NCBI GenBank assembly: GCA_018266845.1
Contig: JAFDZO010000011.1
Coordinates: 1-64,000, forward strand
Length of the DNA stretch: 64,000 nt
Direction of reading: 5' to 3'
From: Bacteroidota bacterium
GTDB lineage: Bacteria; Bacteroidota; Ignavibacteria; Tepidaquicellales; Tepidaquicellaceae
Part shown: positions 1 through 64,000 of the stretch, piece by piece
Layout: each line of letters starts with the position of its first letter
How positions within the stretch are numbered: position 1 is the stretch's first letter
Notes under the pieces: model-generated
Database searches by the model: none
What the model saw: only the letters and a program-made list of their open reading frames with translations
What the model was told of the DNA's origin: nothing
Translations under genes and position numbers: made by a program

Positions 1-1
1 A

Positions 2-652
2 GATATTGAAATTGCAGGACTTATAATTTCCTGTTATTCATACGGGCAAGTTGACCAGATAAACCGTTTTGTAAACACATTTTTCGAGCGTATCAATTGG
101 AAACCTTACGAATTTACAAAGAACTACCAGCATATTAAAGACAAAAAGCTTCTCAAAAATCTTTATTACCGTTTTAATGATGAAAAAGATTTAGCAAACC
201 TGATTTTGGGAATTCAAAAAGCGCTCAAAAATTATGATTCTTTAAAAAATTTATTCTTGAAGTTATACAACGAAGATGAAGTAAATATTATGGCTCCGTT
301 AAACTTTTTTTCAAATAGCATAACTAATAATAAAATATATTATTTATTACCAAATATCTCAAAAAACTCAACCGCTAAAAGATTAAATATGTATTTGCGG
401 TGGATGGTGCGGAAAGACGATATAGATTTAGGCATTTGGGGGGACAAAGTAAGCCCTTCTAAATTAATAATGCCGGTAGATACTCACATTTATAGAATCT
501 CTCAAAAATTAGGATTGGTAAACCGAAAATCGTGTGATATGAAATATGCAATCAAATTGACTGAAAAGCTCAAGGATTTTGACGCAAATGACCCCGTGAA
601 ATATGATTTTGCGCTTTGCCATTTGGGAATAGATAAGAGTTACGAATTCTGA
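2..652 (+). CDS. TIGR02757/DUF2400 family protein, 3' part
   Basis: The open frame runs in from the left edge, so the true start lies before the window; about 216 residues are visible. The C-terminal half carries RWMVRKDDIDLGIW and the segment around PVDTHIYRISQKLGL, both typical of the TIGR02757 (DUF2400) family, whose fold resembles HhH-GPD DNA glycosylases. No biochemical function is established for the family. The gene ends convergently against the minus-strand gene at 746-1678. An internal ATG at about 317 or an ATT-type start at 206 would give a shorter ORF, but the upstream codons clearly belong to the family, so a partial gene is the better reading. Confidence 0.85.
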   Translation, partial: DIEIAGLIISCYSYGQVDQINRFVNTFFERINWKPYEFTKNYQHIKDKKLLKNLYYRFNDEKDLANLILGIQKALKNYDSLKNLFLKLYNEDEVNIMAPLNFFSNSITNNKIYYLLPNISKNSTAKRLNMYLRWMVRKDDIDLGIWGDKVSPSKLIMPVDTHIYRISQKLGLVNRKSCDMKYAIKLTEKLKDFDANDPVKYDFALCHLGIDKSYEF

Positions 653-745
653 GTTATGAGTTATGAATTGTGTTTCAATATTCAATATTGCTTAACTAAT
701 TCTTCTTACATCAAAATTCATATCTCTGAATTCATAACTTGTAAT

Positions 746-1678
746 TCATCTTGTTTCTTCCAGTTTTATATCCGTTATTCCATTAACCTTCGCGAATTCC
801 AATACTTCTTCTTCTGTATCAAATGACTTATATGCGTCAAACTCCAGCATACTCTTTTTGCCGTTTCGTTCTACTTCAATCATCTGTCTTGCAATGCCGC
901 CCGGATAATAATAAACTTTCAGTACCCAGTATTTAACCGGAATTTTATCATACTCTTCCTGCACAAATTTTTGCTTCGGGTAATACTTCATTTTACGGAT
1001 AATCAGCTCCTCACTTCCGATAGGGAAGTCATCCTTAGGAGCGTTCATCAGTTCACCCGGAATTACGGTTACGATGATTGAATAATCCTTCACCGGCTTA
1101 ATTTCTATTGTCCATTGTTGTTCGATTTTATCCGAAGCGTTTGCCAGAAAATCGGATATATAATATGCTTCAAAGCCTTTCCAGATAATATCATTTTTTT
1201 TTAGCGTTATGGTTTTTGCTGCAGTGGTTTTAGTTGCGGCTTGTGTAATTTCTGCTTCATCTTTTGAAATTCTTGTAACTTTATAATTCGTGCTTCCTAT
1301 ATAGAATCCATCATTCAATCTCAGATTTCCTAAAGCAAAATCAATATAATCTGATAAATCTGCATTTTTAGAAAGCTCAACAAATCCGCTTAAATCATCC
1401 TTTATGCCGAATTTTTGAATCAATTTTACAAAATATTTGCATCCCTTTTTTATGTCAATAGTATCGCCCATTTTATAACCGCCGGTTATTGGCTTTGAAT
1501 TTTGGTTTGCAAGGATGGAAATATCTGCCTTCATTCTTCCGTTATCAATCCATATTCCATCTACACGGATTATCTTACCGCAAATTTTCTCTTCGCCTTT
1601 TTCATAAATTGTATAGGTATCCTGCGGAAAAACTTTGGCAGTGAGTAAAAATAAAAAAAATATAATTAACGATTTCAT
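746..1678 (-). CDS. Secreted hypothetical protein
   Basis: A 310-residue protein with an N-terminal signal peptide (hydrophobic residues 1-18, ending near VFPQ), so it is probably periplasmic or outer-membrane associated. The rest is a mixed-charge, beta-rich sequence without transmembrane segments, a lipobox or a T9SS sorting tail. I do not recognise a named domain. It sits upstream of nothing obvious on its strand: the 94-codon gene at 1719-2003 precedes it with a 40-bp gap, so the two may be co-transcribed. Existence as a real gene is supported by length, signal peptide and start codon; function is unknown. Confidence 0.75.
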   Translation of the reverse strand: MKSLIIFFLFLLTAKVFPQDTYTIYEKGEEKICGKIIRVDGIWIDNGRMKADISILANQNSKPITGGYKMGDTIDIKKGCKYFVKLIQKFGIKDDLSGFVELSKNADLSDYIDFALGNLRLNDGFYIGSTNYKVTRISKDEAEITQAATKTTAAKTITLKKNDIIWKGFEAYYISDFLANASDKIEQQWTIEIKPVKDYSIIVTVIPGELMNAPKDDFPIGSEELIIRKMKYYPKQKFVQEEYDKIPVKYWVLKVYYYPGGIARQMIEVERNGKKSMLEFDAYKSFDTEEEVLEFAKVNGITDIKLEETR

Positions 1679-1718
1679 TTAAGCGCTTTAATATTTTAAA
1701 TGAAAAATTTGATTTGAG

Positions 1719-2003
1719 CTACTCAATAGGGGAACCCTGCACTGCCGACCATGCGCCGTACTCTATTGCAATGCATCTTACAAGCGAAATGTTCCAGCCG
1801 TTTGCCATGTTAAGCGTTTCAATGGCAGCACGCACCTGCTTTATAGGCTCGTCCGTATTGGGGGCAGTTGTGCTGAGTATGTTATCGGGAAAATTTAGAA
1901 TTGTTTCATTAAGGTACCAGAAATCTTTATAGCCAAGTTTCTTTAATTCAGTTTTCAATTCCTGTTTGTTATCGGTTACATCATAAATTAAAAGGACTTC
2001 CAT
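1719..2003 (-). CDS. Small conserved-looking hypothetical protein
   Basis: A 94-residue cytosolic protein starting MEVLLIYDVTDN with an acidic beginning and a C-terminal stretch CIAIEYGAWSAV. The strand-helix-strand feel of the N-terminus (LLIYDVT, then a Lys/Leu helix ending KLGY) recalls small ferredoxin-like folds such as SinR/Cas2-type proteins, but no catalytic signature is visible and there are no cas genes nearby, so I make no functional claim. It lies 40 bp upstream of the secreted protein at 746-1678 on the same strand. Confidence 0.6.
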   Translation of the reverse strand: MEVLLIYDVTDNKQELKTELKKLGYKDFWYLNETILNFPDNILSTTAPNTDEPIKQVRAAIETLNMANGWNISLVRCIAIEYGAWSAVQGSPIE

Positions 2004-2039
2004 TTTCTTGATTTGGTTTTCACAAGTATAAAAATATTT

Positions 2040-2300
2040 TAAACGGGAAGGTATTCAAATATTTTTGCGGAGGGACAACTTAACCGCAAAGATGCAAAGA
2101 TATACTCAAAGGGCGCAGAGTTAAAACTCATACTTGTCATTCCCGTTCCGCATCAAGTGCGGGATAAACTCCGGCGTCGAATCCAATCAGCATGCGATAC
2201 ACTTGTCCGCCGATGTTAGTATTTTTCACCAACAGCTTCTAGCATTGTATCGCTGTTGGTCGGGAGACCAACAACGGCTGAATGTAAGAAACATGTTAAA
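2040..2300. repeat. Mosaic of intergenic repeat fragments
   Basis: This 320-bp gene-free gap holds three kinds of repeat-like sequence: a CCGCAAAGATGCAAAGA phrase near 2083-2100 of a type common between genes in Bacteroidota; a TCATTCCCG...GCGGGAT segment near 2137-2165 resembling REP-like palindromes; and an inverted repeat GTTGGTC-GGGA-GACCAAC at 2255-2272. The octamer CCAACAGC at 2229-2236 also matches GCTGTTGG at 2252-2259, so two alternative hairpins are possible. The short open frame at 2134-2361 across it looks like chance coding of repeat sequence. Confidence 0.5.
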
Positions 2301-2323
2301 TAGCGAACATTTTTATAGAGAAA

Positions 2324-3067
2324 TTAAAACAATGGGAAACTTTGTTGAGAATCTACTATAAATGCATATACTGTTAAAGTTATCATTATAAAATATGCAA
2401 TAACTAATGATACATAACTATAAGGAGAAGAAGTTTTACTTTGTCTTTGTTTTTTATAAATATAAAAAATTAGTAAACTGGAGGCGATTATGTTGACAAT
2501 ATAAAAAATCTTAGTGGATAATCTTAATTTATTATCAATTTCTATTTGAGGTATATTTAAAATGTCCAAAATATTTGCCATTAGTTTAAAATTTTTAGTG
2601 GCATTTGAAGCATACATAACTTGGATTTTTAATGCCTGATGTGGATCAAAAAACCTCCATTTTAAAATTAGCGAATTTGAATCATTTTTAGTTAAAGTAA
2701 ATTTAGAATAATTGGGTCGAACTTCATTCTGAATAGAGTAGCTTAATATTTGGGCTGAATCTAATACTATCTTAAATGGCTCTCTTACATCGAGTGAATC
2801 AATCGCAAAATCTCCGTTATTCCATAGGACAAATTCAATTAAATATATATTATTTTTTATAATAGATGAATCAGAAGTGATGACTTTGAATTTATTGGAA
2901 GAATTAGAATTATCATAAATTAAGGCATTATCAGTTACCTTATAATATGTTAATAGTTTCTCTTTATTTGACTTATTATAAAAAAAAATTGTTAGAACAA
3001 TTCCTAAAATTGCTAATATAAATGTGATTAAATTAAAAGGTCTTTTTAAATCGTCAAGAAGTTGCAT
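2324..3067 (-). CDS. Membrane-anchored hypothetical protein
   Basis: A 247-residue protein with a hydrophobic helix at residues 15-30, a long Asn/Ser-rich extracytoplasmic or cytosolic middle, and two more hydrophobic helices near 190-205 and 217-237. The middle contains beta-rich segments such as EFVLWNNGDFAIDSLDVREP. I do not recognise the family. The sequence is noticeably more AT-rich than groEL next door, with many ATA and TTA codons, which is compatible with a recently acquired accessory gene. It is separated from groEL by the bidirectional-looking spacer with the groEL terminator. Confidence 0.65.
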   Translation of the reverse strand: MQLLDDLKRPFNLITFILAILGIVLTIFFYNKSNKEKLLTYYKVTDNALIYDNSNSSNKFKVITSDSSIIKNNIYLIEFVLWNNGDFAIDSLDVREPFKIVLDSAQILSYSIQNEVRPNYSKFTLTKNDSNSLILKWRFFDPHQALKIQVMYASNATKNFKLMANILDILNIPQIEIDNKLRLSTKIFYIVNIIASSLLIFYIYKKQRQSKTSSPYSYVSLVIAYFIMITLTVYAFIVDSQQSFPLF

Positions 3068-3160
3068 TTAATTCAAAAGTGATTGAATTGTTGCAAAATA
3101 CATATTATTTCTTTGATATACAATATGTTTTATTAATAGGTTAACTACAAAATAAAATTA

Positions 3161-3194
3161 CAAAGCCCTTCCTGTTAACACAGAAAGGGCTTTG
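3161..3194 (-). terminator. groEL rho-independent terminator
   Basis: Ten-base perfect stem CAAAGCCCTT/AAGGGCTTTG around a 14-base loop, just downstream of the groEL stop on the minus strand and followed in that direction by a T-rich stretch. Confidence 0.85.
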
Positions 3195-3222
3195 CTTAGA
3201 ATAATTTGTACTTGAATGAATA

Positions 3223-4863
<1,641 letters not shown>

Positions 4864-4977
4864 TTATTTTTTCTAAGTTTTAAGTTTTAAAAATTTTAAC
4901 AGGGAGGCATAACTCCCTTAAATTTAAAATGATTATGCTATTGAATTAATCTGAATTCTGTACTCTGTACTCTGAAA

Positions 4978-5262
4978 TCAGATAATAGCGTATACATCAG
5001 ATTCTCTCATAATGAGATACTCATCGCCTTCGATTGTGATTTCTGTGCCGGAGTATTTTCCGTAGAGAACTTTATCGCCTTTTTTAAGTGTGAGCGGAGT
5101 TACTTTTCCGTCTTCAGATACTTTTCCTGCGCCTACTGCTACAACTTCGCCTTGCATCGGTTTTTCTTTAGCAGTATCAGGAATGATAAGACCGCTAGCA
5201 GTTTTTTCTTCTGCCGGGCTGGGTTTTACAACCACTCTGTCGTGTAATGGAGTAATTTTCAT
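4978..5262 (-). CDS. groS: 10-kDa co-chaperonin GroES
   Basis: A 94-residue GroES, the heptameric lid of GroEL. The family signature [10 protein letters not shown] at the N-terminus, the mobile-loop region [18 protein letters not shown] (about residues 18-35) and the [14 protein letters not shown] motif are all present. It is first in the groES-groEL operon, with the spacer to groEL holding a short repetitive TGTACTC phrase but no clear terminator. A CIRCE inverted repeat lies 58 bp upstream of the start. Confidence 0.99.
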
Positions 5263-5320
5263 TTGTGAATATTGTTTGATTTTGGTTTATTATTGAACTA
5301 TTTTATAAGTATAACGCAAA

Positions 5321-5347
5321 TTAGCACTCACAAGTTTCAAGTGCTAG
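5321..5347 (-). promoter_or_regulatory. CIRCE operator (HrcA site) of groES-groEL
   Basis: TTAGCACTC, nine-base spacer, AAGTGCTAG, against the consensus TTAGCACTC-N9-GAGTGCTAA. One arm is perfect and the other differs at its two outer positions. Placement just upstream of groES is the standard position for HrcA repression of class I heat-shock genes. A TTGACT hexamer overlaps the outer edge of the element (5346-5351, minus strand), a possible promoter part. Confidence 0.88.
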
Positions 5348-5574
5348 TCAAAAAGAAAGGGAGAACAAAGCTGTTATAAAAATTGAAAGAGATAAACACA
5401 ATGTACTTATATTGTAATTATGATATAGATCATTTTAATTTGTTCAATAAATCTATAATTTTGTAATAACTAATGTAGATTTGAAATCTAAATAAATGAT
5501 TTGTAAGATGAATCTAAGCTCATTAACTTAGTTACTTTATAATTGGATTTGGAGAGAGGTAAAATTTTTTTTAG

Positions 5575-5680
5575 AGTAAATTCAGTTTCAGAAGTAGTAC
5601 TTTCTTCCGGAATTTATTTTTATAGTTTGTACGCCGATGGAGTTTAAATGGATACTGAGAAAGCAATTTTACTGAAATAA
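5575..5680 (+). pseudogene. Decayed T9SS cargo C-terminal domain remnant
   Basis: From 5603, in one frame, the sequence reads SSGIYFYSLYADGV, then a TAA at 5645-5647, then MDTEKAILLK and a normal stop at 5678-5680. This matches the end of the next gene's sorting domain (SGVYYYSLITDGI...DTKKAVLLK). Upstream, the frame KFSFRSS (5578-5598) continues the match but is offset by one base before LSSG, so at least one frameshift and one nonsense mutation are present. Nothing recognisable precedes it. It is best read as the eroded 3' end of a former cargo gene related to the two genes that follow. Confidence 0.75.
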
Positions 5681-5735
5681 TCTATTGATATTTATATAGT
5701 TCAATTATAACTTATTAAAAATTAAATAAACATCT

Positions 5736-6974
5736 ATGAGAAAAGTTACTGTTGTATTATTTATTTTACTTTCCTTACCAATTTGTAATGGACAATGGAT
5801 TGAGAGAGACAATCCCCCCCACAGCGTCATCTTTTCATCCATAGATTTTTTAAATTCAAATACTGGATGCATAGGGGCAGGAAATATTTTTTTTACATCG
5901 AATGCCGGAGAAAATTGGAGCAATGTTTCACAAGGCTCGGTTAATGACGTCATTGAAAAAATTCAGGTATTTTCAGAAAATACAATTTATGTAAAATCCA
6001 ATAATGCATTTTGGAAAACTACTAACAGAGGTCAAAATTGGAACTCAAATTCATCTTTTGATCAGTATATGACAACATTTAATTTTACCTCTTATAACAC
6101 CGGTTATATTATCGGAACAACCGGGAGAATTTTTAAAACTACAAATGCCGGTGATAATTGGTTTTCTTTGAATTTGAATGTAGGTTCAAATCTAAATCAA
6201 ATTCAATTTGTAAATGAGAATACGGGGTTTATAGTGGGATCTTCACCATCATGCATTTTAAAGACAACAAATGCAGGGCAAAATTGGACAGTAAATTCAT
6301 TCGATGGGGATGGTGTCTTTGGAATATCTTTCATTAATAATACTATAGGATTCGCACTGAGAAACTATAATATTATTATGAAAACAACTGACGGAGGAGC
6401 GAGTTGGGATCAGTTAAGTAGTCTTAGTTACCCGGTACGCTTTATAAAATTTACTTCAGAAAGAACCGGATATCTTGCTGTTACGAATGTGGTAACAATT
6501 GGTATGATTTCTTACTATTACCCCAGAATTATTAAAAGTACGGATTATGGAAACAGTTGGAGTTACTATGAGCCGGGAATGTATGGGTTTGTAAGAGGAA
6601 TTTCTTTTATAGATGATTTTATAGGCTTTGTACTTTCTGATGCAATATTTTTGAAAACCACAAACGGCGGTTCAACATTTATAAGTAATAACTCAAATCA
6701 GATTCCTGATAATTTTACATTATACCAGAACTACCCGAACCCCTTCAACCCATCCACGAAAATAAATTATGAATTAAAAACATCTGCCGACATATCACTT
6801 AACATATTTGATGTAAACGGTAAATTATTGAAAATTCTCGAAAGCGGAAACAAACAGGCAGGGAGCTACTCCATAAACTTCTCAGCAGAAGGACTTGCAT
6901 CAGGAGTGTATTACTATTCTCTCATTACAGATGGAATTGTAGTTGATACAAAAAAAGCTGTATTACTTAAATAA
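5736..6974 (+). CDS. Secreted T9SS cargo with YCF48/BNR-like beta-propeller repeats
   Basis: A 412-residue protein with a signal peptide (about residues 1-18, ending ICNGQ). At least six repeats of the form TTNxGxNW occur between residues 45 and 320 (TTNRGQNW, TTNAGDNW, TTNAGQNW, TTDGGASW, STDYGNSW, TTNGGSTF), as in YCF48/Asp-box beta-propellers. The C-terminal sorting domain starts at about residue 333 with YQNYPNPFNPSTKI and ends DTKKAVLLK, the T9SS type A signal for export and surface attachment. The ligand is unknown. The gene is AT-rich and its sorting domain is closest in this window to that of the following gene, suggesting tandem duplication. Confidence 0.9.
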   Translation: MRKVTVVLFILLSLPICNGQWIERDNPPHSVIFSSIDFLNSNTGCIGAGNIFFTSNAGENWSNVSQGSVNDVIEKIQVFSENTIYVKSNNAFWKTTNRGQNWNSNSSFDQYMTTFNFTSYNTGYIIGTTGRIFKTTNAGDNWFSLNLNVGSNLNQIQFVNENTGFIVGSSPSCILKTTNAGQNWTVNSFDGDGVFGISFINNTIGFALRNYNIIMKTTDGGASWDQLSSLSYPVRFIKFTSERTGYLAVTNVVTIGMISYYYPRIIKSTDYGNSWSYYEPGMYGFVRGISFIDDFIGFVLSDAIFLKTTNGGSTFISNNSNQIPDNFTLYQNYPNPFNPSTKINYELKTSADISLNIFDVNGKLLKILESGNKQAGSYSINFSAEGLASGVYYYSLITDGIVVDTKKAVLLK

Positions 6975-6984
6975 TAACTTTCTT

Positions 6985-7026
6985 CCAATTACAAAATTCA
7001 TAAGCCCTTATGTATTTTGTAATTGG
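6985..7026 (+). terminator. Hairpin terminator after cargo gene 5736-6974
   Basis: CCAATTACAAAAT and ATTTTGTAATTGG form a long near-perfect stem with an inner ATAAG/TTAT arm, followed by AATTTTCC. Its position 10 bp after the stop supports termination. Confidence 0.65.
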
Positions 7027-7169
7027 AATTTTCCTTTCTAATTAATAAATTCACATAGTAACGGAATTTTCTCTCCACATACCCTTATACGAAGTTATCC
7101 TCATCGAGTAATTTTTAATATAAAACACCTTTGCCGGGTGCGCCCTCTTTAATTCTAAAGGAGCATTTT

Positions 7170-8858
7170 ATGAAATTCAATTCTATACTACTTCAATTTA
7201 GAGCAGTTTTAGTACTTCTCATCTTAATTTTCTTTCCACAACTTTCATATTCCGGTACAGGCTCAGAGCTTACCGGAAGTTTTAATCTTCTGTCAACTCA
7301 GGGCGGGGAAGACAATATTTCAAACAAAAGATTTTTTTCGTCAAACTCAAATGTTCGCGGAATTGCAGCAGCTATCGAGCAGCGCGGTGCAAATGCAGGG
7401 AGGATGTGGGCTATTGTAGTCTATTCTACCGATAATAATTTCCCTGATACCTTTAACGTATATAATTCAGCTAATAATGGTCTTACATGGCAAAATTTTA
7501 TCGGCGGTAACATAAGACCAAATGATAAAATGAGCTATAACGATATTGATATGGAAATAATTGAAAGCACCTCCGGGCAAAAATACTTATGGGTTGTTTT
7601 TGGCTACAGGCAGGGAGGAGCTACTGGTCCGTTAAAAACAGGAGGATTTATTATTCAATTTCCTTCTGTTAACGGTGTCTTCTTTAATGAAATGACCTGG
7701 TTCGGAGCCGATTCTTCAAAAAACTTTTATGATATTCACATGACAACAGATAATGCGCGTTATCCGGGGACTGCGAATGTTTTTCTTGCCTGTTCGTTTG
7801 ATACACTTGACGGAAACGGCAATCGGGTGTATGGTCAGCGGCTTGCGCGATGCACAAATCCCTATTCGCTTGCCGTCCCTAATTTCCAATATACTCCGGG
7901 GTCTGTTTACTGGACTGATACAAGTCCGGCTAGCCAGAGAAAAACAGTTTATACGGATATTGCATACTTTAACAACGGAGGTCAAGATTCACTCCTGCTT
8001 TCGTTCAGCGGAGCTAAGGATAGCAGCAAAATTTATTTTTCAAAAATTGACAAAGCAGGCATTGCGCCGGGTATAAGCGCAGGGGCAGTTTCGGGTTTAC
8101 AGTCAAGTGATTACAAAACTCACGCGAGGCTTTCTTCCAACGGGAACGATAACGGAAACATAATTTGCTCTTTCAGGCAATTTAGCGGAGGTAATTGGAA
8201 CGCAAAGTATTTCAGTTCAACAAACTTTGGCAATTTTAACTCATCTTTTGCGGAGAGCCAGCTTCTCGGCAGTAATATAAATCCGAATTATCCTCCCGAT
8301 ATAATCGGCGTTCGCAACGGCAGTTCACATTATTTATCTTTTATTACTGCTGCAACTACGGATAGTCTAAGATATTTTTCGCTGAATAGTCAGGGGATTC
8401 AGTCAAGCGTTTCAAAAATGAATTATTACAGTTCGCTGGGGAAAGAGGCAGGTCCGCGGGCATTATTCAGATATGCCGCAAATGATAGCTGCATGGCGTT
8501 TTATACTGAATCAGGACCTGTGAATCTCATTTCCGCTGCCGGCTGCACAGGCTCGCCAATTGGTATTTTAAATCAAAATGGAAAACTTCCTTCAGGCTTT
8601 GCGCTTGGGCAAAATTATCCGAATCCATTCAATCCCAATACAGTTATTAGTTATCAGTTACCCTATGCCGGATTTGTAAAGCTGAATATTTACGATGTGA
8701 ATGGAAAATTGATAAAAGAACTTGGGAATGAAAAACAAGGAGCGGGAAGCTACTCCATTAATTTTTCCGGTGAGGGCTTGCCCTCGGGAGTATATTACTA
8801 TTCTCTAATTGCCGATGGATTTGTTGTGGATACTAAGAAAGCCGTTCTCATTAAATAA
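7170..8858 (+). CDS. Secreted T9SS cargo, large beta-rich exoprotein
   Basis: 562 residues from the ATG at 7170, chosen because AAAGGAG lies at a proper distance upstream and a signal peptide (MKFNSILLQFRAVLVLLIL...) follows directly; an upstream in-frame start at 7131 would bury it. The body is Asn/Ser/Gly-rich and beta-rich, with exo-alpha-sialidase-like stretches (for example NSANNGLTWQNF) but no clear catalytic motif. The sorting domain begins with GQNYPNPFNPNTVI near residue 485 and ends DTKKAVLIK, nearly identical in type to the previous cargo. Likely exported by T9SS to the cell surface; function unknown. Confidence 0.88.
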   Translation: MKFNSILLQFRAVLVLLILIFFPQLSYSGTGSELTGSFNLLSTQGGEDNISNKRFFSSNSNVRGIAAAIEQRGANAGRMWAIVVYSTDNNFPDTFNVYNSANNGLTWQNFIGGNIRPNDKMSYNDIDMEIIESTSGQKYLWVVFGYRQGGATGPLKTGGFIIQFPSVNGVFFNEMTWFGADSSKNFYDIHMTTDNARYPGTANVFLACSFDTLDGNGNRVYGQRLARCTNPYSLAVPNFQYTPGSVYWTDTSPASQRKTVYTDIAYFNNGGQDSLLLSFSGAKDSSKIYFSKIDKAGIAPGISAGAVSGLQSSDYKTHARLSSNGNDNGNIICSFRQFSGGNWNAKYFSSTNFGNFNSSFAESQLLGSNINPNYPPDIIGVRNGSSHYLSFITAATTDSLRYFSLNSQGIQSSVSKMNYYSSLGKEAGPRALFRYAANDSCMAFYTESGPVNLISAAGCTGSPIGILNQNGKLPSGFALGQNYPNPFNPNTVISYQLPYAGFVKLNIYDVNGKLIKELGNEKQGAGSYSINFSGEGLPSGVYYYSLIADGFVVDTKKAVLIK

Positions 8859-8885
8859 TGGCTTTTTGTTATTAGCTACTCATTT

Positions 8886-8910
8886 GGGTAGTGAGATAAT
8901 CTCACTACCC
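8886..8910. repeat. Inverted repeat between convergent genes
   Basis: GGGTAGTGAG-ATAAT-CTCACTACCC, a ten-base perfect stem between the cargo gene at 7170-8858 and the convergent lysozyme-like gene. No T-tract follows in either direction, so a terminator role is possible but not certain. Confidence 0.6.
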
Positions 8911-8943
8911 AGTACTCATTATCCAATACGCATTACTTACTGC

Positions 8944-9555
8944 TCACTTTTTTACAAACTTTATCGCGGAGAAAAATATTTCTGCATTGCCTGCAATTTC
9001 ACGGGCAGCATCAAGCCCATTAATAATTTTTCTTGCATTATAGAAATCGTAACCATCATCAGTAAAATAGTTTGAAAGTTTTTTTCCTGTAAACGAACCG
9101 TTCGACATTCCATATTCCATTATGTTGAATGCGTTGCCGGGTTCAATTGCAAGTTCAGGTTTATTTAGCAAATCAAGCCCTAGCGCAATTCCCAGACGGC
9201 TGTAGTTGTAATTATGCGTTAGCTGCACGTAACCTCTGCCGAGATAATTAGCGCCGTTCTTGCCGTTAGGGAAGATGGTGCCTAAAGCTCCCGGATTGTG
9301 ATTTGCATAATAACTGTAAAGCTTTGAAATTCGGTTAGTAGTTATCCAGTATCCTTCATTCACCGGCTTGTATGTTTCCGCAGTTTCTCTTTTGATTGTA
9401 GCAAAGCCGTAAGCTATTTTCGCTTTTGTGTCGAAAATCTGCGAGGCATCGAACATATCGAGAAGAAATTCGATACCTTCTACTTGAGCTTTTTTGAAAG
9501 CGCCAAACTTTACGCGGCACTTATCATAAAAATTCTTTCTGTCTATAACGTCCAT
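8944..9555 (-). CDS. GH19-like lysozyme/chitinase-fold protein
   Basis: 203 residues from the ATG at 9555; AAGGAA sits upstream of it, and the longer ORF start at 9603 adds a poor N-terminus. The core matches the glycoside hydrolase family 19 lysozyme-like fold: KIAYGFATIKRETAETY with the candidate catalytic Glu, a second Glu in KPVNEGYW, and the substrate-cleft signature YLGRGYVQLTHNYNYSRLG (about residues 100-118). Family members cleave peptidoglycan or chitin. No signal peptide is seen, as in many phage-type endolysins, and no holin or phage gene is nearby. It is flanked by T9SS cargo genes, with no evident functional link. Confidence 0.8.
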   Translation of the reverse strand: MDVIDRKNFYDKCRVKFGAFKKAQVEGIEFLLDMFDASQIFDTKAKIAYGFATIKRETAETYKPVNEGYWITTNRISKLYSYYANHNPGALGTIFPNGKNGANYLGRGYVQLTHNYNYSRLGIALGLDLLNKPELAIEPGNAFNIMEYGMSNGSFTGKKLSNYFTDDGYDFYNARKIINGLDAAREIAGNAEIFFSAIKFVKK

Positions 9556-9987
9556 AATAATTCCTTTCGGGTTAAATTTGCTGTAAAAATAGTAAAAGCG
9601 CATTTTGCAGGCAAAAAAAAATATTTGAAATTGTTAGAGCAAAAATCAGTTTTAGTTGAGCAAATCTTCTATTATTTTTGTAATTGATAAAACAATGCAC
9701 CAATCGCAAATCAGTGTTGATATTTAGTCTTTTATTATTTAAGTTAAGTAATAATAAGAAATAATTTGTAGTTTAATTACAAAATGACATTATCCATTAA
9801 TATTCTATGATATACCTTAATACAATATATTCATTTTACATTAATTAAAGGAGAAAGGGGGGTAGAATTATGCTTTTGCTGATTTCAGTAATGTGTTCTT
9901 CGTCATTAAAGCGGTCGAAGTCTATTTTTTTATTTAATATCTAAAATGGAGTGGCAGCGACATTTTAAAATTTAAATATAAAAATAT
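9556..9987. other. Gene-poor AT-rich spacer
   Basis: 432 bp between divergent genes. It contains a strong ribosome-binding-like stretch (AAAGGAGAAAGGGG, 9847-9860) followed by a 24-codon open frame at 9870-9944 (MLLLISVMCSSSLKRSK...). That small frame looks like a truncated signal or lipoprotein leader but has no independent support. Otherwise I see nothing but AT-rich sequence that should hold the promoters of the two flanking genes. Confidence 0.4.
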
Positions 9988-11955
9988 ATGAAATCGAAAT
10001 TGTTTTTAATAACAGTATCTATTCTTTGGTTCTCTTCAGTATCATTATCTAAGGCAGATGTACACATAGGAGGGCATTTAACTAGTGAACTCAACATAAT
10101 AGAAGAAACTGTTTACGTTGATTCAACATTATACAACGACGGAAATACGATATGGATTCAGGACTGTCAAATATACTTTGCTCAGGATACTAAAATAATA
10201 TTGAAAAGAGGAAGTTTCACCATTGAAGGTAGTACCAACATAATGAGAGGGCAGGCAAATTCAAAGTGGCAAGGTATATCTTCGGACAGTACGTATATTT
10301 ATATTGAAGGAACTAGAATTTTAGATGTAAAAAGAAGACATATTGATACACTAAATTATGCTCTTGATATACATAACCCTACTAGTTTTTATTTTTATAA
10401 TTCGTCCATCACGCCAATTAGTTCAACTGATTCTAGCAATAATGGTTTACTGGTTATTTATAGTTCGGGTGTTCCTTTTACGCCTAATTTACAAATTCAG
10501 AACGATTCGATATTAGTAAATGCTACCGGAGGATATGGAGTTAACATTGATTCTTATTCAAATATCTCGGGCACTTTTAATATTTCTAACAATTATTTAA
10601 AACATCTTGCAGGCGGCGGAGCGGCTATTCTATTAGTAGGCTTGGAAGATGCTCTTCTATATGCTAATACTATTAGAGAGTGGAGTTATTCAGTTTACGC
10701 TTATAGCAGTTCGATAAGACTATGGGCAAATTATATTAACTCGACAATTTCCGACCATCAACTGTGGGGAGAATCTTATTCTGTATTCGATTTAAGTTCA
10801 AATGCCGGAGGAAATAACACCATACTTACAAACACAGGCAGATGTATTAAGGTTGATGCTTCTTATTTTGATACGCATAGCGGGGGAAACTATTTTGTTA
10901 AACAGGATACCTCTGTTTCCTATTTCTTTGATGGATATTTTCCATCTAATAGTTACAGCACGAATCAGGATGCGAGAGGTAATTGTTTTTTCACGGGACT
11001 TGGAAATCCTCATCTAGATAGTGCCAAAATAAAATTTAACGTTAAGCTTCCAAATCAAACGATTGTAAATTTCAGGCTTTTGGCATTTGGAAGTTGTGGA
11101 GATGCACCTTCATTTAGTAGCAATACATTTGAAAAAGAAACATTATCTAAAGAATTATATTCACAAATGAATGCAGATGTTGAACATAAAGATTATTTAT
11201 CAGCTATGGAGAAATGTAAGTCTATTCTTAGTTTGCATGAAGATGGTATAGTGGCTGTAAATTCATTAAGAAGGATATTCCAGCTAATACACATAGTATA
11301 TAAAAACGAAAGTGATAGGAAGCCTGTAATTTCTCAATTGAAATCATTATTAGAAAGGCACATTCTCAATAAATCTCTTAGCAAAGAATTTTCTGATGAG
11401 CTCTTTTTCTATATTCAAAAGTGTAGAGTAATTTGTGGTGAGTATAAATTGGCTTTAGCTGGATTTAAAAAGATGATGGAAGACACAAGAGAAAGCAACA
11501 AATCAATGCTAGCAAAATGGGAATACGAAGGTCTAAAATCTTACCTTGCATCAGTTGATAAAGGCGATTTTGGAATTACTCTAACGCCATATCAGATAAA
11601 TGCTATGATTCAAAATGATTTGAAAAAAATAACAGGGACAAATAATGTGGATGGAGCGAACAAAGATGATAAAATTAGTTTTATAAATCCTTCTGAATAC
11701 AAATTAATGCAAAATTATCCAAATCCTTTTAATCCCGTTACTAATATTCAGTTCGACTTGCCAAAAGATAATTTTGTTTCATTAAAAGTATATGATGTAG
11801 TTGGAAAAGAAGTTGCAAATGTTGTAAATGATTTTATGCAAGCTGGAAGGTACTCAATTTCCTTTGATGGAAGTAAGCTTTCAAGCGGAATTTATTTTTA
11901 TAGAATTGCAACAAGTGATTTTGTGCAGACAAGAAGAATGATTCTAGTAAAGTAA
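9988..11955 (+). CDS. Secreted T9SS cargo: beta-helix plus helical region
   Basis: 655 residues with a signal peptide (1-23, ending SKADV). Residues about 30-330 are short beta-rich turns with many Asn/Ser (for example GSTNIMRGQANSKW, NDSILVNATGGYG), consistent with a right-handed parallel beta-helix. Residues about 385-545 switch to an alpha-helical stretch rich in Lys/Glu/Leu (SAMEKCKSILSLHEDG, LALAGFKKMMEDT), TPR-like in feel. The sorting domain starts at LMQNYPNPFNPVTN near residue 572 and ends TRRMILVK. Surface-exposed binding or polysaccharide-related roles are plausible; no catalytic residues are identified. Confidence 0.85.
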   Translation: MKSKLFLITVSILWFSSVSLSKADVHIGGHLTSELNIIEETVYVDSTLYNDGNTIWIQDCQIYFAQDTKIILKRGSFTIEGSTNIMRGQANSKWQGISSDSTYIYIEGTRILDVKRRHIDTLNYALDIHNPTSFYFYNSSITPISSTDSSNNGLLVIYSSGVPFTPNLQIQNDSILVNATGGYGVNIDSYSNISGTFNISNNYLKHLAGGGAAILLVGLEDALLYANTIREWSYSVYAYSSSIRLWANYINSTISDHQLWGESYSVFDLSSNAGGNNTILTNTGRCIKVDASYFDTHSGGNYFVKQDTSVSYFFDGYFPSNSYSTNQDARGNCFFTGLGNPHLDSAKIKFNVKLPNQTIVNFRLLAFGSCGDAPSFSSNTFEKETLSKELYSQMNADVEHKDYLSAMEKCKSILSLHEDGIVAVNSLRRIFQLIHIVYKNESDRKPVISQLKSLLERHILNKSLSKEFSDELFFYIQKCRVICGEYKLALAGFKKMMEDTRESNKSMLAKWEYEGLKSYLASVDKGDFGITLTPYQINAMIQNDLKKITGTNNVDGANKDDKISFINPSEYKLMQNYPNPFNPVTNIQFDLPKDNFVSLKVYDVVGKEVANVVNDFMQAGRYSISFDGSKLSSGIYFYRIATSDFVQTRRMILVK

Positions 11956-11967
11956 AAACTTCAAATT

Positions 11968-11998
11968 CTCCCGTTCTGCCTATTTGGCAGAACGGGAG
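11968..11998 (+). terminator. Strong hairpin terminator
   Basis: CTCCCGTTCTGCC-TATTT-GGCAGAACGGGAG, a perfect 13-bp stem 13 bp after the cargo stop, followed by TTTATTCT. Confidence 0.85.
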
Positions 11999-12138
11999 TT
12001 TATTCTAACTATAATATTTCACTACCTTTTCACGGCACAAACCTGTTAATATGTTAACCAAATAGTAATATAATCTTATTTCTTATTTAGCAAAAAAGCC
12101 CTATATTTATACAATTCAGAAAATTAAAGAAAAACGCT

Positions 12139-13176
12139 ATGAAAAGAATTTTCATTACAGCTTTATTTATTTTTGCCGTCACTATGGCAGCAAAAAGTCA
12201 GGTAGTTTTTGTCGAGAATTTTAGTTATCCTGCCGGTGATTCAATAGGTGCTCACGGATGGAATGGATTCAGTAGCTCAGTAAATCCAATTTTTGTAGTT
12301 TCACCGGGCTTAACTTATGCCGGATATGGCAATTCTAATATTGGAAATGCATGTTATTTAAATAAAACAGGCGAAGATTCATATAAAGATGCTACTGCAA
12401 CTGATTCAGTCGGTTCATACTATTTATCATTTATGTTAAAAGTTGATACTGCAAGAACGGGCGATTATTTCATTGCTTTGCTTCCTGCTGCCAATAATAC
12501 TAATTATAACTTAAGAGTTAAGATCACAGCAAACGGTACCGGTTTTTACAGTTTAGGATTAGGTAAAGGAAGTGCCAGTGATACAGTTTCAAATATGGGG
12601 GTAACATTTCCTATAGGCGCAACAATATTGGTTGTAGGAAAATATACGTTCGTTTCAGGTACAAATAATGATCTATTAGCCTTATATGCATTTACTTCAG
12701 GTATTCCAGCCACCGAACCGGGAACTCCATTAGTCACTACTCCAACTGGTGGCTCTGCAGATCTTGCAAACGTAGGAAGAGTTGGTATGCGACAGGGAAC
12801 TGCAACAGCTGCTCCAAGTTTAACTATTGATGGTATTAAAGTTTCAAAAAGCTGGTCTCAGATAATTACAAATGTTACCACTGTTTCTACAGTTGCTGAT
12901 AATTTCTCATTATCACAAAACTATCCGAACCCATTCAATCCTTCTACAACAATTAAGTTCTCATTGCCTTCATCAGGTATGACATCTTTAAAAGTTTATG
13001 ACGCAATGGGCAAAGAAGTTAGCGCTTTAGTAAACGGAAATTTAAGCGCCGGTCAATACACTGCGCAATTCAACGGAGCAAGTCTTGCTTCAGGAATGTA
13101 TTTCTACAAATTAGAATTCACAGGAATTGACGGAAAGACAGTTTCAGAACAAAAGAAATTAATGCTTGTAAAATAA
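12139..13176 (+). CDS. Secreted T9SS cargo, lectin-like N-terminal region
   Basis: 345 residues: signal peptide (1-20, ending AAKSQ), a 220-residue beta-rich body beginning VVFVENFSYPAGDSIGAHGW, then a sorting domain from LSQNYPNPFNPSTTI (about residue 258) to KKLMLVK. The opening ENFSYPAGD and the later GKYTFVSGTNNDLLALY resemble concanavalin-like (LamG-type) jelly-roll domains seen in other Bacteroidota cargo, though no binding residues can be assigned. It stands alone between two hairpin terminators, so it is probably monocistronic. Confidence 0.85.
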   Translation: MKRIFITALFIFAVTMAAKSQVVFVENFSYPAGDSIGAHGWNGFSSSVNPIFVVSPGLTYAGYGNSNIGNACYLNKTGEDSYKDATATDSVGSYYLSFMLKVDTARTGDYFIALLPAANNTNYNLRVKITANGTGFYSLGLGKGSASDTVSNMGVTFPIGATILVVGKYTFVSGTNNDLLALYAFTSGIPATEPGTPLVTTPTGGSADLANVGRVGMRQGTATAAPSLTIDGIKVSKSWSQIITNVTTVSTVADNFSLSQNYPNPFNPSTTIKFSLPSSGMTSLKVYDAMGKEVSALVNGNLSAGQYTAQFNGASLASGMYFYKLEFTGIDGKTVSEQKKLMLVK

Positions 13177-13197
13177 TTTTTCTAATTATTAAATTAC

Positions 13198-13229
13198 AAA
13201 GCCCTCTCTTGGAAAAAGGAGAGGGCTTT
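13198..13229 (+). terminator. Rho-independent terminator
   Basis: AAAGCCCTCTC and GAGAGGGCTTT stem followed by a T-tract (TTTTTTGTTTT), 22 bp after the stop of the cargo gene. It also separates that gene from the VOC gene. Confidence 0.88.
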
Positions 13230-13241
13230 TTTGTTTTATAT

Positions 13242-13619
13242 ATGAAACCATATAAACTACTGAAAATTACTATTGCATGCAGTGACCTTTTGAAAATGAA
13301 AGCATTTTATTCAAACGTGTTCAATGAGCCGTTTATAAAACACGAAATGCCCGGATTTACAATTTTCACTGCGAAAATAGGGGAGATAAACTTTCTGTTT
13401 TGTCCTAATCAAATTGCAGGTGTTATAGCTGAACAAAACCGCCACCAGTTCGATTATATAGTAGAAAATCTTGACAGCGTTATTGAGCTTTGCAAAAAAA
13501 ACGGCGGACAGGTTTACGGAGAAGTTCAGAGGTCATTAGAAGAAAAAAGCGCTACAATAATTGACCCGGACGGAAACACAATTAATTTCATTCAACCGGT
13601 AAAGCTATCTTCTGTGTAA
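13242..13619 (+). CDS. VOC (glyoxalase/bleomycin-resistance-like) family protein
   Basis: 125 residues from the ATG at 13242; the longer ORF from 13209 would begin inside the terminator stem and adds an unlikely N-terminus. The paired beta-alpha-beta-beta-beta pattern is seen: LLKITIACSDLLKMKAFYSNVF at the start (family opening) and a C-terminal ATIIDPDGNTINFIQP, where IDPDGN is the usual VOC ending. Metal ligands of true glyoxalase I are not obvious, so substrate is unknown. Its last 15 bases overlap the end of the convergent ypdA gene. Confidence 0.88.
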   Translation: MKPYKLLKITIACSDLLKMKAFYSNVFNEPFIKHEMPGFTIFTAKIGEINFLFCPNQIAGVIAEQNRHQFDYIVENLDSVIELCKKNGGQVYGEVQRSLEEKSATIIDPDGNTINFIQPVKLSSV

Positions 13620-14558
13620 TATATTGTTTATAATTTGTCTTCCGTGTTTAATAGTATTTTCTATAAATAATTTTTCCGTTTCCATTCCTCCGCATACTAC
13701 TCCGGCAAGGTAAAGCCCTTTTATATTTGTCTCAAGGGTTTTCCTGCTATATACAGGGCAATTTTTTTCTATCCTAATTCCTATTTTTTCTAAAAAAGCA
13801 AAGTCAGGGTGATAGCCTGTCATTGCAAAAACGAAATCGTTTTTAATTTTCTTTTCTGTTTCTTTTTGCTTAAAGAATAACTCTTTATTTGTTATTTTAG
13901 TTACCTCTGCATTGTAATAAGATTTTATTGAACCCTCTTTCAACCTGTTTTCAATATCCGGTCTTACCCAGTACTTTACTGATTTTTTTATATCATCTTC
14001 CCTTACTATCATAGTTACAAATGCCCCGGTACGAAACAGTTCAAGAGCAACATCTACACCGGAATTTCCCGCTCCTATCACAGCGCAATTTTTTCCCGCA
14101 AAAGGATGAGCTTCTTTAAAATAGTGGAATACCTTAGGCAAATTTTCTCCGGGTACATTCATGTAATTAGCATTGTCATAATATCCTGTTGCAACTATTA
14201 CATTCCGGCTTTTGTAATCACCTCTGGAAGTGGTTACATGAAAAATACCATTTTTGTTTTTCTGAATTTCTTTTACCTCTTCAAAAGTAATTACTTTCAG
14301 ATTGTAAGCCTCTTTTACACGTCTGTAATATTCGAGCGCTTCTCTTCTCGTTGCTTTTGCTCCATAAGATACAAAAGGGATTCCGCCTATTTCCAATCTT
14401 TCGGAAGTAGAAAAAAATGTCATGTTAACAGGATAATTGTAAATGGAATTTACAAGACAACCCCTGTCAATTATTAAATAATCCATCTTAGCTTTTTCCG
14501 CTTCAATTCCGCAAGCCAGACCTATTGGTCCTGCGCCTATGATAATTAAATCTTTCAT
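13605..14558 (-). CDS. ypdA: YpdA-type putative bacillithiol disulfide reductase
   Basis: 317 residues from the ATG at 14558 (a TTG one codon earlier is the alternative). It is a flavin-dependent pyridine nucleotide-disulfide family protein: FAD motif IIGAGPIGLACG at residues 6-17, NADPH motif VIGAGNSGVDVALE near 165, and the YpdA hallmark around SIYNYPVNMTFFSTSERLEIGGIPF (read as two pieces). No CxxC redox pair is present, as in YpdA. Known members reduce bacillithiol disulfide to protect against oxidative stress. It starts 3 bp after the pyruvate kinase stop, so the pair is very probably translationally linked. Confidence 0.9.
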   Translation of the reverse strand: MKDLIIIGAGPIGLACGIEAEKAKMDYLIIDRGCLVNSIYNYPVNMTFFSTSERLEIGGIPFVSYGAKATRREALEYYRRVKEAYNLKVITFEEVKEIQKNKNGIFHVTTSRGDYKSRNVIVATGYYDNANYMNVPGENLPKVFHYFKEAHPFAGKNCAVIGAGNSGVDVALELFRTGAFVTMIVREDDIKKSVKYWVRPDIENRLKEGSIKSYYNAEVTKITNKELFFKQKETEKKIKNDFVFAMTGYHPDFAFLEKIGIRIEKNCPVYSRKTLETNIKGLYLAGVVCGGMETEKLFIENTIKHGRQIINNILHRR

Positions 14559-14561
14559 CAA

Positions 14562-15989
14562 TCAAATGACGGTAACTTGAATAGCATTCGCAGAAGGGGC
14601 TTCGGCAATCGGATTCCTTGCTACAATTACAACTCTGTCTCCTTTATGAAAAAGCTCTTTTTCGATTAATGTTTGCTTCACTTCGTTTATTATATCCTGC
14701 AAATCTTCTCTTTCCTTTGTAAGCATAGACTCTACCCCCCAGACCAATTTTAGCCGCTTTAACTTCTGTTCATCAAAACCTACTGCAATAATCTGCGCCA
14801 TTGGTCTGTGATTTGAAATTATCAGCGGTGTGTTTCCTGTAATCGTTGGCACGGCTATAATCGCCTTTGCGCTAACGCGCTCTGCAATCATACATGCCGA
14901 GTTACAGATTGTATGAAGTATATTTTCAGGTGAGTCTTCAACAAAAATTTCGTTGAAGTAAGTTGATTTTTTTTGCACTTCTGTTTTCTGAATAATCTTT
15001 TTCATCATACTAACAGACTGAAGAGGGTACAATCCTGTAGATGTTTCCGCCGAAAGCATAACGCAGTCAGTTCCGTCTAAAATTGAGTTAGCCACATCTG
15101 AAGCTTCTGCTCTGGTCGGAGTTTGGTCGCTTATCATAGACTCCAGCATTTGCGTAGCAGTTATTACGGGCTTAATTTTTTCGTTACACTTTTTAATAAT
15201 CATCTTTTGAAGCTGCGGAACTTCCTCCACTGAAATTTCCACACCCAAATCACCTCTGGCAACCATGAGCATATCTGCTTCGGAAATTATGGCATCTATG
15301 TTAGCAATTGCCTCAGGTCTTTCTATCTTCGCAATCACCGGAATATCTCTGCCTCTTGATCGCAAAATTCCTTTCAGCAGCTTTACATCGTCAGGTGTCC
15401 GCACAAAGCTCATAGCGATAAAATCGAATTTGTTTTCGATTGCAAAATCCAAATCCTCCAAATCTTTTTCTGTAAGTGAGGGGAGCGAGAGCGCAGAGTG
15501 GGGAATATTGATTCCTTTATGCTGCTTTAAAATTCCCCCGATGATAACTTTGCAGGTAACTTCCGGTTTTGTGCGCTTTATCTCCGTGATTAACAGTTTA
15601 ATGTTTCCGTCATCAAGAAGGAGAATTTCACCCGCTTTCAATTCCTGTATTAGTCCAGGATAAGTTGTGCATATTACCTGCTCATTTCCGGTAATTTCCT
15701 CCGATGTAATTTGAATTAACGCGCCTTCTTCTAGATTTATGAATCCGTTTTCAAGCTTGCCGACACGAATTTTTGGTCCTTGCAAATCCTGAATAATCGC
15801 AACCTGCTTGCCTGCAATTTCGCATGCTTCGCGGATGTTATTCAAATATTCTCTATGTTTAGTGTGGTCTCCATGTGAAAAATTCAGACGGGCTGCATCC
15901 ATCCCTGCGTTAATTAACTGAATTATCATTTCAACGGATTCTACAGATGGACCTATAGTACAAATTATTTTAGTTTTTTTATCTATCAA
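14562..15989 (-). CDS. pyk: Pyruvate kinase
   Basis: 475 residues, standard length. It converts phosphoenolpyruvate and ADP to pyruvate and ATP, the last step of glycolysis. Seen directly: KIICTIGPSVES at the N-terminus, MDAARLNFSHGDH, the catalytic AKIERPEAI segment, MVARGDLGVEI (metal/substrate site), PVITATQMLESM and RAEASDVANSILDGTD. The C-terminal regulatory domain is complete. The start is a TTG: no ATG fits and the family N-terminus begins right there. It is followed immediately by ypdA. Confidence 0.98.
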   Translation of the reverse strand: MIDKKTKIICTIGPSVESVEMIIQLINAGMDAARLNFSHGDHTKHREYLNNIREACEIAGKQVAIIQDLQGPKIRVGKLENGFINLEEGALIQITSEEITGNEQVICTTYPGLIQELKAGEILLLDDGNIKLLITEIKRTKPEVTCKVIIGGILKQHKGINIPHSALSLPSLTEKDLEDLDFAIENKFDFIAMSFVRTPDDVKLLKGILRSRGRDIPVIAKIERPEAIANIDAIISEADMLMVARGDLGVEISVEEVPQLQKMIIKKCNEKIKPVITATQMLESMISDQTPTRAEASDVANSILDGTDCVMLSAETSTGLYPLQSVSMMKKIIQKTEVQKKSTYFNEIFVEDSPENILHTICNSACMIAERVSAKAIIAVPTITGNTPLIISNHRPMAQIIAVGFDEQKLKRLKLVWGVESMLTKEREDLQDIINEVKQTLIEKELFHKGDRVVIVARNPIAEAPSANAIQVTVI

Positions 15990-16426
15990 AATTTGAATTT
16001 TAGTTTATTAATTATCCCGAAAGAAAAATTTGTTTTGCTTCATATACGCTATTCTATGAATGACGGGAACATTAAAGTTACATATTATAAACGTTTTATT
16101 ATATGAAAATATTTAGATGTCCCGGAAAGCGTATCACAGGACAAAAATTAGCTGTAAACGGAAAGTAAAACGATAGAGAGTCCTTGTAATATAATTAATG
16201 TTTCATTTATTGCATAAAGGCACAATACATTACATCTCTACGGAACGCCGGAACTTGGTTCAAACATACAAGCATTCATGATTTTTTGTGTTATATACAG
16301 CTTATGGAGAAAAATTTTTGCCTTATTGTGGGCTTATTCGATTTACCCAAAAAAGAGTATTGTTTTTTAAAATTAAACTTATGAAGTTTCAACAATATCT
16401 TAAAATAAATCGGGGAACAAACCAAA
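15990..16426. other. Spacer between divergent genes
   Basis: 437 bp between pyk (minus) and the Omp28-like cargo (plus). I see no supported ORF; the small open frame at 16288-16509 overlaps the start of the real cargo gene out of frame. A TACATTACATCTCTACGG phrase near 16228-16245 resembles half of the GTAGAGA palindrome found at 45756-45783. The rest should hold the two promoters. Confidence 0.4.
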
Positions 16427-17485
16427 ATGAAAAAAGCATTACTTGCTATTCTTTTTATTTTTGCTTTATCTGTAAATACTTACTCTCAAACAACAGGCTC
16501 ACAGAATAATGTGCTTCTTGAGTACTGTACAGGTACGTGGTGCCAATGGTGCCCTTGCGGACACTCAATTATTGATGGAATCCTATCAAACTATCCCAGC
16601 ACTGTTGTTCTGGCGTATCACGGAGCGAGCACTGACCCTTGGCAAACATATTCTCAAGGCATCAGAACTCTTTTCGGATTTAGCTCATATCCCACCGGAG
16701 TTGTTGGAAGAACTTCCGGTATTCAGGATAGAAGCGCATGGAATAATAGAGTTGTTGTTCAGTCTTTTGCAGCTCCCGGTGTTACAATCAGCATCTCAAA
16801 CAGAAGCTGGAATGCAGCCACAAGGACTTTTACATGCGATGTAAATATGACAGCAAGAGCAATGCTTGATGGAAATTACTCAGTAAATTATGTACTGACA
16901 GAAAACCACATTATCTACACACAAACAGGAAACGGCAGCTGCGCAGGTTCATCATCGTATGACCATGAGCACGTTGTAAAAGCTATGATAAACGGTGATC
17001 TTGGAACTCCTGTAGTTACATCAGGACATTGGATGACCGGTGAAATGGTTACAAAGAACCTCAGCTACACAGTTCCGGCGGGAATAGTTCCTGAAAATTG
17101 CAATATTAATATTTTTGTTTACAAAGTAGGAACAGCGATAGGAACTGACTATAATATTCAGCAGGCTCTTACTTTCCCAATGACAACGACAACAGGAGTA
17201 GGAAACAACTCATCATTGGTTTCTGATTATAAATTAGAGCAAAATTATCCTAATCCGTTCAACCCTGTAACAAACATAGTTTATTCAATTCCGAAAGACG
17301 GAAATGTGTCATTCAAAGTTTATGATATGGTTGGAAATCAGGTGGCAGAGTACGTCAACGGATTCCAGAAGTCAGGAATTTATACTGTTACATTTGACGG
17401 AGCAAATCTTGCCAGCGGAGTTTACTATTATAAACTCGAAGCAAATGGATTTAGCGAAACAAAGAAAATGATGTTAGTGAAATAA
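16427..17485 (+). CDS. Omp28-related secreted T9SS cargo
   Basis: 352 residues: signal peptide (1-20, ending NTYSQ), then an Omp28-like/thioredoxin-like opening VLLEYCTGTWCQWCPCG at about residues 28-44, where LLEYxTGTWCxxCP is the hallmark of this Bacteroidota outer-membrane-associated family. The central part is beta-rich with a second Cys (GSCAGSS). The sorting domain runs from LEQNYPNPFNPVTN (about residue 265) to KKMMLVK. The extra Cys (WCQWCPCG) leaves a possible redox or metal site. Biological role is unknown; Omp28 proteins are surface antigens in periodontal species. Confidence 0.9.
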   Translation: MKKALLAILFIFALSVNTYSQTTGSQNNVLLEYCTGTWCQWCPCGHSIIDGILSNYPSTVVLAYHGASTDPWQTYSQGIRTLFGFSSYPTGVVGRTSGIQDRSAWNNRVVVQSFAAPGVTISISNRSWNAATRTFTCDVNMTARAMLDGNYSVNYVLTENHIIYTQTGNGSCAGSSSYDHEHVVKAMINGDLGTPVVTSGHWMTGEMVTKNLSYTVPAGIVPENCNINIFVYKVGTAIGTDYNIQQALTFPMTTTTGVGNNSSLVSDYKLEQNYPNPFNPVTNIVYSIPKDGNVSFKVYDMVGNQVAEYVNGFQKSGIYTVTFDGANLASGVYYYKLEANGFSETKKMMLVK

Positions 17486-17492
17486 TTTTTTA

Positions 17493-17520
17493 TCCGGGAA
17501 GCTGCAATATGCTTCCCGGA
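17493..17520 (+). terminator. Hairpin terminator
   Basis: TCCGGGAAGC-TGCAATAT-GCTTCCCGGA, perfect 10-bp stem directly after the Omp28-like gene; the downstream tract is AAACCTTTCCTTTCC, only moderately T-rich. Confidence 0.75.
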
Positions 17521-17624
17521 AAACCTTTCCTTTCCTGCTGCTTAATTTCTTTTTTGCAGATTTTTTAATCAAAAATTTATATATTAAATTAATATTTTTT
17601 TATCAAACTTAAACGGAGATTGAA

Positions 17625-19001
17625 TTGAAAAAGTTAACCTACTTTTTTGTAGTAGCACTTTTAGTTTTAAGCACGACTGCTTATTCACAATGGACTTTTG
17701 TTGGCGGTGTAACAGGGATCGCAGGACAGGGTGAGTCCCCAAGCATTTCAGTGTGTTCGCCCACATGCGCATGGGTTGCAACAGGTTCCAGTGGTACAGC
17801 GCCTCTTGTATCAAGAACAACAAACGGCGGAGTAACATGGACTCCTACTTCAACAACCGGTTTAGCAGCATTTGATTTGTTTTGCGTTTGGGCTGTTGAT
17901 TCATTAACAGCTTACGTAGGAAATGGCGGCGGTGCAGGCGGTGCAGGCGGAAACGCAACTTTCTATAAAACAACTAATGGCGGTACTTCATGGACTGCTG
18001 TTGCAAGCACAGGCGGTTCAGGCGGATTTTTTAACGGAATAGTTTTCGGCAGAAATGCTCCTGCTTTCGGCGTTGCGCAGTCTGACCCACCGGCTGGATT
18101 AGGAACTGCTTATTATTTTAATATTACGACAAACAGCGGAACTAGCTGGACAGTTTTAGCAACTCCTCCTGCAGGTGTATCAAATGCGGCTTCTGCACAA
18201 AATTCCATTTTTGTTAACGATGCCAGCTTCTTTGGTTTTGGTTTAAGCGCAGGTTCAGCCGCTGCAATAAGATTTTATATTACAACTAACGGCGGCGCAA
18301 ACTGGACATTAAGAACCACAGCTTTGGCTAACGGAACATTTGCTCCATGTATTGCTTTCCACGATAACAAATTAAACGGTATCGTTGCAAGCTCAACTTC
18401 TCTTCCGACAATTGCAAGAACAACAGACGGCGGAGCAACATTTTCTAATGTTGCAACCGGTGTAACTACAACCGGAGCAACACAGTGCAAATGGATGAAA
18501 AATTCCAATACTGTATATTTAGCCGGCGGAACAGGAGCTTCAGGTTGTGTTATCAAAAGCACAAACGGAGGTTTAAACTGGACAGTACAATCTACATCAG
18601 GTCTGACAGGTATTACCTCAATTGATTTCTATCAAAGCGGAAACTCAGTTTGGGGTTATGCAATTTGTGCTGACGGTTCAGTTCTAAAGCTTTCAGAAAC
18701 AATTACAGGTGTTGAAAATCCATCTTCAAATGTTCCTGCAAATTATTCTTTAGAGCAGAACTATCCGAACCCTTTCAATCCTACAACTACAATTAATTTC
18801 TCATTACCAAAAGCATCTGACGTTTCATTAAAAGTATATGATGCTTTAGGAAATGAAGTAATGAGTATAGTAAACGGCTTTAAGAATGCCGGAACTCACT
18901 CTGTAGTATTGAATGGCTCTGATTTAACTTCAGGCGTTTATTTCTACAAACTTCAGGCAGGCGACTTTGTTAGCACAAAGAAACTTACTCTGATAAAATA
19001 A
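17625..19001 (+). CDS. Secreted T9SS cargo with BNR/YCF48 repeats
   Basis: 458 residues from a TTG start, supported by the upstream GGAGA and an immediate signal peptide (MKKLTYFFVVALLVLS..., ending AYSQ). Repeats TTNGGVTW, TTNGGTSW, TTNSGTSW, TTNGGANW, TTDGGATF and STNGGLNW between residues 60 and 325 indicate a six-bladed or larger Asp-box/YCF48-like beta-propeller. A Gly-rich loop (NGGGAGGAGGN) lies near residue 100. The sorting domain begins LEQNYPNPFNPTTT near residue 375 and ends KKLTLIK. Likely a surface-anchored propeller; ligand unknown. Confidence 0.9.
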   Translation: MKKLTYFFVVALLVLSTTAYSQWTFVGGVTGIAGQGESPSISVCSPTCAWVATGSSGTAPLVSRTTNGGVTWTPTSTTGLAAFDLFCVWAVDSLTAYVGNGGGAGGAGGNATFYKTTNGGTSWTAVASTGGSGGFFNGIVFGRNAPAFGVAQSDPPAGLGTAYYFNITTNSGTSWTVLATPPAGVSNAASAQNSIFVNDASFFGFGLSAGSAAAIRFYITTNGGANWTLRTTALANGTFAPCIAFHDNKLNGIVASSTSLPTIARTTDGGATFSNVATGVTTTGATQCKWMKNSNTVYLAGGTGASGCVIKSTNGGLNWTVQSTSGLTGITSIDFYQSGNSVWGYAICADGSVLKLSETITGVENPSSNVPANYSLEQNYPNPFNPTTTINFSLPKASDVSLKVYDALGNEVMSIVNGFKNAGTHSVVLNGSDLTSGVYFYKLQAGDFVSTKKLTLIK

Positions 19002-19028
19002 TCGAATAATAATTTTTTTAGTTTTTTT

Positions 19029-19054
19029 GCCCGTTTAGTGAAAACTATACGGGC
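19029..19054 (+). terminator. Rho-independent terminator
   Basis: GCCCGTTTAGT-GAAA-ACTATACGGGC stem followed by ATTTTTTTTAT, 27 bp after the cargo stop. Confidence 0.88.
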
Positions 19055-19131
19055 ATTTTTTTTATATTAATTTCATTCCATTCTAAAAATATTTTTCCTA
19101 TTTTTAATCTCAAAAAACTAAACCCTCATTC

Positions 19132-21093
19132 ATGAGAAGATATTTCATTATTTTCGCGCTATTGATTTCAGCTAATTTATTCTCTCAAGTTGACTGGAGT
19201 CAATACAATCCAAATTATGTTCCGCTTCCACTGAAAAAAGTTGTTCCTAAAGTTTATGCTGCTGAACCTTACGGCGTAGATGTTGTTGTTTCAGTCGGCG
19301 CTTTTGACAATTACAAAGTTACTACAACTCCCGGTTTTGCGGAAACACACATTGCAGTTAATCCGCGAAACCCTCTGAATTTCATTGCGGGGGATAACAG
19401 GTCTGTTATCTCTTCATCTAACGTTTATGTTACAACCAATGGCGGAGTAACATGGTCAAATATTAGCACGAGTGTATCGCAGGGAGACCCTGTGTTTGCG
19501 TTCGATAGTCTTGGAAATGCTTATTATACAGTACTGAACAATGGCGTTAGAGTTTGGAGGTCAACAAATGGCGGTTTGAATTGGACAAATCTCGGCAATG
19601 CTTTTACGAATTCAAGCGCGGATAAACAATGGGTGGAATGCGATCAGACAGCTGGTCCTTATTCTAACTATGTGTATCTTACCTATACAGATTTTTCAGT
19701 TACTCCTTCGGCGATAAGATTTTACAGAAGCACAAACAACGGAACAAGCTGGTCTTCGCCTATTCAGCTTTCAAATTCAAATTCACAAGGGTCAAATATT
19801 GCAGTCGGTCCTGACGGAAGAGTTGTTGTTTGCTGGAGTCAAGGCGGCGCAACAAGTAAGTATTCTACAGACGGAGGAGCCACATTCAGTTCGCAAGTTC
19901 AGGCTGCTTCGTTTACAGAACCCGGAGTTTATAACTCAACATTCGGGCGCTATGTGCTCAAAGGTGATATAAGAGTAAACGGCTTTCCTCAGATTGCTTG
20001 CGACCTCAGCAATGGTCCTTATAGAGGCAGATATTATATTAACTATTCAGCTAACCCGCTTGGACCTGATAACGCAGATATATTTGTTGTGAAATCTACA
20101 GATAAAGGTGTTACATGGAATAATCTCTCTCCTGTAAGAGTGAACGATGACGCAACAACAAATGACCAATGGATGTCCGATATTTCAGTTGATAATCAGG
20201 GAAGAGTATGGGTTTTCTGGTATGATTCGAGAAATGACGGCGCAAATAATTTGACTGAGGCTTACGGAGCGGTTTCAACTGATGGAGGTGAAACTTTTCA
20301 GAACTTCAAAATTTCTAACCAGTCATTTAATCCCGGAAGCGTAAAACAGTCGCAGGGAAGCGGGCAGGCATATTATATTGGAGACTATCATTCCATAGCC
20401 GGTAAAACAATCACGATGCCTTTCTGGATGGACGGAAGAAGCAATACTCTTGATGACTATTCCGCATATTTGCCTGACTACGGAATATCGTTCTCAAAAC
20501 CTGCTGACTCAATAAATGTAAACGGTACAAGGCAGAACAGGCTTCGCGCTCCTGCAATGGGACCTATGGCAGGACCAATTAATTTTACGGCAACAGTGTT
20601 AAATCCTCCCGGATCGGGCACGTTAACTGTTTCTTTATCCAATGGCGGGGTAATAAATAACTTTCCTGATTCATTGATAATAAACCAATCAACATCAAAT
20701 GTACCTGCAGGAACTTACAATATTCAGATAACCGGAACAGAGCCGGGCGGAGTAAGAAATCATACAAGAACGTATCCGCTTGTAGTCAGCCCTCTCGTTG
20801 GAATTTCAAATAATGAAAATACAATCCCTGCTAAATATTCTCTTGAGCAGAATTATCCTAACCCTTTTAATCCGGCAACAAAGATTAACTATTCAATAGA
20901 GAAAAACGGATTTGTGAAACTCACAGTTTTTGATGTTACGGGCAGGGAAGTAAAGACTTTAGTAAGCGGAAATGTTAATGCCGGAAGCCATTCTGTTGAA
21001 TTCGATGCCTCTAAATTAAACAGCGGATTGTATTTCTATAAATTGGAAAGCGGTGAATATAGTGAAGTAAGAAAAATGATTCTGATTAAATAA
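19132..21093 (+). CDS. Secreted sialidase-fold (BNR) T9SS cargo
   Basis: 653 residues: signal peptide (1-18, ending NLFSQ), an exo-alpha-sialidase-like propeller at about residues 60-450 with Asp-box motifs (TTNGGVTW, STNGGLNW, STNNGTSW, STDGGATF, STDKGVTW, STDGGETF) and the common opening HIAVNPRNPLNFIAGDN. A beta-sandwich of about 100 residues follows, then the sorting domain from LEQNYPNPFNPATK to RKMILIK. Catalytic Arg/Tyr/Glu sets of true sialidases cannot be assigned with confidence, so enzyme activity is unproven. It is bounded by terminators on both sides. Confidence 0.9.
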   Translation: MRRYFIIFALLISANLFSQVDWSQYNPNYVPLPLKKVVPKVYAAEPYGVDVVVSVGAFDNYKVTTTPGFAETHIAVNPRNPLNFIAGDNRSVISSSNVYVTTNGGVTWSNISTSVSQGDPVFAFDSLGNAYYTVLNNGVRVWRSTNGGLNWTNLGNAFTNSSADKQWVECDQTAGPYSNYVYLTYTDFSVTPSAIRFYRSTNNGTSWSSPIQLSNSNSQGSNIAVGPDGRVVVCWSQGGATSKYSTDGGATFSSQVQAASFTEPGVYNSTFGRYVLKGDIRVNGFPQIACDLSNGPYRGRYYINYSANPLGPDNADIFVVKSTDKGVTWNNLSPVRVNDDATTNDQWMSDISVDNQGRVWVFWYDSRNDGANNLTEAYGAVSTDGGETFQNFKISNQSFNPGSVKQSQGSGQAYYIGDYHSIAGKTITMPFWMDGRSNTLDDYSAYLPDYGISFSKPADSINVNGTRQNRLRAPAMGPMAGPINFTATVLNPPGSGTLTVSLSNGGVINNFPDSLIINQSTSNVPAGTYNIQITGTEPGGVRNHTRTYPLVVSPLVGISNNENTIPAKYSLEQNYPNPFNPATKINYSIEKNGFVKLTVFDVTGREVKTLVSGNVNAGSHSVEFDASKLNSGLYFYKLESGEYSEVRKMILIK

Positions 21094-21120
21094 ACAGCAA
21101 AAAAATATCTTTATAACAAA

Positions 21121-21148
21121 AACCCGTGTGAAGAAATTTACACGGGTT
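21121..21148 (+). terminator. Rho-independent terminator
   Basis: AACCCGTGT and ACACGGGTT stem followed by TTTTTATTTT, 27 bp after the BNR cargo stop. Confidence 0.88.
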
Positions 21149-21227
21149 TTTTATTTTATAAAATGTTGGATTTATTACTGCATTTGTTTTGACAATACAT
21201 CCATAATGAAATTACTTCACTAATAAA

Positions 21228-21260
21228 AAACCCCTTGCAGCAATTTACCACAAGGGGTTT
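21228..21260 (-). terminator. Aquaporin terminator, possibly bidirectional
   Basis: AAACCCCTTG and CAAGGGGTTT stem. On the minus strand it lies 25 bp past the aquaporin stop and is followed by TTTTTTATTAG; on the plus strand TTTAAAAATTTTT follows, so it may act both ways. Confidence 0.85.
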
Positions 21261-21285
21261 TAAAAATTTTTATCTCAAATTATTT

Positions 21286-21930
21286 TTACCCTGCAAATTC
21301 ATCAGGATTACAGATTCTGAATACAATCGCAGCCAAAGCTCCGCCTGCAAAGCATCCTACTAAATAAATCCAGCAGTTTGAAAGAGAAGAGCCGCCTTTT
21401 ATTGCATCAACAATTTGCGGACCTAATGCAACTGCAGGATTAAATGCTCCTCCTGAAATAGGACCTAATGCAACTGCCATTGCTGCTACAGTGAAACCGA
21501 TTGCAAGACCAAAGTAACTGTTTCCGGCAGCTTTTTTTGTGGTGGCAACATTAAGCACGACAGATACAAGAGCAAACGTTCCAAGCACCTCTGCAACCAC
21601 TGCTTTCCACGATTCTACACCTGCTCCAGGAGCAACTGCTAAAGCCTTATTAGTGAAAGTGAAAATTACAAATGCAGCAATAATTCCGCCCAGAAGCTGG
21701 AAAATCCAATAGGCAATTAGGTCTTTCGCTTCCATTTTTCCTCTCATAAAAACACCGAGAGAAACGGCAGGGTTGTAATGTCCGCCGGAAATATTACCGC
21801 CCATATAAATCATTACCATCAATGCAGAACCGATTGCTATAGGGGCAATAACTGAGTTGGCGAAAACTGATAAACCTATTGTTAGAATAAGAAAGAAAGT
21901 ACCGATAAATTCCGTTAGGTATTTATTCAT
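21286..21930 (-). CDS. Aquaporin/MIP channel with non-canonical selectivity filter
   Basis: 214 residues with six hydrophobic helices and the two NPA half-helices, GGHYNPAVSLG (N53) and GGAFNPAVALG (N164). It belongs to the major intrinsic protein family of water/small-solute channels in the inner membrane. Counting from each NPA without gaps against E. coli AqpZ, the aromatic/arginine filter positions F43, H174, T183 and R189 correspond here to I33, A152, G161 and V167. The Arg after the second NPA is therefore missing and the constriction should be wide and apolar, so water specificity is doubtful. It stands alone with its own terminator. Confidence 0.92.
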   Translation of the reverse strand: MNKYLTEFIGTFFLILTIGLSVFANSVIAPIAIGSALMVMIYMGGNISGGHYNPAVSLGVFMRGKMEAKDLIAYWIFQLLGGIIAAFVIFTFTNKALAVAPGAGVESWKAVVAEVLGTFALVSVVLNVATTKKAAGNSYFGLAIGFTVAAMAVALGPISGGAFNPAVALGPQIVDAIKGGSSLSNCWIYLVGCFAGGALAAIVFRICNPDEFAG

Positions 21931-22023
21931 GAGTATTGTTTAAGTTAGTAAATTTAATATTCGAAAAATAAAAAGAACTATTTTATAAGTAAAGTGATTT
22001 TATGAAAATAAAATTCATAACTC

Positions 22024-22476
22024 TCAGAGTCTTGAAATAATTTCTTCAATATGTCCTTTGACTGTAACTTTTTCCCAAATGTTTTTAATGATTCCCTTTT
22101 CGTCTATCAAAAAAGTAGTCCTTACAATTCCCATATATTTTTTCCCGAACATGCTTTTTTCTTTCCATACTCCGTAGGCATCAAGCATATCTCTCGTTTC
22201 ATCACTTAACAGGGTAAAAGGAAGCGAGTATTTCTTCTTGAATTTTACATGAGAGCGGGTATTATCTTTGCTGACACCGAGAACAACAGTGTCGTTTTTT
22301 TCGATTACTTTTATGTTGTCTCTAAAATCGCATGCTTCCTGAGTGCATGCTTCGGTATCATCCTTAGGATAGAAATATAGTACTACTTTTTTTCCTCTAA
22401 AATCTTTTAAGGAAATATTTTTCCCTTCATCGCTGACAAGGGTAAAATCCGGGGCTTTGTCTCCGGTTTTGAGCAT
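22024..22476 (-). CDS. bcp: Thioredoxin-dependent peroxiredoxin, BCP type
   Basis: 150 residues, the usual size. It reduces peroxides using thioredoxin in the cytosol. The active-site segment [11 protein letters not shown] gives the peroxidatic Cys44 and a resolving Cys49, the atypical 2-Cys arrangement of E. coli-like [23 protein letters not shown] and [11 protein letters not shown] are standard. It starts 8 bp after ftsX on the same strand, so it is likely the last gene of an operon with ftsX, dinB and the symporter. Confidence 0.96.
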
Positions 22477-22484
22477 AATAAAAA

Positions 22485-23357
22485 TTAATTTTCAAATTTT
22501 AAATAGCGGCGGATTGAAATTGCGCTGCCGGAAATTCCCAAAATAATTCCCAGCGCGATTATTATTAATATATAAAAACTTTTTCCTATTTCGACATAAA
22601 CATTTACCTCGCCCAGTTTTCCCGAAACAAATTCCATCAGCAGGTAAAGAAATACTGCCGCAATTACTCCGCCTGCAAATCCCTGAATTAAGCCCTCAAT
22701 AAGAAACGGCGAGCGTATGAATTTTTTAGTAGCTCCAAGCAGCTTCATCGTGTAAATCAGTTTTTCTTTAGAAGCAATTACAAGCCTGATGGTGTTAGAG
22801 ACGAGGAATACGGAAGATATAGTAATGACAATTAGTATTATCAAATTCAGCGAAAGCAGCGAGGAGAAATTTTTATCAACTACCTCAAGATTTTTTTTAG
22901 GGTATATCACATCAGATACAAAGCCAAGCTCAGAAATCTGTTTTTTAAGTTTCTCAACTTTTTCTATTGTCTTATATTCATCATATAATGCTACTTTGAA
23001 CGAGGCGGGCAGGGGATTGCCTTCGATAATTTCCAGCATATCCTTACCATACTCTTTCTCAAAGATTTTTATAGCTTCTTCTTTTGATACAAACGCAATT
23101 TGTTTTATTCCGCCGATGCGTTTGAGATTCTCTTTTAGCGAGTCAAGCTCGTTGATTGAATATCCGTCCTGCAAAAAAATCTCAAGCTCAACTTTATCTT
23201 TTATTTTCCTTGTGTATGAAGATGAATTAACGGAGATAAAAAAATAAATCCCAATTATTATCAGTGAGAGCGCAATTGTAGAAACAGATGCAAGCGTGCT
23301 GAGCTTAGCGGAGTTAAACCCCCGCAGCGATTCTTTTATTAAATAATTATATTTCAA
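22485..23357 (-). CDS. ftsX: Cell-division ABC permease FtsX
   Basis: 290 residues from a TTG start. Topology fits FtsX: one N-terminal transmembrane helix (about residues 22-44), a 120-residue periplasmic domain (with [20 protein letters not shown] and [17 protein letters not shown]), then three helices (about 170-195, 220-245, 262-282). FtsX with ATPase FtsE controls peptidoglycan hydrolases at the septum. No ftsE is adjacent in this window. FtsX sits 20 bp after the DinB gene and 8 bp before bcp. Confidence 0.93.
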
Positions 23358-23376
23358 GCGGCAGAATAAAATTCAT

Positions 23377-23874
23377 TTATTTTAAAACCTCTTTAGTCTG
23401 TGATACCCATATCGGCAAATCATGGTCTATTCTTCCAAGCATTAGGTTCAATTGCCCTGCATGGTGCTGAACATGTCTCATATTGTAAATTATCATTTCA
23501 ATCAAACTGTAATTTTTCCATTTGTTAATCCACCTTAGCTTTGCTTTTTCGGGAGTAAGTCCGGCAATTAGCAAACGTGTCTTTTCGCGGCAGTATTGTG
23601 TGTAATCGAGCATCTCATGTTTAGTATAAACCCTGTCAGGCATTGTTCCGTCCGGTTCAAACTCCGATAACGTGTATGGCGCCGGCGGATGAAAATTGTC
23701 CGGGTTTTCAGTGGAATAATAATCTGTGTAAAACAACGTGTGGTATGCGTTATACCAGAAATTATGCTTTGCGTTTTCCCACATTTCAACGGGGCATTGG
23801 CGCAGCGCATTTTCAAACATATCCAAAGAAGCTCCGAATTGTTTCCACAATTCTTCTTTTAATTCATCAAGCAT
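23377..23874 (-). CDS. DinB-like four-helix bundle protein
   Basis: 165 residues matching the DinB/YfiT-like superfamily of metal-binding four-helix bundles, often thiol transferases or of unknown role. The metal-site pattern is visible: a first His in NAYHTLFYTDYY (about residue 45) and the closing pair in MRHVQHHAGQLN (about residues 132-143). It is unrelated to DNA polymerase IV despite the name. It lies between the symporter (32 bp upstream) and ftsX (20 bp downstream) on the same strand. Confidence 0.88.
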   Translation of the reverse strand: MLDELKEELWKQFGASLDMFENALRQCPVEMWENAKHNFWYNAYHTLFYTDYYSTENPDNFHPPAPYTLSEFEPDGTMPDRVYTKHEMLDYTQYCREKTRLLIAGLTPEKAKLRWINKWKNYSLIEMIIYNMRHVQHHAGQLNLMLGRIDHDLPIWVSQTKEVLK

Positions 23875-23906
23875 ATTATGGCTTTAAAATTGTTAAATAT
23901 TAATTA

Positions 23907-25673
23907 TCAGTTAATGGACTTCCATCCTCTTCTGTTTAAGTCCCAGAAGATTACTGCTCCGGCACCAATGCCGATTAATATGAAAACAAAACCTGTCAGG
24001 TAGTCATGGAATATAATTTTTCCCATTCCGAATAAAAACATATACACTAATACAATTCCGCAAGCCCAGTCAATAAATAAAAAGAAATAACCTGAATCAG
24101 GGGCAACATCTTTTAACTTGCCGGAGATTTTTTTCCAGCCAATTCCTCCGGGATGTACTCTTCTGTAAAAATTATTAAGCTGTTCTTCTTCAACAGGCTT
24201 AGTTAAGTACATTACAATTATCCATACAATAGTAGTAACAGGAACGATGATGTAAAGGGTTTCGGGGAATTTAACATTGAAGTTCCCGAAATATAAAATT
24301 GCGTAAACTACAAACGGCGTTACAGTGGCTGCAATTTCTGCGATAGCATTTACTCTCCACCAGAACCACCTTAGAATCAATACAAGCCCAAGACCTGCTC
24401 CGCACTCAATAACAAAACCCCATACCCCCGAAATGCTCTTCATTTGTGTTGTTACAAGAACCGATAATATCATGAATACAATTGTCATCACTCTTGAAAC
24501 GGCAACGTAGCCCTTCTCGCTTCCATCCTTCTTAATAAATCTTTTATAAAAATCATTTATAAAATACGATGTTCCCCAGTTTAAGTGAGTGGAGATAGTG
24601 GACATATAAGCTGCAAGGAATGCAGCAAGCAGCAATCCCTTTAAACCAACCGGAAGAAAATCATTCATAGCTTTTACAAAACCAAGCCCTTTATCTGCAT
24701 GTGGTAAATCTGGATATATTACTAAAGAGCACAGACCAACTAAAATCCAGGGCCATGGACGGATACAATAATGCGCAACCTGAAAAAACAAAGTAGCGAA
24801 CAAAGAGTTTTTTTCATCCTTGGCGCTCATCATTCTTTGCGCGATGTAGCCGCCTCCTCCGGGTTCTGCTCCGGGATACCATGAAGCCCACCATTGGATT
24901 CCTATAAAAGCAAGAAAAGATGAAATTGTTAATGCAAGAGCGCCGCTCGTATCAGCGGCAGGAGTTTCAGACGTAATCTGCGGAGTAAACTTCAATGCCC
25001 AATCGGGAAGCTTTGACTGCAAGCCGTCAATCCCTCCTACTTGCGGTGAGTTCACTACAATCACGGCAAGCACTATACATCCTCCCATAGCTAAAATAAA
25101 CTGGAACGCATCTGTTACCGCAACTCCCCACAATCCTGAGAGAGCAGAGTATCCTGCTGTTAACAGCATACACAAGCCGACATATATAATAGCATTTTTT
25201 TCATTCACGTATTCAGGGAACATACCTATAAGAATTTTTATCATCGCAAGGTTTACCCATCCCATGATAATTGTATTCATAAATATGCCCATGTAAATTC
25301 CTTTAAATCCTCTCAAAACGGCAGCGGATTTTCCAGAATATCTAAGTTCAATAAACTCGACATCGGTCAGAATATTTGCGCGCCTCCATAATCTTGAAAA
25401 GAAAAATACGGTCAGCATACCTCCGATGAGCATATTCCACCACAGCCAGTTTCCGGCAATGCCGTTTTGTCCGACAAGCTCAGTTACTGCAAGAGGTGTA
25501 TCGGCAGCAAAAGTAGTAGCCACCATAGAAATTCCTGCAAGCCACCATGGAAGCTGCCTTCCCGAGAGAAAAAAGTTTTCAGTTGAGCCGCCTGCCTTTT
25601 TGGAATACACTATTCCGATTAGAAGCGAAACAACAAAATACATCGCGACTATAATCCAGTCTATTAGATGCAT
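23907..25673 (-). CDS. Sodium:solute symporter family protein
   Basis: 588 residues with about 13-14 predicted transmembrane helices, of the SSS family (SLC5-type). The N-terminus DWIIVAMYFVVSLLIGIVYSKKAGGS, split around the first helix, and the SGRQLPWWLAGISMVATTF segment at about residues 38-56 are family hallmarks, with DTPLAVTEL following. Transport of a sugar, amino acid or carboxylate with Na+ is expected; the substrate cannot be told. It is the probable first gene of the minus-strand operon continuing to dinB, ftsX and bcp. Confidence 0.93.
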   Translation of the reverse strand: MHLIDWIIVAMYFVVSLLIGIVYSKKAGGSTENFFLSGRQLPWWLAGISMVATTFAADTPLAVTELVGQNGIAGNWLWWNMLIGGMLTVFFFSRLWRRANILTDVEFIELRYSGKSAAVLRGFKGIYMGIFMNTIIMGWVNLAMIKILIGMFPEYVNEKNAIIYVGLCMLLTAGYSALSGLWGVAVTDAFQFILAMGGCIVLAVIVVNSPQVGGIDGLQSKLPDWALKFTPQITSETPAADTSGALALTISSFLAFIGIQWWASWYPGAEPGGGGYIAQRMMSAKDEKNSLFATLFFQVAHYCIRPWPWILVGLCSLVIYPDLPHADKGLGFVKAMNDFLPVGLKGLLLAAFLAAYMSTISTHLNWGTSYFINDFYKRFIKKDGSEKGYVAVSRVMTIVFMILSVLVTTQMKSISGVWGFVIECGAGLGLVLILRWFWWRVNAIAEIAATVTPFVVYAILYFGNFNVKFPETLYIIVPVTTIVWIIVMYLTKPVEEEQLNNFYRRVHPGGIGWKKISGKLKDVAPDSGYFFLFIDWACGIVLVYMFLFGMGKIIFHDYLTGFVFILIGIGAGAVIFWDLNRRGWKSIN

Positions 25674-25907
25674 TAAAGTTTCATTTTAATGATAGGAAAA
25701 TTTTTGCGAAAGATAATTATTTTTTTCGTGTTATAAAGTGGAGATAAAAATCTTAGTTGCCGGCTCCCGGTTTCCGGAAATATCTTAATCTGTAAACATA
25801 AGGGAGCTATTGCATCACGAAAAAGCAATCACAAACTATTAATTGAACTGAATTGAATGTTTCCTCGTTTGAAAGTAAATTTAAAAAAACTAAACAATAA
25901 AATTCCT

Positions 25908-26774
25908 ATGTTTAAAAAATTCACCATTTCAATTCTTGCATTAGGATTTATTTCAGTAGTATATATCAATCTTACGGCATTTCCTGACGGAATTAACGAT
26001 ACAACAAAAAGACCGGGAACAAATAATTTTGATAAAGGGTGCATCTGTCATAATGAAACAGTTCCTTCACCGGAAGTTAAAGTTTTATTCAGCGGACCCA
26101 CAAGCGTCAGGGCAGGGGATACCGCTACTTTTAAATTGAAAATCACAGGCGGACCGGACAGCGCAGGAGGCTGCAATATAGCTTCTTATTTTGGAAAACT
26201 TATTACTTCTCCTTTAGAGACACATTTAAAGACAATGGAGAATGTTTATTATTCCGGCACTGCTGATTCAGTCAGAAAAAACGAATTGACTCACATGGCT
26301 CCTAAGCCGCACTCTAACGATACTATAACTTTTACTTTTAGATATATTGCTCCTAATACTCCTAATGTTGTAGATACTCTCTACGCATGTGGAAACTCGG
26401 TTATAGTTGACCACAGCACATCCGATGATAAATGGAATTTTGCAGATAACAGAAAAATAAGCATTACCTCGACAGGCATTAGCAACAACTCGACGCTGGT
26501 TAAGAATTTTACGCTTGAACAGAATTATCCTAATCCATTTAATCCGGCAACGAAAATTAATTTCACTTTAGATAAATCCGCTTTGGTTTCTTTAACTGTT
26601 TATGATATAAACGGAAAGCAAATTTCTTCAGTGATTAATTCCAAGAATTATTCAGCCGGAAATTATTCCGTGGACTTTGACGCTGCAAAATTTAATCTCA
26701 ACAGCGGAGTTTATTTCTATAAGCTGGAAGCAAACGGAGTAGGCGAGATTAAAAAAATGATGCTTGTAAAGTAA
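25908..26774 (+). CDS. Secreted T9SS cargo, choice-of-anchor-V/Reeler-like
   Basis: 288 residues from the ATG at 25908, chosen because the signal peptide (MFKKFTISILALGFISVV) begins there; an in-frame ATG at 25857 adds 17 Lys-rich residues. After the leader comes AFPDGINDTTKRPGTNNFDKGCICHNE, shown here in two parts: the pattern DG...R.G...DKGCxCH is the opening of the choice-of-anchor-V type domain, where CxxCH-like pairs are usual. A beta-sandwich with TFTFRYIAP follows. The sorting domain runs from LEQNYPNPFNPATK to KKMMLVK. Function unknown. Confidence 0.85.
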   Translation: MFKKFTISILALGFISVVYINLTAFPDGINDTTKRPGTNNFDKGCICHNETVPSPEVKVLFSGPTSVRAGDTATFKLKITGGPDSAGGCNIASYFGKLITSPLETHLKTMENVYYSGTADSVRKNELTHMAPKPHSNDTITFTFRYIAPNTPNVVDTLYACGNSVIVDHSTSDDKWNFADNRKISITSTGISNNSTLVKNFTLEQNYPNPFNPATKINFTLDKSALVSLTVYDINGKQISSVINSKNYSAGNYSVDFDAAKFNLNSGVYFYKLEANGVGEIKKMMLVK

Positions 26775-26791
26775 AATTTTGTATTTTTTAA

Positions 26792-26821
26792 AGCCCGGTG
26801 CATTGATGTTGTATCGGGTTT
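26792..26821 (+). terminator. Hairpin terminator with G-U pairs
   Basis: AGCCCGGTGCA and TGTATCGGGTT pair with two wobble positions, followed by TTTTTTGTTG, 18 bp after the cargo stop. Confidence 0.75.
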
Positions 26822-26944
26822 TTTGTTGCACAAAATATTTATTAAATATTTCCAGCTACATTAATTTTAACCTTTTAATTATAAGTTTCTTTATATTATC
26901 TTAATATATCTCAAATAATTTTTATTTTTTAAATAAATCAGCTC

Positions 26945-29005
26945 TTGAACATTAAGAAATTTTTACGCATTTCATTACTTTTTATTACCTGTTTGTTTTT
27001 TATAGATGCTGCTATGTACAGGATCTATCACATCGAAGATGACATCAATAATAAATATACAAACATCGGTAATATTGCATTAACTGTTACAAACTACGGA
27101 ACGGTAGGGAACGGCTTTGCAAACTTTCCGTCCCAGCCGTCTTGCCAGTATCCTATTGGCTCCGGGATTGAAAATATGTTCCTTTCAGGCTTATGGGTGG
27201 GAGGTGTCAAAAGCGGAGTTACGAGTGTTTCAACAGGCGCTATAGACGTTTCAAACGCGAACAGAACCGAGGGGTTTGAGTTCGGTAATGCTCCGGGAGG
27301 AACTATACTTGAACGTTCTTCCTTGCAGACTTCTCCGGTATATTCATCAAGCGCAATTTCGCATCAGGATTTTGTTACTGAGTTTACCGATACCAGTCTT
27401 GCTCCGGGAGGAACTCCGATTGTGAATCACACTCCTTTAGGGATAAAAGTTCTTTTGCAGACATATTGCTATAATCTTAACTTTGCCAATAACTGGGTAA
27501 TCTTAAATTATAAAATTGTAAACATTGGCAGAGGAACTGATACAAACCCGATAGATAGTATATTTGTCGGCTTATGGCATGACTGTGTTGTAAGAAACAC
27601 GAATATCACGCCTCCGGGAGGAACTTCTTTTTATAATAAAGGAGCTAACGGATATGTTGATAGCATGAGCATGACCTATGCTTACGATTATAGCGGAGAT
27701 GTAGGATTTACCGATAACTATGCAGCGGTTAAAATTTTGGGAATTACTCCAAAACCTTCCAATGAAACAGTACAAAGAAGGTCTCACTGGACAATATGGC
27801 AGTTTAAGAACACGACGGACTTATATTATTTCTCACCGACTGTTGATAACGATCCTGTAACAGCAGGACGTTACCAGAAAATGCACGGTTACTTACGCGG
27901 AACAGACACCATGACTACCGAAAGACTTAATCAGGTAAGACTTTCAGCCAACAACAGAATTGCTTTGCTCTCTTACGGTCCGATGAAAAACGCAGATGGC
28001 TCAAAATATTCATTACGATATTTACAGGATACTTTAAATTTTGTTACTGCTGTTATCTGCGCTAAAAAATACGGCACTGACCCCGCCACTTATGATTCAT
28101 CCTATCAGAAAACAAATCTGTATGTAAGCGCGGGCTGGGCTCAAAGAGCATACGATAACGGATATAAATTACCTGCTCCTCCAGATATTCCGAAGACTAA
28201 AGCAATTATTGATAACAGAAAAGTTACTTTGTATTGGGCAGCAAATTCCGAATACTCAGTTGACCCTATTTCAGGAAAAAAAGATTTTGAAGGATATAGA
28301 ATTTACAGAACAAACCCGGGCGCGGAGCTAAGCCTCAACGCAGACTTAACTAATCAACTGAAGCTTATTGCAGATTTTGATTCTACCGGAAACAGATATT
28401 TTAACAATACAGGCTTTGGTTATATCAAACTAAGCTCTCCTGTATTGTTTGACGGAGATACAACTAAATACTGGTATAAATTTGATTTCCCTGACCAGCT
28501 GAACGGTTTCCAATACATTTATTCTATTACGGGATATGATAAAGGAGATTCTGCCCAGCAGCTTGGTTCGCTTGAAAGCTCACTGCTCTCAAACACCCAA
28601 AGACTGATTGTCGGAACACCTGCAAACAACAATGAAGATGCAGAAATTGGTGTCTATCCTAACCCTTATTACGGAAGCGCATACTGGGATGGTACCGGTG
28701 TCAAAGCTGAAGTATTAAGAAAAATATATTTCTATAACCTCCCTTCCAAGTGCGATATTTCAATTTGGACTTTATCAGGAGACCTTGTTGATAAATTCTC
28801 TCACGATGCAGCAACTTATAACGGAACAGATATTGAGTGGTTCAAAACCTATTCAAATGGAACTCAGAAATTTTCCGGCGGCGAACACGCATGGGATTTA
28901 ATTTCTAAGAGCGATCAGGCAATCGCTTCCGGTCTTTATATTTTCACTGTTAAGGACCTTAACACAAACAAAGTCAAAAAAGGAAAATTTTTAATCGTAA
29001 AATAA
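26945..29005 (+). CDS. Large secreted FN3-containing protein with divergent T9SS-like tail
   Basis: 686 residues from a TTG start that gives a signal-anchor-like leader (MNIKKFLRISLLFITCLFFID). Residues 30-360 form a beta-rich region of unrecognised type with Gly/Pro loops; about 405-530 is fibronectin-III-like (VTLYWAANSEYS, FEGYRIYRTNPG). The C-terminal about 110 residues contain VYPNPYYGSAYWDG and end GLYIFTVKDLNTNKVKKGKFLIVK (read as YIFTV...KGKFLIVK): this keeps the YPNP and K-x-LIVK marks of a sorting domain but with long insertions. It is followed 12 bp later by the coiled-coil gene and opens the surface-protein block. Confidence 0.82.
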   Translation: MNIKKFLRISLLFITCLFFIDAAMYRIYHIEDDINNKYTNIGNIALTVTNYGTVGNGFANFPSQPSCQYPIGSGIENMFLSGLWVGGVKSGVTSVSTGAIDVSNANRTEGFEFGNAPGGTILERSSLQTSPVYSSSAISHQDFVTEFTDTSLAPGGTPIVNHTPLGIKVLLQTYCYNLNFANNWVILNYKIVNIGRGTDTNPIDSIFVGLWHDCVVRNTNITPPGGTSFYNKGANGYVDSMSMTYAYDYSGDVGFTDNYAAVKILGITPKPSNETVQRRSHWTIWQFKNTTDLYYFSPTVDNDPVTAGRYQKMHGYLRGTDTMTTERLNQVRLSANNRIALLSYGPMKNADGSKYSLRYLQDTLNFVTAVICAKKYGTDPATYDSSYQKTNLYVSAGWAQRAYDNGYKLPAPPDIPKTKAIIDNRKVTLYWAANSEYSVDPISGKKDFEGYRIYRTNPGAELSLNADLTNQLKLIADFDSTGNRYFNNTGFGYIKLSSPVLFDGDTTKYWYKFDFPDQLNGFQYIYSITGYDKGDSAQQLGSLESSLLSNTQRLIVGTPANNNEDAEIGVYPNPYYGSAYWDGTGVKAEVLRKIYFYNLPSKCDISIWTLSGDLVDKFSHDAATYNGTDIEWFKTYSNGTQKFSGGEHAWDLISKSDQAIASGLYIFTVKDLNTNKVKKGKFLIVK

Positions 29006-29017
29006 ATCATCATTATT

Positions 29018-29704
29018 ATGAAAAAATTAATTTTTTTTATGCTTCTAATTTATTCCACATCTTATTCTCAATATTGGGATAAGTATGGAGATGACGATAT
29101 TGTTAACACGAATTTTAGTGGAAATGTAGTTATTAATGGGGGGTTATTTTCTTCAACTCTTTATCCAACGCTGGGAATGATAATATATCCGAATAATAAC
29201 GGAGTACTGACTAATTATACACCAACTAACCTTTATAATAATTTGACGGTTACAGGTAATATATATCATACAGGTACCTTTTATTATAATAATGTTCCTT
29301 TAACTTCTAGTCAGTGGGGTGCTGGTGTCAATGGACAAACAATTTACTATCCGTATAATGTTGGTATTGGTTCAAATAATACGGGTAACTTCAAATTAGC
29401 AGTTGATGGTAATATAGGAACTAGAGGTTTGAAAATTACACTACAGAACCCATGGCCTGATTTTGTTTTTTCTGAAAAGTATAGTCTAATGCAACTTCCT
29501 GAATTGAAAAAATATATTGAGGAAAATAATAAATTACCTGATATTCCGAGTGAGCAGGAAGTAGAGGATAATGGATTAGATGTAGAAGAAATGACAGCAA
29601 AATTATTACAAAAAGTTGAAGAGTTAACATTACATGTTATCCGGCTTGATGAAGAGAATACTAAATTAAAAGCAGAAGTAGAAATTTTAAAGAATGCAAA
29701 ATGA
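29018..29704 (+). CDS. Secreted protein with C-terminal coiled coil (tail-fibre-like)
   Basis: 228 residues: signal peptide (1-17, ending TSYSQ), an Asn/Tyr/Gly-rich beta region, then at about residue 145 the segment WPDFVFSEKYSLMQLPELKKY followed by ENNKLPDIPSEQEV, a Bacteroidota-specific C-terminal module related to phage tail-fibre/S74-chaperone-like ends, and a terminal heptad coiled coil (AKLLQKVEELTLHVIRLDEEN). Trimerisation is likely. It has no QNYPNPFNP tail. Its stop overlaps the start of the next gene (ATGA). Base composition is markedly more AT-rich than the flanking genes. Confidence 0.85.
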   Translation: MKKLIFFMLLIYSTSYSQYWDKYGDDDIVNTNFSGNVVINGGLFSSTLYPTLGMIIYPNNNGVLTNYTPTNLYNNLTVTGNIYHTGTFYYNNVPLTSSQWGAGVNGQTIYYPYNVGIGSNNTGNFKLAVDGNIGTRGLKITLQNPWPDFVFSEKYSLMQLPELKKYIEENNKLPDIPSEQEVEDNGLDVEEMTAKLLQKVEELTLHVIRLDEENTKLKAEVEILKNAK

Positions 29705-31545
29705 AAAAAGTTATTTTTTTCATAAGTATATTTATTATATCAGTAGTGAACTGTAAAGCTCAGTTTCCGCCTACTACACCTACTAATTATCCGATAACCA
29801 CGGCTTTCCAAACTGGTGAGAGTTCAGTTTATATTTCACCCAACAATCCGAGGAATATTATTGTTGGATTAAATTCTTATTCCTCAGGTAATCCTAGTAT
29901 TGGAGTATTTATTTCAACTGATGCCGGTTACACTTGGACAGCAAATCCTACACCTCTAATTAATGGTCTTAGTCACGGTGATCCTTCTGTTTCAATTAAC
30001 AGAAATGGAAAATTTTTTATATCATATTATGGATTTGGTAATTATCAGTATGTAAGTCGTTCATCAAACGGAAACAATTGGAGTAATACTGTTTTATCTA
30101 CAGATCAAACCGATAAAAATTTTATTTACATAGATAATAATTGCTCTAGTCCTCATTTCAATCGAATTTACAATGCTTGGACAGTATTGAATACTTCTCA
30201 AATTGGAGCAATTTTTCTAAGATATTCTGATGATGAAGGAGAATCATGGTCATCACCACAGATACAAATTTATCCTCCTGCACCGGAAGAAGCTGAAGAA
30301 ATCGCAGAATTGCCTATAGACCCAACTACATATTTAGGTGTAAATTTAGTTTCGGATGATAATGGAATTTTAATTTGTAGTTGGTGCGAAATTCCGCCAA
30401 ACATTAATGGCGTGCGTCAACCTCGAAAAATCGGGGTTAGTAGGTCCTCAGATGGGGGGGATAATTGGGAACTATGTGTTTCTAATATTACTCCCAACTC
30501 ATATTATATTGATAAGGAGTATAATTGTATTGGTCCGAGTCTTTGTTATAATACGTCTAATAATTATGCTTATTTGGTGTTTTCAAGCAATAATGCAGGT
30601 TTTAGTTACGATAATAATCTTGTATACATAGCCAGATCTTCATATCCATATACTGCTTGGACACAAGGTCAAGTAAATAATGCTGCAACTAATCAAGTAT
30701 ATCCAACAATTGCTTTTGATGAGTATTCCAATACAATGGGCTGCGTTTATTATAACAAATTTGATGGTACTTTTTATAAAACTTATGTTAGCTTAACTAC
30801 AGATGGAGGAACGGCTTGGTCGCATAATCCGGTTAGTCAGAGTAGTTTTACAAATTTATCAACCTCACTTATAAGAAATGATTATATTGGGCTATCTATG
30901 AGCCGAGGTTATGTTGTACCAGTATGGACTCAATTAGAATCGGGGAATTATCATTCATATGCTGCCCCTTTTACTCTAACAAATGCTGACTTTGATATTC
31001 CAAATACTGCTCTCACTCAAAATACTACTTATAAGGCAGCAAATTCGATTTTTAATAGTGCCTCTCTTAACAATGTAAGTCTTTCATCTTATAGTCTAAC
31101 TTTGACTGCGGGGAATTATATTCAACTAAATCCAGGTTTTGATGTTGTTGCTTCAGGTTCTAATACTTTTTCTGCAACAATTCCTTTTTGTACAGTTTCT
31201 AGTACGGATAACTTATCATTTATTAATGGAAATGAAAAAACTGTTCCTGTAGTTAATAATAAAATTGAAAATAGTGTATCTGAAATTAATTTCTATCTTA
31301 AATCTTACCCGAACCCCTTTAATCCAACAACGACAATTGAGTATGGTATTCCCACTGATGGAAATTTTAAAATAATAATTTACGATATTTTAGGGAGAGA
31401 AGTAAAAACTTTATTAAATGACTTTGTTCTGAAAGGAAAATATACTGTTCAATTTAGTAACGAAGGATTGAATTCAGGTATTTATTATTGCAAAATTTCT
31501 TCGCTCAACTATAATAAAACGATTAAACTTTTAAATATAAAATAA
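29701..31545 (+). CDS. Secreted sialidase-like T9SS cargo with 3-coathanger stack
   Basis: 614 residues: signal peptide (1-20, ending NCKAQ), a sialidase-like propeller (SSVYISPNNPRNIIVGLNS, STDAGYTW, SDDEGESW, SSDGGDNW, TTDGGTAW; about residues 35-420), a segment GNYIQLNPGFDVVASGSNTF near 470 typical of the 3-coathanger stack found before sorting domains, and a sorting domain from KSYPNPFNPTTTI to TIKLLNIK. The QN before YPNP is replaced by KS. It overlaps the previous gene by 4 bp and precedes the next by 4 bp. AT-rich like its upstream partner, suggesting the two were gained together. Confidence 0.88.
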   Translation: MKKVIFFISIFIISVVNCKAQFPPTTPTNYPITTAFQTGESSVYISPNNPRNIIVGLNSYSSGNPSIGVFISTDAGYTWTANPTPLINGLSHGDPSVSINRNGKFFISYYGFGNYQYVSRSSNGNNWSNTVLSTDQTDKNFIYIDNNCSSPHFNRIYNAWTVLNTSQIGAIFLRYSDDEGESWSSPQIQIYPPAPEEAEEIAELPIDPTTYLGVNLVSDDNGILICSWCEIPPNINGVRQPRKIGVSRSSDGGDNWELCVSNITPNSYYIDKEYNCIGPSLCYNTSNNYAYLVFSSNNAGFSYDNNLVYIARSSYPYTAWTQGQVNNAATNQVYPTIAFDEYSNTMGCVYYNKFDGTFYKTYVSLTTDGGTAWSHNPVSQSSFTNLSTSLIRNDYIGLSMSRGYVVPVWTQLESGNYHSYAAPFTLTNADFDIPNTALTQNTTYKAANSIFNSASLNNVSLSSYSLTLTAGNYIQLNPGFDVVASGSNTFSATIPFCTVSSTDNLSFINGNEKTVPVVNNKIENSVSEINFYLKSYPNPFNPTTTIEYGIPTDGNFKIIIYDILGREVKTLLNDFVLKGKYTVQFSNEGLNSGIYYCKISSLNYNKTIKLLNIK

Positions 31546-31549
31546 CATC

Positions 31550-33862
31550 ATGAAAAAAACTCTAAAGTACATACCACTTACAGTAGTGATATTATATATT
31601 GCTTACTCGCTTGGGTTTAGTTTATTGCCTCCGTTTAGAGCAGTAACTATTCAAGAAGTGCAGACAAAAGCAGCAGACTCTCTTGCTAACGGCAGAGATA
31701 AATCAAATATTCTTGGCGACTCTGTAACGATTGTTGGACGCGTTGTTGCTCCGCCAAGAGTATCACCCGCAAACAATGATTTCAGAACTTTGCTTAGAGG
31801 CTCGACTAGCTGGCAATGTTATATACAGGATACTGCAAACAATTTCTTCGGCGGGCTTGTTTTAAGGCAGGCGACCAGAGGTCCCCAGACAGCTTTAGAT
31901 TTAATAGATACTGGTGCAGTAATCAGAGTAAAAGGATATGTTCAGGAATTTTGGGGGGCGACCGTACAAGGTGGAGCACAAGGATGGCTAACTCAGCTTC
32001 AGATTGATACTTTAGGAATAGCACCTGGACAGCTTCAAATTGAAATATTACAATCATCCGGTAAAAGACCAACTCCGAAATCAGTTAACATTACTGACTT
32101 CGGGACAGGAGTTCCGGGCACTCCTAATAGTGTCGTGAATTATGTGTCAGGTGAGAAATACGAAGGGATGTATGTGGAATTTAGAAACGTAATAGCAGGA
32201 CCAGGATTGGCAAACAGGCAACCATTTTCGATTGTTGATGATGCCGGAAATACGCTATATATAAGGGATTTTTCAAATTTTTATTCTAGACAGCCTTCAG
32301 GTGATACGTTGGCTCCTGGTTGGACTCCTCCAACCTCAGGAACAGGTATTAACTACATAAGAGGAGTTATCATTAATTGCAATAATGAAGGAGTATTAGG
32401 TAATCAGCTTCCATACGCTCTCGTTCCGATTTATCCGAATGATATGAGTGTAGGAAATGCTCCGCCTCAGTTAGGTTCGCCTACAAGAGCGCCCGGAGTG
32501 CCTACTCCTACAGATAGCCCTACAATAACTGTAACAGCAACTGACCCGACTTTGAATCCGCTTACTATTAATACAGTAAAACTCTTCTGGAGAACAAACG
32601 GAAGCGCATTCTCTAATACGAATATGACCTTAGTTACAGGCAATATTTATTCAGGAACATTACCGCCGTCTGCAAACGGAACATTAGTCGAGTACTTCAT
32701 CAGATCCGATGACAATTTAGGAGCAGTAAAAACATTGCCTTCTGATACATCGCTTTCAAAATTATTCTATGTTACAAGAAGCTCAGACTCTATGTCTGTT
32801 CAAGACGTTCAGTTTTGCCCTAACAGAAGCGGACGTTCAGGTTTCGAAAACGCATCTGTAAGAGGTATAGAAGGAATTGTAACAGCAGATACATCTGATA
32901 TAAGAAATTTCAACTTCCCTAGTCCAGCTGGTACACAAACATCACCTGCAAGAGTAATAATACAAAACGGCACAGGCGCATTTTCAGGTATCTGGATTTA
33001 TGGAACTCCTACTAATACCTTAAAGAAAGGCGATAGAGTAAGAGTAAAGGGAACCGTTGAAGAGAATTTCGGCGTAACAAGAATTAATACTTCATCAGCA
33101 TCGGATGTGGCTGTTCTTTCACAAAATAACCCCTCTCCTACTGCTGAAAATTTAAAAACATCTGTCTTCGCAAACGATAAGCCCGATGGCGATACAACTT
33201 GCGAAAAGTGGGAAAGTGTATTCATCAGAATTAATACACCTTCATGGATTAATTGTATTAATGCTGCACAGGGAATTGCCTGTACAACAACTGAACCGTT
33301 AAAAGATACAACCTTCAGAAGAAATTTTGGTGAAATTACCGTTATTGATAATTCCGGTATTCCGGGAAGAATAGAACTCCAAGATGGTAATCATAAGTAT
33401 AGAAATGGATGGGATTCCACACAAATAAGTAATCCTTATGTTTTACTTACCAAAAATGATTCCATTTCTTTCTGTCAGGGTATTCTGTATTTCTCTTTCA
33501 GCAACTGGAAACTTGTTCCTAGAAAGAATGACGACTGGGGAACAATTACTCCTGTTGGAATTCACAACCTAAGCGAAGTAGTTTCAGGCTATCAGTTATT
33601 CCAGAACTACCCGAATCCGTTTAATCCTGCTACTACAATTAAGTTTAGCATTCCTGTAAACGGATTTGTTACTCTAAAAATATATGACATTCTCGGAAGG
33701 GAAGTAAAAGCCCTTGTTAACAATCAGATGAGCAATGGTTTCTATTCATATGATTTTAATGCGTCGGAACTTTCAAGCGGAATATACTTCTATAGAATCG
33801 AAGTAAACGGCGATAAAGGCTCAAGCTTTGTTGATACTAAGAGAATGGTTCTTGTAAAATAA
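31550..33862 (+). CDS. Secreted multi-OB-fold T9SS cargo
   Basis: 770 residues: a leader (residues 8-24 hydrophobic), then an OB-fold-like domain at about 45-175 (SVTIVGRVVAPPRVSP, GAVIRVKGYVQEF) with a linked segment to about 300, an Ig-like or FN3-like domain at about 310-405 (VKLFWRTNGSAFSN), a second OB-fold-like domain at 420-545 (EGIVTADTSD, GDRVRVKGTVEENFG) and further beta-strands. The sorting domain goes from FQNYPNPFNPATT to KRMVLVK. OB-folds of this type occur in secreted nucleases and DUF5689-like proteins; no nuclease motif is visible here. It shares this layout with the PLD-like protein at 42819-45161. Confidence 0.83.
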   Translation: MKKTLKYIPLTVVILYIAYSLGFSLLPPFRAVTIQEVQTKAADSLANGRDKSNILGDSVTIVGRVVAPPRVSPANNDFRTLLRGSTSWQCYIQDTANNFFGGLVLRQATRGPQTALDLIDTGAVIRVKGYVQEFWGATVQGGAQGWLTQLQIDTLGIAPGQLQIEILQSSGKRPTPKSVNITDFGTGVPGTPNSVVNYVSGEKYEGMYVEFRNVIAGPGLANRQPFSIVDDAGNTLYIRDFSNFYSRQPSGDTLAPGWTPPTSGTGINYIRGVIINCNNEGVLGNQLPYALVPIYPNDMSVGNAPPQLGSPTRAPGVPTPTDSPTITVTATDPTLNPLTINTVKLFWRTNGSAFSNTNMTLVTGNIYSGTLPPSANGTLVEYFIRSDDNLGAVKTLPSDTSLSKLFYVTRSSDSMSVQDVQFCPNRSGRSGFENASVRGIEGIVTADTSDIRNFNFPSPAGTQTSPARVIIQNGTGAFSGIWIYGTPTNTLKKGDRVRVKGTVEENFGVTRINTSSASDVAVLSQNNPSPTAENLKTSVFANDKPDGDTTCEKWESVFIRINTPSWINCINAAQGIACTTTEPLKDTTFRRNFGEITVIDNSGIPGRIELQDGNHKYRNGWDSTQISNPYVLLTKNDSISFCQGILYFSFSNWKLVPRKNDDWGTITPVGIHNLSEVVSGYQLFQNYPNPFNPATTIKFSIPVNGFVTLKIYDILGREVKALVNNQMSNGFYSYDFNASELSSGIYFYRIEVNGDKGSSFVDTKRMVLVK

Positions 33863-33885
33863 AAAAATATTTATAAATAATTATA

Positions 33886-33907
33886 AGGGGCGTATTTTTG
33901 CGCCCCT
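33886..33907. repeat. GC-rich inverted repeat between genes
   Basis: AGGGGCG-TATTTTTG-CGCCCCT hairpin 24 bp after the OB-fold gene stop. No T-tract follows on the plus strand, so it could be an RNA-processing hairpin, a weak terminator or a transcript 3' end. Confidence 0.55.
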
Positions 33908-33929
33908 AAATTAAAGTCATAATAAAAAT

Positions 33930-35276
33930 TTGACAAAATATTTACTAATACTCATTTCGTTAGTTGCTTCAGTTTACTTCATGTCTTGCAGCGACCCTGC
34001 GAGCAATACCGTGCAGACTTATCCGCCGGATACGCATTTGACTTTATATCCTGACAGCATTATTGCTCCCGGCTCTACTTCAAAAAAGATTAGCTGGTGG
34101 GGAGATTCTCCTCAGGGATTTATTGCGGGTTACAGAATTTCTTTTGACGGCATTAACTGGGGCTATACTACCAAGCAGGACAGCACGTTTTTATTAAGCA
34201 TTTCCGGCACTGATTCAACATTCAAATTTTACGTAGCAGCTGTTGACGACAGGGGACAGATTGACCCTTCTCCTGCTTCTAATTTATATCCGGTGTACAA
34301 CTCTGCGCCGACAATTGCATTTAATTATAACTATGCTGTTCCTGACACTGTGTTTCCTGTTGTAACGGTTGTTTGGAATGCTTCCGACCCCGATGGAAAC
34401 AGCACTATCAGGAATATTTATTATTCCATTAATGATACCAATAATTTCAAACCGATTCCCGGTAATCTATCGCAGATGACTTTAACAAGGGATAGCGGTT
34501 TGGCGCTTAATGCAAACAATAGAATTTTTATTAAAGCCAGAGATAACGCAGGGGCTTACAGCAGCACCTCTGCTATTCCTGATAGTAATAAAACTTTTTA
34601 CGTTAAAAAGAACACCGGTAGAGTGCTTCTCATAATGGATACTCCCGATTTAAGCCAGGCATATACTTATTACGGCAACGTAATGGATACTGTAAAGTAT
34701 GATGTGCTTGATATAAAATCTTATGGAGGCAAGCTGACACCAAAAATCGTAAACCCGATGTTTGTGGAGACTTTGAAGCTGTTTAAGGTGGTAATTTGGT
34801 CAGGCGGTTCAGGAAATTCCGGCAACGTCGCAAACTTCACACTTGCTCAGGCATCATTGCCGTTCTACAAACAAGCCGGCGGAAAAATTATTTTCTCGTC
34901 TGGGTTTGTTACGAACACAAATCCTAACGGATTGGTAGATAATTTTGCTGCGATTGACAGTATCTCCTCCTGTACTATTGGAGTTGCCTCTAATCCGTAT
35001 GATTATACATCTCCGGTATCCGGTTATCCGACTCTAACTGCTTCCGGCTTAGTTCTCGGAATTAAGAATATTTATTTTTCTGGAAATGTTGTTAAACTCT
35101 ATAGCCGTGTTGCGACAACAGGATGTGTCGGAGAAAACGTATTTATGATTAAAGACAACGCAGTAAACCCGAAAATAGTTTACTGTGATATTCCTATTTA
35201 TGTTCTAAACGGCAATGCAGCGAATAATAAATTATTATTCAATAAGATTTTGTTCGGTGAATTTGGATTGAATTAA
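33930..35276 (+). CDS. Surface or periplasmic lipoprotein with FN3-like domains
   Basis: 448 residues from a TTG start. The leader MTKYLLILISLVASVYFMSC ends in a lipobox-like FMSC, so Cys20 is the likely lipidation site. Two FN3/Ig-like segments follow (SWWGDSPQGFIAGYRISFDG at about 55-75 and VVTVVWNASDPDG at about 145-160), then a Rossmann-like region with RVLLIMDTPD, DVLDIKSYGGK and GGKIIFSSGF that recalls glutamine-amidotransferase/GATase-like folds lacking an obvious catalytic Cys. No T9SS tail. It is 28 bp upstream of the TonB receptor, probably co-transcribed. Confidence 0.85.
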   Translation: MTKYLLILISLVASVYFMSCSDPASNTVQTYPPDTHLTLYPDSIIAPGSTSKKISWWGDSPQGFIAGYRISFDGINWGYTTKQDSTFLLSISGTDSTFKFYVAAVDDRGQIDPSPASNLYPVYNSAPTIAFNYNYAVPDTVFPVVTVVWNASDPDGNSTIRNIYYSINDTNNFKPIPGNLSQMTLTRDSGLALNANNRIFIKARDNAGAYSSTSAIPDSNKTFYVKKNTGRVLLIMDTPDLSQAYTYYGNVMDTVKYDVLDIKSYGGKLTPKIVNPMFVETLKLFKVVIWSGGSGNSGNVANFTLAQASLPFYKQAGGKIIFSSGFVTNTNPNGLVDNFAAIDSISSCTIGVASNPYDYTSPVSGYPTLTASGLVLGIKNIYFSGNVVKLYSRVATTGCVGENVFMIKDNAVNPKIVYCDIPIYVLNGNAANNKLLFNKILFGEFGLN

Positions 35277-35303
35277 TCCTTATAACTAAATTTTAAGTTA
35301 TAA

Positions 35304-38111
35304 ATGAAAAGAATTTTACTTATTGCAATTCTCTTGTTTCTCGGCAGCAATATTTATGCTCAGAATAATGGAGTTATTTACGGAGTCGTTACCGATTCCT
35401 CAAAAAGCCCTGTTCCGGCAGCAGTTATTAAGCTAAAGGGAACTTACTTTGGCGCAGTATCGGAAGTTGACGGAACGTATAGAATTGAAAACATTACTCC
35501 CGGAAGCTATTCTCTTCAGGTTGATGCTGAAGGTTTCCGAACAGTCGAGTACACAAACATCAAAGTAAGTGAAGGCGATAATAAGGAGTTTAATATTGTT
35601 CTTAAATCTACCTCCTTTACCGTTGATCAGGAAATTGAGGTTATCGGAGAGCGCCCTTTACTTGATATAGAGCAGACAGACAGTAAACATATTGTATCCT
35701 CTGAAGACATCTCTAAAAGCATTGTAACAAACCTTACTGATATTGTTACCCAGCAGGCTGGTGTTGTTACGGATGATAACTCTATTTACATCCGGGGCGG
35801 ACGAGCCAGTGACAATGCCGTGCTTCTTGACGGAGTTTCCGTGCAGGACCCTCTTTCGGGGACAGGCTTTGGTCTGCAAATGTCCGCAAACTCACTTGAA
35901 GAGGTTGAAGTTATTACAGGCGGATATAATGCAGAATTCGGTCAGGCTACATCAGGTGTTGTTAACGCTAAAACTAAGGATGGCAAGTATGACCAGTATA
36001 ATTTTTATCTCTCATATAAAAGAGATAATTTTGGAGGTAATGTAAACTCAGGCAGCAGCTTCAATACTGATATTGTCGAAGCCAATTTCAGCGGTCCCGA
36101 ACCTATAACTAAATATCTTTTTAAAGCGCTCAAAATAAAGCCCCCGGGAGAAATAACATTCTTCGGAAATTTCTTCATGGGTATATCTGACGGTTATTTT
36201 GTCAATAGAACCGGAGTTAAAGCAAATCAGCTTAACTCTTCTATCTTCGGAGGAACAAGATTTGCCCCGAGACAGGATAACAACTGGTATTGGCTCGGAA
36301 AATTGACTTGGAAATTTACTCCGCAGATGAAGCTTGCTTATTCGTTCAATCAATCGGTTTCGATTAATCAGAATTCAACTTCTCTTCAATCGAACCTTGA
36401 ATACGTCGAGCCTTCTCCGGGTTATCAATATACTTTCCAGAATATTCTGGATAATGCGAATACATATTCAACAAACGCCCTAATAAATACTCTTACATGG
36501 ACTCATACAACCAGCCCTACTACGTTCTATGAAGTTAAGCTGAATAAGTTCCATGTGAATCTAAGAGTGGATGCAAACGGCAGAAACTGGGACCAATATA
36601 CAGAACCTCTCGATATTGTTAAACCGCCATTTGTTTATTACTATATTGACAGCACGCATACCGGAATTATCCCGGGAGACGGATTTTATGATGTCGGAAA
36701 TCCTTACACATGGCACGATCACTTTGTAGAGGAATATTCTGCTAAAGTTGATTTGACTCACAATTTTAATCCAAAAAGCAAATTCAAAGCAGGTGTGGAA
36801 GCCAGCTTTCAGGAAATGCAGCTGATAGATATTTATCAACCATGGATTAAGCCGCTTGGTTTGAATAACGATGTTTATAAAGTTTATCCTGCATTCGGAG
36901 ATATTTATGCGCAGCACAGTATCACATTCAAAGGAATGATATTGAACTACGGATTACGATTCGATTACTGGTTCCCGGGCAAATATGTTGATGATGCTAT
37001 CAACGACCCGAATGTTGTTACGATTCCAGATGAGACAAGACAAAAGTATTATGACGATTCGTTTAACTTATTCGGAAGAAGATGGAAGGGAAGAATTTCA
37101 CCGAGAGTAGGTATTTCTCACCCCATTACAAATAACCAGACTTTATTCTTCTCATACGGACATTTTAATAAGAGACCTAAGCCTCAGTTTGTATATGCAA
37201 AGCTTAGTCCGCAGAGCGCAAAGTCAACATTCCAGAAATTCGGAAATCCTGACCTTAACCCTGAAACAACTGTTTCATACGAGCTTGGAATAAGAAATCA
37301 GTTTTCAATAAATGACGTTCTTACCATCACCGCTTACTATAAAAATATTTATGATTATGTAGCAACAAGAAGCATAAGTATCAATAGCGGAAGATTAGTT
37401 GGGCAGAGTTTTATTACTTATTTCAATCAGGATTATGCGAGAACAAGAGGTATTGAAATAGAGTATCAAAAGAGATTTGGAGACTGGTTCAACGGAAGAC
37501 TTAACTTTACCTATTCCGTTGCAACAGGAAAAAGCTCTACATCAGATGCAGGTTATCTTGTTATTACCAGAGGCGCTCAGGAATCTATTTCGGAAGTATA
37601 TCTAAACTGGGACAGACCTTTTCAGGCAAGCGCTAACTTATATTTTAATGTAAGAAAAGGTAAAGGCTTATTCGGAATCGGTAAAAACATTCTGGATGAT
37701 ATTTCTTTAAAAACAAGAATTCAGTATCAGGCAGGAAAGCGATATACTCAGCAAATTCTGACGGGGTATCTCGGAAACGGAAGACCTGAATACACTCCTG
37801 ACTATAACAATATTAACGGTGAAGTAGCAGCTAACTGGTTTAACGTTGACTTAGATTTTGAAAAATATTTCAAGTTCTTAAATGTTAATTTCACAGCAAG
37901 TGTATCTGTAACAAATTTGTTTAATAACCTGAATTCAGCAATTATTAATCCCGTAACCGGAAAAGCTTATGAATACGGAGATCCGACGCCGAACTCATAC
38001 AACGATCCGTTGTACCCTGATTTACAGGCTCCGATAGACCCGTATCCTTACAATCCGGCAAGATTCACTTCACCGAGACAGATTAAATTCGGTGTTTCAA
38101 TGAAATTCTAA
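35304..38111 (+). CDS. TonB-dependent receptor with carboxypeptidase-regulatory domain
   Basis: 935 residues: signal peptide (1-20, ending IYAQ), CarboxypepD_reg-like beta-sandwich at about 23-108 (GVVTDSSKSPVPAAVIKLKG), plug domain at about 120-225 (TNLTDIVTQQAGVV, IYIRGGRASDNAVLLDGV, EVITGGYNAEFGQATSG), and a long 22-strand barrel ending GVSMKF with the expected C-terminal Phe. It should take up or bind a large ligand at the outer membrane. No SusD partner is adjacent, so it is not a classical Sus pair. It is followed by the beta-carbonic anhydrase after only 4 bp, implying one operon. Confidence 0.95.
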   Translation: MKRILLIAILLFLGSNIYAQNNGVIYGVVTDSSKSPVPAAVIKLKGTYFGAVSEVDGTYRIENITPGSYSLQVDAEGFRTVEYTNIKVSEGDNKEFNIVLKSTSFTVDQEIEVIGERPLLDIEQTDSKHIVSSEDISKSIVTNLTDIVTQQAGVVTDDNSIYIRGGRASDNAVLLDGVSVQDPLSGTGFGLQMSANSLEEVEVITGGYNAEFGQATSGVVNAKTKDGKYDQYNFYLSYKRDNFGGNVNSGSSFNTDIVEANFSGPEPITKYLFKALKIKPPGEITFFGNFFMGISDGYFVNRTGVKANQLNSSIFGGTRFAPRQDNNWYWLGKLTWKFTPQMKLAYSFNQSVSINQNSTSLQSNLEYVEPSPGYQYTFQNILDNANTYSTNALINTLTWTHTTSPTTFYEVKLNKFHVNLRVDANGRNWDQYTEPLDIVKPPFVYYYIDSTHTGIIPGDGFYDVGNPYTWHDHFVEEYSAKVDLTHNFNPKSKFKAGVEASFQEMQLIDIYQPWIKPLGLNNDVYKVYPAFGDIYAQHSITFKGMILNYGLRFDYWFPGKYVDDAINDPNVVTIPDETRQKYYDDSFNLFGRRWKGRISPRVGISHPITNNQTLFFSYGHFNKRPKPQFVYAKLSPQSAKSTFQKFGNPDLNPETTVSYELGIRNQFSINDVLTITAYYKNIYDYVATRSISINSGRLVGQSFITYFNQDYARTRGIEIEYQKRFGDWFNGRLNFTYSVATGKSSTSDAGYLVITRGAQESISEVYLNWDRPFQASANLYFNVRKGKGLFGIGKNILDDISLKTRIQYQAGKRYTQQILTGYLGNGRPEYTPDYNNINGEVAANWFNVDLDFEKYFKFLNVNFTASVSVTNLFNNLNSAIINPVTGKAYEYGDPTPNSYNDPLYPDLQAPIDPYPYNPARFTSPRQIKFGVSMKF

Positions 38112-38115
38112 ACTG

Positions 38116-38808
38116 ATGAGAACATTAAAATTTAAAATATTACTCTTAGCGTTTGCGTTTATAGCCGCTGCCGCTTTTCCGCAGGATTATGTAACGCAGA
38201 CAAAGGAAACACAAAAGAAAATGACTCCAAAAGAAGCTTTGCAAAACTTGAAAGACGGCAACGCAAGGTTTATTGACGGCAAGATGACTCACCGCAACTT
38301 TAAAGAGCAAATGGAAAAAACTGCTAAAGGGCAGTATCCCTTTGCCGTAATACTTAGCTGCATTGATTCAAGAAGCCCTTCGGAAATTGTATTTGATCAG
38401 GGCATCGGAGATATTTTTAATGCAAGAGTTGCCGGAAACATCGCCGACTCTGACATAATCGGAAGCCTTGAATTTGCCTGTAAAGTTGCCGGCTCCAAAT
38501 TAATATTAGTTATGGGGCATTCTAACTGCGGCGCAATAAAAGGCGCTTGCGATGATGTAAAATTAGGAAACTTAACAGGACTTCTTTCAAAAATAACTCC
38601 TGCTATCGAATCTGTTTCTGAAAGCGGAGAGAGAAATTCTAAAAACCATGACTACGTTGAAAAGGTCGCAAAGCAAAACGTAATAATGACTATGGAAAAG
38701 ATTAAAAAAGACAGCAGCATTTTGAAAGAGATGATTGATAACGGGGAAATTATGATGGTAGGCGCAATGTATGACCTCGAAACCGGAGTTGTTACTTTTT
38801 ACGAATAA
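38116..38808 (+). CDS. Periplasmic beta-carbonic anhydrase
   Basis: 230 residues. A Sec signal peptide (residues 1-22, AFAFIAAAAFPQ) precedes a complete beta-class core: C82 and the D84/R86 dyad in SCIDSRSPSEIVFDQ, H135 and C138 in VMGHSNCGAIKG. These are the three zinc ligands and the catalytic Asp-Arg pair. It hydrates CO2 to bicarbonate; most beta-CAs are cytosolic, so export is notable. It is placed between the TonB receptor (4 bp) and the PorV-like gene (42 bp to its likely start), all on one strand. Confidence 0.95.
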   Translation: MRTLKFKILLLAFAFIAAAAFPQDYVTQTKETQKKMTPKEALQNLKDGNARFIDGKMTHRNFKEQMEKTAKGQYPFAVILSCIDSRSPSEIVFDQGIGDIFNARVAGNIADSDIIGSLEFACKVAGSKLILVMGHSNCGAIKGACDDVKLGNLTGLLSKITPAIESVSESGERNSKNHDYVEKVAKQNVIMTMEKIKKDSSILKEMIDNGEIMMVGAMYDLETGVVTFYE

Positions 38809-38850
38809 AAACATTAAGTCCAATTGTCTGATACAATAAAAAATAATTTA

Positions 38851-39834
38851 ATGAAAGTATTTTATACTATAGTTTTTCTTCTTATCTTCTCGACTTCGTA
38901 TTCTCAGCTTCTGCCGAATCTTGGCGGACAGAGAACCGGAACAACATCGCTTCAGTTCCTTAAAATCGGAAACGGGGCGAGAAGCGCAGGGATGGGTGAA
39001 AGTTTTGTCGCTGTATCCGATGATATCAGCTCGTTGTATTATAATCCTGCCGGATTGGTGCTTTTTAAAGAGAACGGCGTAATAGCATCTCATACTCAAT
39101 GGTTTGTTGATACCAGGCTTGAATACGCAGGCGGAGTTTATCACTTTGGCGGAAATAATGCAGTCGGCTTGAGCGTTACTTCATTGAGGACTGAAGATAT
39201 GAAAGTAACTACAGAGCTTCAGCCTTCTGGCACCGGAGCATATTTCCGTTTTTCCGATTTAGCAATCGGACTGTCTTTCGCAAGGCAGATGACGGAGCAG
39301 TTCTCCTTCGGAGCAACAGTGAAATACATTGAAGAAACTCTCGGAGATGTTAAAATGCGCGGCGTTCTCGGAGATTTAGGCACATATTACAAGACCGGTT
39401 TGGGAACATCAAGATTTTCAGTGGTGATTTCCAATTTCGGCGGTCAGGTTTCTCCTTCGGGAACTGTAAACCTTATCGGAGACAGAACAAACAGCACATG
39501 GCAGCAGTTTCCGCCTCCCACAATTTTTAAAATAGGGTTTGCTTTCGAGCCGGTGATGAATCAAAAAAACCGCCTCACTACTTCTGTACAGCTTAACAGC
39601 CCGAACGATAATGCCGAATATGTAAACTTCGGCGCTGAATATGCTTTTAAAGAATATCTTTTTCTTCGCGGCGGATATAAGCTGAACGTTGATGCAGAGA
39701 ATTTTTCTGCGGGCGCAGGCGTGAAGCTGCCGTTAACGTTTGCTATGTTGAATCTTGACTACGCAATTTCAAATTATAAAGAGCTTGGCTTTGCTCAACG
39801 ATTATCGTTGAATGTAATGTTTGCAAAGAAATAA
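38851..39834 (+). CDS. PorV/PorQ family outer-membrane protein
   Basis: 327 residues from the ATG at 38851, where the signal peptide starts (MKVFYTIVFLLIFSTSYSQ); a TTG at 38824 gives a poorer leader. The N-terminal motif TSLQFLKIGNGARSAGMGES, followed by SSLYYNPAGL, is diagnostic for the PorV/PorQ (UPF0164) FadL-like barrel family. PorV shuttles T9SS cargo to the attachment complex and PorQ works with PorZ; which role applies here is undecided. Its position after the receptor and before a lipoprotein ties it to the cargo block. Confidence 0.93.
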   Translation: MKVFYTIVFLLIFSTSYSQLLPNLGGQRTGTTSLQFLKIGNGARSAGMGESFVAVSDDISSLYYNPAGLVLFKENGVIASHTQWFVDTRLEYAGGVYHFGGNNAVGLSVTSLRTEDMKVTTELQPSGTGAYFRFSDLAIGLSFARQMTEQFSFGATVKYIEETLGDVKMRGVLGDLGTYYKTGLGTSRFSVVISNFGGQVSPSGTVNLIGDRTNSTWQQFPPPTIFKIGFAFEPVMNQKNRLTTSVQLNSPNDNAEYVNFGAEYAFKEYLFLRGGYKLNVDAENFSAGAGVKLPLTFAMLNLDYAISNYKELGFAQRLSLNVMFAKK

Positions 39835-39868
39835 ACATACTCGAATTTAATTTTATTTTACATCTATA

Positions 39869-40954
39869 ATGACCATAAAAATAAAATACTTAAGTTTTAT
39901 AAGTTTAGCGCTTTTCTCGCTTGTATTTTACAGCTGTTCGCAAAAGCTTGATTTAAGCCAGTTTCCGCTTACAACAAACGGCAACCCGACTACTTCAACC
40001 GATACATCTTACGTTCAGCAGTCTCCTGTCTGGACAGGATTTAATGCGCCGGAAGATGTTATAGTGGGAAAAGAGCCGCTCATCTATGTTGCAGATACTA
40101 AGAATAACAGAATAGCTCAGCTTGATTTATCGGGCGCAGAAATCGGCAGCATCACAGTTCAAAAACCTGTTGCTTTAGCGCAGGATAATAATTTTGACAT
40201 TCTGGTAATAGGAGATACGGTTTTAACCTCGACAGGGGATACCTTGAGCGTTCTTTACAGGATAAAACTTGTAGAAGTCGGCGGAAATATTTCAAACGCT
40301 TCTCTATTAAGATTGCTCTCGAGCGATTCACCGACTCCGCTTACAAGCAGAAAAAGAAGATTTTCGGGAGTTTCAACATACCCTGATAACTCAATCCTTA
40401 TTTCACGAAGAGGACCGGATAACTCAAGCAGTATTGACCCCGATAATGCAATTATTAAATGCACAGGTTTAAATTCCGTTACAGTCCAGCTTTATACAGG
40501 ATTTCAGGTTTCGGGAAACGGCGTTTACTCCATAGACAAAGTTTCGAGTGTATGGTGCATCGGAAATAATAGTAATGATTTCTCGCTTACAAGAAATACC
40601 ACTCAGAGCGGATTTAAAGCAGAGTGGTTTGAATATGATAACTCTACGGGCGCTTACAATCCTAGATTTCTGCCTGACGGAAACCCCGATATATTGAAAG
40701 TAGAATTCGGGCTTCCTGAAGATGTTACCACCGACCCGAACAAAAATATTTTTATCATAGATGCCGCAAAGGACTCGCTTTACAAATTTAATTCATCGGG
40801 CAAACTGCTGAAAGAATCTTTCGGCGGAACCGGCTCGGGCGATAATAAATTCAGCGGACCAAAAGGTGTTGCCTTCTTCAACCGAACCATTTACATAGCA
40901 GATACAGGCAACAACAGAATCGTCCGGTTTAAACTATCTACTGACCTTAACTAA
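39869..40954 (+). CDS. NHL-repeat lipoprotein
   Basis: 361 residues. The leader ends LVFYSC (lipobox, Cys23), so it is probably membrane-anchored. NHL-type beta-propeller repeats are visible: IYVADTKNNRIAQLDLSG (about 70-87), NIFIIDAAKDSLYKFNSSGK and IYIADTGNNRIVRFKL at the end. Such propellers bind proteins or ligands. It lies 34 bp after the PorV-like gene and is closed by a terminator, so it is the last gene of the receptor block. Confidence 0.88.
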   Translation: MTIKIKYLSFISLALFSLVFYSCSQKLDLSQFPLTTNGNPTTSTDTSYVQQSPVWTGFNAPEDVIVGKEPLIYVADTKNNRIAQLDLSGAEIGSITVQKPVALAQDNNFDILVIGDTVLTSTGDTLSVLYRIKLVEVGGNISNASLLRLLSSDSPTPLTSRKRRFSGVSTYPDNSILISRRGPDNSSSIDPDNAIIKCTGLNSVTVQLYTGFQVSGNGVYSIDKVSSVWCIGNNSNDFSLTRNTTQSGFKAEWFEYDNSTGAYNPRFLPDGNPDILKVEFGLPEDVTTDPNKNIFIIDAAKDSLYKFNSSGKLLKESFGGTGSGDNKFSGPKGVAFFNRTIYIADTGNNRIVRFKLSTDLN

Positions 40955-40977
40955 TATTAATTTTCTTCTTATAAATT

Positions 40978-41006
40978 AATCCGTCCTGCAAAACGCACGA
41001 CGGATT
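40978..41006 (+). terminator. Rho-independent terminator closing the receptor block
   Basis: AATCCGTC-CTGCAAAACGCAC-GACGGATT followed by TTTTATTTAT, 23 bp after the NHL lipoprotein stop. Confidence 0.85.
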
Positions 41007-41034
41007 TTTTATTTATACTGATTTTTTAATACAA

Positions 41035-42816
41035 ATGGCAAAACAGAAAGAAAAATCCGAACAAACAAAAGCACAGAAACAAAATCCCGCTTTCGATTAT
41101 TTGCTTCTTGCTGCATTTGCTGCCTTTATAGTTTTTTTTACTACCTTTAAAATCTCCGGCGATGACGATGTTTTCTGGCACCTTGCAACAGGTAAGCATA
41201 TCATGGAAACCGGACATATTCCTTCTCAGGATATTTTCGGTTTTGTAACTCAAGGACAGGAATGGATGCCTTTTGAATGGGGATGGGACGTAATTACATA
41301 CAATATTTTTAAAATCGGCGGATACAATGCCATTTCTATTTTTCGCACGATTATTTTTCTGCTAATGTTTTTCATCTACTACATTATTCTGCGGAAATTC
41401 AAAGTCAGCGCATCGCTTAGTATTCTTATGTTTATTTTGATAGCATTTGGAATTATTGACCGCCTCACGCCGCGTCCGCACATAATGTCTCTGCTGTTTT
41501 TTGTCCTTCTTCTTTATTTGATAATTTCGTTCCGGTATTTTGAAAGAAAAAACATATATCTCTATTTTATACCCGCCCTTTTTCTTTTGTGGGCAAATAT
41601 TCACATGGGTATTATAGCAGGAATGTTTTTGCTCGGAATTTATGTCTGCTCTGAAATTATTACCTTCTTCCAAAGCAGAAAGTTATCCTCTAAAGAGGTT
41701 CCTTCTCTTGACAAAAAACAACTGATTACTCTTATAGGAATTTTTGCAGCATCATTGCTTGTTATGCTCTTGAATCCGAACGGATTCGCCACCTATGTTT
41801 ACGCTTACTCCCACACTAAAATGAAGCTGCTCGAAACAATTAACGAATGGCGTTCGCCGTTTGATACAATGTTCGCAAGCGGATTTGTAGGAAACATTTA
41901 CAAAGTTTTTCTTTTTTCAGGTGCGCTGACTTTGTATTATGCAATTAAAAAGAAAGATTTATTCTTTGCATTAGTATATGCCGGCTTTGTTATCTATTCT
42001 GTGAGGGCGGTGCGTTTTACTGTTGATTATATAGTTATCATTGCAATATTTCTCACAGTCGCAATTAATTTTATCATCATAAATCTAAAAGGAAAAGGTC
42101 TCTCGAATTTTTTAAACAGCAGCCCTGTCTTAAAAGTAATTCTAAGCATTCTTTTGATATTAATGACTTCGGCAATTCCAAGCGATAATTTATATCTGAA
42201 AACTCTTGAGTACTACAGGGTTTCAGGGTTCGGCATTAATTCCGAATTCATCCCCATGCAGATGATTGATTTTATGAAAGAAACTAAAATAGGTGAGGCA
42301 GGGGAGAAGCCGTTTAATCATTTCGGAATGGGCGGACTTCTTATTTGGTCGTTCCCGAATTCAAAAAACTTTATAGACAGCAGAAACCTTAACGATAATA
42401 TTTTCTTTGAATACAATTCTATACTGGAAGCGCAAAGCGGATTTGAAAAGAAACTCAATGACTATGGCATTGACTACATAACTTTCTTAGACCCTGATTT
42501 AGTAAGAAGACCCGGAGTTATGAAAAAAACTATTATTCCTTATCTTGTTTCAAAAAGTGATGAATGGAAGCTTGTATTCTGGGACGATAAATCATTTTTA
42601 TTTGTAAGAAATATCCCTAAATTCAAAGAAGTAATAGATAAGTACGAATTCAAAGTAATAAATCCCTACAATATAGTTTTTCAGCCGCAGGCAATCGAAA
42701 GCGGCTTCCGAAACAATTTAGAGCAATTCAAAAAAGAACTAAACAGGCAGAGAACTCTTGAACCTAACGGCTTATTTATCAATTCTGTCCTGAGCAAATA
42801 TCAAATAAAACTATAA
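41035..42816 (+). CDS. Polytopic membrane protein, glycosyltransferase-like
   Basis: 593 residues with roughly 10-11 transmembrane helices in the first 390 residues and a soluble C-terminal part. The extracytoplasmic loop after helix 1 carries GDDDVFWHLATGKHI and a following DIFG, resembling the Asp-rich first loop of GT-C type lipid-linked glycosyltransferases and a widespread uncharacterised family with DxDxWWH-like loops. An enzyme role in envelope glycosylation is therefore plausible but unproven. The PLD-like gene starts 2 bp after its stop, so the two are co-transcribed. Confidence 0.82.
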   Translation: MAKQKEKSEQTKAQKQNPAFDYLLLAAFAAFIVFFTTFKISGDDDVFWHLATGKHIMETGHIPSQDIFGFVTQGQEWMPFEWGWDVITYNIFKIGGYNAISIFRTIIFLLMFFIYYIILRKFKVSASLSILMFILIAFGIIDRLTPRPHIMSLLFFVLLLYLIISFRYFERKNIYLYFIPALFLLWANIHMGIIAGMFLLGIYVCSEIITFFQSRKLSSKEVPSLDKKQLITLIGIFAASLLVMLLNPNGFATYVYAYSHTKMKLLETINEWRSPFDTMFASGFVGNIYKVFLFSGALTLYYAIKKKDLFFALVYAGFVIYSVRAVRFTVDYIVIIAIFLTVAINFIIINLKGKGLSNFLNSSPVLKVILSILLILMTSAIPSDNLYLKTLEYYRVSGFGINSEFIPMQMIDFMKETKIGEAGEKPFNHFGMGGLLIWSFPNSKNFIDSRNLNDNIFFEYNSILEAQSGFEKKLNDYGIDYITFLDPDLVRRPGVMKKTIIPYLVSKSDEWKLVFWDDKSFLFVRNIPKFKEVIDKYEFKVINPYNIVFQPQAIESGFRNNLEQFKKELNRQRTLEPNGLFINSVLSKYQIKL

Positions 42817-42818
42817 CT

Positions 42819-45161
42819 ATGAAAAAACTAATCATTGCTTTGGCAATGCTTTTGTGCTATGTATCGGCTCAGTCTCAGGTTGTTCCGATTGTATCACTAA
42901 AGCAAAATAACTCACAGGGAGTTCCTCTTGATACAGGGCAGTATAAAACTGTTACAGGAATTATTACCGCTGCTAATGAATTCGGCGGACCTTCATACAT
43001 GCAGGATAATACCGGCGGTATTGCCGTATTTTATCAGGAAATGTCAGCAGCTGTAAAAATCGGAGATAGTGTTATCGTTACTGCAAAGCTTATTCAATTT
43101 AACGGATTGACTGAGCTTTCTTTTACTCCGACAGGATGTTCGTTCACTAAAATTGATTCTAATAAAACCGTTACTCCGCTGGTAATTAATTTCCAGCAAT
43201 TCACCACACAGGATTACACAAGCATCGAGCCATACGAAGGCTTGCTGTTAAGATTCAATAACGTTACAACTACGGCGACAGGAACTTTTGCCGCAAACAC
43301 AAACTATCCGATTACCGATGTTACGGGCACGTATGCAAGCACTTTCAGAATTGATAATAACACAAACCTTGTAGGAACGGCAATACCAACGGGCACATTT
43401 TCTGTGATATGTGTCGGCAGCCAGTTTAAATCCGGCGCTCCGTATCAGGGAGGTTATCAGGTGCTTCCAAGATTTACAAATGATTTGATACTGGGCGCAG
43501 GTCCTAACATATTAAATCCCCCTGTTGAAAGCAGCTTGCTTCCGAACAGCGTAACAATTACGTGGACAACTCAGAACGCTTCGGATTCCAAAATTTATTA
43601 TATGAGAAGCGATTCAAACTACCAGCCTGTTGTATTCAAAGATTCAGTTTACGATGCGGCGCCGACAAATAATCACGTTCTGACAATTAATAATTTGCGC
43701 CCCGGAAGAATTTATTATATGAAAGCCTCTTCCACAAACGGAAGCGGCACCAGCTTAAGCTCAGGCAATTATTTCAGCACTTCATCCGACCCGACTTCAA
43801 CAGGAAAGTGGGAAGTTTATTTTAACAAATCAGTTGATACATCTTTTGCTTTGCCAAATAATAAAGCCCGCGGCAGCACGGATTTAAAAACCCGTCTGAT
43901 ACAAAGGATTGACTCGGCAAAGTATTCGATAGACTTTGCAATTTATTCTTTCAACGATATTACTCAAATCCGCGATGCTTTAATTCAGGCAGTTGCGCGG
44001 GGAGTGAAGCTGAGAATTGTTTATGACAGCAGGACTAATCAGTCGTTGATGCAGGATTTAATTAACGCGGGAATTCTTGTGCAGAAAAGAAATCAATCCA
44101 CCGGAGATTTAATGCACAACAAGTTTATGATATTTGACTCGCGCGATACAACCTCATATAAGGATGACTGGCTTTGGGGAGGCTCTGCTAATATTACTAA
44201 CGAGCAGTTTAATACCGACCAGCAGAATGTGGTTTTTATTCAGGATCAGGCACTATGCGCAACTTATACGAGAGAGTTTGAAGAAATGTGGGGTTCGCAT
44301 AATAACATTAATAATCCTTCGCTTGCAAAGTTTGGACCATATAAAACCGATAACACTCCTCACTTGTTTAATGTAAACGGAAGAAGAATTGATGTGTATT
44401 TTTCTCCTTCGGATAATCCGTCCACGCAGATTGAAAACATGATTGCGAATTATACGAATAAATCAATCAGCTTCGTAATTTATGCGTTCACGAGATTTAA
44501 TATTTCCAACAAAATGAAAACACAGTTCAGCCCTCCTACGAAAATGGTGAGAGGCGTATTTGATATATCGCAGGCAACTGCCGGAACTGTTTATGAGGAA
44601 ATGAAAGGTATCGGCGGAACGACTCCATGGAATCCGCCTGCCCCTGTTTATCTTGAAAATCAAACAGGACTTTTGCACAGCAAATATATGCTCATTGACG
44701 CTGACCTTATGACAAGCGACCCTATAGTGGAAACAGGCTCATTCAATTATTCAAATTCAGCTACATTCGGAAATGATGAAAACTTTTTGATTATACACGA
44801 TTCGTTAATGGCAAATCAGTACTATCAGGAATTTGCAAAGCGATATATTGAGTCCGGCGGTACAATCGGAATCAGTCATATTGAAAATTCTGTAACTGAA
44901 AATTATTATATGAAGCAGAATTATCCGAATCCTTTTAACCCAACGACGACAATTGAATTCGGAATTCCGAAATCTGATTTTGTTTCATTGAAAATATATG
45001 ATATGCTCGGCAGGGAAGTTACGACACTTGTTTCGCAGCACTTGCAGCAGGGAGTTTATAAATACACATTTGAAACCACAGGGCTTTCAAGCGGAATGTA
45101 TTTTTATTCGATAAATTCCGGCACATATAAGCAGACAAAACAAATGGTACTTGTGAAGTAA
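42819..45161 (+). CDS. Secreted phospholipase-D-like T9SS cargo with OB-fold
   Basis: 780 residues: signal peptide (1-19, ending AQSQ), OB-fold-like domain at about 20-225 (KTVTGIITAANEFGG, GDSVIVTAKLIQF), FN3 domain at about 230-325, then two PLD halves. HKD motif one is MHNKFMIFD followed by GGSANIT (about 432-458); motif two is LHSKYMLID followed by ETGSFNYS (about 620-645). Both H-x-K-x4-D sets are intact, so an active phosphodiesterase, either lipase or nuclease, is likely. The sorting domain runs from MKQNYPNPFNPTTT to KQMVLVK. The OB-fold suggests nucleic acid as a candidate substrate. Confidence 0.92.
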   Translation: MKKLIIALAMLLCYVSAQSQVVPIVSLKQNNSQGVPLDTGQYKTVTGIITAANEFGGPSYMQDNTGGIAVFYQEMSAAVKIGDSVIVTAKLIQFNGLTELSFTPTGCSFTKIDSNKTVTPLVINFQQFTTQDYTSIEPYEGLLLRFNNVTTTATGTFAANTNYPITDVTGTYASTFRIDNNTNLVGTAIPTGTFSVICVGSQFKSGAPYQGGYQVLPRFTNDLILGAGPNILNPPVESSLLPNSVTITWTTQNASDSKIYYMRSDSNYQPVVFKDSVYDAAPTNNHVLTINNLRPGRIYYMKASSTNGSGTSLSSGNYFSTSSDPTSTGKWEVYFNKSVDTSFALPNNKARGSTDLKTRLIQRIDSAKYSIDFAIYSFNDITQIRDALIQAVARGVKLRIVYDSRTNQSLMQDLINAGILVQKRNQSTGDLMHNKFMIFDSRDTTSYKDDWLWGGSANITNEQFNTDQQNVVFIQDQALCATYTREFEEMWGSHNNINNPSLAKFGPYKTDNTPHLFNVNGRRIDVYFSPSDNPSTQIENMIANYTNKSISFVIYAFTRFNISNKMKTQFSPPTKMVRGVFDISQATAGTVYEEMKGIGGTTPWNPPAPVYLENQTGLLHSKYMLIDADLMTSDPIVETGSFNYSNSATFGNDENFLIIHDSLMANQYYQEFAKRYIESGGTIGISHIENSVTENYYMKQNYPNPFNPTTTIEFGIPKSDFVSLKIYDMLGREVTTLVSQHLQQGVYKYTFETTGLSSGMYFYSINSGTYKQTKQMVLVK

Positions 45162-45213
45162 AATATATTCTAAATGCGAAGATATAGCTTCGGAACGTTT
45201 ACAAATATCATTC

Positions 45214-45243
45214 AATCCCAAGATGGAGAAACCTCTTGGGATT
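45214..45243 (+). terminator. Rho-independent terminator after the PLD-like gene
   Basis: AATCCCAAG and CTTGGGATT stem followed by TTTTTTTG, 52 bp after the stop. Confidence 0.88.
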
Positions 45244-45302
45244 TTTTTTGTCCAATAAGAGAAAATGAAATTTCTTTGAGACAACACTCTCACTTTGAGC
45301 GG

Positions 45303-45697
45303 AGTACTCCGCGAAGCGGAGGAAGGGGTGTCTTTTAGTAACATATTATATTACTGTGTCCCAAACCCCGTTTGGGGCGGCACTAAACTTGTAACATTTC
45401 CAAACAGAGGTTTGGCAATGGGAAATGCTGAGTAAAAATTAGATATATTCTCAGAACTTAGAAGCCCTGCTCCTTGAGGGTAGTACTCCGCGAAGCGGAG
45501 GGAGCGATGTCTTTTAGTAACATATTATATTACTGCGTCCCAAACCCCGTTTGGGACGGCACTAAACTTGTAACATTCCCAAACAGAGGTTTAGCAATGA
45601 GAAATGCTGAGTAAAAAATCGATATATTCTCAGAACTTAGAAGCCCTGCTCCTTGAGGGTAGTACTCCGCGAAGCGGAGGGAGCGATGTCTTTTAGT
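45303..45697. repeat. 179-bp tandem repeat, 2.2 copies, non-coding
   Basis: Units begin at 45303, 45482 and 45661 (AGTACTCCGCGAAGCGGA), giving an exact 179-base period twice; the third copy breaks off after 37 bases at 45697. The two full copies differ at roughly a dozen positions. Each unit contains hairpins: CTCCGC-GAA-GCGGAG, CCCAAAC-CCC-GTTTGGG, CCAAAC-AGAG-GTTTGG (last pair altered in copy two), AGTAA-N9-TTACT, and CTGAG...CTCAG. There is no open frame through the array. Function unknown: structured RNA, protein-binding array or inert tandem duplication are all possible. Confidence 0.9.
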
Positions 45698-45755
45698 TAT
45701 ATGTCAAGAATTTTAATGAAGTAATAAAGAGGATACCTAAACTACATTAGGCAGC

Positions 45756-45783
45756 GTAGAGAAGCAACATATTGCGTCTCTAC
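45756..45783. repeat. GTAGAGA palindrome of dispersed-repeat type
   Basis: GTAGAGAAGCAA-CATA-TTGCGTCTCTAC: a 12-base stem with one mismatch. This GTAGAGACGC...GCGTCTCTAC pattern is a familiar dispersed intergenic palindrome in several bacterial groups. A degraded half occurs near 16228-16245. Confidence 0.65.
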
Positions 45784-45999
45784 ACGAAAGAAGGAGGCGG
45801 CTTACAGTTACTTTTTGAAAAACTAAGAATTGAAATAATAAGAAGATACAGTGAGTAACAAAAAATCGCAATATAAACACATATTAATACAGCAAGATAA
45901 AATGAGCGTATAGAAATAAGCGTAAGTTCAGCTATCTATCAAAAATAAAAAATAGTTATATACATTTCATTTTAAACCACCTTTAAGTATTTTTAACCC
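45784..45999. other. AT-rich spacer upstream of the PASTA gene
   Basis: No ORF or clear structure is visible beyond the palindrome just upstream. This stretch should contain the promoter for the long plus-strand operon beginning with the PASTA gene. Confidence 0.4.
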
Positions 46000-46983
46000 A
46001 TGTGGAAAAGATTTCTATTTTTGTTTCTCGGAGTAATAGCCATGGTTCTGCTTTTCAACAGCGTCATCATGCCTTGGTATGTGAAGCATACTGATACTGT
46101 TAAAGTCCCAAATGTGGTTGGGATGAAATTTCTTGATGCTAAGAAAAAAATCGAGGCAGCAGGGCTTGAGGTAAAGCAGGGCGATATTCGTTACGATGAA
46201 AATAAACCCATAGGGGAAATAATTGACCAGAACCCGCCATCCGACCAGATTGTAAAATACGGCAGAAGGATATATCTGACTGTCTGCGGCGGAGAGCAGC
46301 TTGTTGAAGTGCCGGCGCTTCATGGCAGGACACTTCGCGATGCCAAGTTTACCCTTGAACAGCGCGGTCTTCAAATAGGTGAAAGCGTGAGAAAAAGCTC
46401 TAATGATGTCAAAGAGGATTGTGTAATCTCTCAGATAATTCAGCCCGGCAGTAAGGTGAAACGAAGCACCAAGATTGATTTAATTATCAGTGATGGAACT
46501 CTAAAGGGTGATTTAGTCGTGCCTGATTTGATAGGTAAAAAGCTGGAGGAAGCTAAGAAAATAATCTCCGATAAAAAGCTGAAACTTGGCAAAATAAACT
46601 ATCAGATTAATAACGACATTGCTCCGGGACAGGTTGTTGACCAGTATCCAAAGAAGGATAAATCCGCCAATGAAAACACGGCTATAGATTTGTTTGTCTC
46701 AAAGAAGAAAAAAGTTGACTCGGAAGAAAAACCTGCAATAGACAATACACCTACTGAAAAGAAAGAACCGGAAACAGATAAAACGGATAAAGAGAAAACC
46801 GAAAAGAAAAACGACGGCAAGAAAAAAGAATCCGGCGATAAGGAAGCTGTAAACCCAAAATCTGAGCCGGACACTAAGAAAAAAGATACTGAAAAAAAGA
46901 AAGCTGTAGAGCCAAAGAAAGAGGAAAAGAAAACGCAAGAGCCGAAAAAGAAAGACGAAAAAAAGAAGGACGGTACACAGTGA
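46000..46983 (+). CDS. PASTA-domain membrane protein
   Basis: 327 residues: one N-terminal transmembrane helix (about 5-24), then three PASTA domains at about 35-100 (VKVPNVVGMKFLDAKKKIEA), 101-168 (VEVPALHGRTLRDAKFTLEQ) and 170-235 (LVVPDLIGKKLEEAKKII), and a low-complexity Lys/Glu/Pro tail from about 236. PASTA domains bind muropeptides or cell-wall sites. No kinase or penicillin-binding domain is attached. Its end overlaps the GTG start of rpe, so the two are coupled. The tail may interact with the wall or be periplasmic linker. Confidence 0.93.
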   Translation: MWKRFLFLFLGVIAMVLLFNSVIMPWYVKHTDTVKVPNVVGMKFLDAKKKIEAAGLEVKQGDIRYDENKPIGEIIDQNPPSDQIVKYGRRIYLTVCGGEQLVEVPALHGRTLRDAKFTLEQRGLQIGESVRKSSNDVKEDCVISQIIQPGSKVKRSTKIDLIISDGTLKGDLVVPDLIGKKLEEAKKIISDKKLKLGKINYQINNDIAPGQVVDQYPKKDKSANENTAIDLFVSKKKKVDSEEKPAIDNTPTEKKEPETDKTDKEKTEKKNDGKKKESGDKEAVNPKSEPDTKKKDTEKKKAVEPKKEEKKTQEPKKKDEKKKDGTQ

Positions 46984-47633
46984 AATTTATCTGCCCTTCA
47001 ATGTTATCTGCCAATTTTGCAAAGCTTGCCGACGAGTTCAAGGAAGTCGAAATAGCAGGGGCTGACATAATTCATTGCGATGTTATGGATGGAAATTTTG
47101 TCCCTAATATCAGCTTTGGTCAGTCAGTCATTAAGCAGGTTAACGAAATGACCAATCTTCCTCTTGACGTTCACTTAATGATAAATGAACCTTCAAGATA
47201 CATAAAGGAGTTCGCAGAAGCTGGAGCAGATTTTATTTCAGTTCATTACGAAAATAATTATCACCTTAATCGGGTTATAAATCAAATTAAAGATGCCGGC
47301 GCTAAAGCAGGAGTCGTTATAAATCCGGCTACACCCGTTTTTGTTCTGGAGAATATTCTTCCTTTTGTTGATTTTGTTTTACTGATGAGCGTGAATCCCG
47401 GTTTTGGCGGTCAGAAATTCATTAGCAATACTATGTCAAAAGTAACAGGGCTTAAAAAAATTATTGCAGAGAAAAATTATAATTGTAAAATCCAGATTGA
47501 CGGAGGAGTAGATTTAAACAATATAAAAGAACTATCTGATGCCGGAGTTGATATGTTTGTGTGCGGAGCCTCAATTTTCGGAAGTGATAACCGCGCAGAA
47601 GTGATAAAAAAAATGAAAGATTTAATTTCGTAA
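46980..47633 (+). CDS. rpe: Ribulose-phosphate 3-epimerase
   Basis: 217 residues from a GTG overlapping the PASTA stop. It interconverts ribulose-5-phosphate and xylulose-5-phosphate in the pentose phosphate pathway. The TIM-barrel signatures are present: CPSMLSANFAKLADE, DIIHCDVMDGNFVPNISFG (metal-binding His and Asp), DVHLMI, MSVNPGFGGQKF and QIDGGVDLNN with the catalytic Asp. The phosphate site GGV and CGASIF at the C-terminus are intact. Six bases separate it from nnr. Confidence 0.97.
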   Translation: MKFICPSMLSANFAKLADEFKEVEIAGADIIHCDVMDGNFVPNISFGQSVIKQVNEMTNLPLDVHLMINEPSRYIKEFAEAGADFISVHYENNYHLNRVINQIKDAGAKAGVVINPATPVFVLENILPFVDFVLLMSVNPGFGGQKFISNTMSKVTGLKKIIAEKNYNCKIQIDGGVDLNNIKELSDAGVDMFVCGASIFGSDNRAEVIKKMKDLIS

Positions 47634-47639
47634 ATTTTT

Positions 47640-49190
47640 ATGAAAAGCGTGTTTTTCAACAATGAAGTTCTCGGAGTTGAAAAAAATATTATTAATAAAC
47701 TTTCCATACCTTCCATAGTCCTAATGGAAAATGCCGGAAGAAATTCGGCAGATTTCATTTTATCAAAAATTAACCGTATATCAAAAATTGTCATTCTCGC
47801 AGGCAAAGGAAACAATGCCGGAGACGGTTTTGTTATTGCAAGACACCTTGCAAATAGCGGGAGAAAGTCAGCTGTTGTTCTTCTCTACCCCCATGCCGAA
47901 CTAAAGGGAGATGCTCTTATTAATTTTAAGATTCTAAGCTCATATAAAGATTTTGTTTCAACTGCCTACATAAAAAACTGGAGTGAAATTAGAGAAATTG
48001 TAAGTGAAAAAAATACTGTTATAATAGATGCAGTTTTTGGAATCGGTTTTAAGGGTGAACTTGAATCCCGCTTGCAAAACATTTTTGCTGAAATTAATAG
48101 TCTTAAAAGCAAAACTGTTTTTGCTGTTGATACTCCCTCGGGGTTATATGATTACAATCAGCATCAAGTCTGCCTTAAAGCAGATTACACAATCTCAATG
48201 GCTGTGAAAAAATTTCATTCCATGTTTTTAAAGGGTAGAGAAGCGTCAGGTATAATTCATACTGTTGATATAGGTGTTTCGGAAAAAAACTTTGATAATC
48301 TTAATGCAAGGAATATTTTTGAAGTTCAGGAGCAAGACGTTAGAAAAATAATTCCACTAAGAAACATAAACAGCCATAAATATTCTACAGGAAAAGTTTT
48401 TGTGCTGGCGGGCTCGAAAGGCTTAACCGGTGCAGCATATTTGTGTTCTCAATCGGCTTTAATTTCAGGCTGCGGAGCAGTGATGCTTGGAATTCCTGAT
48501 TCACTTAACACCATACTTGCGCGTAAATTAACGGAAGTAATGACTCTGCCTCTTAATGAAACCGCTGAACACACGCTTGCTCTTTCTTCTTGTAAGAAAA
48601 TTCAGGAGAAAATTAAATGGTGCGATGCACTGCTGATAGGACCGGGTATTGCCAAAAATGATGAAACGACCGGTTTGATTTCCAATGTAATTTCTGAAAA
48701 TGATATACCCATTGTGCTTGATGCCGACGGATTATCTGCCTTTAAAAATCTTAAACTGAATCGAAGAAAGAATAAGATTATTTTGACTCCGCATCTTGGT
48801 GAGTTTGCAAACCTTTTAGATGTTTCGATAGACGAGCTAAAAAATAATTTATATAATTATTCTGTGGACTATGCAAAAAAGAAAAATGTAATTTTAGTGT
48901 TAAAAGGTTCACCAAGTATAACTACAGATGGAAAACAATTTTATATAAACTCAACCGGAAATCCTGCTCTTTCAACGGCGGGCAGCGGAGATGTTCTCGC
49001 CGGAATTATTGCATCGCTTTATTCAAGAACTAAAAATGCGATAGACAGCGCGATTGCAGGGGTGTATGTTCACGGCAAAAGCGCAGACTTGCTTTGCGGA
49101 AAGAGCAAAAACAATTTCACATACAAAGCATCGGATATAGTCAAAATAATTCCTCACGCCGTTTCATCAATCCTAAACACAACTGCCTGA
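47640..49190 (+). CDS. nnr: Bifunctional NAD(P)H-hydrate epimerase/dehydratase
   Basis: 516 residues, the usual fused length. The N-terminal YjeF domain (1-210) epimerises damaged NAD(P)HX, with MENAGRN and LAGKGNNAGDGFVIARHL; the C-terminal ribokinase-like domain (about 235-510) is the ADP- or ATP-dependent dehydratase, with VLAGSKGLTGAAYL, LTPHLGEFANLL and the active-site STAGSGDVLAGIIASL. Repairs hydrated nicotinamide cofactors in the cytosol. It is tightly packed between rpe and the VanZ gene. Confidence 0.96.
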   Translation: MKSVFFNNEVLGVEKNIINKLSIPSIVLMENAGRNSADFILSKINRISKIVILAGKGNNAGDGFVIARHLANSGRKSAVVLLYPHAELKGDALINFKILSSYKDFVSTAYIKNWSEIREIVSEKNTVIIDAVFGIGFKGELESRLQNIFAEINSLKSKTVFAVDTPSGLYDYNQHQVCLKADYTISMAVKKFHSMFLKGREASGIIHTVDIGVSEKNFDNLNARNIFEVQEQDVRKIIPLRNINSHKYSTGKVFVLAGSKGLTGAAYLCSQSALISGCGAVMLGIPDSLNTILARKLTEVMTLPLNETAEHTLALSSCKKIQEKIKWCDALLIGPGIAKNDETTGLISNVISENDIPIVLDADGLSAFKNLKLNRRKNKIILTPHLGEFANLLDVSIDELKNNLYNYSVDYAKKKNVILVLKGSPSITTDGKQFYINSTGNPALSTAGSGDVLAGIIASLYSRTKNAIDSAIAGVYVHGKSADLLCGKSKNNFTYKASDIVKIIPHAVSSILNTTA

Positions 49191-49191
49191 T

Positions 49192-49593
49192 TTGAACCGA
49201 AAAATTTTCCATTACATTTTACTAATATACGCATTAGGAATTTTTATTGAGTCGTCATTGCCGGGAGATAATTTTCCCAAAATTGATTTAACACTTGCAG
49301 ATAAATACGCCCATTTTATTATTTATTTCGGGCTTTGTTTGTTATTTTTTTATTCCTTAAAAAATCAGTCAAAATTTATTAAATTACGGCAATATCCATT
49401 ATTTTTTTCTTTTGTGTTTACATCACTGTATGGAGTTACCGATGAAGTACATCAAATGTTCACTCCATACCGTTCGAGCGATATACTTGACTGGTTAGCT
49501 GATACTTTAGGCGCGCTTTTATGTATTATTTTTATTAAAATTTTTTACAAGAAACTTCCATTTTTAAATACGAATAAACCTCAAACAATCTAA
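49192..49593 (+). CDS. VanZ-like membrane protein
   Basis: 133 residues from a TTG one base after the nnr stop. Four hydrophobic helices and the VanZ-family marks ESSLPGDNFP near residue 20, DKYAHFIIYFGLCLLFF near 35-52 and TDEVHQMFTPYRSSDILDWLAD (read as TDEVHQMF...DILDWLADTLG) near 83-105. The family is widespread and mostly of unknown role. Its last base is shared with the ATG of nuoN. Confidence 0.9.
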   Translation: MNRKIFHYILLIYALGIFIESSLPGDNFPKIDLTLADKYAHFIIYFGLCLLFFYSLKNQSKFIKLRQYPLFFSFVFTSLYGVTDEVHQMFTPYRSSDILDWLADTLGALLCIIFIKIFYKKLPFLNTNKPQTI

Positions 49594-51017
49594 TGATTCC
49601 TTTAAAAGAATTTGCTGAAATTATTCCGCTGTTAATAATTACTTCAGCTGCTTTATTGACAATGGTTTTTGAAATTATTTCCAAGAAAAGCGCAAATGCA
49701 ATTTATGGATTAAGCATAGTTACCATCTTAGGCGCTATTGCCGCGTCTTTCACCGGTCTAAATAAAGACATGGTAATTTTTAATAATTACTTTCACCTGA
49801 ACAATACAACTTTAGCCTTCACAGTTACAATATTAATCGGAATGTTAATTACTGTCATTAGCGCCAAAAGTTACCTTGAGAAGGAAGATATTAATTTCGG
49901 CGAGTTTTATTCTTTATTGCTTTTTGCGATAATGGGAATGTATCTGATGATTTGGGGCAATGATATTCTTGTTATCTTTATAGGGCTTGAGCTAATGTCA
50001 ATTTGCTTTTATATTCTCGCAGGATTTTTGCGTAAGAGACCAAAATCAAATGAGAGCGCGTTGAAGTATTTTCTGCTCGGAGCATTTATGACAGGATTTA
50101 TTGTTTATGGAATCGCTTTAATGTACGGCGTTACAGGAACCACTAACCTAACGATTTTGTATTCCAATCCTGAAAATTATAAAAATTCTATTTTTGTAAT
50201 CGGCTTCGGATTGTACATGATAGGATTTTTCTTTAAGATGGGTATATTTCCTTTCCACATGTGGGTACCGGATGTATATGACGGCGCTCCGACAATCGTA
50301 TCAGGTATGATGTCAACGGCTGGAAAGATAGCTGCTGTTGCCACAATCCTCCCGTTCATTCTTAATGTTCACCTTAATGAATTCCAGCAGGTGTTTTCAG
50401 TTCTCGCCGTAGTAACAATGTTATTCGGGAACGTGATTGCATTAGCGCAGACAAATATTAAAAGACTTTTGGCATATTCATCAATATCAAGCGCGGGCTA
50501 CATTATGGTCGGCATTGCTTCAATGAATGAACTTGCAACAAAAGGCATAGCATACTACCTTGTTGCTTATACTTTCATGCAGCTTGGAGCTTTTTTAATT
50601 GTATCTTTAATAGAAAAGAAATCTGCCGACTCAAAAGATTATGCAAATATTGATTTAGATGATTATAAAGGGCTAGCAAAACGAAATCCGTGGCTTGCAA
50701 CTTTTATGACACTATTTTTATTTTCATTAGCGGGCATTCCTCCTTTTGCAGGATTTTGGGGCAAGTATTATTTGTTCTATGCTTCAATAAAAGCCGGGCT
50801 TATCTGGCTTTCAGTAATAGGTATTTTGCTTAGCATGATTTCAATTTACTATTATCTGAAAGTTATAGTTTACATGTGGTTCAGTGAATCAGATACTGTT
50901 CAGGAAAAAGAAAGCATCGGAGCGCTTGGCTTCACAGGAATATCACTTGCAATCATAGGAACATTAGTATTTGGATTTTTCCCTAACCTATTTTTTAACT
51001 TGTTCAAATTTGCTTAA
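49593..51017 (+). CDS. nuoN: NADH-quinone oxidoreductase subunit N
   Basis: 474 residues with about 14 transmembrane helices. This is an antiporter-like proton-pumping subunit of complex I. Family marks: GLELMSICFYILAGF with the Glu of helix 5 (about 130), SNESALKYFLLGAF (Lys), FFKMGIFPFHMWVPDVYDGAP split around the helix-8 Lys, and the lysine-containing LAQTNIKRLLAYSSISSAGY. It overlaps the TAA of vanZ. No other nuo gene lies in the window, although nuoN normally ends a nuo operon. Confidence 0.95.
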   Translation: MIPLKEFAEIIPLLIITSAALLTMVFEIISKKSANAIYGLSIVTILGAIAASFTGLNKDMVIFNNYFHLNNTTLAFTVTILIGMLITVISAKSYLEKEDINFGEFYSLLLFAIMGMYLMIWGNDILVIFIGLELMSICFYILAGFLRKRPKSNESALKYFLLGAFMTGFIVYGIALMYGVTGTTNLTILYSNPENYKNSIFVIGFGLYMIGFFFKMGIFPFHMWVPDVYDGAPTIVSGMMSTAGKIAAVATILPFILNVHLNEFQQVFSVLAVVTMLFGNVIALAQTNIKRLLAYSSISSAGYIMVGIASMNELATKGIAYYLVAYTFMQLGAFLIVSLIEKKSADSKDYANIDLDDYKGLAKRNPWLATFMTLFLFSLAGIPPFAGFWGKYYLFYASIKAGLIWLSVIGILLSMISIYYYLKVIVYMWFSESDTVQEKESIGALGFTGISLAIIGTLVFGFFPNLFFNLFKFA

Positions 51018-51019
51018 GT

Positions 51020-52111
51020 GTGAACATTCTTTATTCAAGATGGCGAAATGATTCGATGACAGATGATAAACGCCTTGAACAGCTTTTATCAATATATAAT
51101 TATATTCTGATTCAGACTAACGGAGATGTTGAAGAAACCCTTGAATGGTTAAGAATGTTAAACGAAGAAAACAATCTCTTTGACGATAATCTTTCATTTT
51201 CTGATTTTGTTGATGAATTAAAGAAAAGAGGCTACATCGCAGAAAAAGAGGGATTGTTACAGTTGACTGCAAAAGGGGAACAAAGGATAAGGCTTGATGC
51301 CCTGAATCACATTTTTTCAGGATTAAAACCGGATACAACGGGTTTCCATGAAACGAATAAGACCGGAAACGGCGTTGAAAAAATGAGTGAGCTGAAAAAG
51401 TACAAATTCGGCGACCAGGTAACAAACATAGATTTAACTTCCACTATAAAGAACGCATTTCTAAAAACTGACCTAAACAATTTCAGATTAGAAGAAGAAG
51501 ATATAGAAGTTTTTGAAACGGAGCATCAGACAACCGTTGCTACCGTTTTGATGATTGATATATCGCATAGCATGATTTTGTACGGCGAGGACAGAATTAC
51601 TCCTGCTAAGGAAGTGGCTCTTGCTTTATCAGAGTTAATTTTATCAAGATTTCCGAAAGATAAATTAGATGTTATTGTATTTGGAGATGATGCGAAAGAA
51701 ATTTCCCTGCGGGATTTGCCGTTTTTATCTGTAGGACCTTATCATACAAATACAAAGGCGGGTTTGAGGCTTGCCAGAAATATTTTAAAACGAAAAGGAA
51801 CGACCAATAAGCAAATTTTTATGATTACTGACGGGAAACCTTCTGCAATTTTTACGGATGACGGAAGATTATATAAAAATTCATTTGGGCTTGACCCCCG
51901 TATAGTAAACAAAACTCTTGATGAAGCAGTCGCGTGCCGAAAAGACAGAATAAAAATTACTACCTTTATGATTGCGCAGGATTATTATTTACGAAACTTT
52001 ATTGAGGATTTCACTAAAGCAAATAACGGCTCGGCATATTATTCAGGATTGGATAAGCTCGGACAGTTTATCTTTACTGATTATCTCAAAAGCAGAAGAA
52101 AATATAATTAG
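51020..52111 (+). CDS. VWA-domain protein
   Basis: 363 residues from a GTG 2 bp after nuoN; an ATG at 51056 is the alternative and would drop 12 residues. The N-terminal 130 residues are helical (LLSIYNYILIQTNGDVEETL). The von Willebrand A domain at about 170-345 has a MIDAS set: D-x-S-x-S in MIDISHSMILYG, a Thr in NTKAGLRLARN, and MITDGKPSAIF. This resembles soluble VWA proteins that partner with MoxR-type AAA+ ATPases, but no such ATPase is adjacent. Confidence 0.88.
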   Translation: MNILYSRWRNDSMTDDKRLEQLLSIYNYILIQTNGDVEETLEWLRMLNEENNLFDDNLSFSDFVDELKKRGYIAEKEGLLQLTAKGEQRIRLDALNHIFSGLKPDTTGFHETNKTGNGVEKMSELKKYKFGDQVTNIDLTSTIKNAFLKTDLNNFRLEEEDIEVFETEHQTTVATVLMIDISHSMILYGEDRITPAKEVALALSELILSRFPKDKLDVIVFGDDAKEISLRDLPFLSVGPYHTNTKAGLRLARNILKRKGTTNKQIFMITDGKPSAIFTDDGRLYKNSFGLDPRIVNKTLDEAVACRKDRIKITTFMIAQDYYLRNFIEDFTKANNGSAYYSGLDKLGQFIFTDYLKSRRKYN

Positions 52112-52172
52112 TAGTTTCTAAAAATCTCATTGCAAAGCCCCGGCTTCGTAACGACAATAAAAATAAACAAGT

Positions 52173-53027
52173 TTGAAATCACTTTTTAAAATTTTCACAG
52201 GTGCAGTCCTTGCAGGATTAGCACTTTTTTTGTTTAGCGCAAAAACATATTCACAGCAGGTTTATTTCGTGCAGAGCAGCGAGTTATTTAAGCCGCTCTA
52301 CGCATCTGTTTTTGAATCAAAAATCGGAATAAGTTCAAACATCCAGCAGGAAAATTTAAAGCTAGATATAGGCGCTTCCGTTGACTTAATCGGACTGCGG
52401 GGCAAAGATTGCAGTGTTTCATTCGGCGCAGAGTTTTTTACATTTTCAAATTTACGAAAAGAAAGCAATTTTAAGTTTCCTGTTGACGCAATAGATTATT
52501 ATTTCGGAATAGCATTTAACTATAAAAGAAAAGTAAACACATCCTCATTAGCTTCAGCGAGATTAAGAATTGCTCATATCTCCTCTCATTTTGAAGACGG
52601 ACACAAATATGAAAGGACAGATACCATTTTTTCCCCCGTAGTTTACAGCAGGGAATTTATTGAGCTTGCCGGAATTTACGATTACAAAATAAATAAATGC
52701 TTAACCCTTCGTTCAATGCTTGGAGCCAATATTCTGCTGCACAGCATCCCGGATGATTTTGGTAAAGTTTCTATTATGATAGGAAATGAATTAAGATATT
52801 CAATCAGTAATTATTTTGGGTTATATTTATCAAACGAGCTTCGCAGCGCATCAGTTAAGGGAAATTCAAACTTTAATGAAAGCTTTGAAAGCGGAATTAA
52901 TATTGGCGGATTTGATTCAAGAGGAGTAAATTTATTCTTCTCCCTTTATAATGGTCAGGATTACAAAGGACAATACTATGATAAACCTTTCAATGTCCGC
53001 TCTTTGGGAATGCGAGTGCTTTTTTAG
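52173..53027 (+). CDS. DUF1207-like outer-membrane or periplasmic protein
   Basis: 284 residues from a TTG, with a leader (about residues 8-28, ending TYSQQ). The body is a beta-strand series typical of small outer-membrane barrels: YASVFESKIGISSNI, LDIGASVDLIGLRG, FGIAFNYKRK, ARLRIAHISSHFEDGH and a C-terminal GMRVLF with final Phe. The SARLRIAHISSH segment matches the DUF1207 family. Function is unknown. Confidence 0.82.
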   Translation: MKSLFKIFTGAVLAGLALFLFSAKTYSQQVYFVQSSELFKPLYASVFESKIGISSNIQQENLKLDIGASVDLIGLRGKDCSVSFGAEFFTFSNLRKESNFKFPVDAIDYYFGIAFNYKRKVNTSSLASARLRIAHISSHFEDGHKYERTDTIFSPVVYSREFIELAGIYDYKINKCLTLRSMLGANILLHSIPDDFGKVSIMIGNELRYSISNYFGLYLSNELRSASVKGNSNFNESFESGINIGGFDSRGVNLFFSLYNGQDYKGQYYDKPFNVRSLGMRVLF

Positions 53028-53097
53028 TACCTGATTTATATAACGTGAAATGCTTTACATGATGTTTGGTGTAAAATGAAAACTTTTTTATCAATAA

Positions 53098-53964
53098 ATG
53101 ATAATTCTGCTGATAATAAATATTTTTTCCTTCTTACTTTCACTGCCGGAAGAGGGTACTCTGGTAAAACAATTTGAAGTGAAAGGTTTCGAGAGCGCTG
53201 CGTCAGTTTCGCAGGATAATCTGGGGAAAATTTACGTACTCGATAATAAGGCTAACCAAGTTATTAAGCTCGATGAAAATTTGTCAGAGCTAAAGCGAAA
53301 TGGCAAACAGGGTTGGGGAGACGGGTTGTTTGATTCACCCACGAATGTGGACGCTTCGACGGGGCTTGATATATTTATCTGCGACCCGAAGAATAATAGA
53401 GTGCAAAGGTTTGACAGAAACTTGAACTATATTTCATCACTTCTAACAAATCTTTCGACATTTCCTCCACAATATCAATTTAATACACCGGTTTCTTCCG
53501 TTGTAATGAATTCTTCTGATTTATATGTGCTTGATAAAGATAATAACAGGGTTGTTATTTTTCAGCAGGGGTTAAATCCGGTTAACTCTTTTGGCGAGTT
53601 TCAAAATTCAGAGGGAAGAATTATTAAAGCGAAGAAAATGGTAAAAGATAAAAATAATTTTATTTTCATCCTCGATGCCGGGCAAAATGCTGTTTTGAAA
53701 TTTGACAGCTTCGGCTCTTTTGTAAAAAAAATACAGATTGACTCGATATACTCTATTTCCATTTATGACAATAGTCTTTACCTTTTTACTAAAGAAAAAA
53801 TTTATGCCTACAACGCAGCAAAAAACACGTTTGAATATGCTTATGATTTATTTGATTCCCATTCAATCACTGAGTTTACCGATTTCGTTGTATTGAACAA
53901 AGAAAAGTATTTAATCTTAGAAAAAAATAAGTTAAGTTACTGGAAGCTAATAAATAAAAACTAA
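53098..53964 (+). CDS. Secreted NHL-type beta-propeller protein
   Basis: 288 residues with a short hydrophobic leader (MIILLIINIFSFLLSL). NHL/6-bladed propeller repeats occur at about 43-60 (KIYVLDNKANQVIKLDEN), 88-105 (DIFICDPKNNRVQRFDRN), 135-152 (DLYVLDKDNNRVVIFQQG) and 182-200 (FIFILDAGQNAVLKF). No lipobox or T9SS tail. Located 2 bp upstream of ssb. Likely periplasmic; the ligand is unknown. The combination DUF1207 plus propeller next to it suggests an envelope pair, but that is inference. Confidence 0.83.
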   Translation: MIILLIINIFSFLLSLPEEGTLVKQFEVKGFESAASVSQDNLGKIYVLDNKANQVIKLDENLSELKRNGKQGWGDGLFDSPTNVDASTGLDIFICDPKNNRVQRFDRNLNYISSLLTNLSTFPPQYQFNTPVSSVVMNSSDLYVLDKDNNRVVIFQQGLNPVNSFGEFQNSEGRIIKAKKMVKDKNNFIFILDAGQNAVLKFDSFGSFVKKIQIDSIYSISIYDNSLYLFTKEKIYAYNAAKNTFEYAYDLFDSHSITEFTDFVVLNKEKYLILEKNKLSYWKLINKN

Positions 53965-53966
53965 AA

Positions 53967-54377
53967 ATGGCGAGGGACATAAATAAAGTTATTTTAATCG
54001 GACGTCTTGGAAAAGACCCTGATTTGCGGTACACTCCAAAAGGCACTGCGGTTTGTTCTTTTACTATGGCTACCAATAATGATTATATGGGAGAAGATAA
54101 TAATCTTGTAAAGCGGGTTGAATGGCACAACATTAGCGCGTGGAGCAGGCTTGCAGAAACATGTTCAAAATATCTTAAAAAAGGCTCAAAAATTTATTGT
54201 GAAGGAAGATTACAGTATGATGAATACGAGAAAGACGGAATAAAAAGATATGCAACTAAAATAATAATGGAGAATATGCAGATGCTTGACGCAAAAGGAG
54301 AAGGAGGTTCTTCATCGGGGGCTTCTTCTGTATCTGACGCGCCTTCGCAATCTGATGATAGTGATTTACCATTTTAA
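53967..54377 (+). CDS. ssb: Single-stranded DNA-binding protein
   Basis: 136 residues: OB-fold at 1-105 with NKVILIGRLGKDPDLRYTPKG, FTMATNN, EWHNISAWSRLAETCSKYL and KKGSKIYCEGRLQYDEYEK, then a Ser-rich linker and an acidic tip DDSDLPF, the standard partner-binding tail (usual form DDDIPF). Protects single strands and recruits replication and repair proteins. Expression likely follows the preceding genes by 2-bp coupling; a terminator follows. Confidence 0.98.
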   Translation: MARDINKVILIGRLGKDPDLRYTPKGTAVCSFTMATNNDYMGEDNNLVKRVEWHNISAWSRLAETCSKYLKKGSKIYCEGRLQYDEYEKDGIKRYATKIIMENMQMLDAKGEGGSSSGASSVSDAPSQSDDSDLPF

Positions 54378-54400
54378 TCATAATTTTTAAAAGAATTTCT

Positions 54401-54432
54401 AAATCCCCATTCAAGAAATTGGATGGGGATTT
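54401..54432 (+). terminator. Rho-independent terminator after ssb
   Basis: AAATCCCCAT and ATGGGGATTT stem followed by TTTTTATAT, 23 bp after the ssb stop. Confidence 0.88.
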
Positions 54433-54472
54433 TTTTATATAATTTTTTAAATAAAACACCATTTTTAGTTAA

Positions 54473-54502
54473 TTGAAGATAGAAGCTATTTTAGTTATTT
54501 TG
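54473..54502 (+). promoter_or_regulatory. Candidate promoter for the CNNM-to-valS run
   Basis: TTGAAG at 54473-54478 and TTATTTTG at 54495-54502, separated by about 16-19 bases, approximate the Bacteroidota sigma-A pattern TTG...TAnnTTTG. It lies 10 bp before the ATG at 54512 and after the ssb terminator. One mismatch in the -7 box makes this tentative. Confidence 0.3.
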
Positions 54503-54511
54503 CAGTAATTT

Positions 54512-55828
54512 ATGGAATCATTCCAAGCCGGATTTTTTGACATATTTTTAATAGTATTACTGATAATTGTTAATGCGCTATTTGTGGCTGCAGAGTTTGC
54601 TCTGGTGCGTGTACGTTCTACTGAACTTGATGCTATCATTCACAAAGGAAACAAGCAGGCAAGGCTTTCCAAAAAAATAATCGAAGATATAAATTCATAC
54701 ATTTCGGCAACGCAGCTTGGAATTACGATTGTAAATCTTACTTTGGGTTGGATTGGCGAAGATGTTTTTACAAAACTATTATACCCGGTTTTTCTTTTTT
54801 TCGGAATACATGACCCGCTGAGCCACACACTGGCGGTTTTTCTTGGTCTATTAATAATTACATTCTTTGCAGTTACAATCGGTGAGATAGCTCCCAAAAC
54901 CATTGCTATTAAATTTCCGCTAAAAATTACTCTATGGTTTTCATTACCATTACAAATTTTTTACCGGATTTTTAAGCCGTTTATCTGGCTCTTGAATAAA
55001 AGCGCCGACTTATCTCTTGGAATTTTTGGAATAAAAGCTGCCTCAAAAGATGAAATGGCTCATTCTGAAGAAGAGATTAGGCAGATTATTAAAGAGGGAA
55101 GAAGCACGGGGGTTATTGATTCCACGGAGCATCAACTGATAGAAAAGATTTTTGATTTTAATGATAAGACAGTTGATGAAATAATGGTACCTCGAAACTC
55201 TATGTTTGCGATTGATATAAATGAAAGCCGCGATAAAATTATACATAAAGTTATCGAAGAAGGTTTTTCAAGAATTCCCGTTTACAATGATACTATTGAT
55301 AATATCATAGGGATAATATACTCTAAAGATATTATCAGCGCCGCTGAGCATAAAGATATTATTGTTCTTCAGGATATTTTACGCCCTGCATATTTTGTTC
55401 CTGAAACAAAACACATAGGCGAACTTCTAAAAGAAATGCAGCGTAAACACATTCACCTTGTAATAGTTGTAAATGAGCATGGAGGTATTGAAGGTCTTGC
55501 AACCTTGGAAGATATTATTGAAGAAATTGTAGGAGAAATTGAAGATGAATACGACATTGAAAACAAGGCGATTCAGGTTGGGAAAAAAGGTGTTTACTTA
55601 GTGAATCCCAATATCAATATAGAAGAGTTTAATAAAAAGTTTAACGCAGATATTCCTGAAAATGAAGATGAGTATCAAACTTTAAGCGGGTTTTTGCAGA
55701 GCGTTACCGGGCATATACCTGAAATTTATGAACGTATTGATTACAAAGGTTTATCTATGACGGTTACAAAAAAAGCAGGAAATAAATTACTGCAAATAAA
55801 AATTCAAAAATTAGGAGTAGTTTCATAA
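54512..55828 (+). CDS. CNNM/CorC-type hemolysin-family protein
   Basis: 438 residues: DUF21/CNNM transmembrane domain at about 1-185 (LFVAAEFALVRVRSTELD, GEIAPKTIAIK), two CBS domains at about 205-335 (IMVPRNSMFAIDIN, SRIPVYNDTIDNIIGIIY, EHGGIEGLATLEDIIEEIVG) and a CorC_HlyC domain at about 345-435. Members act in magnesium or other ion homeostasis in the inner membrane rather than as toxins. Full length and normal. First gene of a second plus-strand run that continues to valS. Confidence 0.94.
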   Translation: MESFQAGFFDIFLIVLLIIVNALFVAAEFALVRVRSTELDAIIHKGNKQARLSKKIIEDINSYISATQLGITIVNLTLGWIGEDVFTKLLYPVFLFFGIHDPLSHTLAVFLGLLIITFFAVTIGEIAPKTIAIKFPLKITLWFSLPLQIFYRIFKPFIWLLNKSADLSLGIFGIKAASKDEMAHSEEEIRQIIKEGRSTGVIDSTEHQLIEKIFDFNDKTVDEIMVPRNSMFAIDINESRDKIIHKVIEEGFSRIPVYNDTIDNIIGIIYSKDIISAAEHKDIIVLQDILRPAYFVPETKHIGELLKEMQRKHIHLVIVVNEHGGIEGLATLEDIIEEIVGEIEDEYDIENKAIQVGKKGVYLVNPNINIEEFNKKFNADIPENEDEYQTLSGFLQSVTGHIPEIYERIDYKGLSMTVTKKAGNKLLQIKIQKLGVVS

Positions 55829-56593
55829 TTGAATATGTTAATAGAAAAGGCGCTTGTTTTTTTTGACGGTCTTGGCGCATATTATAAAATGTGTTTAGGT
55901 GTTTTCCTAAACCTCAGAAGAATTTTTCTGGATAGAAAGCTTATTCTCGATCAAATGGTTCACGTAGGCGTTGATTCGCTTGTACTTATGTCTATCATAG
56001 GTATTTTTACGGGCGCGGTTTCATGCTTTCAGGCTGCTTACCAGATTAAAGGATTAATTCCATTAAGTTATCTTGGCTCTGCTACATCTAAAGCCATTAT
56101 AGTCGAGTTAGGTCCTGTTCTAGCGGCTCTTGTTCTTGCCGGCAGAGTGGGGGCATCTATTTCTGCCGAGCTTGGAACGATGAAAGTTACGGAACAAATA
56201 GATGCGCTTGAGGCAATGGCTATCAGTCCTGTTCGGTATCTCGCAACTCCGCGCGTTGTTGCTGTTACACTCATGCTTCCGGTACTTGTAATTTATGCAA
56301 GCGCAATTGCCATATTGGGTTCTTATCTTGTGGCAACTCTTTTCCTCGACGTATCATCTGCGTCATTTATGAATGGATTTAAGAATGAGCTTCAGTACAA
56401 AGACATATATACTTCTGTGATAAAGTCTTTATTCTTTGGAGTTACAATTTCGTCTATCGGAGTTTTTATCGGTTTTCAGACAGAAGGAGGCGCTGAAGGT
56501 GTAGGTAAAACTACAATCCGCTCATTTGTTATTTGCGCTGCAATGATTCTCATTATGGACTACGTGCTGTGGAATTTTTTACTCGGAAAATAA
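55829..56593 (+). CDS. MlaE-family ABC transporter permease
   Basis: 254 residues from a TTG overlapping nothing, just after the CNNM stop (ATG at 55835 is the alternative). Five to six hydrophobic helices and the MlaE marks ELGPVLAALVLAGRVGASISAELGTM (split here) and MKVTEQIDALEAMAISP, followed by RVVAVTLMLPVLV. It is the permease of retrograde phospholipid transport systems. The ATPase (MlaF) and MCE protein (MlaD) genes, normally next, are absent here; pyrC follows after 7 bp. Confidence 0.93.
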   Translation: MNMLIEKALVFFDGLGAYYKMCLGVFLNLRRIFLDRKLILDQMVHVGVDSLVLMSIIGIFTGAVSCFQAAYQIKGLIPLSYLGSATSKAIIVELGPVLAALVLAGRVGASISAELGTMKVTEQIDALEAMAISPVRYLATPRVVAVTLMLPVLVIYASAIAILGSYLVATLFLDVSSASFMNGFKNELQYKDIYTSVIKSLFFGVTISSIGVFIGFQTEGGAEGVGKTTIRSFVICAAMILIMDYVLWNFLLGK

Positions 56594-56600
56594 AAAATTT

Positions 56601-57878
56601 GTGAAATTAGTTTTCAAAAATATTTTTATTAATTCACCTCTGGATAAAATCAAACGAAAGACTGATTTAACTATTGTAAATGGGGTGATTAAAAAAATAG
56701 GCAAAGCAGATTCCGATAAAAATGCAGTTGAGTTTGACTTTAACGGAATAACATGCGTGCCGGGTTTTTTTGATATGCACGTTCACTTCCGTGAACCGGG
56801 ACAGACGCATAAAGAAGATATGATTACGGGAATGCAGAGCGCTATGAACGGAGGCTTTACCGGAGTAATGATTATGCCGAACACAAACCCTCCTATTGAT
56901 AATGGCAGCACTATTAAGGAGCTTTTACGCTATAACAAAAATTCTTTAGTGGATATAAATATTTCCGCATGTGTAACTAAGAACAGAGAGGGAAAAGAAT
57001 TAAATAATTTATCATCTTTAAAAAAAGCCGGAGCAATTTCTTTTACCGATGATGGCAGCCCGGTGTATAATCCTCACTTAATGAGAATAGCTTTGGAGGA
57101 AGCAGGAAAGATAAACTGCATGATTGTGCAGCATGCAGAAGATATGGATTTATCTAATCATGGAGTAATAAATGAAGGCGTTGTTTCTAAAAAATTGAAG
57201 GCGAAAGGTATTCCTCAAATAAGTGAAACAGCAATTGTCGAAAGAGATATTTTAATCACTGAATATGTAAAAAAGGCTCATTATCATGTTCAGCATATTT
57301 CCTGCGGAAGAAGTATTGATATGCTTCGTGATGCAAAGAGGAAAAAAATTAACGTTACGGGCGAAGCCTGCCCCCATCATTTTATTCTTGACGAAACTGC
57401 GCTGCTGAAATACGGAACGAATGCTAAAATGAATCCGCCTTTAAGAACGAAAAAGGATGTTTCTGAAATAGTTAAAGGAATCAAAGACGGGACAATAGAT
57501 GTAGTTTGCACAGACCATGCTCCTCATACAGGTGAGGAAAAATCCAGAGGGCTGGATAAAGCGCCATTTGGAATTATAGGACTTGAAACGGCAATCGGAT
57601 TGACTTATACTTTTCTTGTCAAAAAGAAAATCATCACGTTTGAAAAAATGATTGAGCTGATGTCAATTAACCCGAGAAAAATTTTAAATCTTAAACAGCC
57701 TGGAATCAGAATAGGGGTGAAAGCTAACCTTACCTTTCTTGATACTAAAGCTAAGTGGAAAGTCAATGTGAATAAGTTCAAATCGAAATCGCGAAATACT
57801 CCTTTCGGAGAATATAATCTACAGTGCAAGCCGTATGCAGTATTAAACAATTCCAAATTATATTTTACCGATTTATGA
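56601..57878 (+). CDS. pyrC: Dihydroorotase
   Basis: 425 residues from a GTG. It closes carbamoyl aspartate to dihydroorotate in pyrimidine synthesis. Class I amidohydrolase features: FDMHVHFREPGQTHKED (two metal His), GVMIMPNTNPPIDN, VQHAEDMDLSNHG, HVQHISCGRS, TGEACPHHFILDET, and the catalytic Asp in VVCTDHAPHTGEEK. All expected metal-ligand residues can be seen. It overlaps the following FAH-family gene by 4 bp (ATGA). Confidence 0.95.
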   Translation: MKLVFKNIFINSPLDKIKRKTDLTIVNGVIKKIGKADSDKNAVEFDFNGITCVPGFFDMHVHFREPGQTHKEDMITGMQSAMNGGFTGVMIMPNTNPPIDNGSTIKELLRYNKNSLVDINISACVTKNREGKELNNLSSLKKAGAISFTDDGSPVYNPHLMRIALEEAGKINCMIVQHAEDMDLSNHGVINEGVVSKKLKAKGIPQISETAIVERDILITEYVKKAHYHVQHISCGRSIDMLRDAKRKKINVTGEACPHHFILDETALLKYGTNAKMNPPLRTKKDVSEIVKGIKDGTIDVVCTDHAPHTGEEKSRGLDKAPFGIIGLETAIGLTYTFLVKKKIITFEKMIELMSINPRKILNLKQPGIRIGVKANLTFLDTKAKWKVNVNKFKSKSRNTPFGEYNLQCKPYAVLNNSKLYFTDL

Positions 57879-58552
57879 TTATTGAGTTAGACATAAAAAG
57901 TTCCTCCAAAAAGTTTAGCGTAAACAACGTTTTTTGTATCGGTAAAAATTACGTTGATCATATACATGAATTTGCAAATCCTGAGATTCCAAAAGAGCCG
58001 GTTGTTTTTTTAAAACCCAATACTTCCATTATTAAGAATAATGGTTCTGTCAGCGTTCCTGAACTGGAAGGGAAAAAAATTTCCAATGATTTGCAGAATG
58101 AAGTCGAGCTTATAATTGCAATCGGCAAGGATACATACAAAGTGAGCGAAGAAAAAGCAATAGACCATATTTTTGGTTATGCAATAGGTTTAGATTTGAC
58201 ACTCCGTGATATTCAGGCGTATGAAAAAAGTAAAGGGCTTCCATGGACGACGGCAAAAGGTTTTTATTCATCATGCGCTGTTTCGGAAATTGTGGAAAAA
58301 AGGGAAATCAGTAATCATTCAAGCATAAAATTTTCACTAGATAAAAATAACGATAGAATTCAGTTTGGCGATACATCTCTAATGATATTTAATATAAGTA
58401 AGATAATTCATTATCTATCGCATATTTTCAAGCTGGTTGAGGGTGATTTGATATTCACCGGCACACCAAAAGGAATATCAACATTATACTCCGGTGATAA
58501 ACTATGCGCTAAACTGGAAGATTTGATTGAACTAAACATTACTGTAGAATAA
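57875..58552 (+). CDS. Fumarylacetoacetate hydrolase family protein
   Basis: 225 residues from the ATG overlapping the pyrC stop; the longer frame upstream is inside pyrC. Family marks: FCIGKNYVDHIHEF, EPVVFLKPNTSI, ELEGKKISNDLQNEVELIIAIGK (metal Glu pair), GYAIGLDLTLRDIQ, GLPWTTAKGFYSSCA and EGDLIFTGTPKGIS. These proteins hydrolyse, decarboxylate or tautomerise acylpyruvates or oxaloacetate; the exact substrate is not evident. Followed 4 bp later by the ParA gene. Confidence 0.93.
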   Translation: MIIELDIKSSSKKFSVNNVFCIGKNYVDHIHEFANPEIPKEPVVFLKPNTSIIKNNGSVSVPELEGKKISNDLQNEVELIIAIGKDTYKVSEEKAIDHIFGYAIGLDLTLRDIQAYEKSKGLPWTTAKGFYSSCAVSEIVEKREISNHSSIKFSLDKNNDRIQFGDTSLMIFNISKIIHYLSHIFKLVEGDLIFTGTPKGISTLYSGDKLCAKLEDLIELNITVE

Positions 58553-58556
58553 TATA

Positions 58557-59345
58557 TTGGCAAAAATAATTTCCATATGTATTCCTAAAGGAGGAGTAGG
58601 TAAAACCACTACTGCGGTAAACTTAGCTGCATCACTTGCGCTTGCCGAAAAAAGAACATTACTAATTGATGTTGACCCGTTTGGCGGCTCAGCAATTGCT
58701 TTGGGATACACGCCTGAAAATATTAAGGGCGGACTTTTCGAGATTTTCAATTTCTCAAAATCACTGAAGAGTGTAATTCACAAAACTGATATTCCTTATC
58801 TTGATTTTGTACCGTCTAATATTTATTCAATTCAGATGTATGAGAAGTTTAACGCCAATTCTGACAGCAATAAGGTTCTTATCAAAAATTCGCTTCGCGA
58901 AGTCTCAAATTCTTATGATTACATTATTTTTGACTGTCCCCCCGTTTTAAAGGGTATTACAAATAGCGCTCTGATTGCCTCCGACTCTGTTCTTATGCCC
59001 GTTAAGTGCGCGCATTTTTCACTGGATTCAGTGGATAGGATGTTCAGTTTTATCACATGGTTCAGAGAGGTTTCAAATCCGCATTTGAATATCGAAGGTA
59101 TAGTTCTTACAATGTACGAGAGAGATTCTAAAGTAACAAAAATTTCTGAACGTGAGCTAAAACTTAAGTATAAAAATTATCTTTTGAACACCGTTATACC
59201 GAATACGAATTTACTTAATGAATCCACTTTTTACGGAAAACCGTTGTGTTTGTACAAACTGAAATCAGAGGGCGCAGAAGCATACTTAGAGCTTGCCTAT
59301 GAATTAATTACAAAAAGTAAACAAAATCCTGAAAGCAATACATAA
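58557..59345 (+). CDS. ParA/MinD-family ATPase
   Basis: 262 residues from a TTG. The deviant Walker A KGGVGKTTTAVNLAASLAL occurs at about residues 10-28, Walker A' DVDPFGGSA and Walker B IIFDCPPVLKGITNSAL follow. These ATPases move DNA or proteins by surface gradients. There is no parB, parS-like repeat or replication gene beside it, so a chromosome-partition assignment is not supported by context; an orphan ParA positioning some cargo is likely. The valS start overlaps its last bases. Confidence 0.93.
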   Translation: MAKIISICIPKGGVGKTTTAVNLAASLALAEKRTLLIDVDPFGGSAIALGYTPENIKGGLFEIFNFSKSLKSVIHKTDIPYLDFVPSNIYSIQMYEKFNANSDSNKVLIKNSLREVSNSYDYIIFDCPPVLKGITNSALIASDSVLMPVKCAHFSLDSVDRMFSFITWFREVSNPHLNIEGIVLTMYERDSKVTKISERELKLKYKNYLLNTVIPNTNLLNESTFYGKPLCLYKLKSEGAEAYLELAYELITKSKQNPESNT

Positions 59346-61975
59346 TGAAAGAATTTTCACCTAAATATGATTTTAATAATGCCGAAGCTAAATGGCAGAA
59401 GGTGTGGGAAGACAACAAGCTATATGAAGCTAAAGTTGATAAGACTAAAAAGAAATACTCCGTTGTAATTCCTCCACCGAATATTACAGGTATTCTTCAC
59501 ATAGGACACATGCTGAATAATACATTGCAGGATATCTTCTGCCGATGGAAAAGAATGCAGGGGTATGAAGTATGCTGGGTGCCGGGAATTGACCATGCCG
59601 GAATTTCTACGCAGCATGTACTCGAAAGGGAGTTGACTTCTCAAGGGAAAACACGAGACGATATTGGCAGGGAAGCCTTTGTAAAGATGGGCTGGGAATG
59701 GAAAGAAAAATACGGCGGAATTATTCTGAAGCAATTGCGGAAGCTTGGCGTTTCTGTTGACTGGTCTAAAGAGCGTTTTACTCTCGATGAAGGGCTTAAC
59801 AAAGCCGTGCGTGAAGTGTTTGTTGACCTTTATAAAAAAGGGTTGATTTACAGAGGCAAAAGAATTGTTAACTGGGACCCGAAAGCTCAGACTGCTGTAA
59901 GTGATGATGAAATCGAATACAAAGAAAAAAGAGATAAGCTGTACTTTATCAAATATTATATTGCAGGTACAGATAAATTTGTTACAGTTGCAACAACTCG
60001 TCCCGAAACAATGTTCGGCGATACTGCCGTTGCAGTAAATCCTGAAGATGAGCGATATAAAAATCTAGGCGAAGTAAATGTTATACTTCCGCTGGCAGAT
60101 AAGGAAATCCCGTTAATCAGGGATTCTTATGTAGATAAGGAATTCGGTACAGGGGCGTTAAAAGTTACTCCTGCGCACGATATTAATGACTTTGAAATTG
60201 GGCAGAGGCATAATCTTGAGGCAATAAATGTTTTAAACAAAGATTCCACTTTAAATGAATACGGACTTGAGTTTAAGGGAATGGATATTTTTGTTGCGCG
60301 AAAAAAGATTGTTGCGAAGCTTCAGGAGCTTAATTTAATTGAAAAAATTGAAGAGCTTACTCATAATGTTTCTTATGCGTCAAAATCAGGCGCTGTAATA
60401 GAGCCGTATCTTTCTGACCAATGGTTTGTTTCCATGAAGCCGCTTGCAAAGCCTGCGTTAAAAGTTGTAAATGACGGACAGATAAAATTTCATCCTGAAC
60501 GATGGGTAAAAACGTACAATCACTGGATGGAAAATGTCCGCGACTGGTGTATTTCCCGTCAGCTTTGGTGGGGGCATCAGATACCAATCTGGTACCATAA
60601 TGAAACCGGCGAGATTTATTGCGAGACTGAGCCGCCGAAAGATTTAGAAAACTGGACACAGGACCCGGACGTGCTCGATACATGGTTCTCATCATGGCTG
60701 TGGCCCTTCTCTGTTTTCGGATGGGAAAATAACAAAGAAAAGGATGCTGCTAATGAGCAGCTGAACTATTTTTACCCAACAGATTTTCTTGGCACTGGCG
60801 CTGACATTATCTTCCTTTGGGTTGCAAGAATGATTATGGCAGGGCTTGAGTATATGGGAGAGATTCCGTTTAAGGATGTTTATTTTAACTCGATTGTCCG
60901 GGATGGGCAGGGAAGAAAGATGTCTAAGACATTGGGCAACTCTCCCGACCCGCTTGATGTAATTCAAAAATACGGAGCTGATTCGATGAGGTTTACGCTT
61001 ATCTATCTTGCTCCCCTTGGAAATGACGTATTATATGACGAAACAAATACAGAAATTGGAAGGAACTTCATTACAAAGCTATGGAATGCCGGAAGATTTA
61101 TTGCTATGAATAATGAAAAATATACCGACTCTCTTTCTGATGCTGAATACAAAGAAGATATTATAGATGAATGGATTACAAGCAGGTTAAACACTTCACT
61201 TAAATCTATAGAAGATAATCTTAAAGCATTCAGATTAAACGATTACTCAAAGCAAATTTATAATTTTGTTTGGAGTGATTTCTGTGACTGGTATATTGAA
61301 CTCATCAAAATAAAAGCGAATCATAAACCGGAAAATGCAAAGCAGATTTTTGAAAAAGGAAGAGAAAATTATTTAACGATATTGAAAATTCTTCACCCGA
61401 TTGCTCCGGTTGTAACTGAAGAACTATGGCATATTTTTAACGATATTGAAGATACGAATAGCATTTCATTTGAAGCCTTCCCTGAAATGAATGAGAGCAA
61501 GATAAATCTAAAAGTTGAAAATGAATTTGAATCTTTGCAGGAACTTGTTACAGGAATAAGAAATACTCGCGCGGAAAACAATATTTCAAACTCAAAGAAG
61601 TGTACTGTTTACATTAATAAGATTAACGATTCTATTACTGAGCTTAGCAGTGATATATTGAATTATATAAAGAACTTATGCAATCTTGATGAATTAAATT
61701 CTGCCGCAAAGCCGGAAGGGAACTATGCGTCTAAAATTCTTCCTGATTACGAAATCTATCTCTCGCTTGAGGGCTTAGTTGATAAAGCTAAACAGAAAGA
61801 GAAACTTGAAAAAGAACTTGAAAACCTTACGAAGTTTTATAGTACATTAGATAAGAAATTATCCAATGAAGGATTTTTAGCTAAAGCTGCTCCGCAGGTT
61901 ATAGAAACAGAAAAAGAAAAACAAAACAACGCTAAAGTACAGATTGAAAAAATAAAATCTATATTGAATTCATAA
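59345..61975 (+). CDS. valS: Valyl-tRNA synthetase
   Basis: 876 residues, normal bacterial length. Class I signatures: HIGH-type PNITGILHIGHMLNN at about residues 42-56 and KMSKS-type GRKMSKTLGNSPDPLD at about 520-535. The editing domain (ATTRPETMFGDTAVAVN) and anticodon-binding domain are present, as is the C-terminal coiled-coil arm (KAKQKEKLEKELENLTKFYS-like). Attaches valine to tRNA-Val. Starts at the ATG overlapping the ParA stop (TAATG). Confidence 0.98.
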   Translation: MKEFSPKYDFNNAEAKWQKVWEDNKLYEAKVDKTKKKYSVVIPPPNITGILHIGHMLNNTLQDIFCRWKRMQGYEVCWVPGIDHAGISTQHVLERELTSQGKTRDDIGREAFVKMGWEWKEKYGGIILKQLRKLGVSVDWSKERFTLDEGLNKAVREVFVDLYKKGLIYRGKRIVNWDPKAQTAVSDDEIEYKEKRDKLYFIKYYIAGTDKFVTVATTRPETMFGDTAVAVNPEDERYKNLGEVNVILPLADKEIPLIRDSYVDKEFGTGALKVTPAHDINDFEIGQRHNLEAINVLNKDSTLNEYGLEFKGMDIFVARKKIVAKLQELNLIEKIEELTHNVSYASKSGAVIEPYLSDQWFVSMKPLAKPALKVVNDGQIKFHPERWVKTYNHWMENVRDWCISRQLWWGHQIPIWYHNETGEIYCETEPPKDLENWTQDPDVLDTWFSSWLWPFSVFGWENNKEKDAANEQLNYFYPTDFLGTGADIIFLWVARMIMAGLEYMGEIPFKDVYFNSIVRDGQGRKMSKTLGNSPDPLDVIQKYGADSMRFTLIYLAPLGNDVLYDETNTEIGRNFITKLWNAGRFIAMNNEKYTDSLSDAEYKEDIIDEWITSRLNTSLKSIEDNLKAFRLNDYSKQIYNFVWSDFCDWYIELIKIKANHKPENAKQIFEKGRENYLTILKILHPIAPVVTEELWHIFNDIEDTNSISFEAFPEMNESKINLKVENEFESLQELVTGIRNTRAENNISNSKKCTVYINKINDSITELSSDILNYIKNLCNLDELNSAAKPEGNYASKILPDYEIYLSLEGLVDKAKQKEKLEKELENLTKFYSTLDKKLSNEGFLAKAAPQVIETEKEKQNNAKVQIEKIKSILNS

Positions 61976-61997
61976 TTTTTATTAAGTATTTTTAATT

Positions 61998-62291
61998 ATG
62001 ATAGATAAAGTTCAAATATTAGTTTATTCTCAATTAGATGGCTACACTTTTAGTTTGCTCCCATCAACAAGAAAACAAATTAAAAAAGAATTTCCTAATG
62101 CATTCCCAGCTAGTAATTTAAATATTTCATTTGATGATTATAATGATTTTAGAGTAAACAAAGGTAACTTAGAAGATCATATATACCCAATTATATTAGG
62201 TGTATCTGAGCAAGATTTAAAAACAAAATTTAAAGAAATAATCTTCATAGATCCGCGCACTAATAAAACCTTACATAAAGTTAAAAATTGA
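61998..62291 (+). CDS. Hypothetical protein upstream of a nuclease-like gene
   Basis: 97 residues, no signal peptide or membrane helix, with a moderately charged, mixed alpha/beta composition (VQILVYSQLDGYTFSLLPST at the start). Not recognised. Its stop overlaps the TTG start of the next gene (TTGA), so the two are translated together. Both are more AT-rich than valS and arginase on either side, which fits a small accessory module. Confidence 0.7.
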   Translation: MIDKVQILVYSQLDGYTFSLLPSTRKQIKKEFPNAFPASNLNISFDDYNDFRVNKGNLEDHIYPIILGVSEQDLKTKFKEIIFIDPRTNKTLHKVKN

Positions 62292-62755
62292 ATCACCTTT
62301 ATTTTGGAAAAGCAGGTCACCTTTTTGTAATGTCCGAGTTTTTATTGAGAGGATGGAATGTAGCTATTCCCGAAGTAGATATTGGCGACGATATTTTTGT
62401 TGTAAAAGATGACCAAGGAATTTTAAAAAAAGTACAGGTAAAGTCTTCTACTTTAAAATCTTATGGAAATGCTGTGAAGGCTGTTATCAATATTAAAAAA
62501 TCGCAAATTACCGCGACTAGTCAAGTATACTTTATCTTTCCTATTCGAAAGAATAATAAGTGGTTACCTCCTTTTATAATTCAAGGGCTGGACTTATACG
62601 AAATTATAAAAGATAATAACCGTAGATTTTTTTCAACCACTACTGAATCTGTAACATTAAATTTAATGTTTAAGCATAACAAATTCTATCTTTATAAGCA
62701 AAATTTCTCAAGATACAAGGAGAATTATAGAGATTTCCCCATTTTAACTCATTAA
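62288..62755 (+). CDS. PD-(D/E)XK nuclease-like protein
   Basis: 155 residues from a TTG. The N-terminal half fits a PD-(D/E)XK core of the GKAGxxxVMSEFLLRGW type: helix with Glu in MSEFLLRGWNVAIPE, acidic strand VDIGDDIFVVKDD, then KKVQVKSST giving the Q-x-K element. The usual Glu at the first helix (GE) reads GH here, so activity would rest on the remaining acidic residues and is uncertain. The family is of unknown role, with relatives in restriction, repair and mobile elements. Coupled to the 97-residue gene upstream. Confidence 0.7.
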   Translation: MNHLYFGKAGHLFVMSEFLLRGWNVAIPEVDIGDDIFVVKDDQGILKKVQVKSSTLKSYGNAVKAVINIKKSQITATSQVYFIFPIRKNNKWLPPFIIQGLDLYEIIKDNNRRFFSTTTESVTLNLMFKHNKFYLYKQNFSRYKENYRDFPILTH

Positions 62756-62767
62756 AGTTACTTACCC

Positions 62768-63712
62768 TTAATCCCACAACGTATTCTTACCCAAAGACGA
62801 GGCAATAAGCTCCGTTGCAAGCTCCGCTGTTTTATTCCTATGGTCTAAAATCGGATTTACTTCAAGTACTTCAAGCGAGTTCATGCTTCCGCTTGATGCA
62901 ATGGTTTCCATGATAAGCTGCGATTCACGATAGGTGAGTCCGCCCGGAACCGGTGTTCCGACACCCTCTGCATAATCAGGGTCAATGCCGTCCATATCGA
63001 AGCTGATATGAATATGGTCAACACGCGATTTAAAATCTTCGAGAACTTTTGTAAGTATATTATGAATACCAAGCTTATCTACATCAGTCATAGTATAAAC
63101 CGTCATCCCCAGCTTTTTAATTGTTTCAGCTTCCAATGCATCAACATCTCTTATACCAATCATTGCAACATTTTCAACCTTTATCTTCGGCTTAAATCCG
63201 CCGATACCGACTAATCTTTTATGACCTAATCCCAATGCAACAGCTAACGGCATTCCGTGAATATTGCCAGAAGGAGTAGTTTCGGGAGTGTTCATATCAG
63301 GGTGAGCATCTATCCAGATTACGCCGAGAGTTTTATTTCTCTTTTTGCAATATGAGGCTATCCCTGCAATACTTCCTATGGCTGTGGCATGGTCGCCGCC
63401 TAAAATAAGAGGGAAGTATTTTTTATTCATAATACCCTCAACTTTGCGGGCAAGAACTTTTGATGTTTTTACAATTTCCGATAAATATTTTAGTTTCGGG
63501 TCGCGGATTCTTTGAGTTTCCGAAATCTCGACATCAATATCTCCATAATCGGTTACTTTATAACCTAAGTCTTCAAGTTTTTTCTCAAGCCCGGCATATC
63601 TTAGGGCAGAAGGTCCCATATCTACTCCTCGTCTATCCGCGCCTAAATCCATAGGAAACCCTATCATTCCGATATTTCTGTTTATCTTTTTATTTCTTTT
63701 CTGGTTAATCAT
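62768..63712 (-). CDS. rocF: Arginase
   Basis: 314 residues of the ureohydrolase family. Hydrolyses arginine to ornithine and urea. The six manganese ligands are visible: GGDHATAIGS, WIDAHPDMNTPETT (Asp, His, Asp) and SFDMDGIDPDY (two Asp). NIHGMPLA and GLTYRE complete the set, and ASSLGKNTLWD ends the protein. Start ATG at 63712. It faces the PD-(D/E)XK gene convergently with a 12-bp gap. The spacer upstream holds the GTAACATT repeats and could regulate it. Confidence 0.95.
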   Translation of the reverse strand: MINQKRNKKINRNIGMIGFPMDLGADRRGVDMGPSALRYAGLEKKLEDLGYKVTDYGDIDVEISETQRIRDPKLKYLSEIVKTSKVLARKVEGIMNKKYFPLILGGDHATAIGSIAGIASYCKKRNKTLGVIWIDAHPDMNTPETTPSGNIHGMPLAVALGLGHKRLVGIGGFKPKIKVENVAMIGIRDVDALEAETIKKLGMTVYTMTDVDKLGIHNILTKVLEDFKSRVDHIHISFDMDGIDPDYAEGVGTPVPGGLTYRESQLIMETIASSGSMNSLEVLEVNPILDHRNKTAELATELIASSLGKNTLWD

Positions 63713-64000
63713 AAAATTAGAATTTTGTAAATATAAAAAAACAACGGCGCAAATTTGAGTGAGAAAATCATCCTAACTTCAGATTTCAAAAGTCAAATTT
63801 CAGATTTAAAGTAACATTATTGTAACATTCTGCAGCCTGTTTTAGTTGTCTAAAAAGTAACATTATTGTAACATTTCTATTTTTTGTATCAAAATTGACG
63901 GATTTTTGACGGGTTTTATACGGCAAACATTTTTTAAATAGTAACATTATTGTAACATTTTTATTAACAGGGTAACTCTTTATATAATAGACAAAAGGTA
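63713..64000. other. Spacer upstream of arginase, runs to window edge
   Basis: 288 bp without an ORF. Besides the GTAACATT copies, it shows TCAGATTTC / AAATTTCAGATTT direct repeats at about 63778-63810 and a GACGGATTTTTGACGGG pair at 63896-63913 (GACGG twice). A gene beyond 64000 may start here. Confidence 0.45.
63811..63959. repeat. Three copies of a GTAACATT-ATT-GTAACATT pair
   Basis: The 19-base phrase occurs at 63811-63829, 63857-63875 and 63941-63959, identical in each case. Each copy is itself a direct repeat of GTAACATT with an 11-base period, so the half-sites face the same side of the helix. The copies are 46 and 84 bases apart in the 5' spacer of arginase and of whatever lies beyond the window. 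It looks like a set of regulator-binding sites rather than a CRISPR array. Confidence 0.85.

Follow-up and report, generated by a model that had tools for sequence, protein, structure and literature searches.

A 179-bp tandem array of hairpins in an Ignavibacteria genome is probably a decayed, tandemly duplicated REPIN mosaic

We propose, with a probability of about 0.87, that a hairpin-rich tandem array in the window (the whole 64,000-nucleotide stretch of DNA analysed here) is a cluster of decayed, non-autonomous mobile elements with a REPIN core, duplicated in tandem and most likely moved by a REP-associated tyrosine transposase (RAYT). On this reading the array is ordinary parasitic DNA and not a new RNA or regulatory element. 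Its A and B hairpins were most likely spread by a transposase whose gene is still present elsewhere in the genome, between two such hairpins. The coordinates of all features are collected in Table 1.

Geometry and genomic setting of the array

TRF places the array at positions 45295-45697, with a period of 179, 2.3 copies, 94% matches, 0% indels and a score of 722. An earlier note on this DNA had correctly described the period and the succession of two full copies and a third, although its start at 45303 falls 8 bases late and the partial third copy measures 45 nt rather than 37. The full copies differ at 12 of 179 positions, matching the dozen or so divergent sites reported, and the identity of the third copy to the second holds over all 45 nt. 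The five inverted repeats described for each unit can be recognised when copy 1 is folded: CTCCGC/GCGGAG, an AT-rich repeat, box A, box B and CTGAG/CTCAG. The array is intergenic, lying between a gene that ends at 45161 and one that starts at 46000 on the same strand, and the reported lack of a coding frame is borne out since no ORF of at least 80 aa lies within it; the sole overlapping ORF, on the minus strand at 45087-45344, crosses the end of the upstream gene. The terminator-like hairpin of that gene precedes the array and is no part of it.

Table 1 Coordinates of the array, its modules and related elements. Positions are those of the window unless a locus or contig is named.
Feature	Position	Strand	Remarks
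Tandem unit copy 1	45295-45473	+	179 bp
Tandem unit copy 2	45474-45652	+	179 bp; 12 differences from copy 1
Partial third copy (E repeat)	45653-45697	+	45 nt; identical to copy 2
Palindromic repeat E copy 1	45302-45322	+	GAGTACTCCGCGAAGCGGAGG
Palindromic repeat E copy 2	45481-45501	+	
Palindromic repeat E copy 3	45660-45680	+	
REP hairpin A copy 1	45354-45381	+	foot CT at 45354-45355
REP hairpin A copy 2	45533-45560	+	foot CT at 45533-45534
REP hairpin B copy 1	45395-45422	-	inverted relative to A; foot decayed (GG)
REP hairpin B copy 2	45574-45601	-	inverted relative to A; foot kept (AG on +, CT on -)
MITE terminal inverted repeat copy 1	45453-45470	+	AGAACTTA..GCCCTGC, 2 mismatches
MITE terminal inverted repeat copy 2	45632-45649	+	same MITE family, 2 mismatches
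Terminator-like hairpin of the upstream gene	45217-45249	+	CCCAAGA..TCTTGGG, then A and eight T; read from the sequence
Palindrome C	45756-45783		GTAGAGAAGCAACATATTGCGTCTCTAC; separate dispersed family outside the tandem
RAYT gene	L045:2381-2968		
RAYT gene	L047:2133-2669		
RAYT gene	L046:2128-2649		
MITE, ~198 bp	C41:29739-29937 (L050)		the four are near-identical
MITE, ~198 bp	C16:38177-38374 (L061)		
MITE, ~198 bp	C11:92700-92897 (L154)		
MITE, ~198 bp	C40:24361-24558 (L063)		

The genome-wide search for the unit that the earlier note had proposed returned other copies: BLAST found 18 places in the genome that match the 179-bp unit or, mostly, parts of it, and the array is therefore not a product of chance. 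Set side by side, the matching loci resolve the unit into a mosaic of palindrome E (in this reading CTCCGCGAAGCGGAG), hairpins A and B, and an end piece that reads AGAACTTAACAGCCCTGC. Elsewhere in the sampled genome, other tandem arrays containing these palindromes have periods from 63 to 305 bp, and C42:66703-67834 (L049) holds a mosaic array of 249-bp period made of E-type, GTTGGTC-type and other palindromes.

The array is absent at the orthologous site of two relatives. In G014 the orthologous gap is ~130 bp, and in the sister species G001 the site holds a different gene and another hairpin. This absence would fit a hairpin doublet acting as the mobile unit. Between the G001 orthologues of the two genes at 45161 and 46000 (C5, L127) we observed an extra open frame and a REP-like hairpin, CGTTCCAACGCTGGAGCATTGGAACGAG, as if the gap were a site that gathers insertions.

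REP hairpins and RAYT genes

The core of each unit consists of two inverted hairpins, A (GTCCCAAAC..GTTTGGGAC, or CCGTCCCAAAC..GTTTGGGACGG in the side-by-side reading of the loci) and B (CATTCCCAAAC..GTTTGGGAATG). Hairpin A and the inverted B are present in both copies in the window, ~40 bp apart and in degenerate form, with the A loop one base short, the B stem disrupted and one foot lost. As expected of a REP, the core palindrome is short (20-40 bp) and occurs in many dispersed copies, at 56 places genome-wide with at most 2 mismatches compared to 1 for the reversed control, and palindrome numbers in G001, G026, G028 and G030 resemble those of this genome. It is also extragenic, with all 21 sampled copies located outside ORFs of at least 100 aa in a sample that is 85% ORF (p = 6e-18; the location statistics combine a 464-kb sample in stretches, partly picked for holding matches, with genome-wide pattern searches). 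In a scan of a genome collection that may omit the window's own genome, exact box A was found in Ignavibacteria assemblies alone.

We aligned 135 hairpins, drawn from this genome, from its sister species G001 and from G028, which is more distant, orienting them by the loop alone. An unpaired CT stands 5' of the stem in 91%, 98% and 92% of the hairpins of the three genomes, respectively, whereas the mirror-side AG opposite this foot is found in just 11%, 7% and 3%, and the bases flanking the foot vary. Covariance analysis, suggested in the earlier note as a check, revealed covarying stems across the dispersed copies: the observed pairing of the outer stem pairs was reached by 0 of 2000 shuffles, and 91% of cells are paired at stem pairs -4 to -2 against 9-36% when the alignment is slid. 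The search pattern imposed neither the CT foot nor the outer-stem covariation. When two hairpins lie close together they are mostly arranged feet-outward (20 of 27 pairs, with 5 foot-inward and 2 in tandem). Apart from the unusual foot, this is the anatomy expected when REPs are joined into REPINs.

Three RAYT genes in the genome match the REP-associated tyrosine transposase family NF047646 with 115, 105 and 80 bits. The best of these, on C7 (195 aa; 115.5 bits, cut-off 80), has a box A on one side and an inverted box B on the other, and the adjacent box A has TT rather than CT at the foot position. Its counterpart in G001 has A- and B-type hairpins on both sides. Based on this arrangement, the C7 gene likely encodes the cognate transposase of the A/B hairpins. 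The other two RAYT genes lie among arrays of other hairpins, CGTTCCCACGCTCCTGCGTGGGAACG on C11 and GTTGGTC..GACCAAC on C15; each of the three is embedded in its own hairpin family, of the CCCAAAC, CCCACGC and GTTGGTC types. At C33:36457-36797 (L048), a Y1 transposase match is divided between two short neighbouring frames and seems to represent a disrupted IS200-type gene.

Across 24 genomes, hairpins flank 22 of 30 RAYT loci on at least one side and 12 of 30 on both, compared to 5.6% and 0.4% for randomly chosen places. In the RAYT tree, onto which the hairpin classes were drawn after the hairpins had been seen, the RAYTs bearing the A/B hairpin class group into a single clade (96/96) and the ones accompanied by GTCAGG hairpins into a second (88/93). 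The hairpin content of G010, whose RAYT is accompanied by CCCAATC hairpins, was predicted beforehand: this genome has 39 CCCAATC palindromes and no CCCAAAC, in contrast to 0 and 36, respectively, in the genome of the window. However, the correspondence between hairpin type and RAYT lineage is imperfect, as G013 has 27 CCCAATC palindromes and no cognate RAYT was seen in it, and G025, G028 and G032, of whose RAYTs the comparison covered a minority, have many CCCAAAC palindromes. On contig C100 of G010 (L096), at ~18798-25158 and 44232-44849, CCCAATC hairpin clusters are dense around and near a RAYT gene.

MITE ends, palindromic repeats and a proposed origin

Besides the REPIN core, each unit in the window has one recognisable MITE end, followed by CCTTGAGGG and E. 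Complete MITEs of this family, ~198 bp long, bounded by GCAGGGCTGTTAAGTTCT and its complement and with REP hairpins inside, are present on C41, C16, C11 and C40. Their terminal inverted repeats are 18 bp, and direct 8-bp target duplications flank the copies on C41 (CCTTGAGG), C16 (GGCGCGGG) and C11 (CCTCAAGG), as well as a 269-bp element on C20 (CTTGAGGG); the copy on C40 is without a direct 8-bp duplication. The family thus shows both the terminal inverted repeats and the target-site duplications by which MITEs are recognised. Several of the insertions fall in the palindrome CCCCTTGAGGGG, which opens the E-type repeat. No two ends lie 1-2 kb apart, and hence no autonomous transposase was found between paired MITE ends.

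Palindrome C, downstream of the array, recurs at 96 places in the genome versus 0 in the control. Its two ends read GTAG and CTAC (GTAGAGACGCAATNNATTGCGTCTCTAC), a resemblance to the 'double foot' REPs that accompany RAYT subclass 2.4 (PMC6006769), and no cognate RAYT was recognised for it in this genome.

Repeat E bounds every unit: one copy heads each of the two, and a further copy closes the array on its own. Unequal exchange or slippage between a pair of E copies would leave this pattern; E therefore probably seeded the duplication. We hypothesise that the array arose from a REPIN core in which REP hairpins A and B, inverted and ~40 bp apart, would have carried the unpaired CT foot on their outer sides. 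Elements of this class would most likely be moved by a RAYT, an HUH single-strand tyrosine transposase that would recognise foot and hairpin in single-stranded DNA. The REPIN may then have come to adjoin one MITE end and an E-type palindromic repeat, and slippage or unequal recombination would have doubled the segment between E copies into the structure E-[REPIN, MITE end]-E-[REPIN, MITE end]-E, whose period is 179 bp; the copies would have drifted since. We infer this order of events, the route of duplication and the action of the RAYT on the A/B hairpins, and the array would presumably have no host function.

Alternative explanations and related systems

The earlier note regarded the array as having more structure than a terminator needs, and this part of its reading stands, in that the array is no terminator and more than a doubled stretch of unique DNA; the functions it suggested, a structured RNA, a binding array or an element of chromosome organisation, are not supported. 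A duplicated gene for a structured non-coding RNA, such as a riboswitch, small RNA or attenuator, is most unlikely. The array does fold more stably than shuffled sequences (z of -2.4 on the plus and -3.0 on the minus strand) and its stems covary across dispersed copies, but conserved DNA palindromes are expected to give both. Moreover, the global folds of copies 1 and 2 differ, a search of 44500-46500 at E ≤ 1 detected no Rfam family in the array (one sub-threshold match lies outside it), and mismatches in the stems comprise 21 G-T versus 22 A-C, showing no G-U excess, a count that would be blind if copies were transcribed in both senses. The neighbouring genes of the copies are inconsistent, and the absence from the orthologous site in relatives also speaks against an RNA. 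We likewise consider it very unlikely that the array is kept for function as a protein-binding or chromosome-organising array comparable to the enterobacterial BIMEs that bind gyrase or IHF. Two regularly spaced units would suit such a role, and REP clusters are described with such roles in some bacteria (PMC2817692). However, the copies drift without constraint (12 differences, including a disrupted B stem) and relatives lack the array, and the anatomy and the RAYT association point instead to a mobile REP/REPIN mosaic. A secondary role in binding or organisation would not contradict a REPIN origin.

If unique intergenic DNA had simply been duplicated in tandem, with no mobile element involved, the 2.3 copies with an exact period and no indels would be accounted for, and the earlier note had held that a lack of other copies and of covariation would point to such a duplication. 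The palindrome instead occurs at 56 places and its stems covary, and all modules of the unit recur elsewhere in the genome far above chance, making duplication of unique DNA extremely improbable. We rejected it as the sole explanation given that what was doubled is a mosaic of dispersed repeats, and retain duplication as the last step. Equally improbable is a composite intrinsic terminator or transcription-isolating element of the upstream gene: the array does lie downstream of a gene and between two genes of the same strand, but its hairpins lack T-runs and a terminator-like hairpin of the upstream gene already precedes it. A scan of 45100-46050, the limits of which exclude that hairpin because of its 10-nt loop, found no terminator, and promoter-like sites were at or below chance level. 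CRISPR was dismissed, as the repeats run head-to-tail without unique spacers.

An ample literature describes REPs, REPINs and RAYTs (PMC3116915, PMC3733652, PMC6006769). The decayed REPIN mosaic proposed here shares with the REPINs and RAYTs of Pseudomonas fluorescens SBW25 (Bertels and Rainey 2011, PMC3116915) short dispersed extragenic palindromes, inverted doublets, a link to a tyrosine transposase gene and tandem arrays, REP arrays of the latter kind being known in P. fluorescens (PMC3116915). However, the stem, loop and foot sequences differ from those of SBW25, the A and B stems differ from each other, copies number in the tens and not in the hundreds, and the system is known here from sequence and not from movement intermediates. 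Similar to the GTAG and CGTC REP super-families (Di Nocera et al. 2013, PMC3733652), the hairpins are palindromes of 20-40 bp with an unpaired motif at one end, form dimers including heterodimers with different stems, and flank some RAYT genes. Unlike those super-families, the foot is CT and neither GTAG nor CGTC; CGTC occurs exclusively inside the box A stem, where it is not conserved.

TnpA-REP subclass 2.6, mostly from Bacteroidetes, is reported to have hairpins of an atypical kind that lack GT[AG]G (Quentin et al. 2018, PMC6006769). Compared by motif table alone, the RAYTs described here resemble this subclass in their NH[LIVF]H-like, WQ and YIH-NP motifs and length of ~180-195 aa, and in both, repeated secondary structures that lack GT[AG]G lie on the flanks. 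However, NHFH and YIHYNP do not match the listed motifs exactly, and the hairpins are strong (stem of 11) and not weak. The MITE family agrees with MITEs and IS insertions into REPs (PMC1525189) in its terminal inverted repeats, 8-bp target duplications and insertion into palindromic repeats, and departs from them in that no autonomous partner was found and a single end is left in the window.

Taken from their sequences, the hairpins and RAYT appear to be an Ignavibacteria addition to the known REP/REPIN-RAYT kind in which a CT foot replaces GTAG. A search of the literature, mostly of open-access papers, found no description of REPs in Ignavibacteria. Tentatively, and at somewhat less than even odds, the CT-foot REPs could constitute a super-family distinct from GTAG and CGTC. 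They would be moved by an Ignavibacteria RAYT clade (NHFH, WQEGFHP, YIHxNP) whose foot specificity departs from that of known RAYTs, and would in part travel as passengers of MITEs. The CT foot may be worth investigating in its own right.

The array also carries a caution, as stable, covarying intergenic hairpins can be dispersed palindromic DNA and not RNAs. On the reading proposed here, a puzzling hairpin array is explained as the remains of RAYT-type mobile elements, and Ignavibacteria are added as a place to study such systems. If the CT foot reflects real recognition, comparing this clade with GTAG-type RAYTs would reveal how the guide sequence of a single-strand transposase and its hairpins change together.
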